Shown here: piece after piece, positions 1 to 64,000 of the stretch
Position numbering within the stretch: the stretch's first letter is position 1
Layout: every line of letters starts with the position of its first letter
Source: Leisingera aquaemixtae
GTDB taxonomy: Bacteria > Pseudomonadota > Alphaproteobacteria > Rhodobacterales > Rhodobacteraceae
Direction of reading: 5' to 3'
DNA: 64,000 nt
NCBI RefSeq assembly: GCF_019801145.1
Contig: NZ_JAHVJQ010000006.1
Coordinates: forward strand, 124,001 to 188,000
Position numbers and translations under genes: made by a program
The notes under the pieces: model-generated
The model's database searches: none
The model's input: only the letters and a program-made list of their open reading frames with translations
Told to the model about the DNA's origin: nothing

Positions 1-1482
1 CAGGTAATCCTCACCAGTGCGCGCCCATTCGCGGGCAATGGCCCAATCCAGCTCCTGCGCGGTGATCGTCGCGCCGAAGTCCTGGCCGAGGTCTTCTGCG
101 GATTTGGCCTCGCCCAGCACCTCCCAGGCCTCGGTGCCGTAGGCGCGGATCAGGCGGCGGGTCCCGTAGGGCGATAGGAAGGGGTAGTCCGCCGCCAGTT
201 TGGCGCGCAGCATTTCCACGTCCGCCACCGCGAAGTCACCGCCAGGCAGGGCAACGCCTGCGGTCCAGTCTGCGGGCAGCTGCGGAAATACTTCGCCGAT
301 CTTGGCCAGCGCGGCCTCGGCCAGCTTGCGGTAAGTGGTGATCTTGCCGCCGAAGACATTCAAGAGCGGCGCCTGCGCCTGATCCAGCGTCAGCACGTAT
401 TCGCGTGTGGCCGCGGTGGCAGAGCTGGCGCCGTCGTCATAAAGCGGGCGCACCCCGGAATAGGTCCAGACGATATCCTCGCGCTTGAGCGGCTGATTGA
501 AGTACCCGGATGCGAAATCAATCAGATAGTCCTGCTCGGCCGCGGTGCATTCGGGCGCGGTCTCCGGGTTTGGGTGGTCGGCGTCTGTGGTGCCGATCAG
601 GGTGAAATCCTCCTCGTAGGGGATGGCGAAGATGATCCGCCCGTCCGTTCCCTGGAAGAAATAGCAGCGGCCGTGATCAAACAGTTTCGGCACCACGATA
701 TGGCTGCCGCGCACCAGGCGGACGTTTTCACGGCTGTTCTGGCCCAGCTTCTGGTGCAGCACGTCGGCAACCCAGGGGCCGCCCGCGTTGACCAGCATTT
801 TTGCGCGGCGCTGATGGGTGTCGCCGGTGGCCTGGTCCTGCAGGGTGATCACCCAGTGGTCCGCGTGGCGTTCGGCGGCCAGCACCTTGGTCCGGGTCAG
901 GATCTCGGCGCCGCGGGTCTCGGCGTCGCGGGCATTCAGCACCACTAGGCGGGCGTCCTCGATCCAGCAGTCGGAATACTCGAACGCGGTGTTGAACTTG
1001 TCCTTCAGGGGGCGGCCTGCCGGGTCGGCGGCCAGGTCCAGTTTCGCTGTGCCGGGCAGGATGCCGCGTTTGCCGAGCGAGTCGTACAGGAACAGCCCCA
1101 GCCGGATTAGCCAGGCCGGGCGGCGGCCCTTCATCCACGGCATGAAGGCAGTGAGCAGTTTCGATGTCGGCGTCTCGCTGTCGAACCGCATGTCCTTGTG
1201 GAACGGCAGCACAAATCGCATCGGCCAGGAAATATGCGGCATCGCCTTCAGCAGCACCTCGCGCTCGATCAGCGCCTCACGCACCAGCCGGAACTCGAAA
1301 TATTCGAGGTACCGCAGGCCGCCGTGGAACAGTTTGGTGGAGGCGGAGGAGGTGGCGGAAGCGAGGTCGTTCATCTCTGCCAGCGTCACCGACAAGCCGC
1401 GGCCGGCCGCATCGCGGGCGATGCCGCAGCCGTTGATGCCGCCGCCGATGATGAAAAGGTCCGTTACAGGCGTGTCAGTCAT
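1..1482 (-). CDS. glpD: Glycerol-3-phosphate dehydrogenase, aerobic type (3' end off window)
   Basis: Oxidises sn-glycerol-3-phosphate to dihydroxyacetone phosphate at the inner membrane and passes electrons to quinone. The frame opens with ATG at 1482 and reads MTDTPVTDLFIIGGGINGCG, a classic N-terminal FAD-binding GxGxxG fold, followed by the IARDAAGRG segment typical of GlpD. 494 codons are visible and the stop lies beyond base 1, so the gene is cut by the window edge; the family is usually 500-570 residues. The start overlaps the 3' end of glpR by 8 bp, so the two are translationally coupled and should be controlled together. In related alphaproteobacteria a glycerol ABC transporter often follows, but that would be outside the window. 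Confidence 0.93.
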   Translation of the reverse strand, partial: MTDTPVTDLFIIGGGINGCGIARDAAGRGLSVTLAEMNDLASATSSASTKLFHGGLRYLEYFEFRLVREALIEREVLLKAMPHISWPMRFVLPFHKDMRFDSETPTSKLLTAFMPWMKGRRPAWLIRLGLFLYDSLGKRGILPGTAKLDLAADPAGRPLKDKFNTAFEYSDCWIEDARLVVLNARDAETRGAEILTRTKVLAAERHADHWVITLQDQATGDTHQRRAKMLVNAGGPWVADVLHQKLGQNSRENVRLVRGSHIVVPKLFDHGRCYFFQGTDGRIIFAIPYEEDFTLIGTTDADHPNPETAPECTAAEQDYLIDFASGYFNQPLKREDIVWTYSGVRPLYDDGASSATAATREYVLTLDQAQAPLLNVFGGKITTYRKLAEAALAKIGEVFPQLPADWTAGVALPGGDFAVADVEMLRAKLAADYPFLSPYGTRRLIRAYGTEAWEVLGEAKSAEDLGQDFGATITAQELDWAIAREWARTGEDYL

Positions 1483-2260
1483 TTTCGCTGCTTTCGTTTT
1501 GTCCTGCGGTCAGGATACGGGTGCCGGCGGCCTGCGCGGCCTCGGCAAATTCTGCGGGGACCGGGCGGTCAGTGATCACCACGTCCAGGTCTGCCACGTC
1601 GCAAATGCGAACCGGGGCGGAGCGGTCGAACTTGCTGCCGTCGCAGACCAGAACCTTCTGCCGGGCGTTTTTCAGGATGGCGCGGGCGACCGAAACCTCG
1701 CGGGCGTCGTGGTCCATCACCGCGCCGTCGGTGTCCAGCGCGGAGGCGCCAATGACGGCAAAATCCACCTTGTAGCGGGAAAAGAAGTCAACCGCGTCCT
1801 CGCCCACAATGGCGCCGTCGCTTTGCCGCACGGTGCCGCCTGCCAGGATCAGTTCCTTGGCCTGCCCGCCCATCATCATGTTGATAATGTTAATGTTGTT
1901 GGACATCACCGTCAGGCCGCTGTGGCCGGACAGCGCCCTGGCGACCTGTTCGGTGGAGGTGCCGATGTTAAGCGAAAGCGAGCAGTTGTCGGGGATCAGC
2001 TCTGCCGCCAGGGCGGCCATCGCCAGTTTGTTGCCGGCGTTCAGCTTGCGCCGGTCGTCGTAGCCCTGGCTGGCGGCGGAGCTCACGCGGACGGCACCGC
2101 CATGCACACGGGACAGCGCGCCACGCGCCGACAAGTCGCGCAGGTCTGCGCGCACGGTCTGCAGGGACACGCCGAAGCGGCGGGAGAGATCCTCGACCTC
2201 GACCCGGTCCTGCCGGTTCAAGAGGGAGATGATTTCGTTCTGACGGCCGGTGGCATCCAT
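1475..2260 (-). CDS. glpR: DeoR-family glycerol-3-phosphate regulon repressor
   Basis: DNA-binding repressor of glycerol/glycerol-3-phosphate use, 261 residues. The N-terminus has the DeoR winged helix (RQNEIISLLNRQDRVEVEDL, then RRFGVSLQTVRADLRDL), and the C-terminal sugar-phosphate sensor domain has the usual NIGTSTEQVARAL and GGTVRQSDGAIVG segments. The ATG at 2260 was chosen because an AAAGGAAAG ribosome-binding site lies just upstream; an in-frame start at 2296 would place extra residues before the conserved MDATGRQ start and has no such site. The gene overlaps glpD. TTTCGTTT/AAACGAAA sequences upstream at 2313-2352 probably form its own operator, implying autoregulation. Confidence 0.9.
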   Translation of the reverse strand: MDATGRQNEIISLLNRQDRVEVEDLSRRFGVSLQTVRADLRDLSARGALSRVHGGAVRVSSAASQGYDDRRKLNAGNKLAMAALAAELIPDNCSLSLNIGTSTEQVARALSGHSGLTVMSNNINIINMMMGGQAKELILAGGTVRQSDGAIVGEDAVDFFSRYKVDFAVIGASALDTDGAVMDHDAREVSVARAILKNARQKVLVCDGSKFDRSAPVRICDVADLDVVITDRPVPAEFAEAAQAAGTRILTAGQNESSEND

Positions 2261-2312
2261 TTGCTTTCCTTTCGCTGCGATTCTGTAGCGCATCACACGG
2301 AGGAAGTCACTA

Positions 2313-2352
2313 TTCGTTTTCGTATTGGTTTCGTTTGATTTGAAAACGAAAA
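2313..2352. promoter_or_regulatory. Candidate GlpR operator cluster
   Basis: TTCGTTTTCG at 2313-2322 is followed by TTTCGTTT at 2329-2336 and its perfect inverse AAACGAAA at 2344-2351, with a 7-bp spacer. Repeated TTTCGTTT half-sites directly upstream of a DeoR-type repressor gene fit an autoregulatory operator. The assignment is inferred from position and symmetry. Confidence 0.5.
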
Positions 2353-2377
2353 GGGCGCGCCGTGGCAGGCGCGCCTT
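2348..2377 (-). terminator. Rho-independent terminator of the bfd-bfr-DUF1513 operon
   Basis: Read on the minus strand, GGCGCGCC and its inverse (2354-2361 and 2368-2375) form an 8-bp stem with a 6-base loop, followed by CTTTTCGTTTTC. It sits 24 bp beyond the stop of the DUF1513 gene. Its T-rich tail is shared with the GlpR operator cluster. Confidence 0.6.
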
Positions 2378-2400
2378 GTGAAATGCCTGGCTGTTTTGCT

Positions 2401-3480
2401 TCAGTAGAGCGGGATCAGGTGATTGTCCCAGGCCAGGTCCGTGCGGTTCAGCGGCTGCTGTCCGGTGTCAGAGACCGCAATGAACTGGCCGGTGCCGGTG
2501 CTGGCAGTGAAGCCGTCGGCGGAGGGCGCCAGCCCGCAGACGTCACTCATTATGTGCTCTGCCAGCAGCGCGCCGCTGACTGTATCCATCACCTGCAGCA
2601 CCCCGCCGCGCGGCGAAGTAACGCCAAGCCGGCTGCCATCGGCGCAGAAGGTGATGGAGCCGCCGTAGCCCTGCATGTTCAGCACCCGCGCGTCATCTTC
2701 GGCCAGCAGGAACGGCACGGCGCCGGGGCGGTGAAGCCCGGCAGTGGGGACCTGTTCGCCCAGATCGCCCTGCCATTGCATGGCGAAACCAACGGTGCCG
2801 TCGGCGCGCATGGCAAGGTGGCGGATCGAATTCAGGCGAAGTTCCTGCGGCAGTTCCATCTGGTCCTGCAATTCGCCGTCTAAGCTCAGGTAGCTGAGGT
2901 TGGGGCGCATGTCCGGCAAATTCAGCTTGGCGCGGCCGCTGTCGGGGTGGGTCTCGATGCCGCCATTGGCCACCGCCAGCCCCGGCGCGCCGCGGCGCAG
3001 GAGCATATCATGCGGGCCGATGCCGCCGGAGGAGAAGGCATTGATGCGGCGGTAGCCGTCTGCGGCGTCCCAGACACCGATCACACCGCGGGCGTTCTCA
3101 TAGTCGTTTTCGGTGGTGAACAGGCGGCTGCCGTCCGGGGAAAAGGTGCCGTGGCCATAGAAATGGTGCCCTGCGGGCGGCTCCAGCCGGGCGAGGGCGG
3201 CACCGGTCCGGCAGTCGATCACATCGGCAAACCGGCCTGGGCGGCGGGCAAAGGCGACGGCCTCTGGCCGCATGGGATGAGCCGCTGCCGCGTGGCCGCG
3301 GCCGGGCAGGGGATGGCGGAACAGGACCCCGCCCGTTTCGGAGAGGCCTGCCAGCAGGAAGGCACCGCTGGCGTCCTTGCCAGCAGACAGGAAGGCGGGG
3401 CTGCCCGCAGCGGCCCAGCTGGCCTGCGGGGCAAGGGCGGAGGCCATCAAGCCTGCCAGAAATCCGCGGCGGGAGGTCAT
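2401..3480 (-). CDS. DUF1513 family (COG3490) Tat-exported beta-propeller-like protein
   Basis: 359 residues. The start MTSRRGFLAGLMASALAPQA is a twin-arginine signal peptide (SRRGFLAG) ending in AWA-type residues, so the protein should be exported folded to the periplasm. The body has repeating propeller-like segments such as HGTFSPDGSRLFTTEND and a second one near SITFCADGSRLGVTSP. This matches the DUF1513/COG3490 family, which usually sits beside imelysins and di-haem oxidoreductases in iron-related loci; no enzymatic activity is established that I know of. GAAAGGA precedes the ATG. It is the last gene of the operon, 15 bp after the second imelysin, and is followed by a hairpin terminator. 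Confidence 0.85.
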   Translation of the reverse strand: MTSRRGFLAGLMASALAPQASWAAAGSPAFLSAGKDASGAFLLAGLSETGGVLFRHPLPGRGHAAAAHPMRPEAVAFARRPGRFADVIDCRTGAALARLEPPAGHHFYGHGTFSPDGSRLFTTENDYENARGVIGVWDAADGYRRINAFSSGGIGPHDMLLRRGAPGLAVANGGIETHPDSGRAKLNLPDMRPNLSYLSLDGELQDQMELPQELRLNSIRHLAMRADGTVGFAMQWQGDLGEQVPTAGLHRPGAVPFLLAEDDARVLNMQGYGGSITFCADGSRLGVTSPRGGVLQVMDTVSGALLAEHIMSDVCGLAPSADGFTASTGTGQFIAVSDTGQQPLNRTDLAWDNHLIPLY

Positions 3481-3495
3481 GGCGGGTCCTTTCCG

Positions 3496-4491
3496 TTAGT
3501 CGCCGTCGAGCGAATTGAAACCTGTCGCCACGCCGAGAGCCGGGCCAAGGCGTTCAGAGACAAGCGCGCGCGATTCCTTCACCTGCTGGCGCAGGGCCTC
3601 GATCCGGATGCGGGCGGCGGGGTCGGCGATGCCTGCAAAGACAGGGTCGTCTAGGGCTTCGGCGCGGCTGCGGACGGTTTCAAACCCGCGGGAAAGGTCC
3701 GCCTTCAGAGCGGCGTCAGCCTGCGCCAAGGCCAGCGCCAGCGGCTCCATCGCGTTCAGCGACAGCAGCACATGATGCAGGCTGCGCCCTGACCGGCGGG
3801 CCTCGGCACGGTTGGGGCGAGGCTTGTCATAGGTGCCAAGCGGGCGGCCCAGGCGCATGTCGTCCAGCACCTGCAAACCGGTGGTGAGCGCTTTCAGCAG
3901 TTCCTGGGTAATTTCCGCCTCGCTGCGGTAGCGGGTTTTCGGCGCGCGCATTTCGGCGGCGTAGCTGTCCGCCCAGTCCCGGCTGATGGCCTCTGCGGTT
4001 GCAGCAATATCCGTGCTGATGGCGCGGGTCAGGGCGCAGCGGTAGTCCGCGCTGCCTGCGGCGGTCAGTTCAGGGTCATACAGAAGATATTCCAGCGCAT
4101 AGAAGCCGCGGGCGGCAATGGAATAGCTGGCGAAAGCCGCCGGGTCGGTGATGCCGGCGTCCTCGCTGCGGATCAGATTGGCCAGCGCCTTGGGCGTCTT
4201 GCCGCGGCTGTCGGGCCAGAAGGCCAGCGCAAAGGCGCGGCTGTCCGTTTCCGTCGGCCCGAAACGGAAGTGGCTGGCGGCAATCCAGGCGTCGAAGGCC
4301 GCGCCGTAGGCTTCGCGCAGGGCTTCGGATTGCGGGTTGCAGTCGGCCTTGGCTGTGTCCGCCAGCGCTGCCGCATCTGCTGCCAGCTCCGCAAACGCCG
4401 GAAGGATCAGCTGATCGGTGATGCTGCTGGAAAGCTCCGACGCTGCGGCGGGGCCGGCCGCGAGGGCGAGGGCCAGGGCAAGAGCGCGCAT
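3496..4491 (-). CDS. Imelysin-family periplasmic protein (COG3489 type)
   Basis: 331 residues with a signal peptide ([18 protein letters not shown]). It belongs to the imelysin/peptidase M75 family, which is tied to bacterial iron uptake; the precise role (substrate binding versus proteolysis) is unsettled. The family GxHxxE motif is altered: the equivalent segment reads GFYALEYLLYD, with Tyr in place of His. The ATG at 4491 overlaps the stop of the upstream di-haem oxidoreductase by one base (TGATG), and GGAAAG is the ribosome-binding site. A longer reading frame exists upstream but has no signal peptide and lies inside the neighbouring gene. It works next to a di-haem oxidoreductase and DUF1513, the usual partners of this subfamily. 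Confidence 0.85.
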   Translation of the reverse strand: MRALALALALAAGPAAASELSSSITDQLILPAFAELAADAAALADTAKADCNPQSEALREAYGAAFDAWIAASHFRFGPTETDSRAFALAFWPDSRGKTPKALANLIRSEDAGITDPAAFASYSIAARGFYALEYLLYDPELTAAGSADYRCALTRAISTDIAATAEAISRDWADSYAAEMRAPKTRYRSEAEITQELLKALTTGLQVLDDMRLGRPLGTYDKPRPNRAEARRSGRSLHHVLLSLNAMEPLALALAQADAALKADLSRGFETVRSRAEALDDPVFAGIADPAARIRIEALRQQVKESRALVSERLGPALGVATGFNSLDGD

Positions 4492-6020
4492 CAGAGGCTT
4501 TCCAGAAAGGTGATGAGGGCGGCGCGGTCCTGCGGTGCGAGGTCCACAACGCTGGTTTTCGCGGCTTCGGCTTCGCCGCCATGCCAGAGGACGGCTTCCA
4601 GCAGGGTGCGGGCGCGGCCGTCGTGCAGGAAGCCGGCGCGCGGCGAGACCTGCTGCGTCAGGCCGATCCCCCACAGCGGTGCGGTGCGCCATTCGCGCCC
4701 GGTGGCGCGGGCCTCGGGCCGGTTGTCGGCCAGGCCCTCGCCCATGTCGTGCAGCAAGAGGTCGCTGTAGGGCCAGATCAGCTGGAAGCTCTGCTCCGGC
4801 CTGTCTGCCAGCCGGTGGGTCACGTATTTCGGCACGTGGCAGGAGGCGCAGCCGCTTTCGTAGAATATCTGCTTGCCGCGCAGCACTTGGCGGTCGTCAG
4901 CGTTGCGGCGGGCGGGCACGCCAATGTTGCGGCTGTAGAAGGTGACCAGATCCATATTGGCCTGGTCGATCTCGGTTTCACGGGAATCACCGCCGCCGTG
5001 GGGGGCGGACAGGCAGGCGGTCTGCTGACCGGTGCATTCACCCGCATGGGCCGGGAACAGCGGTGTGGAGATGCCGATGTCGCCGGAGAATGCGCCTGCG
5101 GATTGTTCGTGCACGGTCGGCATTCCGGCCTTGAGGCCGAAGCGGCCCAGCATGATCCGGTTGAACTCCCGCGACCAGACCAGGTTGGCGCGCCCGGAGA
5201 TGCCGTCGCCGTCGGCGTCGTCTTCATCCGCATGGGCGAGGATGTCGGCGGCTGGGATTGCCTCCAGGAGGCCCAGGCCGATCATCGGCGGTGCGACGCG
5301 GGGGCTGAGCATGGCGCCCTCTGCCAGCGGGCCGTAGCCGAGGTTTGCCGCGGTGTGGCTGGGGCTGCGCAAGGTAGCGGTCTCACCGCCGTTCAGCGCG
5401 ACCAAGATATCCTCGTAATCCACCTGCAACTTGTACTCCGGCGCAATGCCGGGGGCAGAGAAATCCTGCAGCTGGCTGCCATAGTTCGGATCGGGCGCTG
5501 TGCCGATGTAGTCGCTGACCGCTTGCATTTGCGGCGGCACCGGGCCGGGAACGGAGACGCGCAGGAACATCGAGGCGGAGGCATAGTCCGGCTGCTCCGG
5601 CACATGGCCGCGGCCGTCCTTCAGGTGGCAGCGCTGGCAGGAGCGGGCGTTGTAAAGGGGGCCAAGGCCGTCAGAGGCCTTGGTGGAGGCGGGCGAAAAC
5701 ACCCAGATCTTCTTGAACAGCCCGTTGCCGAGCTTGAAGCCCATCTCCTGCTCAAAGCTGAGATTGGCTGAATGCTGGGAGAATGCCTCGTCATCCGTGC
5801 GGGCGCGTACTGTCGCGGCGCCGGCGGGCAGGTCCTCGAACGACTCCGGTGCGGAAAAACTGGCGGCGGGTGCTGTTACCGCCGCGATCCGCTCACGTTC
5901 GGCATCTGTGCGGGGGAGGGGGGAGAGATGCGGCTCAGCCTGGTACTTGCCGGCCAGGTCCAGTGCCGCAAGGGGCGTGGCTGCCGCAAGAGCGGCAGCC
6001 AGCGTGATGTTAGTCTTCAA
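4491..6020 (-). CDS. Periplasmic di-haem oxidoreductase (DUF1111/COG3488, cytochrome c peroxidase-like)
   Basis: 509 residues if translation begins at the TTG at 6020, which gives the signal peptide [19 protein letters not shown]; an ATG at 6053 would add 11 residues that spoil it. Two c-type haem motifs are present, SCQRCHLKD and GCASCHVPK, and the terminal region matches the thiol-oxidoreductase-like DHOR family. It should act as a periplasmic electron-transfer or redox enzyme in iron handling. The start lies inside the last codons of bfr, with GGCAGAGG just before it, so its translation is coupled to bfr. In many genomes this family (COG3488) is encoded between the two imelysin types (COG3487 and COG3489), as here. 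The exact substrate is unknown. Confidence 0.85.
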
Positions 6021-6498
6021 CCTCTGCCATCTTGGTGGCGTTGAGCTGGGCATAGTTTTCGGCACCGATCCGGTCGTGCAGTTCAAGCTGCGTTTCGAGG
6101 AAGTCGATATGGCCTTCTTCATCCGCCATCAGCTCTTCAAACAGCTTTTGGGAAACATAGTCGCCCGCCTTGTTGCAGGCGTCTCGGGCTTCCTTGTAGA
6201 GCGCGCGGGCGTCCACTTCGGCGGCAAGGTCGCATTCGAGGGTTTCTTTTGGCGTCTGGCCGATCCTGAGCGGGTCAAGCTTCTGCAGGTTCGGGTGGCC
6301 GCCGAGGAACAAAATCCTTTCAATCAATTTGTCCGCGTGCTGCATCTCCTCGATGCTTTCCTCGCGGCTTTTCTTGGCCATGCTGCCCAGGCCCCAATCG
6401 TCCTGCAGCCGGTAGTGCAGCCAGTACTGGCTGACCGCCGTCAGCTCATGCCGCAGAGCCTTGTTCAGATAGTCGATAACCTTGGCGTCGCCCTTCAT
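6010..6498 (-). CDS. bfr: Bacterioferritin
   Basis: Iron-storage ferroxidase, 162 residues (family about 155-165). The start [20 protein letters not shown] follows GGGAGAAG. Ferroxidase ligands are visible: the E of [11 protein letters not shown], the EExxHAD motif of helix B, and EEGHIDFLE in helix D. The Met in EEMQHADKL corresponds to the haem ligand Met52 of E. coli Bfr. The first 53 bases overlap the 3' end of bfd, and the last 11 bases overlap the di-haem oxidoreductase start. Co-transcription with bfd suggests that iron loading and release are controlled together. Confidence 0.93.
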
Positions 6499-6739
6499 TA
6501 TACTTCTCCCGAATTGATCCTGCGCGTAAATTCGCAAGCTGCGCAGGTACTTCCAGCTTACTGCTGGCGCGCATGGTGTCGAGGAAAAGGGGCATGCAGC
6601 CGCCGCAATCGGCGGATTTTCCCAGCGCGTGATAGATCTTGCCGGGGGTGATTATCGTTTCAGGGTCGGCGCTTCGCATCCAATCGATGGCAGCGCGGAT
6701 GTCGTGATCCGAGATCTGTGTGCAGTGGCAAACGATCAT
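6446..6739 (-). CDS. bfd: Bacterioferritin-associated ferredoxin ((2Fe-2S)-binding)
   Basis: 97 residues. Bfd passes electrons to bacterioferritin to release stored iron. The [2Fe-2S] ligands of the BFD-like fold are clear: MIVCHCTQ (CxC) and [10 protein letters not shown] (CxxC). The ATG at 6739 gives the usual N-terminus. The C-terminus runs 53 bp into bfr, giving a basic tail ([11 protein letters not shown]) that is longer than the 60-85 residues common in the family. It is the first gene of the bfd-bfr-DHOR-imelysin-DUF1513 operon. Confidence 0.9.
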
Positions 6740-6792
6740 GCTGACTGCGTCCTTGCCTGCTGGCCGCAATGGCCAAGTGATTCCGTTGGGAA

Positions 6793-6823
6793 AATATATC
6801 TGACAGAATTACTGGGGAATCAA
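6793..6823 (-). promoter_or_regulatory. Candidate iron-regulated promoter for bfd operon
   Basis: On the minus strand a TTGATT (6818-6823) and an ATATAT/TATATT (6793-6799) are 18-19 bp apart, about 55 bp before bfd. Between them, on the plus strand, TGA-N9-TGG (6801-6815) is a one-base-off version of the TGA-N9-TCA iron-rhodo box. The match is imperfect, so control by an iron regulator is only suggested. Confidence 0.35.
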
Positions 6824-6871
6824 GGGTTATTCAGAGCAAAACACTTGGGTAATGCGGTGTTGCAAATAAAC

Positions 6872-6892
6872 GGGCCGCAGAAACTGCGGCCC
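6872..6892 (-). terminator. Terminator after irpA
   Basis: A perfect 9-bp stem GGGCCGCAG/CTGCGGCCC with a 3-base loop lies 23 bp past the irpA stop, and on the minus strand it is followed by GTTTATTTG. It separates the hemP-irpA transcript from the bfd operon. Confidence 0.75.
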
Positions 6893-6915
6893 GAAACTGC
6901 GTGGTTGCCTGTTTC

Positions 6916-8184
6916 TTACTGGAAGACTGCCGAGGGGTTGTCGAGGCTGTCGGAGCCTTCGATGGCGACGCCGTCCAGCTTCAGAACGGACACCACGCGC
7001 TCGATCGAGCGGGTCTGGTCAATGAGTCCGTTGACGCCGCCCATCACCAGCGCCTCGCCGGCTTCATTGCCCTGCGCCAGCATCTGGTCGTAGGACAGGC
7101 CCGCCTCAGCCGCGGTCTTGATGCGGCCAAGCGCCTGCATGGTGGTGGCAAGCTTGCCGCGCATCTCGGTGTCCAGATCCGCATCCTTGGCGGCAACCAG
7201 ATCCGACAGGGAGGGGCCGGAGACCAGCGCGCCGGTCACCCGCACGTATTCGCCGAGATAGACGTTCTGCACGCCCAGCCCGTCATAGTAGTGGCTGTTG
7301 TGGGTGTTGTCGGAGAAGCAGTCGTGCTCTTCCTCCGGGTCGTTCAGCATCAGGCCCAGGCGCATCCGCTCGCCTGCCTGCTCGCCATAAGACAGCGAGC
7401 CCATGCCGGTCAGCATGGCGGTGATGCCAGCGTCTTCGTCCGCCAGCAATGCGGTGCGGGCTTCGCCGGCTTCGCCCCATTGCGCGGCGATCCACTCCAG
7501 GTCAGAGATCAGCAGATCAGTCGCCGCCTGCAGGTATTCGCTGCGGCGGTCGCAGTTGCCGCCGGAGCATGCATCGCCTTGGGCGTAATCGGTCCACGGG
7601 CGGTCGCCCGCGCCATGATCGGTGCCTTTCAGGTCCTGGCCCCAGAGCAGGAATTCGATGGCGTGGTAGCCAGTTGCCACATTGGCCTCGATGCCGTCGG
7701 CCTCATGCAGGGCGCCTTCAAGCAGTTCCGGCGTGATCTTGGCTGCGTCGATCGACTTGCCAGACAGCTCAAAACTGGGGTTGGCGATCACATTCAGCGC
7801 CGCCAGGGTGTTTTCTTCGGTCGGGCCGCCATAGGAGGCGTCGACATAGTCGATCAGCCCTTCGTCCAGCGGCCAGGCGTTCACCTTGCCTTCCCAGTCA
7901 TCGACGATGGCGTTGCCGAACCGGAACACCTCGGACTGCTGGTAGGGAACGCGGGCGGCGATCCAGGCGGCGCGGGCGGCTTCCAGGTTTTCTGCGGAGG
8001 GATGGCTGATCAGTTCATCCACCGCTGCCTTCAGCACTTGGGCGGTGGCCAGGCTGTCCTGGTATTTTGCCTCTGCAATATTGGCGTAGGTGTTCAGAAC
8101 AGCGGCTTTGTCGGCAGCAAATGCGGCGGTGGCGCCAAATGCGAGACCGGCGAGGGCGGTGCCCGTGAGAAAGACGGATTTCAT
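6916..8184 (-). CDS. irpA: Imelysin-family iron-regulated protein (COG3487)
   Basis: 422 residues with a signal peptide (MKSVFLTGTALAGLAFGATA, cleavage near AFA-A), so periplasmic or surface located. The imelysin GxHxxE motif is intact, with H174 and E177 in GYHAIEFLLWG, unlike the second imelysin of the locus. Two Cys in GDACSGGNCDRR could form a disulphide. IrpA-type imelysins are iron-regulated and take part in iron acquisition; the molecular activity is not agreed on. The gene follows the Cys-rich protein by 28 bp in the hemP operon and ends before a strong terminator, so it is transcribed apart from bfd-bfr. Confidence 0.88.
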   Translation of the reverse strand: MKSVFLTGTALAGLAFGATAAFAADKAAVLNTYANIAEAKYQDSLATAQVLKAAVDELISHPSAENLEAARAAWIAARVPYQQSEVFRFGNAIVDDWEGKVNAWPLDEGLIDYVDASYGGPTEENTLAALNVIANPSFELSGKSIDAAKITPELLEGALHEADGIEANVATGYHAIEFLLWGQDLKGTDHGAGDRPWTDYAQGDACSGGNCDRRSEYLQAATDLLISDLEWIAAQWGEAGEARTALLADEDAGITAMLTGMGSLSYGEQAGERMRLGLMLNDPEEEHDCFSDNTHNSHYYDGLGVQNVYLGEYVRVTGALVSGPSLSDLVAAKDADLDTEMRGKLATTMQALGRIKTAAEAGLSYDQMLAQGNEAGEALVMGGVNGLIDQTRSIERVVSVLKLDGVAIEGSDSLDNPSAVFQ

Positions 8185-8212
8185 CAGCTAAGTCCTTGAG
8201 GGTGCTATATGT

Positions 8213-8692
8213 TCAATGAAGGGTGGCGGTTGCAGGCCGGGCGGATGGCATGGGCGGTTGCACGCCCAGAACTTGCCGCATGAGCAAACCGCAGTCGGAT
8301 GCGAGTTGCGTGAGTTCCGATGCCTTGCGCGGGGTGACAATCAGCGACGCAAGGATTTGCGCATCGTCCTGCTGGCCTTCGGCGGCCGAAGCCAGCAGGT
8401 TAGCAAAGCAGTTCTCGTCCGCGCCCAGGCAGTTGCAGGCCATGCCGTGGCGCACCAGCGGTCGGCGGCTATGGGCGGCGCAGAAATTGCATAGGCAGCC
8501 AAAGGCCTCAAAGGCGGCCCCGGCCATTTCGGGTCCGAAGTTCACTTCGAAGTCGCGGCGCATCTGCTCGCGGGTCTCGGCCCCGGAGAACCAGTGGCGC
8601 AAATAGATCACCGCGCCGGCTTCCAGCACCGGCAGCTCCGACAGGGTGCCGACAGTGACCCCGCCGCGAGACTGTGGGGCAGCGGCGCTCAT
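8213..8692 (-). CDS. Cys-rich conserved hypothetical protein in the hemP-irpA operon
   Basis: 159 residues, no signal peptide or membrane segment, so probably cytoplasmic. I do not recognise the family. The centre holds six cysteines in the pattern C66-x-C68-x2-C71-x14-C86-x-C88-x6-C95, with H74 and H82 between them; this looks like a metal or iron-sulphur site. The flanks are ordinary and the tail is Pro/Ala-rich. Its ATG overlaps the hemP stop (ATGA), and irpA follows, so it is co-translated with haem and iron uptake genes. A role in iron sensing, chaperoning or redox is possible but unproven. Confidence 0.75.
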   Translation of the reverse strand: MSAAAPQSRGGVTVGTLSELPVLEAGAVIYLRHWFSGAETREQMRRDFEVNFGPEMAGAAFEAFGCLCNFCAAHSRRPLVRHGMACNCLGADENCFANLLASAAEGQQDDAQILASLIVTPRKASELTQLASDCGLLMRQVLGVQPPMPSARPATATLH

Positions 8693-8859
8693 TTGGTCAG
8701 GATCAGCTTGCCCGCGCGGGTGATGCGCAGCGAATAGATCTGGCCGTTCAGCAGGATACGGGCCTGCGCGCCGCCGCGGGTCAGGTCCTCGGCATGGTAG
8801 GTGGGGAAGACCTCGGCGGTGGCCTCAGTGGGGACAGGTTTGGAAGTGATCTGGTTCAT
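8689..8859 (-). CDS. hemP: Hemin uptake protein HemP
   Basis: 56 residues, the usual size for HemP/HmuP. The conserved C-terminal half reads ARILLNGQIYSLRITRAGKL. HemP is a small cytoplasmic protein needed for haem uptake gene expression in several proteobacteria. The ATG at 8859 overlaps the stop of a small upstream ORF (ATGA) and the stop overlaps the next gene, so the three are translated as a chain. A longer in-frame start at 8952 would add residues not seen in the family. Confidence 0.88.
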   Translation of the reverse strand: MNQITSKPVPTEATAEVFPTYHAEDLTRGGAQARILLNGQIYSLRITRAGKLILTK

Positions 8860-9023
8860 GACTTGCGCCCATTGCTGAATTCCGCCCTGTCCAGAAGCCA
8901 TTCCAGGCAAAAACCGGACAGCGCGCCGGACGGCGCAAAGACCTGCGGCCACAGGTGGCGCATGTCCTCAGAGTCCGGTTCCTTGATTTCAGGGCCGCAA
9001 AGGCGGCGCGCACTGGTCGGCAT
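8856..9023 (-). CDS. Small hypothetical protein coupled to hemP
   Basis: A 55-residue reading frame from ATG at 9023 to a TGA that overlaps the hemP start in an ATGA junction, exactly as the downstream genes are joined. The product begins MPTSARRLCGPEIKEPDSED and later has the segment FAPSGALSGFCLEWLLDRAE, a composition typical of a real protein with an amphipathic end. No good ribosome-binding site is visible and I do not recognise the family. It is the first open frame after the iron-rhodo box. A competing frame at 8825-9013 is richer in Arg and Cys and has no junction logic, so I prefer this one. Confidence 0.55.
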   Translation of the reverse strand: MPTSARRLCGPEIKEPDSEDMRHLWPQVFAPSGALSGFCLEWLLDRAEFSNGRKS

Positions 9024-9098
9024 GGGGGCGATCTCGGTTGATACTATGTCACTCGGGCTCGCCCGATCCGAGTCAGGCTGGCTGGAATGCCGTATACC

Positions 9099-9113
9099 TG
9101 ATTTATTTACTCA
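9099..9113. promoter_or_regulatory. Iron-rhodo box upstream of the hemP operon
   Basis: TGA-N9-TCA, the published iron-rhodo (RirA-type) consensus of Rhodobacterales, lies 75 bp before the first ORF of the hemP operon. On the minus strand a TTGACA -35 hexamer at 9118-9123 is directly adjacent, so a bound repressor would cover the promoter; the -10 is poorly defined (GGTATA near 9093-9098). Confidence 0.6.
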
Positions 9114-9180
9114 CCTATGTCAATCCGAGTTTTTTAGTCGGAATTATTTTTTGTGCCGGGTCAAGAGGATGGCAAAAGAA

Positions 9181-9203
9181 AAGGCCGCCCTTGAGGCGGC
9201 CTT
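9181..9203 (-). terminator. Terminator of metG
   Basis: AAGGCCGCC and its inverse form a 9-bp stem with a 5-base loop, followed on the minus strand by CTTTTG-rich sequence, 24 bp past the metG stop. Confidence 0.8.
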
Positions 9204-9226
9204 TGCGTCAATCAGTTCCAGAGGGA

Positions 9227-10945
9227 TCAGGCGCGGGTGCCGGAGAAGCGTTCCTGCCATTCCTCGCGCTGCTCGTCGGTGATCTTGGCAAACAGCACTT
9301 CCGGCACGGTGAAGCCGTGGCCTGTGGGCAGGGCAGACAGGGCGGCGGCCGCGTCTTCGGGCCAGCTGCGGTCGTCCGAGTTCAGGGCCGCCATCAGCGT
9401 GTCCGACGCATGTGGGATGAAGGGGGCCGACAGCACCGCATAGAGCCGGATCAGATTGAGGCCCAGGCGCACCTGCGCAGCGGCGCGCTCGGGGTCTTCC
9501 TTGAACACCGACCAGGGCGCCGCGGACTGCAGGTATTCGTTGCCGGCAACCCAGATCGCCCGCAGCTCCTGCGCCGACTTGCGGACATCCATCGCTTCCA
9601 TGTGGCCCTCATAGGCGCGGATGCGGGTGGTGAGTTCATCGATCAGCGCCAGTTCCTGCGCGCCGTATTCGCCGCCGGCCGGAACCTCTTCGCCGAACTT
9701 GGAGCGGCAGAACTTGGTGATGCGGCTGACGAAGTTGCCCAGAACATCCGCCAGATCCTTGTTCACGGACTGCTGGAAGTTTTCCCAGGTGAATTCGGAG
9801 TCGGAGCTTTCGGGTGCATGGCTCAGCAGCCACCAGCGCCAGTAGTCGGCGGGCAGGATTTCCAGCGCCTGGTCCATGAACACGCCGCGGCCCTGCGAGG
9901 TGGAGAACTGGCCGCCGTCATAGTTCAGGTAGTTGAAGGACTTGAGGTGGTCGACCATCTTCCACGGCTCGCCGGAGCCAAGGATGGTGGCCGGGAACGA
10001 CAGGGTGTGGAACGGCACGTTGTCCTTGCCCATGAACTGGACGTATTTCACATCCTCCGCGCCCTTGTCGGTGCGCCACCAGCGCTGCCAGTCGGCGTCG
10101 CTCTTGCCGTGCTTCTCGGCCCACTCGCCGGCGGCTGCAATGTACTCGATCGGCGCGTCGAACCAGACGTAGAAGACCTTGCCCTCCATGCCCGGCCAAT
10201 CCTCGCTGCCTTTTTTGACCGGCACGCCCCAGTCCAGGTCGCGGGTGATGCCGCGGTCCTGCAGGCCGTCGCCGTCATGCAGCCATTTCTTGGCGATGGA
10301 GGTGGTCAGCACCGGCCAGTCTGTCTTGGTGTCGATCCAGGCGTCGAGCTGATCGCGCATTGCCGACTGGCGCAGGAACAGGTGCTTGGTCTCGCGCACT
10401 TCCAGGTCGGTGGAGCCGGAGATGGCCGAACGCGGATTGATCAGGTCTGTGGGGTCCAGCTGCTTGGTGCATTCCTCGCACTGGTCGCCGCGGGCCCGCT
10501 CGTAACCGCAGTTGGGGCAGGTGCCTTCGATATAGCGATCGGGCAGGAAGCGGCCGTCGGCATTGGAATAGACCTGCTTTTCGCTGACTTCCGAAATCAG
10601 CCCGGCCTCGGCCAGCTTGCCGGCGAAATGCTGGGTCAGCGCATGGTTCTGCGGGCTGGAGGAGCGGCCGTAATGGTCGAACGACAGGCCGAAGCGGTGC
10701 GCGATGTCGGTCTGCACTTCGTGCATTTCGGCGCAGTAATCGGCAACCGGCTTGCCGGCTTTGGCCGCCGCCAGTTCCGCCGGTGTGCCGTGTTCGTCGG
10801 TGGCGCAAAGGAACAGGACCTCATGCCCGCGGCCGCGGTTGTAGCGGGCGTAAAGGTCAGCGGGCAGCTGGCTGCCTATCAGGTTGCCCAGATGCTTGAT
10901 CCCGTTGATGTAGGGAAGCGCCGAAGTGATCAGAATGCGTGCCAT
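9227..10945 (-). CDS. metG: Methionyl-tRNA synthetase
   Basis: Charges tRNA-Met in the cytoplasm. 572 residues from [20 protein letters not shown]; an ATG three codons upstream (10954) is possible. The class I HIGH-like signature is HLGN, the zinc knuckle is CPNCGY...CEEC (C-x2-C-x9-C-x2-C), and the KMSKS equivalent is FSTSQGRG. The Trp-rich catalytic segment [13 protein letters not shown] is intact. There is no C-terminal tRNA-binding appendix, as usual for this subfamily. It is transcribed alone and ends in a hairpin terminator. Confidence 0.96.
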
Positions 10946-11045
10946 GCCGTCCATCCAGGTAATGCGTCAGAGGCCCGTCTAGCCTATGCGGCGGGCGGCG
11001 GGAACCCCGTGTGCGTATTTCGTTGAAAATTGGGCGGCGGCGGCG

Positions 11046-12269
11046 CTACCGCCCCTCGCGCGAGCGTTTCAGCAGGCGGCCGATGGTGAAGGAGGTGCGC
11101 GGCGCATAGACGTAATGGGTGCGCTCTTCCGGCACCGGGCGGGCGCGCATCCGGTTGAGCCCGAAGACGATCAGCAGCAGGTGGCCGCAGGCGACATAGG
11201 CAAACAGCGCAGGCGGGCCGAAGCTGTCGATCAGGGCCGAGGAGACAAAGGGCGAGGCGATGGCGCCAAGCGCGTACCAGAACATCAGCGCCGCCGATAG
11301 CTCGACCCGTTCGGCGGAGGTGGCGAAGTCGTTGGCGTGGGCGGCGGAGACCGAGAAGATCGGGAAGGTTGTGAAGCCGAAGAAGCTGGCGGCCAGCATC
11401 ACGCCGAGGGTGCCGGTGCCGCTGGCGGCGATGGTGACGGTGCTGCTGACGATGGCGGCCACCGACAGCCAGATCAGCACCCAGCGGCGGTCGTACTTGT
11501 CGGCGAGCCAGCCGAGCGGGTACTGCGCCAGCGCGCCGCCCAGAACAAAGGCGGCCAGGAAGAAGGCGATCTGGCCGACTTCCAATCCGACTTCCTGGCC
11601 GTAGACCGGGCCGACCATCCGGAAGGAGGCGGAGCTGAGCGCCGAAACGATGACGCCCGCCACCGCCAGCGGCGAGCAGCGCCAGGCCAGCTTGGGGCGC
11701 AGCCGCGGGGCATCGGGAGTTTCCGGCTGGCTGGACCGGGTCAGGGTCAGCGGCAGCAGCGCGGCGCAGCAGAGGATCGCCAGCAGGTTATAGGAGATAT
11801 AGGCGGCCGGCGGTAGCACCGCGATGATCAGCTGCGCCGCCAGCGAGGCGCTCATGTCGGCAATCCGGTAGGTGCCCATGGCGCGGCCGCGGGTTTCGTT
11901 GGTGACCTTGGCGTTGAGCCAGGCCTCGATCACCGTGTAGCAGCCGGCGACGCAAAGGCCGGAGGCCATCCGCATCGCCGCCCAGGCATAGGGGTTTTCG
12001 GTCAGCGTGTGGCCCAAGAGGCCCATGGCGCCAAGCGCGGTGCAGACTGCAAAGGCGCGGGAATGGCCGACGTTGCCCATCAGCCGCGGCGCCCACCAGC
12101 AGCCGATGAAGAAGCCGAAGAAATGGCCGGAGCCCAGGAGGCCGATCTGCTCCTTGGTGAAGTTGAGCGTCAGGCCGGAAATGGCATCGAGCGGGCCGAC
12201 GCCTCCGGTCGACAGCTGCAGCAGGATGACAGAAAGGAACAGGGCGGCAAAGGAGACGATCAGGCGCAT
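11046..12269 (-). CDS. MFS transporter
   Basis: 407 residues with about twelve hydrophobic segments, an inner-membrane major facilitator. The cytoplasmic loop between helices 8 and 9 carries the LADKYDRRW motif (MFS motif A type). The N-terminal half has GLLGSGHFFGFFIGCWWAPR, and RMASGLCVAGCYTVIEAWLN resembles the YcaD/UMF2-type branch of sugar- or drug-like exporters. The ATG at 12269 was chosen because the first helix starts immediately there. The substrate cannot be told from sequence. Confidence 0.85.
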   Translation of the reverse strand: MRLIVSFAALFLSVILLQLSTGGVGPLDAISGLTLNFTKEQIGLLGSGHFFGFFIGCWWAPRLMGNVGHSRAFAVCTALGAMGLLGHTLTENPYAWAAMRMASGLCVAGCYTVIEAWLNAKVTNETRGRAMGTYRIADMSASLAAQLIIAVLPPAAYISYNLLAILCCAALLPLTLTRSSQPETPDAPRLRPKLAWRCSPLAVAGVIVSALSSASFRMVGPVYGQEVGLEVGQIAFFLAAFVLGGALAQYPLGWLADKYDRRWVLIWLSVAAIVSSTVTIAASGTGTLGVMLAASFFGFTTFPIFSVSAAHANDFATSAERVELSAALMFWYALGAIASPFVSSALIDSFGPPALFAYVACGHLLLIVFGLNRMRARPVPEERTHYVYAPRTSFTIGRLLKRSREGR

Positions 12270-12381
12270 AACGGTGCGACCATGACAGGCTGGGACGGCA
12301 TTGCCAGCCGGTTTCCGCCACCAGCGTGTCGTATTTTTGCGGGGCGGTGTTTTTTGGCACCGGCGCGGCGCGGGCCGGCGC

Positions 12382-12987
12382 TCAGCCTGCCTGGCGGATG
12401 CGGGCCCTGACATTGAGGCTGACCCGGTCGGCCACTAGATCCGCGTAGCCTGAGGCGCCAAAGGCGGCGCGGCTGATCTGGCCGGAGAGATGCACATCCA
12501 GTTCCTGCAGGTCGTCCGGGGCGGTGCCGGGGCGGCGGTAGAGCGCGGCCTGCAGGGTGACCGGCCGGGTGGCGCCTCGTAATGTCAGATCACCGGTGAT
12601 TTGCGCACCGCCGGACAGCCGCCCGTCCGGCCCCAGGCGGACCCGGGTGGAGCGGAAGCGGATCTGCGGGAAGCGGGCGGTGTCCAGCAGGCCGGGGCCT
12701 TTGAGCGCTTCGGTGGCAAACACCAGCCCGGTGCGGGCGCGGCGCGCGTCCAGGGTGATATCGGCCTGGCTGCGGGCCAGATTCTGCGGGTCGATGCGGA
12801 TGCGGGCAGCGGAGACGGGGACCCGGCCGTGCTGCGGCTGGCCGCCAAGCAGGAAGGTGAAGCGCACATCCGTGGCCTCGGGGATCAGGCGGTAGGGCAG
12901 GAGGGCGGCCAGCAGCGCCTGCGGCGCCAGCAGAGCGGCTCCGAGGTCGGCCAGCAGGGCGCGGCGCGGCATCCTGGAGTTGCCCAT
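12382..12987 (-). CDS. YceI-family lipocalin-like protein
   Basis: 201 residues. YceI proteins are periplasmic, bind polyisoprenoid or similar lipids and have an eight-stranded barrel. A twin-arginine-like export signal is visible (RMPRRALLADLGAALLAPQA). The body reads YRLIPEATDVRFTFLLGGQP, then later FPQIRFRSTRV and GDLTLRGATRPVTL, all YceI hallmarks. The ATG at 12987 is preceded by GGAAGGA. It is not clearly in an operon; imuA ends 204 bp upstream. Confidence 0.85.
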   Translation of the reverse strand: MGNSRMPRRALLADLGAALLAPQALLAALLPYRLIPEATDVRFTFLLGGQPQHGRVPVSAARIRIDPQNLARSQADITLDARRARTGLVFATEALKGPGLLDTARFPQIRFRSTRVRLGPDGRLSGGAQITGDLTLRGATRPVTLQAALYRRPGTAPDDLQELDVHLSGQISRAAFGASGYADLVADRVSLNVRARIRQAG

Positions 12988-13191
12988 GGGTGCGGTTCCT
13001 TCCGTGTTTGCTGGCCCGTTTTTCCTGTGCTGCCGGACGAGTTTAACCGGATTTGCCGCTGCGGGCCGCTCACTTTTGCTTGCGCGCCTGTGAAACCGCG
13101 GGGGGCTCCCGCCAGGCGCCGGCGTTTGGGGCAAAAGCCTCTGCCTGTTGGGCCGGGAACCGGCCTGCGTCCGGTGCCCGGCCCAAAGCCG

Positions 13192-13932
13192 CTAAGGCCG
13201 CGCTGGCGCAGCCAGCGGTGACGGCGGCTGCGCCAGCGCCGCGGGCAGGCGGGCCGCAGCCGGGCCGCAGGCGGCGGGCGGCAGCGGGGCTGCCTGCAGC
13301 GGGCTGCCGGGGCCGGTGCGGGTGATCTGCCAGCTGCGGGGCGGCAGGGTGCGGGCGCGCAGCCGCTGCAGGGTCCAGCAGCCCGGGAAACCGGGGCGGT
13401 CGCGGGCGGGGGGCGGGCTGCCGCCGGGCCGGGGCGCATGGGCCGGGGCCAGGTGCCAGCGGCTTTCGATGCCCTGGGCGCCGCCTGTGCCGGGGGTCAG
13501 CAGCAGGCCCAGCGGCGCCGGGCCGAAGCGCCCGCCAGCCTCTGCCGCCAGATGCAGCCGCCGCACCGGGGTCATGGCGGGCGGCTCTGCCAGCTCTGCC
13601 ACCACCAGCGGTGCCGCGCCGCTGCGCAGGGCTTCCTCCATGGACCAGAGCAGATCTTCTGTCCGGGCGGCCTGCACGAACAGAAAACGGGCAGGGCTGG
13701 CGAATTCCGCCATCCCGCCGGGGTTCAGCCGGGGGCCGCCCTGGGCCGCAGACAGCCACAGGACGGATCCCGGGGCGGCGGCCTGTGCGGCGGCGGCCAG
13801 CCAGAGGGCAAAGCTGTGGCGGGCCGGGCCGCAGGCCTCATGCACACGGGCTTGCTCCAGCGCGATCCCCTCCATCAGGGGCAGCGCCGGACGGGGTTTG
13901 TGGCTGCGGCGGGTAAGCAGGTGAGTCGGCAT
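13192..13932 (-). CDS. imuA: ImuA-like SOS mutagenesis protein (RecA-related)
   Basis: 246 residues. ImuA is a RecA/SulA-like accessory of the ImuB/DnaE2 translesion synthesis system. The N-terminal pattern ALPLMEGIALEQARVHEACG and HSFALWLAAAAQ, followed by GSVLWLSAAQG and LLLTPGTGG, fits the family. The C-terminal third is Pro/Ala/Arg-rich and likely disordered. A perfect GTTC-N7-GTTC LexA box lies 17 bp before the ATG at 13932, supporting SOS control. imuB and dnaE2, which normally follow in an operon, are not adjacent; YceI comes next. Confidence 0.7.
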   Translation of the reverse strand: MPTHLLTRRSHKPRPALPLMEGIALEQARVHEACGPARHSFALWLAAAAQAAAPGSVLWLSAAQGGPRLNPGGMAEFASPARFLFVQAARTEDLLWSMEEALRSGAAPLVVAELAEPPAMTPVRRLHLAAEAGGRFGPAPLGLLLTPGTGGAQGIESRWHLAPAHAPRPGGSPPPARDRPGFPGCWTLQRLRARTLPPRSWQITRTGPGSPLQAAPLPPAACGPAAARLPAALAQPPSPLAAPARP

Positions 13933-13948
13933 GCCGTCAAAGTAGCAT

Positions 13949-13963
13949 GTTCGCTATTTGTTC
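13949..13963. promoter_or_regulatory. LexA (SOS) box
   Basis: GTTC at 13949-13952 and GTTC at 13960-13963 with a 7-base spacer match the alphaproteobacterial LexA direct repeat GTTC-N7-GTTC. It sits just upstream of imuA. Confidence 0.8.
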
Positions 13964-14042
13964 TCAATCGGGTGCTGCGGCGGGCAGTGCCGCCGGCCTG
14001 CAGGATTGGCCGGGCCGCGCGTGATGCGCGGTGCGGCTGGCC

Positions 14043-14444
14043 TCAGCTCTCGCGCGGGACCACCGGGCCGCCCTGTTTGGCCCATTCGCTGAAGCCGCCT
14101 TCCAGATGCACCACCGGTTTCAGCCCCATCTCCATCGCCGCCCTGGCACTGAGCGCCGAGCGCCAGGCGCTGGCGCAGTAGAACACATAGGTCTTGTCCT
14201 GGTTGAACACCGGCTTGTGATAGGGGCTGTCCGGGTCGATCCAGAATTCCAGCATGCCGCGCGGGCAGGAGAAGGCGCCGGGGATCATGCCGCTGCGCTG
14301 CAGCTCGCGGATGTCGCGCAGATCGATGAAAACATAGCCCTCATCCAGCACCTTCTGCTTGGCTTCTTCGACGGTCATGGTTTCGACAAGGCTGTTTGCC
14401 TCGGCCAGCAGCGCCTTGACGCCTTTGGTGATCTGTTGCGGCAT
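14043..14444 (-). CDS. Rhodanese-like domain protein
   Basis: 133 residues, a single rhodanese domain. The active-site loop is YCASAWRSAL with a catalytic Cys, and the tail has the typical GLKPVVHLEGGFSEW. Rhodanese domains carry persulphide sulphur or act in redox signalling; no partner is specified here. The ATG at 14444 has a strong GAGGAGG ribosome-binding site. A related gene lies 74 bp upstream on the same strand, suggesting a two-gene operon of duplicated rhodaneses. Confidence 0.88.
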   Translation of the reverse strand: MPQQITKGVKALLAEANSLVETMTVEEAKQKVLDEGYVFIDLRDIRELQRSGMIPGAFSCPRGMLEFWIDPDSPYHKPVFNQDKTYVFYCASAWRSALSARAAMEMGLKPVVHLEGGFSEWAKQGGPVVPRES

Positions 14445-14518
14445 TCTGCGCCCTCCTCAAGTAACACGGGAGGCAGGCTGCAGCGTTTTGCGCCGGGGTG
14501 CAAGCGGCTGGGGGCAGC

Positions 14519-14932
14519 TCAATGAACCTGCTGCTGATCAAGCGCCGCCACGCTGCCGCCGCCGGCAAGCCAGGCATCCATGCCGCCGTCCAGGACGAAG
14601 ACCTGCCGCAGGCCCATATGCCGTGCGCTTTGGGCGGCCTGGGGTGCGTGCAAGCCATTGCCGCAGCAGAATACAAAAATCTTCTCATCGGCAGGACTGG
14701 TGCTGCTGACGGGGCTGCCGGGGCCGATCCAGAGATCCGTGAGCCCGTGGGGGCAGGGAAAAGCCCCCGGAATGATCCCGGTTCTTTTCATTTCCTGCGC
14801 CATGCGCAGATCAACGAACACGGCGCGGCCGCGGGCATGGGCCAAGCGTGCCTGGGACGGCGGCAATCGCAGTACAGGCGCTTCTACTTCGATAGCGCGA
14901 TCTTCACCTATTTCATGCACCGCGAATGTCAT
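14519..14932 (-). CDS. Rhodanese-like domain protein, second copy
   Basis: 137 residues. The loop reads FVFCCGNGLHAPQ with a CysCys at the active site, and the C-terminus QVFVLDGGMDAWLAGGG matches rhodaneses. Compared with the neighbouring copy the active-site loop differs (CCGNG versus CASAW), so substrate handling may differ. The ATG at 14932 is set by a perfect AAGGAG six bases upstream; a start at 14953 would bury that site within the coding region. Confidence 0.85.
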   Translation of the reverse strand: MTFAVHEIGEDRAIEVEAPVLRLPPSQARLAHARGRAVFVDLRMAQEMKRTGIIPGAFPCPHGLTDLWIGPGSPVSSTSPADEKIFVFCCGNGLHAPQAAQSARHMGLRQVFVLDGGMDAWLAGGGSVAALDQQQVH

Positions 14933-15106
14933 GGGCCACTCCTTGTAATTCAATTTGCGACAAATTTGAGCGTATCACATTTTAGGCGAATCGCTTTCAG
15001 GTTGTTCTTGGATGGTTAACGCCGGTCTACCGGTGTGCTGCCGCGGCTTGCACTTGCCGTGCTGCCGGCTAGGGTCGCAGGCAAATCCGGAACAAGGGAG
15101 CGCGAG

Positions 15107-16150
15107 ATGAAAATGAACCCGTTGGGCCGCACCGGCATGAGGGTGTCCGAACTGTGCCTGGGCACGATGACCTTTGGCACCCAGACGCCGGAGGACGAGG
15201 CCCATGCGCAGATTGATATGGCGCTGGCGGCTGGCGTGAACTTTGTCGACACCGCCGAGATGTATCCGGTCAATCCGGTCAGTGCTGAAACCCTGGGCAA
15301 CAGCGAGAGAATCATCGGCAACTGGAACGAAAGGACCGGACGGCGAGGCGACTACATCCTGGCGACCAAACATTCCGGTGAAGGGATGCGGCATGTGCGC
15401 GGCGGGGCGCCGATCTCGTCCAAGACCATCGCGCCCACCATCGAGGCTTCGCTGAAGCGGCTGAAGACGGATTATATCGACCTCTACCAGTTTCACTGGC
15501 CGAACCGGGGCAGCTACATGTTCCGGCAGAACTGGACTTATGATCCTTCCGGCCAGAACCGCGAGGAGGTGCTGGCCAACATGGAGGACTGCCTGGAGGC
15601 GCTGCAGCGCGAGGTGGAGCGCGGCACCATCCGCGCCTTTGGCCTGTCCAATGAGAGCGCCTGGGGCACCGCGCAATGGCTGCGCATCGCCGAGGTGCGC
15701 GGCTGGCCGCGGGTGGCCTCGATCCAGAACGAATACTCGCTGGTCTGCCGGATGTATGACACCGACCTGGCCGAGCTGAGCGTCAATGAAGATGTCGGGC
15801 TGATGGCGTTCTCGCCGCTGGGCACCGGATTGCTGACCGGGAAGTACCAGGACGGGGCGGTGCCGGAAGGCTCGCGCAAGTCGATCAACCCGGAACTGGG
15901 CGGGCGCCACAGCCCGCGGGTCTATGATGCGGTGGCGGCCTATCTGAAGATCGCAGAACGCCACGGGCTGGATCCGGTGCATATGGCGCTGGCCTGGTGC
16001 CGGGCCCGGCCGTTCATGGCGTCGGCGATCTTTGGCGCCACCCATCTGCCGCAGCTGGAGCATTTGCTGAAGTCGGTGGAGCTGGAGCTGAGCCAGGAGG
16101 TGCTGGACGAGATCAACGCTGCCCACCGGGCGCATCCGATGCCGTATTGA
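15107..16150 (+). CDS. Aldo/keto reductase
   Basis: 347 residues, a cytoplasmic NADPH-dependent (alpha/beta)8 reductase. Family landmarks are MKMNPLGRTGMRVSELCLGT at the start, the catalytic Asp and Tyr in NFVDTAEMYPV, the Lys in LATKHSGE, the His in YQFHWPNR, and the NADP-binding GLSNESAW segment. AAGGGAG precedes the ATG. Overall it resembles the Tas-like branch. It is divergent from the rhodanese pair and seems to be a single transcription unit. The physiological substrate is unknown. Confidence 0.9.
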   Translation: MKMNPLGRTGMRVSELCLGTMTFGTQTPEDEAHAQIDMALAAGVNFVDTAEMYPVNPVSAETLGNSERIIGNWNERTGRRGDYILATKHSGEGMRHVRGGAPISSKTIAPTIEASLKRLKTDYIDLYQFHWPNRGSYMFRQNWTYDPSGQNREEVLANMEDCLEALQREVERGTIRAFGLSNESAWGTAQWLRIAEVRGWPRVASIQNEYSLVCRMYDTDLAELSVNEDVGLMAFSPLGTGLLTGKYQDGAVPEGSRKSINPELGGRHSPRVYDAVAAYLKIAERHGLDPVHMALAWCRARPFMASAIFGATHLPQLEHLLKSVELELSQEVLDEINAAHRAHPMPY

Positions 16151-16257
16151 TCCAAGGGGCGGAGGCTCTCCCGCCCGGCCTGCGGGCATGGACATGCCCT
16201 AGGCCGGTTGGGCCGGGCGCTGCTGGCGCAGCGCGGAGAAGGGTTTGCTCAGAAGCG

Positions 16258-16281
16258 TTCAGGGGCAGGTCTGCCCCTGAA
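16258..16281 (+). terminator. Intergenic hairpin between aldo/keto reductase and cdhR
   Basis: TTCAGGGGCAG/CTGCCCCTGAA is a perfect 11-bp stem with a 2-base loop in the 218-bp space between convergent genes. No U-tract follows; it may help end transcription from either side. A second, longer imperfect stem starting with CAAGGG and ending CCCTTG lies at about 16316-16360. Confidence 0.4.
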
Positions 16282-16368
16282 GCGCCTTTGCAATTCTGTA
16301 CAAGGGTTGCGCGTCAAGGGTGAACGGTGCTGCGCACCGCCGCTGCGCGGCCCTTGACCCGCGTTGTG

Positions 16369-17352
16369 TCAGTGAGCCGTCGGGCGTGCCTGTTCCTGGC
16401 GCAGGTCGCGGGCTGAGGTGCCATGCGCGGTGCGGAAGGCGCGGGCAAAGCTCGATTGCGAGGTGAAGCCGGTGGCCATTGCCACCTCCATCAGCGGCAT
16501 TGCGGTGTCGGTGACCAGGCGGCGGGCCTCGGCCAGGCGCAGCTGAAGGTAGTGGTCCTGCGGCGTGGTGTTGAGCTTGAGCCGGAACTGCTGCTGCAGG
16601 CTGCGCGGGCTGGTGCCCAGCGTCTCGGCGATCTGCGCCAGCGGCAGCGGCTCATCCAGCGAGGCTTCCATCAGCGCGTTTGCCTTGGCGGTCAGGGCAC
16701 TGTGGGCGCGGCCGCCCAGTCGGCTTTGCGGGCGCGGCAGGGCAGAGGGCCCGTCGAACAGGAACAGCCCCGCCACGCGGGAGGCAAAGCCTGCGCCATG
16801 GCGGCAGCTGATGATGTGCAGCATCATTTCAATTGCCGGCGTCGCGCCGCCGGAGGTCATACGGGCCTCAGACACGGTGAAGCGGTCGTTGCGGGCGTCC
16901 ACGTCGGGGAAGCGGGCGGCGAAGTTTTCCAGGTCTTCCCAGTGGGTGGTGGCGGGGTGGCCGTCCAGCAGCCCTGCCTCGGCCATCAGCCAGGGCCCGC
17001 CGTCGATGCCTGCGATGGTGGCGCCGGTGGCGGCGATGCGGCGCAGGCCGGCCAGCAGGCTGGGGGTGGCATGACGCGCCAGCTGGAAGCCCGCGACGAT
17101 GATCAGCAGTTCGCAGCCCTGCAGCCGGGCCAGCGGAAAGCTCGGCACGGTGAGGCCGCTGGTCAGCATCGGCGGCTCTGCCGTGGCGCTGACATAATCC
17201 CAGTCGAATGCCGCCCGCCCGGCCAGCCGGTTGGCGGCGCGCATGGGGTCCACTGCAGCGGCAAAGGACAGCGTGTTGCATTCATCCAGAACCAGCACCG
17301 CTGTCTTCAGCGGCCGGTTCTCGGGCTGCAGGATGTTTTTTGCGGATTTCAT
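16369..17352 (-). CDS. cdhR: GlxA/CdhR-type AraC-family regulator of carnitine catabolism
   Basis: 327 residues. The N-terminal half is a DJ-1/PfpI-like domain (VLVLDECNTLSFAAAVDPM, then IIVAGFQLARHATPSLL), the C-terminal half an AraC helix-turn-helix pair (LAQIAETLGTSPRSLQQQF and LMEVAMATGFTSQSSFARAF). This architecture and its position divergent from the carnitine genes match CdhR, the activator of carnitine dehydrogenase in Pseudomonas. The ATG at 17352 is weakly preceded by GAAG. It probably controls the divergent 17486-21221 operon in response to carnitine; the effector is inferred from context. Confidence 0.82.
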   Translation of the reverse strand: MKSAKNILQPENRPLKTAVLVLDECNTLSFAAAVDPMRAANRLAGRAAFDWDYVSATAEPPMLTSGLTVPSFPLARLQGCELLIIVAGFQLARHATPSLLAGLRRIAATGATIAGIDGGPWLMAEAGLLDGHPATTHWEDLENFAARFPDVDARNDRFTVSEARMTSGGATPAIEMMLHIISCRHGAGFASRVAGLFLFDGPSALPRPQSRLGGRAHSALTAKANALMEASLDEPLPLAQIAETLGTSPRSLQQQFRLKLNTTPQDHYLQLRLAEARRLVTDTAMPLMEVAMATGFTSQSSFARAFRTAHGTSARDLRQEQARPTAH

Positions 17353-17485
17353 CAACTTCGATTCGCCTGGTGTAAACTGTGCCGTAAAAGGCTGCGGCAG
17401 AGTCGCTGTCAGCGCAAATCAGAATCTGGGGAGGAGCCTGGGGATAACCCGTGGCAAAACCCTGTACATCGAAGGGAAAAGAAAA

Positions 17486-18403
17486 ATGCCTCTGGAAATG
17501 AACCGGGAAGTCTTCATCACCTGTGCCGTGACCGGCTCCGGCGGCACCCAGGACCGCAGCCCGCATGTGCCGCGCTCGCCCCAGCAGATCGCCGACAGCG
17601 CCATCGCCGCGGCCAAGGCCGGCGCCGCAGTGGTGCACTGCCATGTGCGCGATCCTGAGACCGGGGTGCCGTCGCGCCGACTGGATCTTTACCGCGAGGT
17701 GACTGACCGGATCCGTGATGCCGAGGTGGATGTGGTGCTGAACCTGACCGCGGGCATGGGCGGTGATATGGTGTTTGGCGACACCGAGAACCCGCTGCCG
17801 CTGAAGGAGGCGGGCACCGACATGGTTGGGGCGACGGAGCGCGTTGCCCATGTGGCGGAATGCCTGCCCGAGATCTGCACCCTGGATTGCGGCACCATGA
17901 ACTTTGCCGAGGCCGACTACGTTATGACCAACACGCCCGGCATGCTGCGGGCGATGGGGCAGATGATGACCGACCTGGGCGTGAAGCCGGAGATCGAGGC
18001 GTTTGACACCGGCCACCTGTGGTTTGCCAAGCAACTGGTGAAGGAAGGCGTGCTAGAGCCGAACGCGCTGGTGCAGCTGTGCATGGGGGTGCCGTGGGGC
18101 GCGCCGGACGACCTCAACACTTTCATGGCGATGGTCAATAATGTGCCGGACGACTGGACCTTCTCGGCCTTTGCGCTGGGCCGCAACCAGATGGCCTATG
18201 CGGCGCAATCGGTGCTGGCGGGCGGCAATGTGCGGGTCGGGCTGGAGGACAACCTGTGGCTCGATAAAGGCGTCCTGGCAGAGAACTGGCAGCTGGTTGA
18301 ACGTGCGAACACCATCGTGTCGAACATGGGCGCACGGGTGATCGGTCCGCAGGAAGTGCGCGAGAAGCTGGGCCTGACCAAACGCGCGCCGGCGGCGAAG
18401 TAA
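17486..18403 (+). CDS. 3-dehydrocarnitine:acetyl-CoA cleavage enzyme (BKACE/DUF849 family)
   Basis: 305 residues. BKACE enzymes condense a beta-keto acid with acetyl-CoA; the carnitine branch converts 3-dehydrocarnitine to betainyl-CoA plus acetoacetate. The barrel motif VVHCHVRDPETG supplies the metal-binding His pair, and NLTAGMGG is part of the active site; the region RVGLEDNLWL near the C-terminus is diagnostic for the family. GAAGGG precedes the ATG. Its place between cdhR and the carnitine dehydrogenase makes the carnitine assignment likely; the residue evidence alone would not separate it from other BKACEs. Confidence 0.88.
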   Translation: MPLEMNREVFITCAVTGSGGTQDRSPHVPRSPQQIADSAIAAAKAGAAVVHCHVRDPETGVPSRRLDLYREVTDRIRDAEVDVVLNLTAGMGGDMVFGDTENPLPLKEAGTDMVGATERVAHVAECLPEICTLDCGTMNFAEADYVMTNTPGMLRAMGQMMTDLGVKPEIEAFDTGHLWFAKQLVKEGVLEPNALVQLCMGVPWGAPDDLNTFMAMVNNVPDDWTFSAFALGRNQMAYAAQSVLAGGNVRVGLEDNLWLDKGVLAENWQLVERANTIVSNMGARVIGPQEVREKLGLTKRAPAAK

Positions 18404-18510
18404 GCGAGTATTCGCGGGGTGCCCTGCGTGCACCCCCTGTACAGTCCTTGTGCACTGGGTGGAGTCAATTCAGGGTTGAAGCCCGAGAGGGGATGGGATT
18501 ACTTGAGTGA

Positions 18511-18843
18511 ATGATATTCTTTCCGTTCTTCGCGGCTTCGATGCTGTCGCTCACCGCTTTCCTGCAATCAGAAGCGGCTTGGTGGAAAGGGCCGCTTGCG
18601 GCGCTGGCGTTGTTCTTCGCCGGGTTTGGAATTGCGCTGGGCCTCTCCGACGCAATGCTGGAGAACACCATTGTTCCACCGGTGATTGGATTAGCGGCCG
18701 CAGCTTGGCTTGGCGCCGGGGTCATTGGCCTGGGGGCAGCCCTTGCATTGGTACTGCGGAAGTTTCTGTCTCCGGGCCGGATTGCTGGCGCTGCCTTCCT
18801 TTGCGGTTTCATGGTGTTCAGTGTCCTGCCGTTCCTGATCTGA
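18511..18843 (+). CDS. Small hydrophobic membrane protein inside the carnitine operon
   Basis: 110 residues, about three or four membrane segments (MIFFPFFAASMLSLTAFLQS, then PLAALALFFAGFGIALG, a long Ala/Gly-rich segment, and a final FLCGFMVFSVLPFLI). I do not recognise it. It has only a weak ribosome-binding site. It stands between the cleavage enzyme and the dehydrogenase, where roseobacters usually have nothing, and is flanked by a 10-bp inverted repeat (TTGAGTGAAT at 18503 and ATTCACTCAA at 18874). It could be an inserted gene or a carnitine-linked membrane factor. Confidence 0.6.
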   Translation: MIFFPFFAASMLSLTAFLQSEAAWWKGPLAALALFFAGFGIALGLSDAMLENTIVPPVIGLAAAAWLGAGVIGLGAALALVLRKFLSPGRIAGAAFLCGFMVFSVLPFLI

Positions 18844-18993
18844 AGCGGAGCGCAGCGCACGCGCGCGCAGCGCGTATTCACTCAATGAAAATAATAGCTG
18901 CCCGCTTGCTCGCGGGCGGGGACGTCGTGGGCGCCTAGCCGGCGCTATGTGCTCGTGCTGTTCACGAGCCAATGTGTTTTGGAGAATGAAACG

Positions 18994-20466
18994 ATGAAAA
19001 CAGCAGCAATCATCGGCGGCGGGGTTATCGGCGGCGGCTGGGCCGCGCGGTTCCTGCTCAATGGCTGGAACGTGCGGGTGTTCGACCCGGACCCGGAAGC
19101 GGAGCGCAAGATCGGCGAAGTGCTGGCCAACGCCCGCCGGAGCTTGCCCGGCCTGGGCAATGTGGCATTGCCTGCCGAGGGCAGCCTGACCTTCCATGAG
19201 ACCATCGCGGAGGCCGTCGAGGGCGCCGAGTGGATCCAGGAGAGCGTGCCGGAGCGGCTGGACCTGAAACAAAAGGTCTATGCAGAGCTGCAGGCGCATT
19301 GCGCGCCGGATGCGGTGATCGGCTCCTCCACTTCCGGCTTCAAGCCGTCGCAATTGCAGGACGGACGCGAGAACCCGGGCCAGATCGTGGTCGCGCATCC
19401 GTTCAACCCGGTCTATCTGCTGCCGCTGGCCGAGCTGGTCACGACAGAGGCCAACCCGGCGGGCGTCATCGACCGCGCCAAGGAGATCATCACTGCCATC
19501 GGCATGTATCCCCTGCACCTTAAGAAAGAGATCGACGCCCATGTGGCCGACCGTTTCCTGGAAGCGGTCTGGCGCGAGGCGCTTTGGCTGGTGAAGGACG
19601 GCATCGCCACCACCGAGGAGATCGACAACGCGATCCGCTACGGCTTTGGCATCCGCTGGGCGCAGATGGGTCTGTTTGAAACCTACCGGGTGGCTGGCGG
19701 CGAGGCGGGCATGAAGCATTTCATGGCGCAGTTCGGCCCCTGCCTCAGCTGGCCCTGGACCAAGCTGATGGATGTGCCGGAATTCACTGATGAGCTGGTG
19801 GAACTGATCGCGGGCCAGTCGGATGAGCAATCCGGCCAGTATTCGATCCGCGAGCTGGAGCGGCACCGGGACGACAACCTGGTCGGCATGATGCGGGCGC
19901 TGGGCGCAAACAACTGGGGTGCCGGTGCGCTGCAGAACGCCCATGACCTGAACCGCGAAGGCGAGGCCGGGCTGGTGCGCACGATCGGGGACTTGGAAGA
20001 CCTGAGCCAGCCGGTGCTGACCCAGAGCCGCGTGGTGCCGCTGGACTGGACCGATTACAACGGCCATATGACCGAGAGCCGCTATCTGGACGCCTTTGCG
20101 CAGTCCACCGACCGGCTGATGATGATCATCGGCTGCGATGCGGAGTATATTGCCAACGGCGGCAGCTACTTCACCGCCGAAACCCATATCCGCCATATCG
20201 ACGAGGTCCATGCGGGCGATCCGATCCAGGTGAAGACCCGGGTGATCATGGGTGCGGGCAAGAAGATGCATCTGTGGCACGAGATGTTCTCCGGCGAGCG
20301 GCTGCTGGCGACCGGTGAGCATATGCTGCTGCATGTGGACCTGAAGACCCGCCGTTCGGCGCCGCCTGCGCCGCATATCGAGGCCAACCTGGTGAAGCTG
20401 GCAGAAGCCCATGCGGTGCTGGCGGCGCCGGAGGGGCTGGGCCGCGCAGTTGGTGCGCCCAGATGA
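18994..20466 (+). CDS. Carnitine 3-dehydrogenase / betainyl-CoA thioesterase fusion
   Basis: 490 residues with two domains. Residues 1 to about 310 are a 3-hydroxyacyl-CoA-dehydrogenase-like enzyme with the NAD motif GGGVIGGGWAARF and the catalytic AHPFNPVYLLPL; it oxidises L-carnitine to 3-dehydrocarnitine. Residues from about 340 are a hot-dog thioesterase (PLDWTDYNGHMTESRYLDAF) that should hydrolyse betainyl-CoA to glycine betaine. The fusion is known in rhizobia and roseobacters. Together with the BKACE gene it closes the route carnitine to glycine betaine plus acetoacetate. GGAG lies 9 bases before the ATG; the stop overlaps the next gene. Confidence 0.9.
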   Translation: MKTAAIIGGGVIGGGWAARFLLNGWNVRVFDPDPEAERKIGEVLANARRSLPGLGNVALPAEGSLTFHETIAEAVEGAEWIQESVPERLDLKQKVYAELQAHCAPDAVIGSSTSGFKPSQLQDGRENPGQIVVAHPFNPVYLLPLAELVTTEANPAGVIDRAKEIITAIGMYPLHLKKEIDAHVADRFLEAVWREALWLVKDGIATTEEIDNAIRYGFGIRWAQMGLFETYRVAGGEAGMKHFMAQFGPCLSWPWTKLMDVPEFTDELVELIAGQSDEQSGQYSIRELERHRDDNLVGMMRALGANNWGAGALQNAHDLNREGEAGLVRTIGDLEDLSQPVLTQSRVVPLDWTDYNGHMTESRYLDAFAQSTDRLMMIIGCDAEYIANGGSYFTAETHIRHIDEVHAGDPIQVKTRVIMGAGKKMHLWHEMFSGERLLATGEHMLLHVDLKTRRSAPPAPHIEANLVKLAEAHAVLAAPEGLGRAVGAPR

Positions 20467-21221
20467 GCCGGGTTTTGGTCACTGCCGGCGGGTCTGGCAT
20501 CGGTCGTGCGATGGCCGAGGGCTTTGCCGCCGCCGGCCATCAGGTCTGGGTCACGGATGTGAGCGCCGTAGCGCTGGCGGACGTGCCGGAAGGCTGGCGG
20601 ACAACGGCGGTGGATGCCACCGATGAGGCGGGCGTCAAGGCGCTGTTTGCGGAAATCGCTGAAGTTTGGGGCGGGCTCGATGTGCTCTGCGCCAATGCGG
20701 GCATCGCCGGGCCTACGGCGCTGATCGAGGATATTGCGCTGGAGGACTGGCGCAAATGCGTGAGCGTCAATCTTGAGGGCTGCTTTCTGGCCGCCAAATA
20801 CGCGGCACCGGTGATGAAGGCGGCCAAGGCGGGATCGATCATCGTGACATCCTCCACCGCAGGGCAGTACGGCTATCCGAACCGGGCGCCTTATGCTTCG
20901 GCGAAATGGGCGGTCATCGGGCTGATGAAGACCTTGGCGATGGAGCTTGGCCCCTTTGGCATCCGCGCCAATGCGATCTGTCCCGGCGCGGTGGAAGGGC
21001 CGCGGATGGAGGGCGTTTTGGAGCGTGAGGCGGCGGCCAAGGGCATGACCCGGGACGAGGTCTATGCGGGTTATGCCGCGGGCACCTCGATGGGGCGGTT
21101 CGTCGAGGCGAGCGACATTGCCAATATGGCGGTGTTCCTCGGCTCGGACGCAGCGCGGCTGGTGTCGGGGCAGGTGATTGCCGTTGATGGCCATACCGAG
21201 AACCCGGACCCGAAAGTGTGA
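20463..21221 (+). CDS. SDR-family oxidoreductase of the carnitine operon
   Basis: 252 residues, classical short-chain dehydrogenase. The cofactor motif is VTAGGSGIGRAM, the Asn motif CANAGIAG, and the active site is SSTAGQYGYPNRAPYASAK (Ser-Tyr-Lys). The C-terminus VSGQVIAVDGHTENPDP is family-like. It begins in an ATGA overlap with the carnitine dehydrogenase, so it is part of the same pathway; it might reduce acetoacetate (a 3-hydroxybutyrate-dehydrogenase role) or act on D-carnitine. The substrate is inferred from neighbours only. Confidence 0.82.
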   Translation: MSRVLVTAGGSGIGRAMAEGFAAAGHQVWVTDVSAVALADVPEGWRTTAVDATDEAGVKALFAEIAEVWGGLDVLCANAGIAGPTALIEDIALEDWRKCVSVNLEGCFLAAKYAAPVMKAAKAGSIIVTSSTAGQYGYPNRAPYASAKWAVIGLMKTLAMELGPFGIRANAICPGAVEGPRMEGVLEREAAAKGMTRDEVYAGYAAGTSMGRFVEASDIANMAVFLGSDAARLVSGQVIAVDGHTENPDPKV

Positions 21222-21276
21222 GCGCCTAGATCAGGAAGTCAGAGGGCAGCGTTCGGCCCAGCGGGGTGGGAAGCGA

Positions 21277-21329
21277 AGCGCCCGCCCCGTGGGGGGCGGG
21301 ACGGGCGCTGCCCGGCCTATCGGCCGGGC
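21277..21329. terminator. Tandem hairpins ending the convergent carnitine operon and regulator gene
   Basis: AGCGCCCG/CGGGCGCT (21277-21284 with 21302-21309) and GCCCGGCC/GGCCGGGC (21310-21317 with 21322-21329) are two adjacent GC-rich stems between convergent genes. There is no clear U-tract, so factor-dependent ending is also possible. Confidence 0.5.
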
Positions 21330-21350
21330 GGAAGTTCTGTTTGAAACGAT

Positions 21351-22214
21351 TTAACTGCTGATCGCCGCCCTGAGCGCCCTGAGCCGTCCGGGCAATTGCC
21401 GGGCGGTGATGTCGGCTTCGCGCACCAGATTGTCAAAATGATTGGTGAAGGTGGCGATCCGCTCCTTGTCGCGGAAGGCCAGATAATGGGTGCCGGCGTA
21501 AAAGACACACAGAAGCGGCCCGAAGATGGTGATCGGTGAGGAATAAAGCCGCTTGGCATCGAACAGGTAGATGCGCAGGCGGGGGTAGAGCTGCTCGCAG
21601 AGGCGCTCGAACTGATCAAGCTGTTCCAGCCGCACGTCCAGCGGCAGGCCCTCGTAATAGCCAACCGCATGGGCAAAGCTGTCGAGCTCGTATAGCGGCA
21701 GGGCGATTTCGTAATCAGACGGGGACTGGCGCATCCAGGTGAGCCGGTCTTCGGAGGCGCCGATGGCCTGGCCGGCGGTACGGCCCAGATGGGGGGAGTA
21801 TTCCCATTCCAAGAGCGCGCGGGTTTTCAGCATGTCGGGCAGGGCAGCGGGAACGTGGCGGATCTTGTAGCCCTCGGCCTCCTGGTGCCAGTCGAAGATC
21901 CGTTCATCGACCAGCGCGCGGGGGGCCTCGGTAAGGGTGAGGCTGGAGGCCAGCAGTTCGGCGGCGCTTTCGGGCCGGTCAGACAGGCTGAGGAGCCAGT
22001 CGGCGGAAACCCCCAGAGCGCCGGCGCAGGCGCCGACCAAATGGGCATTGGGCAGCCGCGCGCCCTCGTCCGTCAAGAGCTGCGAAATGGTGGAGCGGTC
22101 GACGCCGACGGCGCGGGCCAGGGCGCTTTGGCTGAGGCCGCTGTCGCGCAAGGCTTTGTTCAGCCTTTGCCGGAACTGCTCTGCGCGCACCCGTTTGTCG
22201 ATGTTTTCTATCAT
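21351..22214 (-). CDS. XRE-family transcriptional regulator
   Basis: 287 residues. The N-terminal helix-turn-helix is clear (LSQSALARAVGVDRSTISQL). The rest is a sensor-like domain without a named family: IFDWHQEAEGYKIRHVPAAL, then YELDSFAHAVGYYEG and SPITIFGPLLCVFYAGTHYL. The ATG at 22214 was chosen because it keeps the HTH near the N-terminus; an earlier in-frame start at 22310 lies in the shared regulatory region. It diverges from a DUF2061 and fatty acid desaturase pair. A perfect inverted repeat TGTTTCCAAA/TTTGGAAACA flanks the intergenic space, suggesting it represses both directions. Confidence 0.85.
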   Translation of the reverse strand: MIENIDKRVRAEQFRQRLNKALRDSGLSQSALARAVGVDRSTISQLLTDEGARLPNAHLVGACAGALGVSADWLLSLSDRPESAAELLASSLTLTEAPRALVDERIFDWHQEAEGYKIRHVPAALPDMLKTRALLEWEYSPHLGRTAGQAIGASEDRLTWMRQSPSDYEIALPLYELDSFAHAVGYYEGLPLDVRLEQLDQFERLCEQLYPRLRIYLFDAKRLYSSPITIFGPLLCVFYAGTHYLAFRDKERIATFTNHFDNLVREADITARQLPGRLRALRAAISS

Positions 22215-22215
22215 G

Positions 22216-22298
22216 TGTTTCCAAATATCACGGTTGATGGATTTTGTTAACTGCATTCGGAATTCTGCACAGTCTGCGGCTGCGGTAGTTTGGAAACA
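22216..22298. promoter_or_regulatory. Candidate operator pair for the XRE regulator and desaturase genes
   Basis: TGTTTCCAAA at 22216-22225, two bases from the regulator ATG, and its exact inverse TTTGGAAACA at 22289-22298, 31 bp before the desaturase operon, bracket the intergenic space. The 63-bp spacing allows binding as two half-sites or looping. The link to the adjacent regulator is inferred. Confidence 0.5.
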
Positions 22299-22328
22299 AG
22301 CACTTACCAAAGAATTTCAGGAGGAAAG

Positions 22329-22535
22329 ATGGAAACGCGCAGGCGCTCCATAGTTAAGGCAGTGATCTGGAACATCCTCGGGCTGGCGACGATGACGCTG
22401 GTGGGGTTGATTGCCACCGGCTCGGCCAAGGCAGGCGGCATGATGGCGCTGGTCAATACAGGGATCGGCTTCACGGTCTACCTTTTCTATGAACGCGCCT
22501 GGGCAAAGATCAGCTGGGGGCGCGGCCATGTCTGA
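22329..22535 (+). CDS. DUF2061 small membrane protein
   Basis: 68 residues, family DUF2061, with about two membrane helices (VIWNILGLATMTLVGLIATG and MMALVNTGIGFTVYLFYE) and a conserved YERAWAKISWG tail. It has a consensus CAGGAGGAAAG ribosome-binding site. The last 8 bases overlap the desaturase gene, so it is probably a partner in membrane lipid remodelling under the divergent XRE regulator. No molecular function is established for the family. Confidence 0.82.
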   Translation: METRRRSIVKAVIWNILGLATMTLVGLIATGSAKAGGMMALVNTGIGFTVYLFYERAWAKISWGRGHV

Positions 22536-23442
22536 GCGCTGCAGTGAATACATGCCGCGGGGCGTGGAATGGGGCACCCTGGCGCTGATCCTGGGCTGTT
22601 ACGGCGGCTGGCTGGCTGCGCTGTGGCTGCTGCCGCAGGTCAGCCTGTTGCTGACGGTGATGGCGCTGGGCGTGATGGCGGCGCTGCATTCCTCGCTGAC
22701 CCATGAGGCGCTGCATGGGCATCCGTTCCGCAGCCGCTGGCTGAATGAGGCGCTGATGTTCTTTCCGCTGAGCCTGGCGATCCCTTATGGCCGCTTCCGC
22801 GACACCCATCTGGCGCATCACGAGGATGAGGCGCTGACCGACCCCTATGACGATCCGGAAAGCAATTTCCAGGACCCGGGCGTTTGGGCGCGCTTGCCGG
22901 GTTGGCGCAAGGCGCTCTTGCGGGTGAACAACACGCTATTGGGCCGGGTGGTGCTGGGGCCGCTGATCGGGCAGCTCTGCTTTATGGCGGGCGACTGGCG
23001 GCTGATGCGCAGGGGAGAGCCGGGGATTGCCCGCGACTGGGCGCTGCATGGCCTTGGCCTGGCGGTGGTGATCTGGGTGGTGCTGCAGTCGCCTGCGCCG
23101 CTTTGGGCGGCGGTTGCCGGGGCCTATCTGGGGCTGGCGCTTTTGAAGATCCGCACCTTCCTGGAGCACCGCGCGCATGAAACCGCCCGCGGCCGCACCG
23201 TGGTGATCGAGGACAAGGGGCCGCTGGCCTTCCTGTTCCTGAACAACAACCTGCACATCGTGCACCACATGCATCCGGGCGTGCCCTGGTACGCGCTGCC
23301 GCGGCTTTACCAAACCCGCCGGGCAGAGTTCCTGGCGGCCAACGACGGCTATTTCTACCGCAACTACCTGCAGATTTTCCGCAACTACCTGTTGCGGGCC
23401 AAGGATCCGGTGCCGCATCCGCTCTGGCAGCAGGGGGAATAA
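22528..23442 (+). CDS. Fatty acid desaturase-family membrane enzyme
   Basis: 304 residues, inner-membrane non-haem di-iron enzyme. The three His boxes are present: HEALHGH, HLAHHEDE and HIVHHMHPG. Hydrophobic segments lie around residues 15-60 and 160-210. It acts on acyl chains, carotenoids or other lipids; the exact substrate is unclear. The ATG at 22528 overlaps DUF2061 by 8 bp. Regulation is likely by the divergent XRE regulator through the TGTTTCCAAA repeats. Confidence 0.88.
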   Translation: MSERCSEYMPRGVEWGTLALILGCYGGWLAALWLLPQVSLLLTVMALGVMAALHSSLTHEALHGHPFRSRWLNEALMFFPLSLAIPYGRFRDTHLAHHEDEALTDPYDDPESNFQDPGVWARLPGWRKALLRVNNTLLGRVVLGPLIGQLCFMAGDWRLMRRGEPGIARDWALHGLGLAVVIWVVLQSPAPLWAAVAGAYLGLALLKIRTFLEHRAHETARGRTVVIEDKGPLAFLFLNNNLHIVHHMHPGVPWYALPRLYQTRRAEFLAANDGYFYRNYLQIFRNYLLRAKDPVPHPLWQQGE

Positions 23443-23460
23443 GGGCGCATAAGCGGGGGC

Positions 23461-24363
23461 ATGTTTGCCTGGATCCCCGTTTCCATAGCCGCTGCCAGCT
23501 TTCAGACCGTGCGCTTCATGCTGCAGAAGGTCCTGAGCAGCGTGACGCTGTCGCCGGGCGGAGCCACCTTCGCCCGGTTTGTCTATTCCGCACCCTTCAT
23601 TCTGGCCGGGCTGGCAGCCTATCTGGCGGTGTCGGGGCGGAGCCTGCCGGAACTGGGGCCGAAGTTCTGGATGTTTGCGGCCATCGGCGGCACCGCGCAG
23701 ATCCTGGCCACCGTCTGCGTCGTCGCTCTGTTCAAGCAGCGCAATTTTGCGGTCGGCATCACCTTCAAGAAAACCGAAGTAATCCAGACCGCCATCGTCG
23801 GGCTGGCGGTGCTGGGCGATCCTGTCAGCCTTGGCGGCTGGGCGGCGATCCTGATCGGGCTGGCCGCCGTTCTGGTGCTGTCCAAGACCCCGGATGCGGC
23901 AGGCCCCTGGTGGCGGCATCTGACCAACCGGGCCTCGCAGCTGGGGCTGGGGTCGGGGGTGCTGTTTGCCTTTTCCGCGGTCAGCTACCGCGGCGCGTCG
24001 CTGCAGCTGGCGGAGCTGGAGCCGATGTTCCGCGCAGGCGTGACCTTGGCTGCGGTGGTCAGTCTGCAGACGCTGTTCATGCTGGTCTGGCTGGGCCTGC
24101 GCGAGAAGGGCGAGATCGCCCGGGTCTGGCAGGCACGCAAAGTTGCGGTTTGGGTGGGGCTGACCAGCATGGGGGGCTCATTCTGCTGGTTCTGGGCCTT
24201 CACGCTGCAAAACGCAGCCTATGTGAAGGCGGTGGGGCAGGTGGAGCTGCTGTTGTCGCTGCTGGCGTCGGTGCTGTTCTTCAAGGAGAAGGTCACGCTC
24301 CGCGAACTGGTGGGCATGGGGCTGCTGATCGTGTCGATCCTGGTGCTGGTTCTGGCCCTGTAG
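23461..24363 (+). CDS. EamA/DMT-superfamily transporter
   Basis: 300 residues with about ten membrane helices arranged as a duplicated EamA fold. The two halves end in matching helix 5 and 10 motifs (FKKTEVIQTAIVGLAVLGDP and VELLLSLLASVLFFKEKV). The latter resembles the conserved Glu-rich end of the drug/metabolite exporters. It follows the desaturase by 18 bp and may be co-transcribed. The substrate is unknown. Confidence 0.85.
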   Translation: MFAWIPVSIAAASFQTVRFMLQKVLSSVTLSPGGATFARFVYSAPFILAGLAAYLAVSGRSLPELGPKFWMFAAIGGTAQILATVCVVALFKQRNFAVGITFKKTEVIQTAIVGLAVLGDPVSLGGWAAILIGLAAVLVLSKTPDAAGPWWRHLTNRASQLGLGSGVLFAFSAVSYRGASLQLAELEPMFRAGVTLAAVVSLQTLFMLVWLGLREKGEIARVWQARKVAVWVGLTSMGGSFCWFWAFTLQNAAYVKAVGQVELLLSLLASVLFFKEKVTLRELVGMGLLIVSILVLVLAL

Positions 24364-24387
24364 CCGGAAGCGTCAGCAGATGGGCAG

Positions 24388-24457
24388 CCGGAATTATGCG
24401 ATAATTCCGGCCCGGAAAGCACGGGTTTCAAAGGACGTTTCCCGCGCCGGGAAACGT
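24388..24457. terminator. Two hairpins ending convergent genes
   Basis: CCGGAATTAT/ATAATTCCGG (24388-24410) is a 10-bp stem 25 bp after the EamA stop; ACGTTTCCC/GGGAAACGT (24435-24457) is a 9-bp stem 7 bp past the nudix stop on the minus strand, followed by TCCTTT. U-tracts are short. Confidence 0.55.
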
Positions 24458-24463
24458 GATCCT

Positions 24464-25195
24464 TCAGCCGTCGGCGGGCATCGGGTAGCCCTTGAGGCGC
24501 AGGAACAGGCTGGCCTCGTCGTTGTTGTGGAAATAGGGCACGCTTTGCGGCGGCTCGGCGTCGCGGACGCGGGCGGTGACTTCGGCCAGCACCACCTCAG
24601 TGATGAAGGGCAGGTCGAAGCTGCGCACCTGGCTGAGCGGGATCCATTGCAGATGCGACAGCTCATCCGCGGCGCGGGAGAAATCATCCAGGTCGCCTGT
24701 GATCTGATCGGCATCCACCAGAAAGAAGCGCGCGTCGAAGCGGCGCGGGCGGCCCGGCGGGGTCAGGGCTCGGAACACGAACTGCATCGCCCTGGCCGAA
24801 GGCACATGGCCGGTGGCGGCAAAACTCTGCCAGTCTTCGGGGATGTCTCCCTGCCATGCGCCGGGCTCGCCCAGGATCAGGCCGGTTTCCTCCCACAACT
24901 CTCGCACCGCGGCGACGCTGAGGGCATGGTGCACATCCCCGGGCGCCTTGTCGGCGAGGCGCTCCTGGCAGACTGCGGAAATGGGAGAGGCCAGCGGGAC
25001 CTGCGCGTCGGCCACATCCACGGCACCGCCGGGAAAGACGAACTTGTTGGGCATGAACGCCGCCTTGGCGCCGCGCTGTCCCATCAGCACCTGCGGGTCG
25101 TCTGACATCCGGCCGCGCATGGCGATCACTGTCGCCGCGTTGCGGATTGCGGTCTTGTCGGTGGTGGTCTCGCCGCTGAGATACGTCTCGCTCAT
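24464..25195 (-). CDS. NUDIX hydrolase
   Basis: 243 residues. The Nudix box is visible as AAVRELWEETGL with the preceding Gly-containing loop extended, a variation common in larger family members; the fold continues into FVFPGGAVDVAD at the start. These enzymes hydrolyse nucleoside diphosphates linked to other groups. The start follows the DUF983 stop by 4 bp, so the pair form an operon. Substrate unknown. Confidence 0.85.
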   Translation of the reverse strand: MSETYLSGETTTDKTAIRNAATVIAMRGRMSDDPQVLMGQRGAKAAFMPNKFVFPGGAVDVADAQVPLASPISAVCQERLADKAPGDVHHALSVAAVRELWEETGLILGEPGAWQGDIPEDWQSFAATGHVPSARAMQFVFRALTPPGRPRRFDARFFLVDADQITGDLDDFSRAADELSHLQWIPLSQVRSFDLPFITEVVLAEVTARVRDAEPPQSVPYFHNNDEASLFLRLKGYPMPADG

Positions 25196-25199
25196 GGTG

Positions 25200-25622
25200 T
25201 TACTGCCCTTTTTCCGCCGGGGTGGCCTTGCCGAAGCCGTGCATCCGCCGCGCCCATTGGTAGGCGATGACGATCCCCTTCATCCGCGGCAGAAGATAGA
25301 GGGAAGATGCCAGGCAGCCAATCGTGAAAACCGTGAACATCACCAAGGGCTCCGGCCGCCAGGAGAAATAGACCACATGCATCAGGGGCGCCATGATGTG
25401 GCCGACGATCAGAATGGTGAGGTAGGCCGGGCCGTCGTCAGCGCGGGCATGGGTGAGGTCGAGGCCGCAGTGGCTGCAGCGCGCGTTCACCTTGAGATAG
25501 GAATGCAAAAGGCGCCCCTCGCCGCACTCGGGGCAGCGGCAGCGCCAGCCCTTGGCCAGGGCGGGCATGGTGGGGCGGTCGGTGTCTGCGCCGGGGGCTG
25601 CCGCGGCGGGGGACTCGGTCAT
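25200..25622 (-). CDS. DUF983 zinc-ribbon membrane protein
   Basis: 140 residues. A zinc ribbon CRCPECGEG...CSHCGLDL lies near residues 28-56, followed by two membrane segments (AYLTILIVGHIMAPLMHVVY and LVMFTVFTIGCLASSLYLL). The function of DUF983 is unknown, but it is often encoded next to a nudix hydrolase as here. The ATG at 25622 is preceded by AGGAT; a longer frame upstream is out of family pattern. Confidence 0.85.
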   Translation of the reverse strand: MTESPAAAAPGADTDRPTMPALAKGWRCRCPECGEGRLLHSYLKVNARCSHCGLDLTHARADDGPAYLTILIVGHIMAPLMHVVYFSWRPEPLVMFTVFTIGCLASSLYLLPRMKGIVIAYQWARRMHGFGKATPAEKGQ

Positions 25623-25822
25623 GGCAATATCCTGTGTGCTGGGTACATCTTTGCGCGCTTCAGGAGGGCGCGAAAGGGGAAAGCAAGGTTCGTGCGCCGG
25701 TTTGCCGCAACGGGACGGCGGCAAAAACTTTTTTTGCATTTCTGCGACGGAAGCGCCGGGCTGGGGCGTTTTTCCTGTGCATCGGGCAGCAAGAGGCTGC
25801 CGCTGAACAAAGGAAAGACGAC

Positions 25823-26299
25823 ATGAAACACGTCAAGTTCATCGCCCTGATCGTGGCCGCCGCAGGCATGACCGCAGGCAGTGCCGCGCTGGCCAAGGGC
25901 TTTGGCCTTCATGGGCCGAAGATGTCCTTTGAGGAGATCGACACCGACGGCAGCGGTGAGGTGACCAAGGCGGAAATCCAGGCGATGAAGGATGCCCATT
26001 TCGCCAAGGCGGATGCCAATGGCGACGGCAAGCTGACGCTGGAGGAAATGCAGGCGCGGGCGCGGCAGCACGCAGACGAGCGGGCCGCCAATATGCTGGA
26101 ACGCTTTGACAAGGACGGCGATGGCGCGTTGAGTAAGGACGAGATGCCGCAGCCGCGCCGGGCGGGCAAGATGTTCGACCGGATGGATGCCGATGGCAGC
26201 GGCGGAATTTCCAAGGCGGAATTCGAAAATGCCCGGATGCACCGCGGCGGAATGCACGGCCATGGCCAGGGTGCCGGGAAGCAAATGGAGCAGAACTGA
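25823..26299 (+). CDS. Exported EF-hand calcium-binding protein
   Basis: 158 residues with a signal peptide (MKHVKFIALIVAAAGMTAGS, ending ALA). Four EF-hand loops are visible: DTDGSGEVTKAE, DANGDGKLTLEE, DKDGDGALSKDE and DADGSGGISKAE. The C-terminal tail is His/Met/Gly-rich (MHRGGMHGHGQG) and may bind metals. It stands 67 bp upstream of the sigma-factor operon in the same direction. A periplasmic calcium-binding or sensing role is likely, the partner unknown. Confidence 0.88.
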   Translation: MKHVKFIALIVAAAGMTAGSAALAKGFGLHGPKMSFEEIDTDGSGEVTKAEIQAMKDAHFAKADANGDGKLTLEEMQARARQHADERAANMLERFDKDGDGALSKDEMPQPRRAGKMFDRMDADGSGGISKAEFENARMHRGGMHGHGQGAGKQMEQN

Positions 26300-26366
26300 T
26301 CGCTGAGGCGTGCTGCATAACGCGGAAATATCGCGGCGCCGGGCCCTTGGTGCGGGTCCGGCAGCC

Positions 26367-26948
26367 ATGAGCGCGGCGGCGGAGGAGGTCTCCGACGATG
26401 CGCTTCTGGTGCTTTATGCCAATGGCGACAGCCGGGCGGCGGCGGAGCTGACCGCGCGGCTGGGGCCGCGGGTCTTTGGCGTGGCGATGCGGGTGATGGG
26501 GATCCGCGCCGAGGCCGAGGACGTGACCCAGGAGGCGATGCTTCGCCTGTGGAAGATGGCGCCGGAGTGGCGGCCGGGGGAGGCGCAGGTGTCGACCTGG
26601 CTTTACCGGGTGGCGATGAACCTGTGCATCGACCGCAAGCGGCGCGCCCGCGGCGGCCATGTGGATCTGGACGCGGTGCCGGAGCCGCCGGACCCGGGCC
26701 GGTCGGCGGCGGAGCAGATGCAGGACGGCGCGCGGCAGGATGCGCTGCAGGCGGCCTTGATGCAATTGCCGGAGCGGCAGCGTCAGGCGGTGGTGCTGCG
26801 GCATCTGGAAGAGCTTTCGAACCCGGAGATTGCCGGGATTATGGACATCAGCACCGAGGCGGTGGAGAGTCTCACCGCCCGGGGCAAACGGGCGCTGGCC
26901 GCGGCCCTGGCCGGGCGGCGCGAAGAGTTGGGGTATAACGATGGCTGA
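26367..26948 (+). CDS. ECF-type RNA polymerase sigma factor
   Basis: 193 residues. Region 2 is visible as AEAEDVTQEAMLRLWKMAPE and VSTWLYRVAMNLCIDRKRR, region 4 as LPERQRQAVVLRHLEELSN and STEAVESLTARGKRAL. The start at 26367 is chosen because it lines up with the family; a GTG at 26310 is also in frame. The next gene overlaps by 8 bp and has one membrane helix, which fits an anti-sigma factor. Together with the downstream heavy-metal-sensor-like protein the operon may respond to envelope or metal stress. Confidence 0.85.
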   Translation: MSAAAEEVSDDALLVLYANGDSRAAAELTARLGPRVFGVAMRVMGIRAEAEDVTQEAMLRLWKMAPEWRPGEAQVSTWLYRVAMNLCIDRKRRARGGHVDLDAVPEPPDPGRSAAEQMQDGARQDALQAALMQLPERQRQAVVLRHLEELSNPEIAGIMDISTEAVESLTARGKRALAAALAGRREELGYNDG

Positions 26949-27315
26949 CACAGACAAGGCGAACCAGGAACTGGAAGAGCTGTTTGCCGCGGCGCGCCGC
27001 GACCGGCCTGCGCTGCCGGAGCATCTGAGCGCGGCCATCCTGGCGGATGCGGGCCGGGTGCAGCAGGGGCGCCATGCGGCGGGCCCAGCCCGGGCAGCCA
27101 GGCAGCCGCTGTGGCGGCAGCTGATCGAGGCGGTGGGCGGCTGGCCTGCCATGGGCGGCCTTGCGGCGGCCAGCGCCGCGGGGCTGTGGATCGGCCTGGC
27201 GCCGCCCTCCTTTGTGCCGGACCCGGTGGCACTGGCGGGATATGAGGACAGCGGCAATGCGGTGCCCTACGACAGCTATGACATGGCAATGGTGCTGAGC
27301 GAGGACCTGCAATGA
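26941..27315 (+). CDS. Probable anti-sigma or accessory membrane protein
   Basis: 124 residues, unrecognised family. A charged cytoplasmic N-terminus (ELEELFAAARRDRPALPEHL) is followed by one membrane helix near residues 58-78 (MGGLAAASAAGLWIGLAPPS) and a short acidic outer tail. Overlapping starts and stops with both neighbours (8 bp and 4 bp) couple it to the sigma factor and the metal-sensor-like protein. The anti-sigma role is inferred from topology and position only; no zinc motif is present. Confidence 0.6.
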   Translation: MADTDKANQELEELFAAARRDRPALPEHLSAAILADAGRVQQGRHAAGPARAARQPLWRQLIEAVGGWPAMGGLAAASAAGLWIGLAPPSFVPDPVALAGYEDSGNAVPYDSYDMAMVLSEDLQ

Positions 27316-27812
27316 GTGCGGAGGGCAAACCCGGAATGAAGCTGTGGCTGAAGCTGCTGCTGGCAGGATCGCTGGCGCTGAACCTGGCCGTGATCGGCAT
27401 CGCGGCCGGGGCGGCCTGGCGGTACAGCGGCAAGGACCAGCACTGGCGGCGGCCGCCGGACATCGGCGCGATGATGTTCCGGGAACTGGACCGCGACACC
27501 CGCAAGGCGCTGCGGCAGGAGGCAGGCGGCAGCCACGGCAGCTATGTCAAGCGCCGCCAGGCGGAAGGCATCGCGGTGATTGCGGCGCTGCGCAGCGAGA
27601 CCTTTGATGCCGCCGGCATGCTGGCGCTGATGCGGGCGCAGGCGGATGCGCATCATGCGTTTCACACCAAGGTGCAGGCCGCCTGGGTGCGCAAGCTGGA
27701 GGCAATGACGCTGGAGGAGCGGGTGGATTTTGCCGACCGACTGGAGGAACGGATGCAGCAGCGCGTCCGGCGCTGGCACGAGCGGCGCGAACAGCGGCAA
27801 CAGCGCGACTAG
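27312..27812 (+). CDS. Periplasmic heavy-metal-sensor-like protein (CpxP/ZraP-type)
   Basis: 166 residues. An N-terminal membrane anchor (MKLWLKLLLAGSLALNLAVI) is followed by a helical, Arg/Glu-rich periplasmic domain with LxxLRxE and ERVDFADRLEERM-type segments, as in the Metal_resist (PF13801) family. No His-rich metal site is obvious. It ends the sigma-factor operon (ATGA overlap with the gene before) and is followed by a strong terminator. It probably tunes the ECF response by sensing the envelope state. Confidence 0.72.
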   Translation: MSAEGKPGMKLWLKLLLAGSLALNLAVIGIAAGAAWRYSGKDQHWRRPPDIGAMMFRELDRDTRKALRQEAGGSHGSYVKRRQAEGIAVIAALRSETFDAAGMLALMRAQADAHHAFHTKVQAAWVRKLEAMTLEERVDFADRLEERMQQRVRRWHERREQRQQRD

Positions 27813-27848
27813 GGGTTGCGGCCGGTAGAGCGGCATCTGCTGAAGCGC

Positions 27849-27878
27849 AAAGGGCAACCGGCGCCGGCTGCCCTTTTT
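27849..27878 (+). terminator. Terminator of the ECF sigma operon
   Basis: AAAGGGCA and TGCCCTTT enclose CCGGCGCCGG and are followed by TTTTTGC. The same stem could work for the convergent diguanylate cyclase gene, whose stop is at 27907. Confidence 0.8.
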
Positions 27879-27906
27879 GCTGGTAAACATGCCAGACCGG
27901 CTGGGG

Positions 27907-29301
27907 TCAGGCCGCTTCGGTGCACTCGGCTGACAGGGTGACCTGATTGCGGCCCGCGTTCTTGGCATTGTAGAGCGCCTGGTCGGCTTTCTCGACCAGC
28001 GCGGAGGCGCTGCTGTCCTTGCCTGCCCCGCCCATCACCGCGCCGATGCTGATGGTGACCTTGACCGGCTCTGCGGCGCCGGGCACCTGGAACGGCGTGC
28101 CGTTGATGGCGTTGCACAGGGCGATCGCGGTCAGGCCTGCCTCTGCCTCGGTGGCGCCCGGCAGGACGGCCATGAATTCCTCGCCGCCGACACGTGCCAG
28201 CAGGTCCGCAGGCCGCAGCACCGCCTGCATCCGGCGGGCGGCCTCCACCAGCACGGCGTCGCCTGCAGGGTGGCCATAGAGATCGTTGATCCGCTTGAAA
28301 TGGTCGAGATCGGCAACCATGACCGCGAATTTCTCGCCGGTTTCCGCCGCCGAATGCGCCACCCGGTCCAGGAAGGGCCTGGCATAGCGGCGGTTGTAGA
28401 GGCCTGTCATCGGGTCCAGCACTGCCGCGCGCAGCCCGTTGCGGACGCTGTCGCGGAGCCGGTCCTTGCGAATCTTGTGCTGCAGCTGGCTGTTCAGGCG
28501 CAGCTCCAGCTCCTCGACATCGAAACCGGTCTGCAGCACGTCATGGGCGCCGCGGTCCAGCGCTTCGGCCGCGATGTTGGGGTCGGCCGGGTTGGGCACG
28601 GCAATCACCACCGATTTGCGGGTGGCGGCGCGGGCGCGCAGATCCGCCAGCAGGCGCAGGCCGGGGCCTGCGGAGGCCTCGTTCAGCTCTATGATGATGG
28701 CATCGGCCACCGGCGCCTGCATCAGGCCCTGAATGTCGCTGATGGCGTGGGTGCGAAGCGCATAGGGCAGGCTGGACGAGAGACGGTCGCGCCAGGCCAT
28801 GGCAGTGCGCGGATCGTCTGCCACCAGCGCAACGGTGGCATTGCGCAGATCCTCGGTGCAGGCGCGGTCGCTGAGCGGCAGGATAAAGCCGTGCGAGGCG
28901 TCGCGCTGCAGGTTCAGCTCTTCGTTGGCGCTGCGGGCGCGCAGGAGGCTGCGGATGCGGGCCTGCAGGATCACGTCGTCCACCGGCTGCTGCAGCACAT
29001 CGTCAATGCCCGCGGCCAGCGCCTGCAGCCGGGCCTTGTGCCCCTCCCAGTCGGAGACCGCGATCACCGGCAGGTCGGCCAGCGCCTCATCCCCTGCCAG
29101 CGCGCGCTTGACGTCGGCGGCGGTGCCGTCGGGCAGAGACATCGCGGTGAGCACCAGATCGGGACGGCAGCTGCGCGCGGCCTGCAGCACCTCTGCCACG
29201 CTGCCGGCCTGGACCGCATCGTAATAGGCAGCCGCGAGCTGCACCTTCAGCATGATGCGGTTGGTGGAGACGCCGTCGATGACCAGGATAGTGCCTTGCA
29301 C
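27907..29301 (-). CDS. pleD: PleD-like diguanylate cyclase with degenerate receiver domains
   Basis: 464 residues: receiver-like domain 1 (residues 1-120), receiver-like domain 2 (about 150-290) and a GGDEF domain (about 310-455). The cyclase site is intact (RVGGEEF) and an RxxD inhibitory site (RPAD) precedes it, so it should make cyclic-di-GMP and be product-inhibited. Domain 1 lacks the phosphorylation machinery: the acidic pair is D9-G10 (usually DD), the acceptor is A53 in LVLTAMSLPDG, and the Lys-Pro is Q105-P106. The GTG at 29301, with AAAGGA upstream, gives a family-like start. It is adjacent to DUF3572, a usual neighbour of pleD. Confidence 0.85.
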   Translation of the reverse strand: MQGTILVIDGVSTNRIMLKVQLAAAYYDAVQAGSVAEVLQAARSCRPDLVLTAMSLPDGTAADVKRALAGDEALADLPVIAVSDWEGHKARLQALAAGIDDVLQQPVDDVILQARIRSLLRARSANEELNLQRDASHGFILPLSDRACTEDLRNATVALVADDPRTAMAWRDRLSSSLPYALRTHAISDIQGLMQAPVADAIIIELNEASAGPGLRLLADLRARAATRKSVVIAVPNPADPNIAAEALDRGAHDVLQTGFDVEELELRLNSQLQHKIRKDRLRDSVRNGLRAAVLDPMTGLYNRRYARPFLDRVAHSAAETGEKFAVMVADLDHFKRINDLYGHPAGDAVLVEAARRMQAVLRPADLLARVGGEEFMAVLPGATEAEAGLTAIALCNAINGTPFQVPGAAEPVKVTISIGAVMGGAGKDSSASALVEKADQALYNAKNAGRNQVTLSAECTEAA

Positions 29302-29417
29302 GCGGTATCCTTTCGCCCCTTGCAAATCCTATGGCTTACAGTTTTTGCTGAGACTGGTTAAAAAACCCTTTCGGATTTTTACTAAATTGGCCGCAATGCG
29401 GCAGGAAAGTGGGGAAC

Positions 29418-29702
29418 ATGCAGATTTCCGCCGATGGCGCTGAGACCCTGGCGCTGAAAGCCCTGGCCTGGCTGGCCGGGAATGATGAGCTTTTACCGGT
29501 GTTTCTGGGTGCCACCGGTGCCAGCGAGGCGGATTTGCGGGCGCGGGCGGCGGAGCCGGAGTTCCTGGGTTCGGTGCTCGATTTCTTAACGATGGATGAC
29601 GCCTGGGTGATCCAGTTCTGCGATTGCGAGGGGCTGGCCTATGAGATGCCGATGCAGGCCCGGATGTCGCTTCCAGGCGGTTCCCAGGTGAACTGGACTT
29701 GA
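29418..29702 (+). CDS. DUF3572 family protein
   Basis: 94 residues, a small cytoplasmic family of unknown function usually encoded beside PleD-type cyclases in alphaproteobacteria. Typical segments are LALKALAWLAGNDELLPVFL and DDAWVIQFCDCEGL. The ATG at 29418 is preceded by GGGGAAC; a GTG three codons earlier is possible. It is divergent from the pleD-like gene (116 bp apart). Confidence 0.82.
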   Translation: MQISADGAETLALKALAWLAGNDELLPVFLGATGASEADLRARAAEPEFLGSVLDFLTMDDAWVIQFCDCEGLAYEMPMQARMSLPGGSQVNWT

Positions 29703-29759
29703 GATTGAACAGGGCTGTGCCTAGGGTCCTGACCGAATCCTGTGGAAAAAGGACCCGCC

Positions 29760-30449
29760 ATGCCCGTTGATGCCTTTCTGTTCGACAAGGACGGAACCCT
29801 GTTCAACTTTGCAGCCACCTGGAACGGCTGGGCCGCTGAATTGCTGGAGGTCCTTTCGCAGGGGGACCAGGCTGCCAAGGAGGCGATGGCCGAGGCGATC
29901 AGCTTTGACCTGGAACTGGCGGCCTTCAATCCCGACAGCCTGGTGATTGCCAGCTCCAATGACGAGGTGGCAGAGGCGCTTGCGCCCTATGTTGCGCATA
30001 TGAGCCTTGCGGAGCTGACGGATTACCTCGCCCAGAGCGCATCAGCTGCGGAGCTGGCGCCGGCGGTGCCGCTGGCGGAGTTTTTGGACGGCCTCCTGGC
30101 GCGCGGCAAGGTGCTGGGTGTGATGACCAACGACGCCGAATTCTCGGCCAAGAGCCAGCTGCAGCGGGCCGGTGTGCTGGACCGCTTTGCCTTTGTTGCA
30201 GGATGTGACAGCGGCCATGGCGCCAAGCCGGATCCGGACCCGCTGCTGGCGTTCTGCAAGGCGGCGGGCGTGGAGCCTGCACGCACAGCAATGGTGGGCG
30301 ACAGCCGCCACGACCTGGAGGCCGGTGCCGCCGCAGGGATGCAGCGGATCGGTGTTCTGACCGGCATGGCGCTGCGCGAGGAACTGCTGCCGCACGCCGA
30401 TACAGTGCTGCCGGATATTGGCCATATCCCCGGCTGGCTGGATCGCTGA
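29760..30449 (+). CDS. HAD-family phosphatase (phosphoglycolate phosphatase-like)
   Basis: 229 residues. HAD motif I is FLFDKDGTLFNF, motif II GVMTNDAEFS (with the Thr), the Lys is in GAKPDPDPLL, and motif IV is MVGDSRHDLEAGAAAGM. A four-helix cap follows motif I, typical of Gph-like phosphatases. AAAGGA precedes the ATG. The substrate cannot be told; phosphoglycolate is the best-known one for this clade. A strong terminator follows. Confidence 0.86.
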   Translation: MPVDAFLFDKDGTLFNFAATWNGWAAELLEVLSQGDQAAKEAMAEAISFDLELAAFNPDSLVIASSNDEVAEALAPYVAHMSLAELTDYLAQSASAAELAPAVPLAEFLDGLLARGKVLGVMTNDAEFSAKSQLQRAGVLDRFAFVAGCDSGHGAKPDPDPLLAFCKAAGVEPARTAMVGDSRHDLEAGAAAGMQRIGVLTGMALREELLPHADTVLPDIGHIPGWLDR

Positions 30450-30504
30450 ACAGCTGGCCGGTTCAGGCTGATTCCTGCAGCTGCCGGCAGGCAGGTTTAC
30501 ATGG

Positions 30505-30537
30505 GCCGGCGCACGGAGCTTGTGCGCCGGCTTTTTT
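30505..30537 (+). terminator. Terminator after HAD phosphatase
   Basis: GCCGGCGCAC and GTGCGCCGGC form a 10-bp stem with a 7-base loop, followed by TTTTTTG. Confidence 0.85.
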
Positions 30538-30697
30538 GTGCGGCATACTGGGCATAAGTGTACAGAAATCGGCTGTCCCGGCGCTTGATGCAGGAAAAAC
30601 GACAGCGGGGGTCGGGAACTGACAGGTTCAGGCAGGCGGGATTGGCACAGTGGTTGACGATCAGCACTTAGGAAACGCGGACCCAGGGGAGGGCGGC

Positions 30698-32257
30698 ATG
30701 GCAGACACAGGCGCACGAAAACGGCGGGGCGGGGGCAGGGCAGGCGCGGCGGCCCGGCGCGGCAGCGCGGTGCTGGAGCAGATGCCCTGGCAGATCCCGG
30801 TCAACATCGACCGCCCGACGGAACCCCTGAGCGAAGAGGGCATTCAGGCGATCCACGAGGGCGCGATGCGCATCCTGGAAGAGATCGGCGTGGTGTTCCT
30901 GAACCCCGAGGCGCTGGAGATCTTCAAACAGGCCGGCGTCAAGGTCGAGGGCGAGCTGGTCAGGATGGACCGCGATTTCGTCATGGAAATGGTGGGCAAG
31001 GCGCCGCGCGAATTCTCGATCACCCCGCGCAACCCGGACCGGACCATTCCGCTCGGCGGCAACCACATCCTGTTCGGCAACGTGTCCTCGCCGCCGAATT
31101 ACTGGGACATGGAGCTGAACAAGAAAGTGGCGGGCAACCGCGAGCAGTGCCGCAACCTTTTGAAGCTGACGCAGTATTTCAACTGCATCCACTTTGCCGG
31201 CGGCTACCCGGTGGAGCCGGTGGACATCCACGCCTCGGTCCGCCACCTGGATGTGCTCTATGACAAGCTGACGCTGACCGACAAGGCGATGCACGCCTAT
31301 TCCCTGGGCAAGGAGCGGGTCGAGGATGTAATGGAGATGGTGCGGATTGCCGGCGGGCTCAGCGATGAGGCGTTCGAGGCCAAGCCGCATATGTACACCA
31401 ACATCAACTCGACCTCGCCCCTGAAGCACGACTTCCCGATGATCGACGGCTGCCTGCGGCTGGCGCGGCGCGGGCAGGCGATTGTGGTGTCGCCCTTTAC
31501 CCTGGCCGGTGCAATGGCGCCGGTGACCATGGCGGGCGCGGTGGCACAGTCGATTGCCGAAAGTCTTTGCGCAATTGCGCTGTTCCAGTACGTGCGCCCC
31601 GGCACCCCCTGCGTGATCGGCACCTTCACCTCCAACGTCGACATGAAATCCGGAGCGCCGGCCTTCGGCACGCCGGAATACATGCGCTCGACCCAGATGA
31701 CCGGGCAGATGGCGCGGTTCTACGGGCTGCCGATGCGCTCCTCCGGGGTCTGCGCTGCAAACGTGCCGGACGGGCAGGCGGTCTGGGAAACCTCGAACTC
31801 GCTGTGGGCGGCGGTGCAGTCGGGCACCAACATGGTTTACCACGCAGCCGGCTGGCTGGAGGGGGGGCTGATCGCCTCTCCTGAGAAATTCATCATGGAC
31901 TGCGAGATCCTGCAGCAGATCGAACGCTACATGCAGCCCGAGATCTCTGCGACCGGCCCGGAGGAAATTGCCTTGGACGCGATCCGGGAGGTTGGCAACG
32001 ACGGCCATTTCTTTGGCATCCAGCACACCCAGGACCGCTATGCCACCGCCTTTTATCAGCCGTTCCTGAGCGACTGGCGCAACTACGAGGCCTGGGAGCA
32101 GGCTGGCGCCACCTGGACCGCGGAGCGCGCGCACAAGATGTTCAAGGAGATCATCGGCTCCTTCGAGGCGCCGCCAATGGATGCGGGCATCCGTGACGAA
32201 CTGGCGGATTTTGTCGCCCGCCGGAAAGCAGAAGGCGGCGCCCCCACTGATTTCTGA
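30698..32257 (+). CDS. MttB-family (non-pyrrolysine) methylamine methyltransferase
   Basis: 519 residues. COG5598 members that lack pyrrolysine demethylate quaternary amines such as glycine betaine, carnitine-related compounds or proline betaine, passing the methyl group to a corrinoid protein. The barrel landmarks include MRILEEIGVVFLNPEAL, FTLAGAMAPVTMAGAVAQS and GLPMRSSGVCAANVPDG. There is no in-frame TAG, so no pyrrolysine. An N-terminal Arg/Gly/Ala-rich tail of about 24 residues looks disordered. No corrinoid protein or methyltransferase partner is adjacent, so the acceptor is unknown. GGGGAGG precedes the ATG; a terminator follows. Confidence 0.87.
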   Translation: MADTGARKRRGGGRAGAAARRGSAVLEQMPWQIPVNIDRPTEPLSEEGIQAIHEGAMRILEEIGVVFLNPEALEIFKQAGVKVEGELVRMDRDFVMEMVGKAPREFSITPRNPDRTIPLGGNHILFGNVSSPPNYWDMELNKKVAGNREQCRNLLKLTQYFNCIHFAGGYPVEPVDIHASVRHLDVLYDKLTLTDKAMHAYSLGKERVEDVMEMVRIAGGLSDEAFEAKPHMYTNINSTSPLKHDFPMIDGCLRLARRGQAIVVSPFTLAGAMAPVTMAGAVAQSIAESLCAIALFQYVRPGTPCVIGTFTSNVDMKSGAPAFGTPEYMRSTQMTGQMARFYGLPMRSSGVCAANVPDGQAVWETSNSLWAAVQSGTNMVYHAAGWLEGGLIASPEKFIMDCEILQQIERYMQPEISATGPEEIALDAIREVGNDGHFFGIQHTQDRYATAFYQPFLSDWRNYEAWEQAGATWTAERAHKMFKEIIGSFEAPPMDAGIRDELADFVARRKAEGGAPTDF

Positions 32258-32275
32258 ATTTCAGAAGCGGCGGAA

Positions 32276-32302
32276 AAGCGGAGGCAGGGCCTCCGCTTTT
32301 TT
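32276..32302 (+). terminator. Terminator after the MttB-family gene
   Basis: AAGCGGAGGC/GCCTCCGCTT with a 3-base loop and a run of T, 19 bp after the stop. Confidence 0.85.
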
Positions 32303-32655
32303 GTATCCGGGGCTGGCGGGTGACCGGGCGCCGCCGGATTGCGGCCGGTGCATGCCGCGGGCTTGCCTCTGCGGCCGTGACGGGCCACTAGGGGGCAACG
32401 GCGGCCGGAGTGGCAGTGATCTGCGGGCCGCGGGCCGGGACAAGGTTCGCCAGAAGTAAGTGGCCAGGGAGCTGGTTGCCATATTATGATCGCATTGCGC
32501 ACGGGGCCGGTTGCGGACGCTGGGGGTGCAGAATTCGTGCTAAGGTTAAGTAAGGCGGCGGAATTGCTCGCTAATATTTCTGCAAATTTGCTTTGTTGTG
32601 CCTTTCTTAACCTGCAGGCGTCAAAACTGCTGCGTAGGCAAAGAGGGGCCATTGC
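32303..32655. other. Intergenic region upstream of the H-NOX gene
   Basis: 353 bases without a supportable gene. The first half is GC-rich; the second half (32500-32655) is AT-richer, which suits a promoter, and the H-NOX start at 32656 has only a weak GAGGGGCC ribosome-binding site. I see no repeat, tRNA or operator I can name. Confidence 0.5.
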
Positions 32656-33243
32656 ATGCACGGTCTGATCAACAGGGCGATTCAGGCATTTGTGACGAGT
32701 ACTTACGGCGCAGACCGCTGGGAGGAGGTCATGGAGGAGGCGGGACTCGGATTCTCCGAGTTCGAAGCCATGCTGTTTTACACCGAGGAGCAGTCGGGCC
32801 AGATGCTGGCCGCGATGGAGAAGGTTCTGGCGCGCCCCTTGCCGGAGATGCTGGAGGATATGGGCACGTTTCTGGTGTCAAATCCCCAGGTGGAGGCGCT
32901 GCGCAGGCTGCTGCGCTTTGGCGGCGTCAATTATGTCGAGTTCCTGCATTCCCTGGATGACCTGCCGGACCGGGCCCGGCTGGCAGTGTCGGATTTGCAC
33001 CTGCCGGCGCTGGAACTTCTGGAGCAGGCGCCCGACCAGTTCGAGCTGGTCTGCCAGCCGGGCCTGCCCGGCTATGCTCATGTCCTGATGGGTGTTCTCC
33101 GGGCCATGGCCGACGACTACGGGGATCTTGTATTTCTGGATCACCGGGGCACGCAGGACGATGCCGAGGTGATCTCGATCACGCTTGTGGAAACGAAATT
33201 TGCCGCAGGCCGCGAGTTTGATTTAGGGGCGCATTCGTTATGA
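32656..33243 (+). CDS. H-NOX family protein lacking canonical haem ligands
   Basis: 195 residues, full-length H-NOX (HNOB) domain: MHGLINRAIQAFVTSTYGAD aligns with the N-terminus of soluble guanylate cyclase beta1. The sequence around FLHSLDDLPDRARL aligns without gaps to the sGC segment FLQNLDALHDHLAT; the proximal haem His is replaced by P104. The YxSxR haem-carboxylate motif aligns to C133-Q-P135-G-L137. Both haem determinants are thus lost, while the fold-forming residues are kept. H98 lies six residues from the normal ligand. The gene overlaps a diguanylate cyclase that has the HNOBA-like partner domain, so a signal-transducing role persists, but NO/O2 binding as known is doubtful. Confidence 0.85.
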   Translation: MHGLINRAIQAFVTSTYGADRWEEVMEEAGLGFSEFEAMLFYTEEQSGQMLAAMEKVLARPLPEMLEDMGTFLVSNPQVEALRRLLRFGGVNYVEFLHSLDDLPDRARLAVSDLHLPALELLEQAPDQFELVCQPGLPGYAHVLMGVLRAMADDYGDLVFLDHRGTQDDAEVISITLVETKFAAGREFDLGAHSL

Positions 33244-34259
33244 TGACACTCCAGCAGCTGACCGGGATGGCGGGCGTGATTTGTCCGATGTACGCCATTG
33301 TTGACGGCAAGGGCCGCATCGTGTCCGCCGGGCCGACGCTGAAGAAGCTCCGGCCGCAGCTGGATTGGGAAGGGCGGCGGTTCTTCCGGGTGTTCGACCT
33401 GTCCCGGCCGCGGTCGGTGCGCTCGGTGGAGGATCTGCTGCGCACCTCGGGCAGCAAGCTGCATCTGCAATTCCGCGACGCTCCCCAGACGGGCCTCAAA
33501 GGAGTGTGCACGCCGCTGCCCGAAGGGCAGGGCGCGTTCATCAATCTGTCCTTTGGCATCTCCGTGCTGGAGGCGGTGAGGGACTATGACCTGACCAGCG
33601 CCGATTTTTCGCCCACGGACCTGACCATCGAAATGCTCTATCTGGTGGAGGCGAAATCCGCCGCAATGGAGGCCTCGCGCCAGCTGAACCTGCGCCTGCA
33701 GGGCGCCAAGATCGCCGCTGAGGAGCAGGCCTTTACCGACACCCTGACGGGGCTGAAGAACCGCCGGGCGATGGACCATGTGCTGGGGCGTCTGATCAGC
33801 AGCGGCCGCGAATTTGCGCTGATGCACCTGGATCTGGATTTTTTCAAGCAGGTCAATGACACCCTGGGCCATGCGGCTGGCGATGCGGTGCTGCAGCACG
33901 CTGCCAGAGTAATGGTGGAGTGCACCCGCCAGTCGGACACGGTTGCGCGGGTCGGCGGCGACGAGTTCGTCATGATTCTCGAAGGGGTGCTGGACACCGG
34001 CAGGCTTGCGGCGATCGCCAAGCGGCTGATTCAGCGCCTGGAGGAGCCGGTTCCCTTTGGCGGCCGGACCTGCCGGATTTCCGCCAGCGCCGGCACCACG
34101 CTGTCCACATGGCAGCAAAACCCGGACGCCCAGCAGCTGCTGAACCAGGCGGATCTGGCGCTTTATGCCGCCAAGCGCGCCGGCCGGGCGCAGCATTGCT
34201 TCTACCGCGAAGGCATGGAGAAGGCGGACGGCAAGGCGGATACGCCTGCAGCATCTTAA
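33240..34259 (+). CDS. HNOBA-GGDEF diguanylate cyclase, partner of the H-NOX protein
   Basis: 339 residues. Residues 1 to about 115 form a PAS-like HNOBA domain (VICPMYAIVDGKGRIVSAGP, then LSFGISVLEAVRDY), the element that mediates coupling to H-NOX in guanylate cyclases. A helical linker (about 130-165) leads to a GGDEF domain with RVGGDEF at residues 237-243 and an RxxD inhibitory site (RQSD 230-233). It should make cyclic-di-GMP. The ATG lies in an ATGA overlap with the H-NOX stop. The pairing is like H-NOX-associated cyclases described in other bacteria, but here with an unusual H-NOX. Confidence 0.88.
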   Translation: MMTLQQLTGMAGVICPMYAIVDGKGRIVSAGPTLKKLRPQLDWEGRRFFRVFDLSRPRSVRSVEDLLRTSGSKLHLQFRDAPQTGLKGVCTPLPEGQGAFINLSFGISVLEAVRDYDLTSADFSPTDLTIEMLYLVEAKSAAMEASRQLNLRLQGAKIAAEEQAFTDTLTGLKNRRAMDHVLGRLISSGREFALMHLDLDFFKQVNDTLGHAAGDAVLQHAARVMVECTRQSDTVARVGGDEFVMILEGVLDTGRLAAIAKRLIQRLEEPVPFGGRTCRISASAGTTLSTWQQNPDAQQLLNQADLALYAAKRAGRAQHCFYREGMEKADGKADTPAAS

Positions 34260-34445
34260 CGGCAGGTCTGGCAGGCGTGCCGGTGCCCGCACCGGCGGGC
34301 GCCGGGGCTGAACATCATGTCATACTGCCCCAGTACGGCTTGCAGGCAGCGCCTGCGCAAACAGGTCATGGCCGCAGTGCCAAAGACGTGTGGCTTTTGA
34401 CAGTTTTCCGCTGCTGTCAGCACTGGTGCATTGTCGGGGGAGAAG

Positions 34446-34520
34446 TGGCAGCCCGTAGGGGAATCGAACCCCTCTTTCCAGGTTGAAAACCTGGCGTCCT
34501 AACCGATAGACGAACGGGCC
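34446..34520 (-). tRNA. tRNA-Glu (anticodon TTC)
   Basis: 75 nt with CCA encoded. The acceptor GGCCCGT pairs with ACGGGCT, the anticodon loop is in CAGGTTTTCAACCTG, and the T arm is GGGGTTCGATTCCCC. Identical to the copy at 34690-34764. Confidence 0.95.
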
Positions 34521-34538
34521 ACTCTGTCTGTGAGGCGG

Positions 34539-34567
34539 TGTTTACTGATTGCGCCGGACGGGCGCAA
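34539..34567 (-). promoter_or_regulatory. Promoter of the downstream tRNA-Glu
   Basis: On the minus strand TTGCGC (34562-34567) and TAAACA (34539-34544) are separated by 17 bp, 18 bp before the tRNA. Almost the same arrangement precedes the other copy, which supports function. Confidence 0.55.
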
Positions 34568-34636
34568 GGGGATTTTTGCAGAAATGCGAAGTTTTTCCGC
34601 CCGCCTCATGTTTTCGCTAAAGGGCTGATGCAAAAC

Positions 34637-34661
34637 AAAAAAATCACGCCAATTCGGCGTG
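34637..34661 (-). terminator. Terminator of the upstream tRNA-Glu
   Basis: CACGCC/GGCGTG with a 5-base loop followed on the minus strand by ATTTTTTTG, 28 bp after the tRNA end. It separates the two copies. Confidence 0.8.
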
Positions 34662-34689
34662 TTCACGGTGCTTGCTGCGATGGGGTAAG

Positions 34690-34764
34690 TGGCAGCCCGT
34701 AGGGGAATCGAACCCCTCTTTCCAGGTTGAAAACCTGGCGTCCTAACCGATAGACGAACGGGCC
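34690..34764 (-). tRNA. tRNA-Glu (anticodon TTC), second copy
   Basis: Identical to the copy at 34446-34520, with its own promoter and terminator. CCA is encoded. Confidence 0.95.
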
Positions 34765-34782
34765 ACTCTGTGCGTGAGCGGG

Positions 34783-34811
34783 TATTTAGTTGTAAGCGCC
34801 GGAACCCGCAA
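34783..34811 (-). promoter_or_regulatory. Promoter of the upstream tRNA-Glu
   Basis: TTGCGG (34806-34811) and TAAATA (34783-34788) on the minus strand, 17 bp apart, 18 bp before the tRNA. Confidence 0.6.
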
Positions 34812-34868
34812 GAGAAAAAATACGCCTTTGTGAAATTTCTTATCCACAGGGCCCAAGCCTTTGAAAAC

Positions 34869-36608
34869 TCAGGCTTCGGCAGCGTCTTCCAGGCGCAGCT
34901 GCGGGCTTTGGCGGCCGCCCCAGGTGTTGATTTCCAGCCGTCCGGCAAAATGGAAGCGGGCACCGCCGTGCTCCAGCAGCCGGGGGCCGAGCGCGGTATC
35001 AAAGGCGCCAAAGCAGATCGCATCGACACCTCCGCCCATGCCGTCGCTGAGGGAGAGCTTGAGGTGGCTTTCACCCACTTTCTTGGCAAAGCGCACCTGA
35101 AGATCCGGCAGCGCATAGCGCGGGGCAGGGGCGCCGGCGCCAAACGGGCCTGCCTGTTCGATCTGCTCGATCAGGTCCACGCTGGTCGCCCCCGGCATCA
35201 GCGCGCCGTCGAGCTTCAGGTCGGCCGGGCCGCCCTGGCCTGCGCCCTGTTTGGCCAGCAATTCCGTCAGCCGCGCCATGGCCGGTTCCAGCTTGTCGCG
35301 CATCACGGTGAGGCCCGCAGCCATCTTGTGGCCGCCGCCCTTGACCAGCAGCCCTTCGGCCGCCAGCCGCTGGATCGAGGCACCGAGGTCGACGCCGGAA
35401 ACGGACCGGCCCGAGCCTTTGCCCTCTGCACCGTCAAAGCCGATCACGATGGCGGGCCGGTTGGCGGCTTCCTTCAGGCGGGAGGCGACGATGCCGACCA
35501 CGCCCGGGTGCCAGCCCTCGCCCGCGGCCCAGACCAGCGGGGCGTCCAGACCGCGCTCCTCTGCCTGTTCCAAAGCGGCGGCGCGCACGGCGTTTTCAAT
35601 GTCGCGGCGTTCGGTGTTCAGCTCATCCAGCCTTTCTGCGAGTGCAGCCGCCTCATGCGGGTTGTCCGTCGACAACAGGCGTGCGCCGAGGTCAGCCTTG
35701 CCGATGCGGCCGCCGGCATTGACCCGCGGGCCCAACAGGAATCCGAGGTGGTACGTAGAGGGCGCTGAATCCATGCGGGAGACGTCGGAGAGCGCTACCA
35801 GCCCGGGACGTCTGCGGGCGCCCATCACTTTCAGACCTTGGCGCACCAGCGCCCGGTTGGCACCGATCAGAGGCGCCACATCCGCCACGGTGGCCAGCGC
35901 CACCAGGTCCAGCAGCGCCATCAGGTCCGGGCCCTTGGCGCCACCCTCGCGCATCTGGCGGCCTGCCTCGACCAGCATCAGGAACACCACGCCCGCGGCA
36001 CAGAAATAACCCAGGTCGCCGCTTTCGTCCTGCCGGTTGGGGTTCACCACCGCCACGCAGTCGGGCAGTGTTTCGCCACCCAGGTGGTGGTCCAGCACGA
36101 TCACGTCGGCACCCTTGGCGGCGGCAATGGGTTCGTGGCTGAGGGTGCCGCAATCGACGCAGATGATCAGGTCATGGGCGGCGGCAAGCTCCTGCATGGC
36201 CGGAACATTGGGGCCATAGCCCTCGTCGATGCGGTCGGGGATGTAAAGCGTGGCTTCCAGCCCCATCTGCCGCAGCCAGACCAGCAGCAGCGCTGCCGAG
36301 CTGCCGCCATCGACGTCATAATCGGCAAAGACCGCAATCCGCTGCTTGCGCCGCACGGCTTCCAGGAAGCGGGCGGCGGCGGCCTCCATGTCCTTCATCT
36401 CGCGCGGGTCGGGCAGCAGTTCTTTCAGCTTTGGTTCAAGAAACCCCTTGGCCTCCATCGCCGGAACACCGCGCCGCGCCAGCACCTGGCAGACAGAGCG
36501 GGGCAGGCCGGTCTGCTGCGCCATCATTTCGGAGGCACGGTCCACTTCCACCCCGGGGCCAACCCAGCGGCGGCCGGTCAAGGACTGCTCAACACCCAAA
36601 AAGCTCAT
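34869..36608 (-). CDS. recJ: Single-stranded-DNA-specific exonuclease RecJ
   Basis: 579 residues. RecJ degrades single-stranded DNA 5'-3' in recombination and mismatch repair. The DHH-family motifs are present: VFADYDVDGGSSAALLLVWL, VDCGTLSHEP, VLDHHLGGET, and the DHHA1-type GGHKMAAGLTVM. The ATG at 36608 begins MSFLGVEQSLTGRRW. It is the last gene of the hom-glpX-recJ set, an arrangement common in roseobacters. Confidence 0.94.
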   Translation of the reverse strand: MSFLGVEQSLTGRRWVGPGVEVDRASEMMAQQTGLPRSVCQVLARRGVPAMEAKGFLEPKLKELLPDPREMKDMEAAAARFLEAVRRKQRIAVFADYDVDGGSSAALLLVWLRQMGLEATLYIPDRIDEGYGPNVPAMQELAAAHDLIICVDCGTLSHEPIAAAKGADVIVLDHHLGGETLPDCVAVVNPNRQDESGDLGYFCAAGVVFLMLVEAGRQMREGGAKGPDLMALLDLVALATVADVAPLIGANRALVRQGLKVMGARRRPGLVALSDVSRMDSAPSTYHLGFLLGPRVNAGGRIGKADLGARLLSTDNPHEAAALAERLDELNTERRDIENAVRAAALEQAEERGLDAPLVWAAGEGWHPGVVGIVASRLKEAANRPAIVIGFDGAEGKGSGRSVSGVDLGASIQRLAAEGLLVKGGGHKMAAGLTVMRDKLEPAMARLTELLAKQGAGQGGPADLKLDGALMPGATSVDLIEQIEQAGPFGAGAPAPRYALPDLQVRFAKKVGESHLKLSLSDGMGGGVDAICFGAFDTALGPRLLEHGGARFHFAGRLEINTWGGRQSPQLRLEDAAEA

Positions 36609-36628
36609 GCGTCTCACCCGTAAGCAAA

Positions 36629-36652
36629 GGCCGGACCCAATTGGATCCGGCC
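36629..36652 (-). terminator. Hairpin between glpX and recJ
   Basis: GGCCGGA/TCCGGCC flank a near-palindromic CCCAATTGGA and, on the minus strand, are followed by TTTGCTT. It may reduce read-through from glpX into recJ. Confidence 0.5.
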
Positions 36653-36667
36653 CTTTCATCTTTCCTC

Positions 36668-36686
36668 AAATACTCCCGCCGGAGGC
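36668..36686 (-). repeat. Dispersed intergenic repeat, copy 1
   Basis: The 19-mer GCCTCCGGCGGGAGTATTT, read on the minus strand, is identical to the copy at 53554-53572 on the plus strand. It is palindrome-containing (CTCCGGCGGGAG) and resembles the short element seen between genes throughout roseobacter genomes. Confidence 0.7.
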
Positions 36687-36721
36687 CGCGGCGCAAGCCG
36701 CTTCGCGGGCGCAGTGCCGGT

Positions 36722-37708
36722 TCACTTCTGGTGCGGTTCCAGCGGCGTGCGGTAGGACATGCGGCGCACCGAGCCGGTCTTGGAGCGCATCAGCAGGGTG
36801 GTGGTTTCAACCCAGCCCGGGGTCCGTTTGAGCGAGGGCAGCAGCGAGCCGCCGGTCACGCCGGTGGCGGCGAAAATCACATCCTGGGTGACCATCTCGT
36901 CGCGGGCATAGATCCGGTCCAGGTCGGTGATGCCGGCCTTGGCGGCGCGGGCTTTCTCGTCGTCATTGCGGAACAGCAGGCGGCCGAAGATCTGGCCGCC
37001 CATGCATTTCAGCGCAGCTGCGGCCAGCACGCCCTCGGGTGCGCCGCCCTGGCCCATGTACATGTCGATGCCGGTCACGTCGCTTTCGGCGCAGTGCATG
37101 ACCCCTGCCACGTCGCCGTCGGTGATCAGGCGGATGGCGGCGCCGGTTTCACGCACTTCGGCGATCATCGCCTCGTGGCGCGGGCGCTCCAGAATGCAGA
37201 CGGTGATATCGGAGGGCGCGCAGCCCTTGGCCTTGGCCAGCGCCTCGACACGCTCGCGCGGGGACATGTCCAGCGAAACCACGCCGTCCTCGAAACCCGG
37301 CCCGATTGCCAGCTTGTCCATGTAGGTGTCCGGCGCGTGCAGCATGGAGCCGCGCGGACCCATGGCGATCACGGTCAGCGCGTTGGGCATGTCCTTGGCG
37401 GTCAGCGTGGTGCCTTCCAGCGGGTCCAGCGCGATATCTACGCCGGGGCCTTTGCCGGTGCCGACTTCCTCGCCGATGTACAGCATCGGTGCCTCGTCGC
37501 GCTCGCCCTCGCCGATCACCACCACGCCTGCGATGTCCAGCAGGTTCAGCTGCTCGCGCATGGCGTTCACGGCGGCCTGGTCGGCGGCTTTCTCGTCGCC
37601 GCGGCCGATCAGCGAGGCAGAGGCCAGGGCGGCCTGTTCGGCAACGCGGGCGAGGCCCAGCGACAGCATGCGGTCATGAAAGGGCGCGTCTGGGGTGTTC
37701 GAAGTCAT
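36722..37708 (-). CDS. glpX: Fructose-1,6-bisphosphatase class II
   Basis: 328 residues. GlpX hydrolyses fructose-1,6-bisphosphate in gluconeogenesis. The metal and substrate motifs are VVVIGEGERDEAPMLYIGEE and DIALDPLEGTT, with the later TGIDMYMGQGGAPEG. AGGA lies 8 bases before the ATG. It follows hom by 157 bp with a stem-loop between them (37802-37828). Confidence 0.94.
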   Translation of the reverse strand: MTSNTPDAPFHDRMLSLGLARVAEQAALASASLIGRGDEKAADQAAVNAMREQLNLLDIAGVVVIGEGERDEAPMLYIGEEVGTGKGPGVDIALDPLEGTTLTAKDMPNALTVIAMGPRGSMLHAPDTYMDKLAIGPGFEDGVVSLDMSPRERVEALAKAKGCAPSDITVCILERPRHEAMIAEVRETGAAIRLITDGDVAGVMHCAESDVTGIDMYMGQGGAPEGVLAAAALKCMGGQIFGRLLFRNDDEKARAAKAGITDLDRIYARDEMVTQDVIFAATGVTGGSLLPSLKRTPGWVETTTLLMRSKTGSVRRMSYRTPLEPHQK

Positions 37709-37865
37709 ACCGGAAATCCTGTCTCAACGGGTCAGATGTGAATGGGCGTTTCAAGCCGAATAGCGCGGGGCGGGGCAGGCTCGCAAGGGGCGATAGGGGC
37801 TGCTGCGGCAGGAAAGCCCTGCCGCAGCGCTTAAAATTGCCGATTTTCACCGGATTGCCCCCGGC

Positions 37866-39152
<1,287 letters not shown>

Positions 39153-39267
39153 GGCTGGAGGTCCTTTGTCCGAAACTTGTCCGCACCGCCTTAGCGGGTT
39201 CGGCGCAAGCGTGCAACGCCGCTGCGGAACAAGGCGGAGCGGTGCGGGCAGGAATGCCGCGGAGGGG

Positions 39268-39522
39268 TCAGAGTTCGGCGTTTTTGACGGCTTCGGCGCG
39301 GCGTTTCAGGCGGTCGCTGCGGGCGTCGAGCTCCTCCTGCAGATCCTCGCCGGCCTGCTGCGGCGGGTCCAGCGGTTCCAGCGCCTCATCCAGCGGCAGG
39401 AGGTCGGGGTAGTCCGCACCGCGCAGGTCGGGGGTCAGCCGGTCCTCCAGCTCTGGCACCCGGGTGCAGGCGGCGGCTGCCGTCACGGCCAGAAAAAATG
39501 CGATCCGTGTCCAAAACTGCAT
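39268..39522 (-). CDS. Small putative lipoprotein
   Basis: 84 residues. The start MQFWTRIAFFLAVTAAAACT has a lipobox-like AAAC with Cys at about residue 20, so it is probably acylated. The rest is acidic then basic (DLLPLDEALEPLDPP, later LKRRAEAVKNAEL). No family is recognised. It stands alone between hom and a divergent TetR gene. Confidence 0.6.
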   Translation of the reverse strand: MQFWTRIAFFLAVTAAAACTRVPELEDRLTPDLRGADYPDLLPLDEALEPLDPPQQAGEDLQEELDARSDRLKRRAEAVKNAEL

Positions 39523-39660
39523 TGCCCAAACCCCATGCTCTGCTGGACCGGTTTTAGGAGGTCCGGCGGGCTGGCACAATTGAATTTCCGCGGCGGTTTG
39601 GGGATGTTGCCGCAGCCGCGGGCTGATAGAGGCATGGGGCGGCGGCATTCGCTCTTTTTT

Positions 39661-39676
39661 CTGAACATCTGTTCAG
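39661..39676. promoter_or_regulatory. TetR operator
   Basis: CTGAACA and TGTTCAG with a 2-base spacer form a perfect 16-bp palindrome 13 bp before the TetR start. Its place over the promoter region fits an autorepressor site. Confidence 0.7.
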
Positions 39677-39689
39677 TTATTGTCGCCCC

Positions 39690-40277
39690 ATGGCACGCAC
39701 CCAAGGTTCCCACTCCGATATCACCGGCCCCCGCATCCGCGAGGCGGCCCTGCGGCTGTTTGCGCAGCACGGTTATGCAGCGGTCTCGATGCGCCAGATC
39801 GCCAAGGAGGTCGGGGTGCAGGCGGGCGCCCTGTACAATTACACGCCGGACAAGCAGAGCCTGCTGTTCAACCTGATGGCGGGCCATATGGCTGAGCTGC
39901 AGGCGGCCTGGGATTCGGTGCCACAGGCGGACAGCGCGCTGGAACGGCTGCGCGCCTTCACCGGCTTTCACATCCGTTTTCACCTGGAGCGCCCGGATGC
40001 GGTGTTCATCGCCTATATGGAGCTGCGCAACCTGACCGAGGAGAATTTCACCGTCATCGAATCGCTGCGCCGGGACTACGAGAACGGCGTGGAAGGGATC
40101 CTGAAACAAGGGGTCGAGCAGGGCGTGTTCGCCATTCCCGACACCAAGATCGCTACGCTGGCGGTGATTGCGATGCTGAACGGGGTCAACACCTGGTACC
40201 GCTCAGAGGGGCGGCTGTCGCTGGACGAGGTGGAGCGGGTCTATTGGGGCATGGTGCAGAAGGCGGTCAGCACATGA
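39690..40277 (+). CDS. TetR/AcrR-family transcriptional regulator
   Basis: 195 residues. The N-terminal HTH is TGPRIREAALRLFAQHGYAA and VSMRQIAKEVGVQAGALYNY. The C-terminal ligand domain (FTGFHIRFHLERPDAVFIAY) resembles the KstR2-like branch that senses acyl-CoA-type ligands. The palindrome just upstream suggests autorepression. It is coupled by ATGA to a GNAT gene. Confidence 0.88.
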   Translation: MARTQGSHSDITGPRIREAALRLFAQHGYAAVSMRQIAKEVGVQAGALYNYTPDKQSLLFNLMAGHMAELQAAWDSVPQADSALERLRAFTGFHIRFHLERPDAVFIAYMELRNLTEENFTVIESLRRDYENGVEGILKQGVEQGVFAIPDTKIATLAVIAMLNGVNTWYRSEGRLSLDEVERVYWGMVQKAVST

Positions 40278-40753
40278 GCCTGCTGGATCTGAAAACCGGC
40301 CGTCTGCGGGCCGCCCCCTGGCAGGATCTGACGGCGGCGGAGCTGGCGGGCCTGTTTGCGCCGAAGGTGGTGCAATGGCTGCCGGACGGGTTTCAGGCAC
40401 AGGGCAGCGATCAGAGCCGCCGCGAATTCCTGGCGGCGGTGTCGCAGCAGGCCGAAGTGGCGGCCCTTTGCACTGCGGCGGGCGAAGGTGTCGGGCTGAT
40501 CATCCTGTCCTTCCCTGAAGAGGGCAGCAGCATCCGGAACCTGGGTTATCTCTTTGCCGAATCCGCCTGGGGGCAGGGGCTGGCCAGCGAACTGATTGGC
40601 GGATTGCAGGCGCATTTCCGCGGCAGCGGCGTCACGCTGTCCGGCGGGGTCATGCAGGAAAACGCGGCCTCGGCCCGGGTGCTGCAGAAATCCGGTTTCA
40701 CGCCGGAGCGCGCGGGGGCGGAGACCGTGTACAGCTGGTATTCCGGCGCCTGA
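40274..40753 (+). CDS. GNAT-family N-acetyltransferase
   Basis: 159 residues. The acetyl-CoA site is recognisable as LFAESAWGQGLASELIGGLQ, and the RimJ/RimL-like tail reads MQENAASARVLQKSGFTPE. The start overlaps the TetR stop. The substrate is not known. Confidence 0.8.
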   Translation: MSLLDLKTGRLRAAPWQDLTAAELAGLFAPKVVQWLPDGFQAQGSDQSRREFLAAVSQQAEVAALCTAAGEGVGLIILSFPEEGSSIRNLGYLFAESAWGQGLASELIGGLQAHFRGSGVTLSGGVMQENAASARVLQKSGFTPERAGAETVYSWYSGA

Positions 40754-40761
40754 CGGCCTGA

Positions 40762-41064
40762 TCAGCTCAGCAGTCCAAGCATGTCGTAGTGGTCGATCTG
40801 GCGGCTCAGCACCATCGGGTCCTCTTCGGGCAGCACATGCGGCTGCTCCCAGTCCTCGCCGGCAAAGGCCTGCAGCGCCTCGACGCTTTCCCAGACCATC
40901 ACCACGCAGAAGGTGGCGGGCGAATCCGGCCGCGGCAGCCCGGCGGTGACCGAAACAAGGCCCGGCTGGCGGCGCACGTGCGGCACAGCAGTATCGGTCA
41001 GAAAGGCCTTGAAGTCCTGGATCTTGTCGTCACGGACGGTGGCACGGAACACCCGGATAATCAT
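40762..41064 (-). CDS. Antibiotic biosynthesis monooxygenase (ABM)-like protein
   Basis: 100 residues, a dimeric alpha+beta barrel of the ABM type: IIRVFRATVRDDKIQDFKAF, then FCVVMVWESVEALQAFAGED. Members include haem-degrading or quinone monooxygenases, but no functional residue set can be confirmed here. GGGGGAG lies just before the ATG at 41064. Confidence 0.75.
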   Translation of the reverse strand: MIIRVFRATVRDDKIQDFKAFLTDTAVPHVRRQPGLVSVTAGLPRPDSPATFCVVMVWESVEALQAFAGEDWEQPHVLPEEDPMVLSRQIDHYDMLGLLS

Positions 41065-41136
41065 CACTCCCCCCATCGGTCATTGGACAGGGGGAGTATA
41101 GCACATCAGGCGTGGGTTTGGCGGGCCGATCCGGAT

Positions 41137-41267
41137 GGTGCGCGGGCTTGATGCGCCGCGCACAGGGAAAAGCGGGCACCGGTTTTCCCGTCCGGTGCGC
41201 GGGCTTGATGCGCCGCGCACAGGGAAAAGTGGGCACCGGTTTTCCCGGTCAGTGCGCGGGCTTGATG
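41137..41267. repeat. 57-bp tandem repeat derived from the pirin gene end
   Basis: Two full near-identical 57-bp units (41137-41193 and 41194-41250) and a 17-bp third start (41251-41267) begin GGTGCGCGGGCTTGATG. The third start coincides with the end of the pirin gene, whose final IKPAH codons read through the same sequence. 57 is 19 codons. Confidence 0.85.
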
Positions 41268-42160
41268 AATGTGCCGTTGCGCAAGTCGCGGAAGGCCTGG
41301 TGCAGTTCGGCCTGCGTGTTCATCACGATCGGCCCGTGCCAGGCCACCGGCTCGTTGATCGGCGCGCCGGAGATCAGCAGGAAGCGCACGCCATCCGGCC
41401 CGGCCTGCACGGTGATCTCATCGCCGGTGCCAAAGCGGATCAGGGTGCGGTCGCCGGACAGGTCGCGGATGTTGACCTCCTGGCCTGCGACTTCCTTCTC
41501 CAGCAGCACGCCTTGCGGGGCGGAGGCATCGGCGAAGGCCGCTTCACCTTCGAACACATAGGCAAAGGCCCGGCGGTAGGTGTCGATCGGCAGGGTCTTT
41601 TTCACCCCTGCCGGGATGAAGACGTCCAGATACTGCGGGTCGGCGGCGATGCCGTCGACCAGCCCGCGCTTGCCCCAGAAATCGCCGGCAATCACTTTTA
41701 CCCGGGTTCCGTCGTCGTCGATGATCTCAGGGATTTCGGTGCCCTTGATGTCTTGGTAGCGCGGCGCGGTCATCTTCTGGCTGGCGGGCAGGTTGCCCCA
41801 CAGCTGGAAGCCGTGCATCTGACCCTTGGCGTTGCCCGCGGGCATCTCCTGATGCAGGATGCCCGATCCCGCGGTCATCCACTGCACGTCGCCTGCGCCC
41901 AAGGTGCCTTCATTGCCCAGCGAGTCACCGTGTTCGACCGTGCCTGCCAGCACATAGGTGATGGTCTCGATGCCGCGGTGCGGGTGCCAGGGGAAGCCGC
42001 GCAGGTAGTCCTCCGGATTATTGTTGCGGAAGTCGTCGAACAGCAGGAACGGGTCCAGTTCCGACGGGTCCTGAAAGCCGAAGGCGCGGTGCAGTTTGAC
42101 GCCCGCGCCCTCGGTATGCGGCTGCGCCGGGCGGGTTTCGAGGATGGGTCTGAGGGACAT
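41249..42160 (-). CDS. Pirin-family protein
   Basis: 303 residues, bicupin pirin. The metal ligands are H59, H61, H103 and E105 in WHPHRGIETI and SGILHQEMP. Bacterial pirins include quercetinase-type dioxygenases and regulators; which applies is unknown. The end (TFIKPAH) runs into the tandem repeat. The start is preceded by GAGG-type sequence. Confidence 0.9.
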   Translation of the reverse strand: MSLRPILETRPAQPHTEGAGVKLHRAFGFQDPSELDPFLLFDDFRNNNPEDYLRGFPWHPHRGIETITYVLAGTVEHGDSLGNEGTLGAGDVQWMTAGSGILHQEMPAGNAKGQMHGFQLWGNLPASQKMTAPRYQDIKGTEIPEIIDDDGTRVKVIAGDFWGKRGLVDGIAADPQYLDVFIPAGVKKTLPIDTYRRAFAYVFEGEAAFADASAPQGVLLEKEVAGQEVNIRDLSGDRTLIRFGTGDEITVQAGPDGVRFLLISGAPINEPVAWHGPIVMNTQAELHQAFRDLRNGTFIKPAH

Positions 42161-42375
42161 TTGCCTGCCTCCTGTGAACGGTGTGTGCCGTTAAGATAGG
42201 TTGTGCGGAGCAGCGGGGAAACCAGGGCGGTTTCACGCGCCCTGTGCGCGGGTGAACAGAACGCGGAGCAGCCCGCAGGGCTGCCCGGCCCAACGGGACG
42301 CGGTGCCGCAGGCGCCAAGGACGGGCGGGAGCTTCCCTGTTGCCGGGTGCGGAGCAGCCGGCGTAGCCTGTGCAT

Positions 42376-43569
42376 ATGACGGATGCTCCCGATCTTTTAC
42401 TCCGCTTGCCGCCGGACCGGCGCGGCGCGGCGGTGCGCCTGATCTCCTATATGCTGGGGGAGGGGCGGGCGGCCAAGGACCCGGACAAGGTGCTGGAAAA
42501 GATGTGCAGCCTGATCCGGGCTGCGGGGGTGCCCTTGCAGCGGGCGGCCTCCATCGTGCAGCTGCTGCACGCGGAGGCGGTTGCTAGCGCCCGCTTCTGG
42601 GAACACGGGCAAGGCACCCGTAGCGAGTTGTTTCCGTTCAACGCGGATAGCGGCGACGGCTACGCGCGTTCCCCCGCTGCCGATGTGCACCGGACCGGAG
42701 AATGGGTGGTGCTGTGGCTGCCGGACACGCCGGATGACCGCTACGGGATCGTTCCGGACCTGAAGGCAGAAGGGTATACCCACTACATCATGGCACCGGT
42801 GTTCATGGCGATCGGCACCGCGGGCATCTTCAGCTTTGCCACCCGCGAGCCGCAGGGGTTTTCGCAGGATGACCTCCTGTTTCTGCGCGCCGTGCTTCCG
42901 GCGATGGCGGCCTGCCAGGAGGTGCTCGCCACGGCCCGGGCCATGCAGGAGGTGCTGAGGATCTACGCCGGCGAGGAGCCGCAGCGGCGGATCCTGTCGG
43001 GCGACGTGCGCCGGGGCGAGGTGATGCGGATCCGCTCTGCCATCCTGTTTGTCGACATGCGACGGTTTACCGAACTGACAGCAGGCATGAGCGCCGAAGG
43101 CGCCACCGGGCTGCTCAATGCCTATTACGATTGCATCGTGCCGCCCATCGAGGCGGCCGGCGGGGAAGTGCTGAAATTCATAGGTGACGGCGTCCTTGCG
43201 GTTTTCCGGGATGAGGAGGACGGGGCGCAGACCTGTGCCCGGGCGCTGGGCGCCTCCCGGGAAGCGTTGGCACGGGTTGCGGCCCGTACCGCTGCGCCGC
43301 AATTCGATGTTGGCATCGCCCTGCATTTTGGCGAAGTGGCCTTTGGCAATGTCGGCTCCGGCATGCGGCTCGACTACACCGTGATCGGGCGCGACGTGAA
43401 CCTGGCGGCGCGGGTGGCGGGGCTATGCGGCTCACTGGGCGAACCGCTGCTGGTGTCGTCCGAGTTCCGGCAGAGGGCGGGGCTGGAAGGGTGTTCGCTG
43501 GGGGCGCAAAGCCTCAAGGGGTTGCAGACAGAGGAGGAGGTGTTTGCGCTTCCGCTGCTGTCATCCTGA
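42376..43569 (+). CDS. Class III adenylate cyclase with GAF-like N-terminus
   Basis: 397 residues. Residues 60-200 form a GAF-like sensor (YTHYIMAPVFMAIGTAGIFS). The C-terminal cyclase has the first metal Asp in LFVDMRRFTELTA, the Lys and second Asp in GGEVLKFIGDGVLAVF, the adenine Asp in LDYTVIGRDV, and the transition-state Asn/Arg in NLAARV. All catalytic residues are present and point to ATP as substrate, so it makes cAMP in the cytoplasm. The ATG at 42376 was chosen; a GTG six bases earlier is in frame. Confidence 0.88.
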   Translation: MTDAPDLLLRLPPDRRGAAVRLISYMLGEGRAAKDPDKVLEKMCSLIRAAGVPLQRAASIVQLLHAEAVASARFWEHGQGTRSELFPFNADSGDGYARSPAADVHRTGEWVVLWLPDTPDDRYGIVPDLKAEGYTHYIMAPVFMAIGTAGIFSFATREPQGFSQDDLLFLRAVLPAMAACQEVLATARAMQEVLRIYAGEEPQRRILSGDVRRGEVMRIRSAILFVDMRRFTELTAGMSAEGATGLLNAYYDCIVPPIEAAGGEVLKFIGDGVLAVFRDEEDGAQTCARALGASREALARVAARTAAPQFDVGIALHFGEVAFGNVGSGMRLDYTVIGRDVNLAARVAGLCGSLGEPLLVSSEFRQRAGLEGCSLGAQSLKGLQTEEEVFALPLLSS

Positions 43570-43603
43570 AGCCCCGCCCGGCGCTTGTTCACGGCGGCGC
43601 GGG

Positions 43604-44791
43604 CTATTGCTTTCCTCCGGCGGCTTGCTGCCACCATTCAGATGGTTTTCTGCGGCCGCCATGGCTTCCGGCCAGCCGCAGTGCCAGCTTGCGCAGCGGT
43701 CCCAGCGCCAGTTTCAGCCACAGCCGGTTCCGGCGCTTGGAATAGTCGCGGTTGAACGGGCAGACCCGCATGCATATGGCGCAGTCCGAGGACATCTTGG
43801 CCCAGAAGGAAAAACATTTCTCGGCGTCAGAGGTCCATTTCCTTACACCTTTGATTGCCGAGACATTGGCAGTTTCGGTGGAGGGCGGCCCATAGGGCAG
43901 CGCCTTGACCGGGCAGGCGTCTGCGCATTTGGTGCAGATGTTGCAGAACTCTTTCACACCTAGCGGCTGCGGCCCATCATGGGAGAGCGGCAGATTGGTG
44001 AAGATCTTGGAGAACCTGAGGCGCGGCCCATACTCGGGTGTGATCACCATCTGGTTGCGCGCGTATTCGCCGAGGCCTGCCTTCACCGCGTAGGGGATCA
44101 CCAGCCCGGTGTCATTCATTGACGGCACCGCCTCATACCCCAGGTTGCGGATATAGGCGGCAAGCTGCATCACGATAGAGGCTTCGTGGCTGTATTCCCG
44201 CCCCGTCGCAGCGCCTGCCAGCGCCGAGGGGTAGGTGGCAACCAGCTCCTTGTCCATCTCATGGCCCAGCACGATCACGCTGGTCAGCCCGTCTGGCAGA
44301 TCATGCGGCGCTTCGGACATGTCGCGGGCATCGACGCGGGCGGTGTAAAGCCAGCGTTCATCCAGATCGGTGATACCGCAGAGGTCGGCACCGAAGAATT
44401 TGGCGATGCGCTTCATCTCGGCGGACATCTTTGCCGGGTCGTCGATCTCCAGGGCGTCCTTGGCCACCGGAGTATCCGGGCGGATGGCGGCCTGGAACCC
44501 TTCGCGGATGCCCTCGTGCGCCCGCCGTGAGGAGACCACGTCGGAAATCAGCCAGGCCGCATTGCGCAGGGCGAAGTCGCGCTGTGTAAACCCGTCGCCG
44601 CGCCGGGGCGCCGCTTCCATCCGGTAGGAGGAGAAGAATTTCGCTGTGTGCTTGGACTTTACCCGGTCATCCCAAAAGGCGCGGGTGAAGATGTCGTTGC
44701 GTTGCGAGAACCGCTCGAATCCGTCGGTGACTTCGATTCCCGCGGCTGCGTCGCCGTCGCGCTGGGGCGGGGTGTTCTGTGGCCAGGGCAT
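43604..44791 (-). CDS. Reductive-dehalogenase-like iron-sulphur protein
   Basis: 395 residues. Two [4Fe-4S] motifs lie at the C-terminus: CNICTKCADACPVKA and CAICMRVCPFNRDYSK, the last preceded by an extra Cys in EKCFSFW. The body holds the corrinoid-dependent RdhA-type segment GLGEYARNQMVITPEYGPRL. There is no Tat signal, so the protein should be cytoplasmic, unlike respiratory RdhA, and no rdhB anchor gene is near. It may reduce halogenated or other organic compounds, or act like epoxyqueuosine reductase. It lies 54 bp downstream of a LysR gene on the same strand. Confidence 0.75.
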   Translation of the reverse strand: MPWPQNTPPQRDGDAAAGIEVTDGFERFSQRNDIFTRAFWDDRVKSKHTAKFFSSYRMEAAPRRGDGFTQRDFALRNAAWLISDVVSSRRAHEGIREGFQAAIRPDTPVAKDALEIDDPAKMSAEMKRIAKFFGADLCGITDLDERWLYTARVDARDMSEAPHDLPDGLTSVIVLGHEMDKELVATYPSALAGAATGREYSHEASIVMQLAAYIRNLGYEAVPSMNDTGLVIPYAVKAGLGEYARNQMVITPEYGPRLRFSKIFTNLPLSHDGPQPLGVKEFCNICTKCADACPVKALPYGPPSTETANVSAIKGVRKWTSDAEKCFSFWAKMSSDCAICMRVCPFNRDYSKRRNRLWLKLALGPLRKLALRLAGSHGGRRKPSEWWQQAAGGKQ

Positions 44792-44845
44792 GGGCGGACG
44801 GTATCCGTCGTCAAGCCGCCGGGCAAGACGCGCCGGAGGCTTTTC

Positions 44846-45721
44846 TTAACAAAACAAGGAGACGACCCAGTCCCGCACCATGGCAACCTCAGCACTGTTG
44901 GGGGCCTCGCCGGCGGCGGGCATCAGGTAGTGGCCCTGGCCCATCGGGATCTCCGCGCCCGCCACAGGCGCCAGCCGGCCCAGCGACAGCGGCAGTTCGG
45001 CATAGCGGCGCATCAGCATGGCCACACCGGCGCCGGAGGCTGCCATTTCGATCGCCGCCAATGAGGTGTCGACATAAAGCGGTGCGGAGCGGTCCTTGAG
45101 CGGCACGCCCGCCTGCTCCGACAGGCGCAGCCAGTGGTCCTGGTAGCCGTGGATGTGAATCAGAGTCTGGCCGAACAGCTGATCCACCGATTTCAGCTGC
45201 TCCGCCAGCTGCGGTTGGGCCACCGGAATCACGCTTTCGGTTGCCAGCAAATGCGCGCGGCGGTCGAACCAGCCGGACGGCCCCAGCCGCAGGTCGATAT
45301 CCACGTCCTCGTCCTGGGTGCTGTCGGCCCAGACAGCGGAGATCAGACGGATGCGGATATGCGGGTGCGCCGCGTGAAAGGCCCCCAGCCGCGGCGCCAC
45401 CCACAGGACCGCAGTAGAGACCGGCGCCCGCAGGGTCACGGTCCGGGTCTGCGCATGCCCCAGCAGCCCGCGCGTGGAGTAGGCAATGTCGGTCAGCGCC
45501 TGCGCTACCGAGGGGTAGTAGGCGTGGCCCAGCTGCGTCAGCTCCAGATGACGGGCGCGGCGGATGAACAGAGTGATGCCAAAGCTTTTCTCCAGGCTGC
45601 GGACCTGGTGGCTGACGGCGGCCTGGGTCAGGCCCAGCTCATCAGCGGCAGCGGTGAAGCTGTGCAGACGGGCGGCGGCCTCAAAGGCGCGCAGCCAGAC
45701 GAGGTTGGGCAGATCGGACAT
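44846..45721 (-). CDS. LysR-family transcriptional regulator (GcvA-like)
   Basis: 291 residues. The N-terminal HTH is LHSFTAAADELGLTQAAVSH, followed by VRSLEKSFGITLFIRRARHL. The C-terminal sensor reads ASGAGVAMLMRRYAELPL, as in GcvA-type regulators. It is divergent from an NAD-dependent dehydrogenase gene (109 bp apart), its most likely target. Confidence 0.88.
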   Translation of the reverse strand: MSDLPNLVWLRAFEAAARLHSFTAAADELGLTQAAVSHQVRSLEKSFGITLFIRRARHLELTQLGHAYYPSVAQALTDIAYSTRGLLGHAQTRTVTLRAPVSTAVLWVAPRLGAFHAAHPHIRIRLISAVWADSTQDEDVDIDLRLGPSGWFDRRAHLLATESVIPVAQPQLAEQLKSVDQLFGQTLIHIHGYQDHWLRLSEQAGVPLKDRSAPLYVDTSLAAIEMAASGAGVAMLMRRYAELPLSLGRLAPVAGAEIPMGQGHYLMPAAGEAPNSAEVAMVRDWVVSLFC

Positions 45722-45830
45722 TTACGTTGCAAAAATTCTTGGGGTCAGGTCGCGTTATTATTCGTTTTTGTTTTAGTTGAGGTCAAGCTAGCCCTTTTGC
45801 AAGCGATTACCCCGGGAGGAGAAACGGGAC

Positions 45831-46799
45831 ATGAAAACGGATATGAAGATCGGCTTCATCGGCCTCGGCAATGTTGGCGGCAAGCTGGCGGGCAGCCTAG
45901 TGCGCAACGGGCTGGATGTGGCTGTGCATGACCTGGACGCGGCGCTGGTTGAAAAATTCATGGAGCGCGGCGCCAAGGCAGGCGGCAGCCCGGCACAGAT
46001 GATGCAGGACTGCGATGCGGTGATCACCTGCCTGCCCAGCCCGGCGGCCTCTGATGCGGTGGTCACTGAGATGCTGCCGCATGTGAAACCCGGTAAGATC
46101 TGGATGGAAATGTCCACCACTGACGTGGAAGAGGTGAAACGCCTCGGCGCCCTGATTGTCGAGCGCGGCGGCGAGCCGGTCGACTGCCCGGTCTCCGGCG
46201 GCTGCCACCGCGCCGATACCGGAAATATCTCAATCTACGCAGGCTGCGAGCGCGCGACCTTCGACCGCATCTTGCCGATCCTGACCACCATGGGCCGCCG
46301 CATCCTGCATGTGGGGGAGATCGGCAACTCCTCCACCCTCAAAGTGATGACCAACTACCTGGCCAACCTGAACCTGCTGGCAGTCATGGAAGCGCTGACG
46401 GTGATGAAGGCCTGCGGCATGGATCTGGGCATGACCTTCGAGGCGATCTCGATGTCGTCGGGCACCTCCTTTGCGCATGAGACCGAAAGCCAGCTGATCC
46501 TGTCGGGTTCGCGCGATGTGAATTTCACCATGGATCTGGTGATGAAGGACATCGGCCTGTTCCAGACCCTGGCCGACCGCCACAACGTGCCGCTGGAGCT
46601 GTCGCCCCTGATGATCGAGATGATGAAGGACGGCCAGCGCCGCTATGGCGAGCGGGCGCAGTCGGACCGGATGATCGAGCGCCTGGAAGAGGCCACCGGC
46701 CTGTCGATCACCGCGCCGGGCTTCCCGCAGGAACTGATCGACGATGAGCCGGAAGAGCCGGGTTACGAGGTGGTCGTGCGCCGCGCTGCTGCGGAATAA
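45831..46799 (+). CDS. 3-hydroxyisobutyrate-dehydrogenase-family oxidoreductase
   Basis: 322 residues. The NAD(P) motif is IGFIGLGNVGGKLAGSLVRN, the substrate motif DCPVSGGCHRADTG, and the catalytic Lys lies in NSSTLKVMTNYLANL. The family oxidises beta-hydroxyacids; the exact acid is unknown. GGGAGGAG lies about 10 bases before the first ATG; a second ATG four codons on is also possible. It is divergent from LysR and ends in a strong terminator. Confidence 0.86.
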   Translation: MKTDMKIGFIGLGNVGGKLAGSLVRNGLDVAVHDLDAALVEKFMERGAKAGGSPAQMMQDCDAVITCLPSPAASDAVVTEMLPHVKPGKIWMEMSTTDVEEVKRLGALIVERGGEPVDCPVSGGCHRADTGNISIYAGCERATFDRILPILTTMGRRILHVGEIGNSSTLKVMTNYLANLNLLAVMEALTVMKACGMDLGMTFEAISMSSGTSFAHETESQLILSGSRDVNFTMDLVMKDIGLFQTLADRHNVPLELSPLMIEMMKDGQRRYGERAQSDRMIERLEEATGLSITAPGFPQELIDDEPEEPGYEVVVRRAAAE

Positions 46800-46826
46800 G
46801 TTTCCCCGACCAGCACGGCTGCATTC

Positions 46827-46858
46827 AGCCCCCGGTGCGCCGGGGGCTGTTTTCTTTT
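46827..46858 (+). terminator. Terminator after the dehydrogenase
   Basis: AGCCCCCGG/CCGGGGGCT with a 4-base loop and GTTTTCTTTT after it, 27 bp past the stop. Confidence 0.85.
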
Positions 46859-46903
46859 GCCGATCCGGTCTATGCCCGGCAGGGCAGCAAAGGGGAGCAG
46901 CGA

Positions 46904-47380
46904 ATGAGCAAGGAAGTTCTGGCCACGATTGAGGCATCGGCCGGCCGGCGTGTCATGGGAACGGCGATGCTGGGGCTGACGGGGGGGCTGCTGGTCTACG
47001 TCGCCTTTGCCGCGCCGCCGTCGCCTGCCTGGCTGGTGTTCCTGGTGGCGGTCGGCACTGCCGCGCTGTGGCTGGCGGTGCGGATGTGGCAGGCAACTGT
47101 CCACCGGATCGAATTGACGGCAGAAGAGCTGCGCTGCTCGGACGGACAGGTGATCGCGCGGGTGGAGGATATCGAAGCTATCGACCGCGGCTTCTTTGCC
47201 TTCAAGCCGTCCAACGGTTTCCTGATCCGAACCGGCACCCAAGGCAGCAGGGCCTGGATGCCGGGGTTGTGGTGGCGGTCAGGCCGCCGGATCGGCATTG
47301 GCGGGGTGACGCCGGGATCGCAGGGCAAGGCGATGTCAGAAATTCTGGCCGCGATGCTGATGCAGCGCGGCCAGGGCTGA
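46904..47380 (+). CDS. Membrane protein of unknown function
   Basis: 158 residues. Two membrane helices (MLGLTGGLLVYVAFAAPPSP and WLVFLVAVGTAALWLAVRMW) precede a soluble PH-like portion (RIELTAEELRCSDGQVIARV, then FLIRTGTQG). No family is recognised. AAGGGGAG is a clear ribosome-binding site. It converges with the tad genes. Confidence 0.65.
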   Translation: MSKEVLATIEASAGRRVMGTAMLGLTGGLLVYVAFAAPPSPAWLVFLVAVGTAALWLAVRMWQATVHRIELTAEELRCSDGQVIARVEDIEAIDRGFFAFKPSNGFLIRTGTQGSRAWMPGLWWRSGRRIGIGGVTPGSQGKAMSEILAAMLMQRGQG

Positions 47381-47396
47381 TTGAGTCGGAGGGTGA

Positions 47397-48029
47397 TCAG
47401 GCGGGCGGCGAAACCTTCTCCGCGTTGTCGTTGTGGTTGTTGCCGTTGCCCTTGTCCTCCAGGAACACGACTTGCGGTGCAAAGCGCGGGCGGGTGAAGA
47501 CAAAGTTCTCCAGATCGAACATCGGGATGCCCACGTCAAAGGCCGGCTGGACCTCGTTCCAGGTTTCCACCAGGATCACACGCTCCTGATCGGGCACCGC
47601 CGGAAGATTATCTTTGACGGCATTGATTGTTCCATCGGCCCATTCGTCGTAGGCGCTGCCGCGCACCTTGGACCAGTCGACATAGTAACGCTCATCGGCT
47701 TCGTCCCAGCGGATGACCGAGATGCGGGTCGACAGGGTGCTGTCGCCGCGCACCAGTTCCTGGGCGAGCGCGTACATGCTGTCGATATAGTCCTCGTTCA
47801 CATAGTTGGTTTCCCGTGAAATCAGGTCTGACACGGTATAGGCCGCCTTCATGTTGATGCTTTCCTGCCGGAAGGCGTCAAAGAAGGTGTAGATGGCGGT
47901 GAACATGCCAAGAAGCAGCGGGACGTAGAGAACAAACTCCAGCGTGATGTTGCCATCGGTCCTGTTTACGAAGCGGCGGGCGGACCCGGGCAGATGCCGG
48001 GACAGGCGGCGGGAGAGGAGAGTCAGCAT
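47397..48029 (-). CDS. TadE-like pilus assembly protein
   Basis: 210 residues. The TadE-type hydrophobic start NRTDGNITLEFVLYVPLLLG is followed by a periplasmic domain (FDAFRQESINMKAAYTVSDL). TadE/TadF pseudopilins work with the Flp/Tad secretion apparatus. It is 4 bp after the neighbouring tadE-like gene and the last of three genes. Confidence 0.78.
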   Translation of the reverse strand: MLTLLSRRLSRHLPGSARRFVNRTDGNITLEFVLYVPLLLGMFTAIYTFFDAFRQESINMKAAYTVSDLISRETNYVNEDYIDSMYALAQELVRGDSTLSTRISVIRWDEADERYYVDWSKVRGSAYDEWADGTINAVKDNLPAVPDQERVILVETWNEVQPAFDVGIPMFDLENFVFTRPRFAPQVVFLEDKGNGNNHNDNAEKVSPPA

Positions 48030-48033
48030 GGCG

Positions 48034-48570
48034 TTACCTCGGTTCCTGGACGAAGGCGGATGATGCGATCAGATTGACGCGGCCGTCGCCGTCCTTGCTC
48101 AGATCTTTGCCCAAGCCCCAGGTCGGGAAGATCGGTTCGAACTTCATGCAGGCGCGGATGAACATCAGCTCGTTGGACTGGCCGTTGACGAAGGTGCGCA
48201 CTGGCTGAACGTCCTCGGCGTTGTCGATGCAGTCCGGGGTCGGGTCGATCGGCGTCCAGGCAAAGGGGTCAAGCCGCAGCATTTCCAGGCGCAGCGACGT
48301 GTCGCACTCGTCAATGAAGCCGGAGAGGGTGCAAATCTGGTCGCGCAGCTCGTCATGGGTCATGTCGCCGCCGGTGCTGAGGCGGATGTCGCGGACGGTC
48401 TGGTCCACCGCCCGCTCCAGTTGCGAGTGGCGGAGGTTGATCATGCCCAGTTCGACGGTGGACATCAGGACCATCAGGAAGGCTGGGAGAACGATGACGA
48501 ATTCCACGGTGAAATTGCCATCTTCGCGCTGCCTGAAACGGCGCAAGGCTTGTGTGGTACGGCGTATCAT
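48034..48570 (-). CDS. TadE-like pilus assembly protein, second copy
   Basis: 178 residues. The pseudopilin segment REDGNFTVEFVIVLPAFLMV is typical; the body has two Cys in RDQICTLSGFIDECDTSL and another pair later. The start overlaps the tadG stop (ATGA). Confidence 0.8.
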   Translation of the reverse strand: MIRRTTQALRRFRQREDGNFTVEFVIVLPAFLMVLMSTVELGMINLRHSQLERAVDQTVRDIRLSTGGDMTHDELRDQICTLSGFIDECDTSLRLEMLRLDPFAWTPIDPTPDCIDNAEDVQPVRTFVNGQSNELMFIRACMKFEPIFPTWGLGKDLSKDGDGRVNLIASSAFVQEPR

Positions 48571-50240
48571 TGGGTCAGCCTCAGCTGGCGGATGGAAGTT
48601 GCGATCGAGGAGAAGGCGTCGGAGATTTCCAGGCCTTCCACGTCAAAGAAGTGGGCCGGCGAGCTGGCGCAGTCCTCCAGCACCTTGATGCCGCCGGAGG
48701 GGGCTTCAAAGCCGACCGAGTAGATGATCACGCCCTGATCCTTGGTGATGTTGCACATTGTCTTGGTGTGCTGGTCCTTGGCGGTCCGGTTGTGGAAATA
48801 GCGGCCGGCGTTGAACCAGTCGGCCCAGGCGCTGCTGCTGAACTCATAGAGATGTTTCGCGATATGGGCCAAGGAGACCTGGGCATGCAGTTCCTGATAG
48901 GTCAGCTGCTTAAGGCTTTCCCCGCCTTCCTCTGCTTTTTCTTCGCATTGCCCGCTTTCATTGCATTGCTGGTAGGTGCCCTGACCGTACGGGTGGTCCT
49001 CCCACCTGCCCATATGGGGCCAGTAGTAGTTCTTTTCCCCGTTCGAGTGGTAGATGGAGTAAACGCCGACGGAATCGTCGTCCGAGTAGATCTTGTCGGT
49101 GTGGGGGGCCGCTGCGTTATACCAGACATCCGACATCCCGTCCCGGCGGGAGGGATTGAGCATGTACTGGTTGGTGTTCTGCCCGTCCGACATCAGGATG
49201 ATGATCTTCAGGGTGTCGCCGCTGCCATAGTCGGTCGGCCGGTTCAGGAAGTTCGCGTCGATTTCGCCGTCAGCAACCAGCGCGTTCACGACGTTGCGTG
49301 CGGTCGGATCCAGCAGGGCGCTGCCCCACTTCATTCCGATATCGATCGAGGTGTTGCCATAGGCTGTCAGGCTGTCGATGTAGGCATGCAGTTCGGCGGC
49401 ATCGTTGGTGAAGGGCAAGATGGCCGAACCGTCCCGGGTCGGGCAGACCGGGCGGTCGATCATGTTCTCGGAGTAGGTGAACGTGTCGAAATGCGCGGTG
49501 CGCTCCATGACTTCATTCTGGTACAGAGTGTGCTTGCTGAACTGGTCAGACACGAAGTTCACGCAGTAAGAATAGTCATGCTCTTGCGAGACATTGGGAT
49601 ACTTGCTGAGCAGAGCCTGGCCTGCATTCACCTGGGTGGCATAGGGAATGATCGAGATCGACAGGTTGCTGATATCCGTGTTGCTGGTGATTTGTGTCAC
49701 GAAGGATTTCGCGGCTGCCTTCAGGTTCACCAGGCGGTTGCCCGAGTTCATCGAACCCGAAATGTCCAGCACCATGGAGATTTCGACGCTGCCGATGGTT
49801 TCCTCGGCGCGTGAGTTCGCGTAAAGCGGCATCTCCTCGACGCCGGCGAACCTCAGAAGATGAACTTCGAAGTCCGTGTCGATCGTGGCTTCGACGCTCT
49901 TGTAACCCAGACCTTGCTGGACGGTCGGGGTGCTGTAGTATTCGCTGAGCCCGGCTTTGCTGAGGTAGTCCTGCACAACCACCGCGGGCTCCAATTCCTG
50001 ATCGAGGTCGGCAGCGGCCAGAACCGCGCGGTCCAGCGTATACTGCAGATGCGTCCGGTCGCGTTCCATCCGCATCAGGTCGACCCCGATGCCGCCGATG
50101 GCCAGCATGGCAAGGAAGCAGAGCAGCGCCTGATTGGCGAGCACGCCGTCCTCTTCCCTGAGGAACCCCCTCACCTTTGCCAGGCATCGCCGCATCAGCG
50201 GATTGGCAAGTGCGGTGGAACTTTTGTGACGTATACTCAT
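48567..50240 (-). CDS. TadG-like von Willebrand factor A protein
   Basis: 557 residues. A pseudopilin-like hydrophobic N-terminus (LANQALLCFLAMLAIGGIGV) is followed by a vWA domain with the MIDAS motif DISGSMN (about residue 159) and KIIILMSDGQNTNQY. TadG acts in Flp pilus assembly or adhesion at the envelope. AGGGGGT precedes the ATG. No other tad genes are in the window, so these three seem to be an accessory set. Confidence 0.85.
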   Translation of the reverse strand: MSIRHKSSTALANPLMRRCLAKVRGFLREEDGVLANQALLCFLAMLAIGGIGVDLMRMERDRTHLQYTLDRAVLAAADLDQELEPAVVVQDYLSKAGLSEYYSTPTVQQGLGYKSVEATIDTDFEVHLLRFAGVEEMPLYANSRAEETIGSVEISMVLDISGSMNSGNRLVNLKAAAKSFVTQITSNTDISNLSISIIPYATQVNAGQALLSKYPNVSQEHDYSYCVNFVSDQFSKHTLYQNEVMERTAHFDTFTYSENMIDRPVCPTRDGSAILPFTNDAAELHAYIDSLTAYGNTSIDIGMKWGSALLDPTARNVVNALVADGEIDANFLNRPTDYGSGDTLKIIILMSDGQNTNQYMLNPSRRDGMSDVWYNAAAPHTDKIYSDDDSVGVYSIYHSNGEKNYYWPHMGRWEDHPYGQGTYQQCNESGQCEEKAEEGGESLKQLTYQELHAQVSLAHIAKHLYEFSSSAWADWFNAGRYFHNRTAKDQHTKTMCNITKDQGVIIYSVGFEAPSGGIKVLEDCASSPAHFFDVEGLEISDAFSSIATSIRQLRLTQ

Positions 50241-50578
50241 CTGAATACCCCCTGCCGGCTTGGGAACGGGTCAGCACGGCTTTCGCAGCGGAATTTACAC
50301 TTATTAATGCTTGGTAAAGGTGGCGGAATTGGGGCGGGATTGAGCCGGAAAATCTCCAATTGCCACCGATTGGGTTTTCAGTAGAGGGGCGCATTCCGGT
50401 GTTGTTGCGCTGCCGGGGACAATCGCCTCCCCATAAATAGCGAATCGCGCATCAGTTTCTAAGATACGAATCTTTTTGGCCGGAAAGGGTCAAAAAGGTC
50501 GCACTCCCCCGGTAACTCTGCATAGAGTGAGGGGGCCATCGGCAGCGAGTCGATGTTTGAGCACGGAGATGATTTTAA
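50241..50578. other. Intergenic region between tadG and gdhA
   Basis: 338 bases between divergent genes, with no supportable ORF. It includes AT-rich stretches suited to promoters for both directions (around 50290-50320 and 50440-50480). I found no convincing operator or RNA. Confidence 0.5.
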
Positions 50579-52009
50579 ATGACCATCCGCACAGAGCCGA
50601 GCTTCCGCGAGAGCGTGGACCTGATGTACAACCGGGCCGTCAAGCTGATGGACCTGCCGCCAGGGCTGGAAGAGAAGATCAGGGTCTGCAACGCGACTTA
50701 CACGGTGCGGTTCGGTGTGCGCCTGCGCGGTTCCATGCATACGTTCACCGGCTACCGCTCAGTGCATTCGGAACACATGGAGCCGGTAAAGGGCGGCATT
50801 CGCTATGCCACCGGCGTCAATCAGGACGAGGTGGAGGCGCTGGCGGCGCTGATGACCTACAAATGCGCCCTGGTGGAGGCGCCGTTCGGCGGCTCCAAGG
50901 GGGGCTTGTGCATTGATCCCCGCGAATACGAGGAGCATGAGCTGGAGCTGATCACCCGCCGCTTTGCCTATGAGCTGGCCAAGCGCGACCTGATCAACCC
51001 GTCGCAGAACGTGCCTGCGCCCGACATGGGCACCGGCGAGCGCGAGATGGCCTGGATTGCAGACCAGTACGCGCGCATGAACACCACCGATATCAACGCC
51101 AAGGCCTGCGTCACCGGCAAGCCGCTGAACGCAGGCGGCATCTCGGGCCGGGTGGAGGCGACAGGCCGCGGGGTGCAATACGCCCTGCGCGAGTTCTTCC
51201 GCTATGAAGAGGACAAGGCTGCCGCTGGGCTTGCCGGGAAGCTGGATGGCAAGCGGATTATCGTCCAGGGCCTTGGCAACGTGGGTTACCACGCAGCCAA
51301 GTTCCTGTCCGAGGAAGACGGCGCGCGCATCACCGGTATCATTGAGCGTGACGGCGGGCTTTTCAGCGTCGACGGCCTCGACGTGGAGGCAGTGCGCAAC
51401 TGGATCGTCAAGCACGGCGGCGTGTCAGGCTACCCGGATGCGCAGTTCGTGGAGGACGGCAGCCAGCTGCTGGAAGAAGAATGCGAGATCCTGATCCCCG
51501 CTGCGCTGGAGGGGGTGATCAACCTTTCCAATGCCGAACGTGTCAAGGCGCCGCTGATCATCGAGGCCGCAAACGGACCTGTCACCGCCGGCGCGGATGA
51601 GATCCTGCGCAAAAAGGGCTGCGTGATCATTCCGGACATGTATGCCAACGCGGGCGGTGTGACTGTCTCCTACTTTGAATGGGTGAAGAACCTCAGCCAT
51701 ATCCGCTTCGGCCGCATGCAGCGCCGCCAGGAAGAGGCGCGCCACCAGCTGGTGATCGACGAGCTGCAGCGACTGGATGACGTGATGGGCGATACCTGGT
51801 CGATGTCGCCGGACTTCAAGGACAAGTACCTGAAGGGGGCGGGCGAGCTGGAGCTGGTGCGCTCCGGCCTGGATGACACCATGCGGGCGGCTTACCAGTC
51901 GATGCGCGAAGTCTGGCACAGCCGCGACGACGTGACCGACCTGCGCACCGCGGCCTATCTGGTGTCGATCGACAAGGTCGCCAAGAGCTACCACGCCAAG
52001 GGTCTCTGA
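50579..52009 (+). CDS. gdhA: Glutamate dehydrogenase (Glu/Leu/Phe/Val family)
   Basis: 476 residues. Interconverts glutamate and 2-oxoglutarate. The catalytic Lys region is MEPVKGGIRYATGVNQDEVE and APFGGSKGGLCIDP, the NAD motif VQGLGNVGYHAAK. The C-terminal portion contains EAANGPVTAGADEI, as expected. A CGGAGAT site lies 12 bases before the ATG. A strong terminator follows. Confidence 0.94.
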   Translation: MTIRTEPSFRESVDLMYNRAVKLMDLPPGLEEKIRVCNATYTVRFGVRLRGSMHTFTGYRSVHSEHMEPVKGGIRYATGVNQDEVEALAALMTYKCALVEAPFGGSKGGLCIDPREYEEHELELITRRFAYELAKRDLINPSQNVPAPDMGTGEREMAWIADQYARMNTTDINAKACVTGKPLNAGGISGRVEATGRGVQYALREFFRYEEDKAAAGLAGKLDGKRIIVQGLGNVGYHAAKFLSEEDGARITGIIERDGGLFSVDGLDVEAVRNWIVKHGGVSGYPDAQFVEDGSQLLEEECEILIPAALEGVINLSNAERVKAPLIIEAANGPVTAGADEILRKKGCVIIPDMYANAGGVTVSYFEWVKNLSHIRFGRMQRRQEEARHQLVIDELQRLDDVMGDTWSMSPDFKDKYLKGAGELELVRSGLDDTMRAAYQSMREVWHSRDDVTDLRTAAYLVSIDKVAKSYHAKGL

Positions 52010-52039
52010 CAGGGCGCAACTTTGAAAACTGTCTGCCGG

Positions 52040-52069
52040 GGCGGAGGGGAAACTCTCCGCCCTGTTTTT
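52040..52069 (+). terminator. Terminator after gdhA
   Basis: GGCGGAG/CTCCGCC with an 8-base loop followed by CTGTTTTTC, 31 bp past the stop. Confidence 0.8.
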
Positions 52070-52140
52070 CTGCAGCCGGTTCACAATACGTCATCTGCCG
52101 TCGCAAATAGAACTAGACACAAGTGATCAGTTCATGTGAT

Positions 52141-52170
52141 TTGCGGCAAAGCCGTGCTGAAGTGCCGCAA
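52141..52170 (+). promoter_or_regulatory. Inverted repeat upstream of the sox operon
   Basis: TTGCGGCA (52141-52148) and TGCCGCAA (52163-52170) are exact inverses 14 bases apart, about 110 bp before soxB. They could be an operator for a betaine/sarcosine-responsive regulator or a leader RNA stem. Confidence 0.4.
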
Positions 52171-52277
52171 AACAAGCCTTGGGGCTAGGAGCAGCACGCG
52201 AAAGCGGATAGCAATGCCGCCAAGGCCCGGGTTGAATTTTGCCGGGCGGCGGAAGTGATTTGACGGGGAGGGATGAC

Positions 52278-53531
52278 ATGCGGTTTTCGGGCTGGCGTGT
52301 GCTTCGCGAGGGGCTCACCGGAAACAAGGGGTGGAAGCCTCACTGGCGGGACCCTGAACCCAAATCCGAATATGACGTGGTGATCATCGGCGGCGGCGGC
52401 CACGGGCTGGCAACCGCTTATTACCTAGCCAAGGAGCATGGCATCACCAATGTCGCGGTGCTGGAGAAGGGCTACCTTGGCGGCGGCAACGTCGGTCGCA
52501 ATACCACCATTGTCCGGGCAAACTACTACCTGCCGGGCAACTCGGAGTTCTATTCCCATTCCTTGCGGCTCTGGGAAGGGATGGAGCAGGACCTCAATTA
52601 TAACGCGATGATGTCCCAGCGCGGTATCATCAATCTGTTTCACAACGACGGCCAGCGCGACGCCGCCGTGCGCCGGGGCAATTCCATCGTCAACCAGGGG
52701 GATGACGCGGAGATCCTGAGCCGGGACGACCTGCGCCGGATGGCGCCGTTCCTGAACTTCGACAATGCCCGCTTTCCGATCATGGGCGGCCTGATGCAGC
52801 GCCGGGCTGGCACCGCGCGCCATGACGCGGTCGCCTGGGGCTATGCCCGCGCTGCCGACATGCGCGGGGTGGATCTGATCCAGAACTGCGAAGTTACCGG
52901 CATCGACGTCGAGAACGGCAAAGTGGTGGGCGTGCAGACCGCGCGCGGCCCGATCCGCGCCAAGAAGGTGGCGCTGGCGGCCGCGGGCCGCTCCGGCCAG
53001 GTTGCGGCGATGGCAGGGCTGACGCTGCCGATCGAAAGCCATGTGCTGCAGGCTTTTGTCTCGGAAGGGCTGAAGCCGATCGTGGACCATGTGATCACCT
53101 TTGCCGAGGGGCATCTTTACATCAGCCAGTCGGACAAGGGCGGCATGGTGTTCGGCAGCTACCTGGATTTCTACAGTTCCTACGCTGCGCGGGGCAATCT
53201 GCCGATGGTGGAGCATACGATGGAGAGTTTTGTGGCGATGGTGCCTGCGCTCAGCAAGGCGCGGCTGTTGCGCAGCTGGGGCGGCATCATGGACATGACG
53301 CCGGACGGCTCCCCGATCATTGATCATTCGCCGATTGATGGCCTCTACCTGAACTGCGGCTGGTGTTACGGCGGCTTCAAGGCAACGCCGGGATCGGGCA
53401 GCGTTTATGCGCATCTGATTGCCACGGACCGGCCGCACGGGGCAGCCACGAAATTCAAGCTCGACCGCTTCCGCAGCGGCGTTGGCCTGATGGACGAGGA
53501 GGGGACCGGTGCGCAGCATAACCTGCACTAA
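52278..53531 (+). CDS. soxB: Sarcosine oxidase subunit beta
   Basis: 417 residues. Heterotetrameric sarcosine oxidase converts sarcosine with tetrahydrofolate to glycine, 5,10-methylene-THF and H2O2. The FAD motif is DVVIIGGGGHGLATAYYLAK, and H182 in RHDAVAWGYA corresponds to the covalent FMN attachment site of characterised TSOX. The C-terminus GWCYGGFKATPGSG is intact. GGGGAGGGATGAC precedes the ATG at 52278. First gene of soxBDAG. Confidence 0.95.
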   Translation: MRFSGWRVLREGLTGNKGWKPHWRDPEPKSEYDVVIIGGGGHGLATAYYLAKEHGITNVAVLEKGYLGGGNVGRNTTIVRANYYLPGNSEFYSHSLRLWEGMEQDLNYNAMMSQRGIINLFHNDGQRDAAVRRGNSIVNQGDDAEILSRDDLRRMAPFLNFDNARFPIMGGLMQRRAGTARHDAVAWGYARAADMRGVDLIQNCEVTGIDVENGKVVGVQTARGPIRAKKVALAAAGRSGQVAAMAGLTLPIESHVLQAFVSEGLKPIVDHVITFAEGHLYISQSDKGGMVFGSYLDFYSSYAARGNLPMVEHTMESFVAMVPALSKARLLRSWGGIMDMTPDGSPIIDHSPIDGLYLNCGWCYGGFKATPGSGSVYAHLIATDRPHGAATKFKLDRFRSGVGLMDEEGTGAQHNLH

Positions 53532-53553
53532 GCGTTTGAAGCGCGCCGGGCAT

Positions 53554-53572
53554 GCCTCCGGCGGGAGTATTT
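53554..53572 (+). repeat. Dispersed intergenic repeat, copy 2
   Basis: The same 19-mer as 36668-36686, now inside the sox operon between soxB and soxD. It could form a small stem in the polycistronic RNA. Confidence 0.7.
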
Positions 53573-53597
53573 TTGCAAAGATGAAGGAGCGCCGGTC

Positions 53598-53867
53598 ATG
53601 AGAATTACCTGTCCGCTCTGCGGCGAGAGGGACCGCCGCGAATTCTATTACAAAGGCGCTGCACTTGTGCGCCCGGCTGAAGGCGAGGATCTGGATGCCT
53701 GGCATCAGTATGTGAACCTGCGGGAGAACCCGGCAGGGCCGCTGGATGAGCTGTGGTATCACGAGATGGGGTGCAATTCCTGGCTGAAGGTCACCCGCAA
53801 TACCGCGACGCATGAGATCCTGGCGGTGCAACTGGCATCCGAGGCCGGGCTGGGAGGGCAAAAATGA
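53598..53867 (+). CDS. soxD: Sarcosine oxidase subunit delta
   Basis: 89 residues, the zinc-binding small subunit. MRITCPLCGERDRREFYYKG supplies two Cys, and EMGCNSWLKVTRNTATHEIL completes the pattern. The stop overlaps soxA (ATGA). Confidence 0.93.
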   Translation: MRITCPLCGERDRREFYYKGAALVRPAEGEDLDAWHQYVNLRENPAGPLDELWYHEMGCNSWLKVTRNTATHEILAVQLASEAGLGGQK

Positions 53868-56809
53868 GACTTCCCGGAAAAGGTTTGAACCAGGGTGCGA
53901 AGCCGATCACCTTCGCCTTCAACGGCCGCCACATGATGGGGCTTGAGGGCGACACGCTGGCCTCGGCGCTTTTGGCAAATGACGTGCATCTGGTGGGGCG
54001 GTCGTTCAAATACCACCGCCCGCGCGGGGTGCTGACCGCGGGCAGCGAGGAGCCGAACGCGCTGGTGACCATCGGCACCGGCGGCCAGCAGGATCCGAAC
54101 GTGCGGGCCACCCAGCAGGAGCTGTTCGAGGGGCTGGAGGCACGCAGCCAGAATTGCTGGCCTTCGGTCGAGCGCGATCTGATGGCGCTGAACGACCTGG
54201 CGGCGCCGTTCTTTGGCGCGGGGTTCTATTACAAGACCTTCATGTGGCCGGCGGCGTTCTGGGAGAAGGTCTATGAGCCGCTGATCCGCAACGCGGCAGG
54301 CCTTGGCGCGCTGTCGGGCCAGGCGGATCAGGACCGCTATGAGAAGGCCTTTGCGTTCTGCGACGTGCTGGTGATCGGCTCCGGCCCCGCCGGGCTGATG
54401 GCGGCGCTGACTGCGGGCCGGGCCGGGGCCGATGTGATCCTGGCAGAGGAAGACAGCCGCATGGGCGGCCGCCTGCTGGCAGAGCGCGAGGAGATCGGCG
54501 GCAAGCCGGGTCATGCTTGGGCGGCAGAAGTGCTGGCCGAGCTGGAGGCGATGGATAATGTGCGGCTGATGACCCGTACTGCCGTCACCGGCGCCTACGA
54601 CCAGGGCACCTACGGCGCGCTGGAGCGGGTCTCGCACCATCTGCCGCGGCGGCATTCGCTGAAGGGCAGCCATCTGCCGCGCGAATGCTTCTGGCGGATC
54701 GCGGCCAAACACGCAGTGCTGGCGGCGGGCGCGATCGAGCGCCCGGTGGCGTTCCGCAACAACGACCGGCCCGGCATCATGATGGCGGGCGCCGTGCGCG
54801 CCTATCTGAACCGCTGGGGGGTGGCGCCGGGCGAACGCGTCACCGTCTTTGCCAACAACGATCAGGCGCACCGGACGGCGCGCGACCTGCATGACGCGGG
54901 TGTGCATATCGCGGCGGTGATCGACAGCCGCCACGAGGCGCCGGATGGCGGCCCCTATCAGGTGATCAAGGGTGCGCAGGTCTGTGACAGTGCCGGGCGT
55001 CAGCGGCTGGAGAGCATCACCGTGCGCTCGGTCAGGGGCGAGGAGAAGATCCAGACCGACTGCCTGGCGATGTCCGGTGGCTGGAACCCCTCGGTGCATC
55101 TGACCTGTCATCTGAACAGCCGGCCGGTGTGGACGCGCGAAGCACTGGCCTTTGTGCCAGCCGAAGGCGCAGTGCCGGGCATGGTCACAGCTGGCGCCTG
55201 CAATGGCACATTCTCTACCGCAGGTGCGCTGCGCGAGGGCGCCGTGGCTGCTGGCAAAGTTCTGGAGGCGCTGGGCCTGAAATCCTCCGCGGCCGAGCTG
55301 CCAGATGCAGAGGATGACCCTTACCGCATCTCGGCGCTGTGGGCGGTGCCGGGCAAGGGCCGCGCCTGGCTCGACTTCCAGAATGACGTAACCGTCAAGG
55401 ACGTGAAGCAGGCGGCCACCGAAAACTTCCGCTCGGTCGAGCATATGAAGCGCTATACCACGCAGGGCATGGCGACCGATCAGGGCAAGAACTCCAACGT
55501 CGCAGCGCTGGCGGTGCTGGCGGATGCGACCGGCCGGACAATCCCTGAGACTGGCACCACCACCTTCCGCCCGCCGTTTGTGCCGGTGTCGCTGGGGGCG
55601 ATGGGGGCAGGGGCCACGGATGAGGGCTTCAAGCCGCAGCGCTTCCTGACCTCGCACGGCGAGAGCGACACCCGCGGGGCGCATCAGCTGGAAGTGGGCC
55701 TGTGGTACCGCGCTGCCTATTTCCCGAAGCCGGGCGAGACCAGCTGGCGCCAGTCCTGCGACCGCGAAGTGACCACGGTGCGCAATGCTGTGGGCATCTG
55801 CGATGTCTCCACCCTGGGCAAGATCGACATCCAGGGGCCGGACGCGGGCAAATTCCTGGATTTCCTCTACACCAACACCTTCAGCACGCTGAAGGTGGGC
55901 AGGGTCCGTTACGGGCTGATGCTGCGCGAGGACGGTTTTGTCATGGATGACGGCACCACCGCGCGGGTGGGCGAAAACCACTTTGTCATGACCACCACCA
56001 CCGCCGCCGCAGGGCAGGTGATGGCGCATATGGAGTTCGTGAGCCAGGTGCTCTACCCGGAATGGGACGTGCGCTTTACCTCTGTGACGGAGCAATGGGC
56101 GCAGTTTGCCGTGGCCGGGCCGAAATCGCGGGAACTGCTGAACGGGCTGATCGACGAGGAGGTGAACGGTGAGACCTGGCCCTTCATGGGTTGCGGCGGG
56201 GCGACCGTTCTGGGCGTCAAGGGGCGGCTGTTCCGGATCTCCTTCTCGGGCGAGCATGCCTATGAGGTGGCGGTGCCTGCGCGCTATGGCGAGAGCCTGT
56301 ACCGCGAGCTGCTGAAGCGGGCGGAGGCGATGGGCGGCGGCGCCTATGGCATGGAAGCGCTCAATGTCCTGCGGATCGAGAAGGGCCTGATCACGCACGC
56401 CGAGATCAACGGCACCGTGACCGCCTTTGACCTGGGCCTGCAGGGGATGATGTCCAAGAAGAAGGATTTCCTGGGCAAGGCCATGTCCACGCGCGAAGGC
56501 CTGATGGCCGAAGACCGGATGCGCCTTGTGGGACTGAAACCCGTTGGTGCTGCCAAGGAAATCACCGCCGGCGCGCATCTGTTCACGCCGGGCGACCCGG
56601 TCGAGCGGATTTATGACCAGGGCTATGTAACCTCGGCCGGCTATTCGCCGACGCTTGGTCATTCGATTGGCCTGGCATTCCTGAAAGAGGGGCCGGAGCG
56701 GATTGGCGAGACCGTACGCCTGGTCGATCATATGCGCGGTGTGGATACCCTGTGCGAGGTTGTTTCGCCTGTGTTCTTTGATCCCGAAGGAGACCGTGCC
56801 CGTGGCTGA
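53864..56809 (+). CDS. soxA: Sarcosine oxidase subunit alpha
   Basis: 981 residues, the large subunit. An N-terminal ferredoxin-like region is followed by a NAD-binding Rossmann domain (VLVIGSGPAGLMAALTAGRA, about residues 168-190), and the C-terminal half is a folate-binding GcvT-type domain (RTGVGICDVSTLGK-like, here RNAVGICDVSTLGKIDIQGP). The site for NAD and THF is thus complete. GTG start of soxG overlaps the stop by 8 bp. Confidence 0.95.
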   Translation: MRLPGKGLNQGAKPITFAFNGRHMMGLEGDTLASALLANDVHLVGRSFKYHRPRGVLTAGSEEPNALVTIGTGGQQDPNVRATQQELFEGLEARSQNCWPSVERDLMALNDLAAPFFGAGFYYKTFMWPAAFWEKVYEPLIRNAAGLGALSGQADQDRYEKAFAFCDVLVIGSGPAGLMAALTAGRAGADVILAEEDSRMGGRLLAEREEIGGKPGHAWAAEVLAELEAMDNVRLMTRTAVTGAYDQGTYGALERVSHHLPRRHSLKGSHLPRECFWRIAAKHAVLAAGAIERPVAFRNNDRPGIMMAGAVRAYLNRWGVAPGERVTVFANNDQAHRTARDLHDAGVHIAAVIDSRHEAPDGGPYQVIKGAQVCDSAGRQRLESITVRSVRGEEKIQTDCLAMSGGWNPSVHLTCHLNSRPVWTREALAFVPAEGAVPGMVTAGACNGTFSTAGALREGAVAAGKVLEALGLKSSAAELPDAEDDPYRISALWAVPGKGRAWLDFQNDVTVKDVKQAATENFRSVEHMKRYTTQGMATDQGKNSNVAALAVLADATGRTIPETGTTTFRPPFVPVSLGAMGAGATDEGFKPQRFLTSHGESDTRGAHQLEVGLWYRAAYFPKPGETSWRQSCDREVTTVRNAVGICDVSTLGKIDIQGPDAGKFLDFLYTNTFSTLKVGRVRYGLMLREDGFVMDDGTTARVGENHFVMTTTTAAAGQVMAHMEFVSQVLYPEWDVRFTSVTEQWAQFAVAGPKSRELLNGLIDEEVNGETWPFMGCGGATVLGVKGRLFRISFSGEHAYEVAVPARYGESLYRELLKRAEAMGGGAYGMEALNVLRIEKGLITHAEINGTVTAFDLGLQGMMSKKKDFLGKAMSTREGLMAEDRMRLVGLKPVGAAKEITAGAHLFTPGDPVERIYDQGYVTSAGYSPTLGHSIGLAFLKEGPERIGETVRLVDHMRGVDTLCEVVSPVFFDPEGDRARG

Positions 56810-57347
56810 TTTGATTGCAAAGAGCCCCTGCGAGGGGCTGCTGCCGGTAACCATTGGCGGCATAAGCCTGACTGAGGAACAGCCCGGCAGCATGTGGGCC
56901 TTGGCGCCATTCAAGGGGCAGGAGAAGGCGCTGGGCAAGGCGCTGGAGGCGGCGCATGGCATGGCCTTCCCGGCGGTGAACCGCGCAACCGGCAAGGCAG
57001 GCAGCCGGGCTGTCTGGTTCGGCCGGGAGATGGCGCTGCTGATGGGGCCGGAGCCTGACGCCAATCTGGCCGAGCATGCCGCGCTGACGGATCAGAGCGA
57101 CGCCTGGGCAGTGGTTCGGCTGGAGGGGGCTGGGGCCGAGGACGTGCTGGCGCGGCTGGTGCCGGTGGATCTGCGCCCGCACGTCTTCAAGCGCGGCCAT
57201 ACCGTGCGGACGGAACTGAAGCACATGATGGCCTCGGTGACCCGCACCGGGCCGCAGGCGTTTCAGATCATGGTGTTCCGCTCGATGGCAAAAACGCTTG
57301 TGCATGATTTGAAAACAGCGATGGAAGCCGTCACGGCGCGGGGGTAA
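56802..57347 (+). CDS. soxG: Sarcosine oxidase subunit gamma
   Basis: 181 residues. The GTG at 56802 overlaps soxA, with GAAGGAG as ribosome-binding site. The body resembles a GcvT-like half-domain (SDAWAVVRLEGAGAEDVLAR). It completes the heterotetramer. Confidence 0.92.
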   Translation: MADLIAKSPCEGLLPVTIGGISLTEEQPGSMWALAPFKGQEKALGKALEAAHGMAFPAVNRATGKAGSRAVWFGREMALLMGPEPDANLAEHAALTDQSDAWAVVRLEGAGAEDVLARLVPVDLRPHVFKRGHTVRTELKHMMASVTRTGPQAFQIMVFRSMAKTLVHDLKTAMEAVTARG

Positions 57348-57384
57348 CCTGCGGGGATCACCAACTGATTCCCGGAGCGCATCT

Positions 57385-57723
57385 ATGATCCGCATCGCCC
57401 TTGCAGCCGCCTTGCTGGCGGCGCCGGCCTATGCTTCTGAAACCAAAGAAGAAAGCTGCAAATACCAGGGCCAGGTCATGGCCGCGGTGCAGCAGGCCCG
57501 GCTGGACCGGGTGAAGCAGGAAGAGGTGGAACAGGTGATTCTGGACAGCGATCCGGAATGGCCAGATGCCTATTCCAATGCCATCCCGCAGCTGACGCAG
57601 CATGTCTATGCAATGAAGCGGCGCGACCTGAAGAGCACCGATCTCGGCGCGCTGTTCGAACAGCAGTGCCTGCAGAACTGGGATCAGATCCAGGCGATGC
57701 AGAAACAGCTGAAGTCGAACTGA
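57385..57723 (+). CDS. Small exported protein upstream of dnaG
   Basis: 112 residues with a signal peptide (MIRIALAAALLAAPAYASET). The mature part has two Cys (EESCKYQG and QQCLQNWD), which may form a disulphide. No family is recognised, but the position before dnaG recurs in relatives as far as I know. It could be co-transcribed with dnaG, whose start is 2 bp beyond the stop. Confidence 0.7.
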   Translation: MIRIALAAALLAAPAYASETKEESCKYQGQVMAAVQQARLDRVKQEEVEQVILDSDPEWPDAYSNAIPQLTQHVYAMKRRDLKSTDLGALFEQQCLQNWDQIQAMQKQLKSN

Positions 57724-57724
57724 T

Positions 57725-59722
57725 ATGTCCCTGCCGCCCGGCTTTCTGGATGAACTGCGCACCCGCATCAGCATATCTGATGTTGTCGGGCGCAAGGTCA
57801 TGTGGGACCAGCGCAAGTCGCAGCCGGGCAAGGGCGACTACTGGGGGCCGTGCCCCTTCCACCACGAAAAGACCGCTTCGTTTCACGTCGAGGACCGCAA
57901 GGGATTCTATTACTGCTTCGGCTGCCACGCCAAGGGTGATGCGCTGAAGTTTGTCCAGGAAACCGAGAACGTCGGTTTCATGGAGGCGGTGGAGATCCTG
58001 GCGAATGAGGCGGGCATGGAGATGCCCAAGCGCGATCCGCGCGCGCAGGAAAAGCAGGACCGCCGGACGCTGCTGGCAGAAGTCATGGAGCAGGCGGTGC
58101 AGTTCTTCCGCCTGCAGCTCAAGACCAATGCCGCCCAGGACGCCCGCGCCTATCTGCAGCGGCGGGGCATGACGGCGCAGGCGCTGGACCGCTGGGAAAT
58201 CGGCTTTGCTCCTGACGGCTGGCAGAACCTGTGGGACGCTTTGCGCGGCAAGAACGTGCCCGAGGATCTGATCATCGGCGCGGGGCTGGCCAAGCCGTCG
58301 AATAAGGGCGGCAAGCCCTATGACACCTTCCGCAACCGGATCATGTTCCCGATCCGCGATGCGCGCGGCCGTGCGATTGCCTTTGGCGGCCGGGCGATGG
58401 ACCCCAATGACAACGCCAAATACCTGAACTCGCCTGAGACCGAGCTGTTCGACAAGGGCCGCAGCCTTTACAATCACGGGCCGGCGCGGGCGGCCTCCGG
58501 GCGCGGTTCCACGCTGGTTGTCGCCGAAGGCTACATGGATGTGATTGCGCTGTCGGAGGGCGGTTTCCAGTCCTCCGTGGCGCCGCTCGGCACCGCGATC
58601 ACTGAAAACCAGCTGCAGATGCTGTGGCGCATGTCGGATGAGCCGATCATCGCGCTGGATGGTGACACTGCAGGCATTCGCGCCGCCATGCGGCTGATCG
58701 ACCTGGCGCTGCCCCTGCTGGAAGCGGGCAAGTCGCTGCGCTTTGCCATCATGCCGGAAGGCAAGGACCCGGACGACATGATCCGCAGCGAAGGGCCGGA
58801 AGCGGTGCAGGCGGTGCTGGATCAGGCGATTCCGATGGTCAAGCTGCTGTGGCAGCGCGAGACCGAGGGCAAGGTCTTTGACAGCCCCGAGCGCAAGGCC
58901 GCGCTCGACAAAAGCTTGCGGGAAAAGATCAAGCTGATCCGCGATCCGTCGATCCGCAAGCACTACGGCGAGGACGTCAAGGAAATGCGCTGGCAGCTGT
59001 TCCGAGGCAGCCGGGGCGGCAGCGAGGGCGGTTTTCCGCAGCGCGGCGGCAAGGGCGGCGGCTTCCGCGACGGCGCCCGCGCGCCCTGGAAGCCAGGAAA
59101 GGGCTTTGGCGCGATCCCGCAGCCGCGGGCAACCACCCGCGCCTCGCTGGTGGCAGGCGCCAATGATGAATCCTTTGCCGCCATGCGCGAAGCGGTGATC
59201 CTGGCGACAGCCATCACCACGCCGGAAGTGATCCCGGAATTCGAGACCAGCCTGGAGCGCCTGCAATGCGCCGACCCGGACCTGGCAGCGCTGCGCGACA
59301 TGGTGCTGCGCCACGGCATCGACGCGCCGGAGCGGCTGCGCGAGGAAATCGACTGGTCTTTGGGCCCTCATGCCCTTGAAAACCTCTTTGCCCTTCGCCA
59401 CGTTGCAATCATCCCCTGCCTGCGCAAACCCGGCGACACCGAACTGGCCAGCATGACCCTGGCGGAAGAGCTCGCAAAACTCGAAGCGCGGCGCGGGCTG
59501 GATGCGGAACTGGCAGAAGCCGAAGAGGATTTGCACGGCCTTGCGGATGAGGCGCTGACCTGGCGGCTGCGGCAGGCGGCAGAGGCCAAGAACAAGGCCG
59601 TGCGCAGCGAAAATGAGGACAAGGCGACATATGACGTGGGCAAGAATGGCGCGCGGCTCAACCGGGATGAGCGCGATGCCTTCGGTGCCCTTTTGGACCG
59701 GATCGGCTTTTCCGAGAAGTGA
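57725..59722 (+). CDS. dnaG: DNA primase
   Basis: 665 residues. Makes RNA primers for replication. The CHC2 zinc finger has C43, H46, C64 and C67 in CPFHHEKTASF and YYCFGCHAKG. The Toprim domain has VVAEGYMDVIAL and IALDGDTAGI. A Gly/Arg-rich linker (RGGSEGGFPQRGGKGGGFRD) separates the catalytic core from the C-terminal helicase-interaction region. It forms the macromolecular-synthesis pair with rpoD. Confidence 0.96.
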   Translation: MSLPPGFLDELRTRISISDVVGRKVMWDQRKSQPGKGDYWGPCPFHHEKTASFHVEDRKGFYYCFGCHAKGDALKFVQETENVGFMEAVEILANEAGMEMPKRDPRAQEKQDRRTLLAEVMEQAVQFFRLQLKTNAAQDARAYLQRRGMTAQALDRWEIGFAPDGWQNLWDALRGKNVPEDLIIGAGLAKPSNKGGKPYDTFRNRIMFPIRDARGRAIAFGGRAMDPNDNAKYLNSPETELFDKGRSLYNHGPARAASGRGSTLVVAEGYMDVIALSEGGFQSSVAPLGTAITENQLQMLWRMSDEPIIALDGDTAGIRAAMRLIDLALPLLEAGKSLRFAIMPEGKDPDDMIRSEGPEAVQAVLDQAIPMVKLLWQRETEGKVFDSPERKAALDKSLREKIKLIRDPSIRKHYGEDVKEMRWQLFRGSRGGSEGGFPQRGGKGGGFRDGARAPWKPGKGFGAIPQPRATTRASLVAGANDESFAAMREAVILATAITTPEVIPEFETSLERLQCADPDLAALRDMVLRHGIDAPERLREEIDWSLGPHALENLFALRHVAIIPCLRKPGDTELASMTLAEELAKLEARRGLDAELAEAEEDLHGLADEALTWRLRQAAEAKNKAVRSENEDKATYDVGKNGARLNRDERDAFGALLDRIGFSEK

Positions 59723-59854
59723 CGCGCAGTGTGATTCTGCGTTTTGCTAAGGAAGAGCACAGGAAAATTGGGTAAACGGGGTGACGAATCGGATGATCGC
59801 GCTAATGATTCGCGTGATTCGAACCGCCCCGCAGCCCCTGAGTAGGAGCAATGA

Positions 59855-61837
59855 ATGGCCGCCAAAGACACCGACGACCGCAAACCTGACGATCAGGACG
59901 CCGAAATCTCCCTTGATATGAGCCAGGCTCAGGTCAAGAAGATGATCGCGGAAGCCCGCGAGAAAGGCTACATCACCTACGATCAGCTCAATCAGGTTCT
60001 GCCGCCGGATCAGGTCAGCTCGGAACAGATCGAAGACGTGATGTCGATGCTCAGCGAGATGGGCATCAACATCATCGAGGACGAAGAGGCCGAGGAAGAA
60101 GAGAACAAGGGCACCACCGACCTTGTGACCACCGAAGGCCCGCGCGAAGTTGCGCTGGCCGGCGCCCAGACCGAAAAGCTGGACCGCACCGACGACCCGG
60201 TGCGCATGTACCTGCGCGAAATGGGCTCGGTCGAGCTTTTGAGCCGCGAAGGCGAGATCGCGATTGCGAAACGCATCGAGGCGGGCCGCAACACCATGAT
60301 CGCCGGCCTGTGTGAAAGCCCGCTGACCTTCCAGGCGATCACCATCTGGCACGACGAACTCCTGTCCGAGGACATCCTGCTGCGCGACGTCATCGACCTG
60401 GAGGCCACCTTCGGCAACCAGCTGGATGAGGACGGCGAAGAGGAGCCGGTTGTCGACACCTCCGCCGTGGCAGCATCCAAGCCGGCCAAGGAAGAAGGCC
60501 CGGAGCTGGACGCCGACGGCAACCCGATTGCCAGCGATGATGATGACGACGAGGACGATCAGGCCAACATGTCGCTGGCCGCGATGGAAGCCGCGCTCAA
60601 GGACCGGGTGCTGGTCACGCTGGAGCGGATCTCCACCGACTTCGCCGAGCTTAGCGAAATGCAGGACAGCCGGATTTCGGCAACTCTGAACGAGGACGGC
60701 TCTTTCAGCACTGATGACGAGGCGCGCTATCAGTCGCTGCGCTCGGAAATCGTTGAGCTGGTGAACGGCCTGCACCTGCACAACAACCGTATCGAAGCGC
60801 TGATCGACCAGCTTTATGGCATCAACCGCCGCGTCATGCAGATCGACAGCTCGATGGTGAAGCTGGCCGACCAGGCCCGCATCAATCGCCGCGAGTTCGT
60901 GGACGCCTACCGCGGCCGCGAGCTGGACCCGAACTGGCTGTCCGACATGGGCGAGAAGCCGGGCCGCGGCTGGCAGATGTTCATCGAACGCTCCACTGAC
61001 AAGGTCGAGGAGCTGCGCGCCGACATGGCCCAGGTGGGCCAGTATGTGGGTCTGGACATCTCCGAATTCCGCCGCATCGTGCAGCAGGTCCAAAAGGGTG
61101 AGAAGGAAGCCCGCCAGGCCAAGAAGGAAATGGTCGAGGCCAACCTTCGCCTGGTGATTTCGATCGCCAAGAAATATACCAACCGCGGCCTGCAGTTCCT
61201 GGACTTGATCCAGGAAGGCAACATCGGCCTGATGAAGGCGGTGGATAAGTTCGAATACCGCCGCGGCTACAAGTTCTCGACCTATGCGACCTGGTGGATC
61301 CGCCAGGCCATCACCCGTTCGATTGCCGACCAGGCCCGCACCATCCGGATCCCGGTCCACATGATCGAGACCATCAACAAGCTGGTCCGCACCGGCCGCC
61401 AGATGCTGCACGAGATCGGCCGCGAGCCGACCCCGGAAGAACTGGCCGACAAGCTACAGATGCCGCTGGAGAAGGTCCGCAAGGTGATGAAGATTGCCAA
61501 GGAGCCTATCTCTCTCGAAACCCCGATCGGCGACGAGGAAGATTCGCAGCTGGGCGATTTCATCGAGGACAAGAATGCCGTGCTGCCCTTGGACAGCGCC
61601 ATTCAGGAGAACCTCAAGGAAACCACCACCCGGGTTCTGGCCTCGCTCACCCCGCGTGAGGAGCGGGTTCTGCGGATGCGTTTCGGCATCGGCATGAACA
61701 CCGACCACACCCTGGAAGAGGTCGGCCAGCAGTTCAGCGTGACCCGCGAACGGATCCGCCAGATCGAGGCGAAGGCGCTCAGGAAACTGAAGCACCCCAG
61801 CCGCAGCCGCAAGCTGCGCAGCTTCCTGGATCAATAA
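59855..61837 (+). CDS. rpoD: RNA polymerase primary sigma factor
   Basis: 660 residues. Region 1.1 ([20 protein letters not shown]) leads to a long acidic non-conserved region ([20 protein letters not shown]). Region 2 is [17 protein letters not shown], region 4 is [20 protein letters not shown] and [28 protein letters not shown] precedes the ATG at 59855. The 132-bp gap after dnaG can hold its own promoter. A terminator follows. Confidence 0.97.
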
Positions 61838-61842
61838 AGTTG

Positions 61843-61866
61843 AAGGCGCCCTGCGGGGCGCCTTTT
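61843..61866 (+). terminator. Terminator of rpoD
   Basis: AAGGCGCCC/GGGCGCCTT with a 4-base loop and TTTT, 6 bp after the stop. Confidence 0.88.
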
Positions 61867-61869
61867 CAT

Positions 61870-62223
61870 TTGCGAGGAACCAATGGCTTCAACGAATATT
61901 GGGCAAATCGAATTTTCAATGAATATGTCAAGCTGCGGCAATCAAGTGACAAGGTTTTTGTTACATACGGAGACTTGGCAGAGATGATTGGGCGTCAGGG
62001 GGAGCATAGATTGCTGGGGGCTCCCTTAGATCTGGTGCGGGCGATCTGTGAAAAGGAGAAACTTCCTGACTTTGCAACTGTTGTTATAGATCAGAAAAGT
62101 TTGAAGTCAGGGGAAATGAAACCATCGCCGAAGGCTTTGGAAAAGTACGGTAGTTGGCCCGGTTTGAGAGCTGAGCAGGCGCGTGTTTTGGCGTTTGATT
62201 GGAACACGGTTGAAGTCGAATAG
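61870..62223 (+). CDS. AT-rich orphan hypothetical protein, start uncertain
   Basis: An open frame of up to 117 residues from the first in-frame TTG after the terminator; no convincing start or ribosome-binding site is visible. The sequence (FNEYWANRIFNEYVKLRQSS, VTYGDLAEMIGRQGEHRLLG) looks like a real protein, with charged helices, but I do not recognise it. Base composition is much lower in GC than all neighbours, suggesting recent acquisition or loss of its 5' end. Confidence 0.5.
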   Translation: MRGTNGFNEYWANRIFNEYVKLRQSSDKVFVTYGDLAEMIGRQGEHRLLGAPLDLVRAICEKEKLPDFATVVIDQKSLKSGEMKPSPKALEKYGSWPGLRAEQARVLAFDWNTVEVE

Positions 62224-62250
62224 GCAACTTTCTGAAAGAGACAGTAAACG

Positions 62251-62682
62251 GTGGAGAGCACCCGGCTAACAATTGACAACCTCATCGTCTTCGACGGCGA
62301 ATGCGTGCTGTGTTCAGGCTTCTTCCGCTTCATGCTGCTCCATGACCGGTCTCGGCTGTTTGCATTTGCCACCGCGCAATCGCCGCTGGGGCAGCGGCTG
62401 TACCGTGAGCTGGGCCTGCCTGCGGATGACTTCGAGACCAACCTGGTGATCGTCGGTGGCCGCACCTATCAGCGGCTTGATGCCTTCGCCGCGGCGATGC
62501 GGGCGCTGCCGTGGCCCTGGCCGGTGTTGTCATTATGCCGGTTTCTGCCGCGCGGGCTTAAGGATGCGCTCTATTTCAGCATCGCCCGCAACCGCTACAG
62601 CCTGTTCGGGCGCCATGAACGCTGCATGATCCCCGGCCCCGAGATCCGCGTCCGCTTTGCCAGCGGGGGCTATGGCGCATGA
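62251..62682 (+). CDS. DCC-family thiol-disulphide oxidoreductase (DUF393)
   Basis: 143 residues. The family's signature is VFDGECVLCSGFFRFM, with a CxxC-type site (CVLC). The GTG at 62251, preceded by GAAAGAGA, is the best start. It overlaps the next gene by 4 bp. The role in thiol redox is generally assumed, not proven. Confidence 0.8.
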   Translation: MESTRLTIDNLIVFDGECVLCSGFFRFMLLHDRSRLFAFATAQSPLGQRLYRELGLPADDFETNLVIVGGRTYQRLDAFAAAMRALPWPWPVLSLCRFLPRGLKDALYFSIARNRYSLFGRHERCMIPGPEIRVRFASGGYGA

Positions 62683-63224
62683 GGGATGCCTTTGGCGAGA
62701 TCATAGCCGTGCATAGGCTGCAGGTGCCGCCGGCCCTGATGCGGTTTCATACCGCGCCTCCTGCGCGCAGCCTTGGTGTGGTCAGGGTTGAAGGCGGCAA
62801 CCGCTGGGCGCGGCTGCTGGCCGGGCTGGCGGGCTTCCCGCCGCCGATGGCGCAGACCCGTTTCCGCCTCGACGTCGCGCAGCAGGGCACGGGCCACGTC
62901 TGGCGGCGCTGCTTCGGCAGGCATCAGACCCGGTCCCACCTGCGATTCGATCCGCGCCGGGGCAGGGCGGTGGAACGCTTCGGGCCGGTCGAGCTGGAGC
63001 TTTCGGCCAGCGTGCAGCAGGGGGCGCTGCTGGTCACGGTCGAAAGGGCCCGCCTGTTCGGGCTGCCGCTGCCGCGCGCGCTGTGCCCCGTCAGCGCGGC
63101 GATGGAGTTCGAGACCCCGCAGGGGCACCTGGGTTTTGACATCTCTGCCAGCCTGCCGCGCATCGGCCTGCTGGTGCGCTACAGCGGCCATATCGCGCTG
63201 CCGGAGCTGAACCTGAAGCGTTAA
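62679..63224 (+). CDS. DUF4166 family protein
   Basis: 181 residues. The segments FRLDVAQQGTGHVWRRCFGR and AMEFETPQGHLGFDISASLP are characteristic of DUF4166. The start overlaps the DCC gene stop (ATGA). No function is established; the pair DCC-DUF4166 recurs in alphaproteobacteria. Confidence 0.75.
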   Translation: MRDAFGEIIAVHRLQVPPALMRFHTAPPARSLGVVRVEGGNRWARLLAGLAGFPPPMAQTRFRLDVAQQGTGHVWRRCFGRHQTRSHLRFDPRRGRAVERFGPVELELSASVQQGALLVTVERARLFGLPLPRALCPVSAAMEFETPQGHLGFDISASLPRIGLLVRYSGHIALPELNLKR

Positions 63225-63310
63225 CCATTTGCTAACCCTGTCGTTGCCTGCCCGCGCGGTGAACCGTAGGTTTTCCGTATCCGCATGGAACTTCCGGGGG
63301 GGGGAAGAAG

Positions 63311-63607
63311 ATGTCCGCAGAAGCCGATCTGGACCGGGCGCTGGATGCGCTGGCACAGAAACTCGAAGAGCTGAACGACCTGACGCGTGCCAACCGCTTC
63401 ATGGTCGAGGCAATGGCTGGGCAAGGGGATGCGCTGAAGCAGATGAGCCGCCGCCGCACCAGGGACATGCTGCGCTGCCAGGCCCGGGCGCAGTTTCACC
63501 CTGATACCGGAACCGCGCCTGACGCGGCAGTGCTGGCCATTCTGGAAGAAGTGCTGGGCAGCCGAGGGGAAAGCGCCGAGATCATTCCGTTTCCTGCCCG
63601 CGCCTGA
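63311..63607 (+). CDS. Small hypothetical protein with coiled-coil N-terminus
   Basis: 98 residues. Residues 3-30 form a leucine-rich coiled-coil (DLDRALDALAQKLEELNDL), followed by a basic segment (RRRTRDMLRCQARAQ) and a short tail. No family recognised. GGGGAAGAAG precedes the ATG. Confidence 0.55.
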   Translation: MSAEADLDRALDALAQKLEELNDLTRANRFMVEAMAGQGDALKQMSRRRTRDMLRCQARAQFHPDTGTAPDAAVLAILEEVLGSRGESAEIIPFPARA

Positions 63608-63713
63608 ACCCGGCACCGCACACATTTGCGAGAGGCCGGGGGCAGGGCCGCGAACACCTCTTGAGGCTGTTGCGCTACTCCCTATGCTGACTTCAGCAAA
63701 GGGATATTTCCGG

Positions 63714-64000
63714 ATGAGAAACCTCGTTACCGCCGCCGCCCTGGCCTGTGCCACTGCCTTGCCGGCGGCAGCTGATACCTTTATCGCGAACCGCGGCGTG
63801 CGCGTGCTGCCGGTCAATGACATTGTCTACGAGGTGGTGCCGGGCCGTTCCGGCGGCACCTGGGAATACTGGTGCGCTGCTGCCGAATACGCCCGCCGCG
63901 TGCTGGGCGCGAACTGGACGGACCGTTACTACGTTGTGCGCGGCCGCGATGTCAGCGTCACAACCGGGCGCCGCTCGTCGGTGCAATTCACCCTCTATCC
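63714..64000 (+). CDS. Secreted hypothetical protein (3' end off window)
   Basis: About 95 codons are visible from ATG at 63714. A signal peptide (MRNLVTAAALACATALPAAA) is followed by a mature part that begins DTFIANRGVRVLPVNDIVYE and has WEYWCAAAEYARRVLG, with a conserved Cys. AAAGGGA precedes the start. No family is recognised; the gene continues past base 64000. Confidence 0.7.
   Translation, partial: MRNLVTAAALACATALPAAADTFIANRGVRVLPVNDIVYEVVPGRSGGTWEYWCAAAEYARRVLGANWTDRYYVVRGRDVSVTTGRRSSVQFTLY

Follow-up and report, generated by a model that had tools for sequence, protein, structure and literature searches.

Absence of the known haem ligands from an H-NOX protein co-encoded with a GGDEF cyclase in Leisingera aquaemixtae and in most of the relatives read

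The described systems closest to the locus reported here are the H-NOX/cyclase pairs of Paracoccus denitrificans and Dinoroseobacter shibae. A missing His is not new in this setting: according to the available text of Kumar & Spiro 2017 (PMC5588039), the axial His is missing from the H-NOX proteins of both P. denitrificans and R. sphaeroides. The same text describes an hnoX mutant that makes no BapA, is partially deficient in biofilm formation and consumes NO faster. Its authors suggested that in the presence of NO DgcA is inhibited by H-NOX, and that NO has a second, H-NOX-independent route of action; biofilm in hnoX mutants was still stimulated by NirS-derived NO, and in their model NO acts through the His-less P. 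denitrificans protein (PMC5588039). When measurement of c-di-GMP was attempted in this species the level was below detection, as stated in the available part of PMC12582929, and inhibition of DgcA is thus unproven. The accessible sections of PMC8846402 and PMC7232146 list the D. shibae H-NOX as a haem-based NO sensor and an inhibitor of Dgc1, and the latter source places it under the CtrA phosphorelay. In V. cholerae, H-NOX without haem reacts to oxidation by way of several Cys and zinc, and the homologues presented in the accessible portion of that paper all keep the His (PMC7108781). In the open-licence literature we found neither a study of any Leisingera member nor a published family-wide census of haem-ligand loss.

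The H-NOX/GGDEF locus of Leisingera aquaemixtae

We analysed a stretch of 64,000 nucleotides from Leisingera aquaemixtae (assembly GCF_019801145.1, contig NZ_JAHVJQ010000006.1, positions 124,001 to 188,000), hereafter the window. The features that concern us, in window positions, are the following.

32597..32626, forward strand: upstream motif common to the family (consensus T.GG..tTTnTTAA), its end 29 bases ahead of the H-NOX start codon
32656..33243, forward strand: H-NOX (HNOB) protein of 195 aa that lacks the known haem ligands (PF07700 E 1.1e-21; Alr2278 alignment; AlphaFold model)
32965..32967, forward strand: codon 104, ccg (Pro), at the proximal haem His position (sequence and alignment)
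33052..33066, forward strand: codons 133-137, C-Q-P-G-L where YxSxR would stand (sequence and alignment)
33240..33243, forward strand: ATGA overlap of the cyclase start with the H-NOX stop (sequence)
33240..34259, forward strand: diguanylate cyclase of 339 aa, predicted from an HNOBA/PAS-like N-terminal domain, a long helix and a GGDEF domain (PF00990 E 2.1e-43)

Both reading frames and their overlap had been described in an earlier note on this DNA, and both exist. The 195-residue protein matches the PF07700 HNOB profile with 77.9 bits against a cut-off of 25.5, and its gene is the only HNOB gene in the genome. Nostoc Alr2278 aligns with it without gaps across the ligand region: LDDLPDRAR lies under LDNLHARVG, which puts P104 at the proximal His, and VCQPGL lies under HYQSTR, which puts C133, P135 and L137 at the Tyr, Ser and Arg of the propionate motif. 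The earlier note had placed the same four residues from a gap-free alignment with sGC beta1; the placements agree with ours, and the gap-free alignment holds residue by residue with Alr2278, the sGC beta1 chains being recovered as matches only (best E 2.2e-10). Assignments to the pocket other than those at 104, 133, 135 and 137 are our assumption.

An AlphaFold2 model (119 family sequences as input; pLDDT 90.9, pTM 0.85) displays the H-NOX fold, and among solved structures it is closest to Nostoc H-NOX, with sGC beta1 next. Foldseek against canonical H-NOX structures returned a probability of 1.00 and a TM score by query of up to 0.82. By sequence and by PDB fold matches the protein belongs to the HNOB fold family. 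It does not carry the residues of haem-based H-NOX gas sensors, insofar that the modelled helix 93-110 passes through a Pro at the place of the proximal His and that YxSxR is replaced at all three of its fixed positions. Nor does it hold the zinc-binding Cys cluster of redox H-NOX of the V. cholerae type, as there is a single Cys in the protein.

The overlapping gene encodes a predicted diguanylate cyclase with GGDEF at 239 and the RxxD I-site (RQSD) at 230. Its model (pLDDT 95.2) leads from the N-terminal domain through a long helix (residues 128-164) to the GGDEF domain, and the top PDB match is a PAS-GGDEF-EAL protein. The HNOBA match of the window cyclase is slightly below the cut-off (22.0 versus 23.4 bits); 61 of 77 cyclase relatives match HNOBA at E<=0.01, the best at 2.1e-9. 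An HNOBA-like GGDEF gene directly after or overlapping the H-NOX gene is the arrangement of the Rhodobacteraceae H-NOX/GGDEF operon, and it is found here.

Upstream, on the same strand, lies a gene of the trimethylamine methyltransferase family (MTTB; 30650-32257, +) with no in-frame stop. A second GGDEF protein, PleD-like with two receiver-domain matches, is encoded 3.3 kb from the H-NOX operon (27907-29325, -), and a pair of tRNA-Glu(ttc) genes sits close together downstream of the cyclase (34446-34520 and 34690-34764, -).

The upstream motif recurs in the family at a median of 28 bases before the H-NOX start, and 193 of the 204 upstream stretches of 160 bases contain TTAA, compared with 31% of stretches shuffled base by base. 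The CtrA consensus is TTAA-N7-TTAA. The whole 64-kb window has two one-mismatch sites for it, neither of them near the gene, and 1 of 204 family upstream stretches has a site. The motif may be a CtrA half-site or a promoter element.

Haem-ligand positions and operon structure in the family

All 21 of the 21 Leisingera genomes searched carry the H-NOX gene (89-100% identity to the window protein), and the named loci nearest to it are mostly Leisingera. Matches were obtained in 288 of 394 family genomes and in 9 of 367 genomes of a class-wide sample, five of these within the family and the other four weak (24-28% identity). Our census comprises 206 distinct family sequences after removal of identical rows and of L001, a duplicate locus, with two sequences from Leisingera and two from one genome (G265); family members outside the 206 are less like the two queries, and their frequencies may therefore differ from the counts given here.

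Position 104 (n=206): Pro 157, His 17, Arg 7, Gln 5, Ala 4, Ser 4, Asn 3, Gly 3, Thr 2; Glu, Tyr, Asp and Lys one each
Position 133 (n=206): Cys 125, Val 44, Leu 11, Ile 9, Tyr 0
Position 137 (n=206): Arg 12
Y.S.R at any place in the protein: 1 of 206
R87, G90, P117 and G146: invariant, 206 of 206
Position 104, the 80 named loci closest to the window protein (motif match): Pro 62, Ser 13, Ala 2; Thr, Asp and Asn one each; His 0
Genus, 18 distinct sequences: P104 in 17, Ser in the remaining one; C133 in 18

The earlier note had proposed that homologues be collected and conservation of these residues read from them; P104 proved widely conserved, and C133 less so, with Val, Leu or Ile in its place in 64 of the 206. 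As aligned, not one of the 206 sequences retains the motif's Tyr, and loss of the His is the rule, with exceptions. On the same alignment, ligand loss is not peculiar to this genome and is common to most of the relatives read. The canonical comparison set, 30 H-NOX of the family picked because they scored highest against HNOB, has His104, Tyr133 and Ser135 in 30 of 30. The window H-NOX is 35-89% identical to the 205 other members of the census and 12-25% to these 30, and the operon-type H-NOX form a sequence group separate from the canonical ones.

Two further positions deserve mention. His2 is present in 197 of 206 relatives, where the canonical H-NOX read mostly have Lys and some have Tyr; we take position 2 to be the propionate edge of the pocket, and an anionic ligand might be contacted by His2. 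Trp135 accompanies a residue other than Pro at 104 in 20 of 49 sequences, versus 7 of 157 Pro rows. Relatedness may be the cause of this association, or it reflects, perhaps, a contact in the altered pocket.

A GGDEF cyclase gene lies next to H-NOX at 203 of 206 family loci, a count that is uninformative on the frequency of motif loss because only open reading frames with GG[DE]EF were accepted (all 203 read GGDEF). The three loci without one (L105, L152 and L190) are on contigs that stop 139, 111 and 718 bases past the H-NOX frame. The -4 offset seen in the window is shared by 134 of the 203, and the I-site RxxD is present in 198 of 201 family cyclases.

Within Leisingera the selection on H-NOX is strongly purifying: comparison of the window gene with 20 genus relatives gives a dN/dS of 0.034 (dN 0.035; dS 1.0, near saturation), the ratio across all 210 genus pairs is 0.044, and that of the cyclase in the genus is 0.071. 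The central claim of the earlier note, an H-NOX fold that lacks the known haem ligands beside an HNOBA-like GGDEF cyclase, is upheld, and the pair is under selection.

What the altered H-NOX may do

We consider it rather probable that this H-NOX is a haem-independent regulatory subunit of the co-encoded diguanylate cyclase, acting by contact and most likely as an inhibitor, and that its input is something other than haem/NO chemistry at residue 104. The fold, the missing ligands, the conservation of the operon and purifying selection are observations, as is the occurrence of this state in most of the relatives read; from there we infer physical contact, the sign of the effect and the absence of haem. 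According to our hypothesis the two proteins would be made together from one overlapping operon, and H-NOX would touch the cyclase, probably at the HNOBA-like domain, with inhibition as the most likely outcome. Since there would be little point in producing an enzyme along with a subunit that inhibits it all the time, the likeliest input would be a partner protein, or a ligand other than haem that occupies the old cavity. The P. denitrificans phenotype indicates that a His-less H-NOX does something, and its sign fits inhibition of the cyclase.

An unlikely alternative is that haem is still bound in the hydrophobic cavity, ligated by H2, water or an exogenous base, and that NO is sensed as reported for D. 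shibae. Locus L081, which we take to be the D. shibae H-NOX (Dshi_2815), has H104, C133, W135 and R137, and appears from these residues to be one of the few His-keepers. As this protein lacks the Tyr and the Ser of the motif and is nonetheless listed as an NO-responsive haem sensor in the accessible text, the lack of those two residues does not exclude haem. Moreover, structure 2kil of a Shewanella H-NOX with the H103G change is titled Fe(II)CO, from which it follows that loss of the His alone need not abolish haem, and H2 is at hand in 197 of 206 sequences. The alternative is nevertheless at odds with the census, in which Tyr133 is found in 0 of 206 sequences, Y.S.R in one, and position 104 varies among Pro, Arg, Gln, Ala, Ser, Asn, Gly, Thr and others besides His. 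H98, which the earlier note had put forward as a replacement ligand, is no commoner where His104 is missing (129 of 189, and 12 of 17 where it is kept). We also rejected H98 as a haem ligand on a helical-wheel estimate, by which it would sit about 120 degrees round helix 93-110 from residue 104.

The genomes that keep His104 were compared with the others. Dissimilatory nitrite reductase (called by Cytochrom_D1 above 300 bits or NirK above its cut-off) is encoded in 9 of 17 His104 genomes versus 35 of 115 without (p 0.096), the latter sample consisting of 43 hand-picked genomes, sisters included, and 72 more, obtained by taking alternate genomes from the 144 that were left. By a hand count, a further H-NOX scoring like the canonical ones is present in 0 of 17 His-keepers versus 28 of 189 others (p 0.14). 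Neither trend is significant, and as weak trends they would point to NO sensing kept in a minority. His104 may be associated with S8 (Fisher 3e-7) and with W135 (Fisher 4e-5), the independent pairs on supported branches being few (at least three).

Somewhat less likely again, in our judgement, is that H-NOX, devoid of haem, senses nothing and serves the cyclase as a structural or assembly subunit, with residue 104 free to drift. Site 104 took 45 steps, about the average rate of the protein (median 50), with 2-10 changes at each of the same-helix sites 96, 97, 99, 100, 103 and 106, and 12 bootstrap trees gave 9-15 His-state changes. The sGC alpha subunit, moreover, carries a haem-less H-NOX. 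Free drift would not be expected to leave Pro in as many as 157 of 206 sequences, however, and the His state carries phylogenetic signal. On the H-NOX + cyclase tree (516 columns, the four sites excluded) there are 11 His/non-His changes versus a shuffle mean of 16.5, and 0 of 300 shuffles had 11 or fewer, which speaks against His104 being scattered by chance. One H-NOX-only tree gave 17 changes versus a mean of 17.5 in 200 shuffles, and a second gave 14. We place most trust in the H-NOX + cyclase tree because it has the most columns, though it should be read with some caution, support of 0.9 being reached at only 76 of its 198 nodes. On the full tree loss-only is 8.3 log units better than gain-only, and across the 12 bootstraps this difference spans -5.4 to +10.3; repeated loss from a His ancestor is thus favoured on the full tree and not on every bootstrap, and the spread leaves regain of the His possible, for which a single base (CCN to CAN) could suffice.

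That the protein is a cysteine or redox sensor working through C133 is improbable. Its appeal lies in C133 itself, found in 125 of 206 sequences and 18 of 18 distinct genus sequences, and in the oxidation-responsive, haem-free V. cholerae H-NOX (PMC7108781, accessible portion). That protein uses several Cys and zinc, however, whereas with the single Cys of the window H-NOX a disulfide within the protein is impossible, and we rejected a disulfide or zinc switch. Redox-state sensing via a thiol, raised in the earlier note, is further disfavoured by the absence of any Cys from 17 of 206 sequences and by the 64 with Val, Leu or Ile at 133. An artefact of misalignment or a decaying gene is scarcely credible beside the gap-free alignment, the confident model, the PDB match, a gene present in 21 of 21 genus genomes and a dN/dS of 0.034, on which we rejected a pseudogene.

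The preferred reading, in which H-NOX regulates the cyclase independently of haem, can be widened, more tentatively, to much of the family. An NO-sensor/cyclase pair would have been turned into a haem-free signalling module, the propionate motif having been lost in the common ancestor and the haem ligand changed some ten times, mostly by loss, with operon and fold kept and another ligand taken into the cavity; the NO response of D. shibae would then be the exception.

Comparison with described H-NOX systems

What matters here is the family-wide pattern and its clash with annotation, the kind itself having already been remarked on in print. The literature on the family, in its accessible parts, treats H-NOX as an NO sensor, and does so for P. 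denitrificans as well, with the absence of the His noted. Set against this usual annotation, our census finds most members without the known haem ligands, and the member listed with NO has the uncommon His. Two claims that are usually merged, that H-NOX regulates the cyclase and that H-NOX senses NO, can now be separated, and His/Pro orthologue pairs occur naturally, so that the two may be compared directly.

The window H-NOX shares its fold with Nostoc Alr2278 and sGC beta1, but their haem-ligand and propionate-motif residues are replaced in it. If our reading is true, the family would hold bacterial counterparts of the haem-less H-NOX carried by sGC alpha. Locus L196, presumably the R. sphaeroides H-NOX, has P104, C133, S135 and L137. 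The P. denitrificans pair H-NOX/DgcA (Pden_3719/3720) is of the same family and gene order as that of the window, with Pro104 in both and 35% identity between the H-NOX proteins. The H-NOX from another strain of that species (L352) has P104, A133, S135 and Q137; there the downstream gene, of which the start was read, overlaps H-NOX, and it carries a GGDEF annotation in the P. ferrooxidans record. A partner of the same type, a cyclase, accompanies the H-NOX of S. woodyi and of L. pneumophila, according to the available sections of PMC8846402. The V. cholerae H-NOX can act haem-free, according to the accessible portion of PMC7108781, but its Cys/zinc site is absent from the window protein. The D. 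shibae pair H-NOX/Dgc1 has the same operon as the window, at 46% identity; unlike the window H-NOX, the D. shibae protein has kept His104 and Arg137 and is listed, in the sources cited above, with haem and NO.
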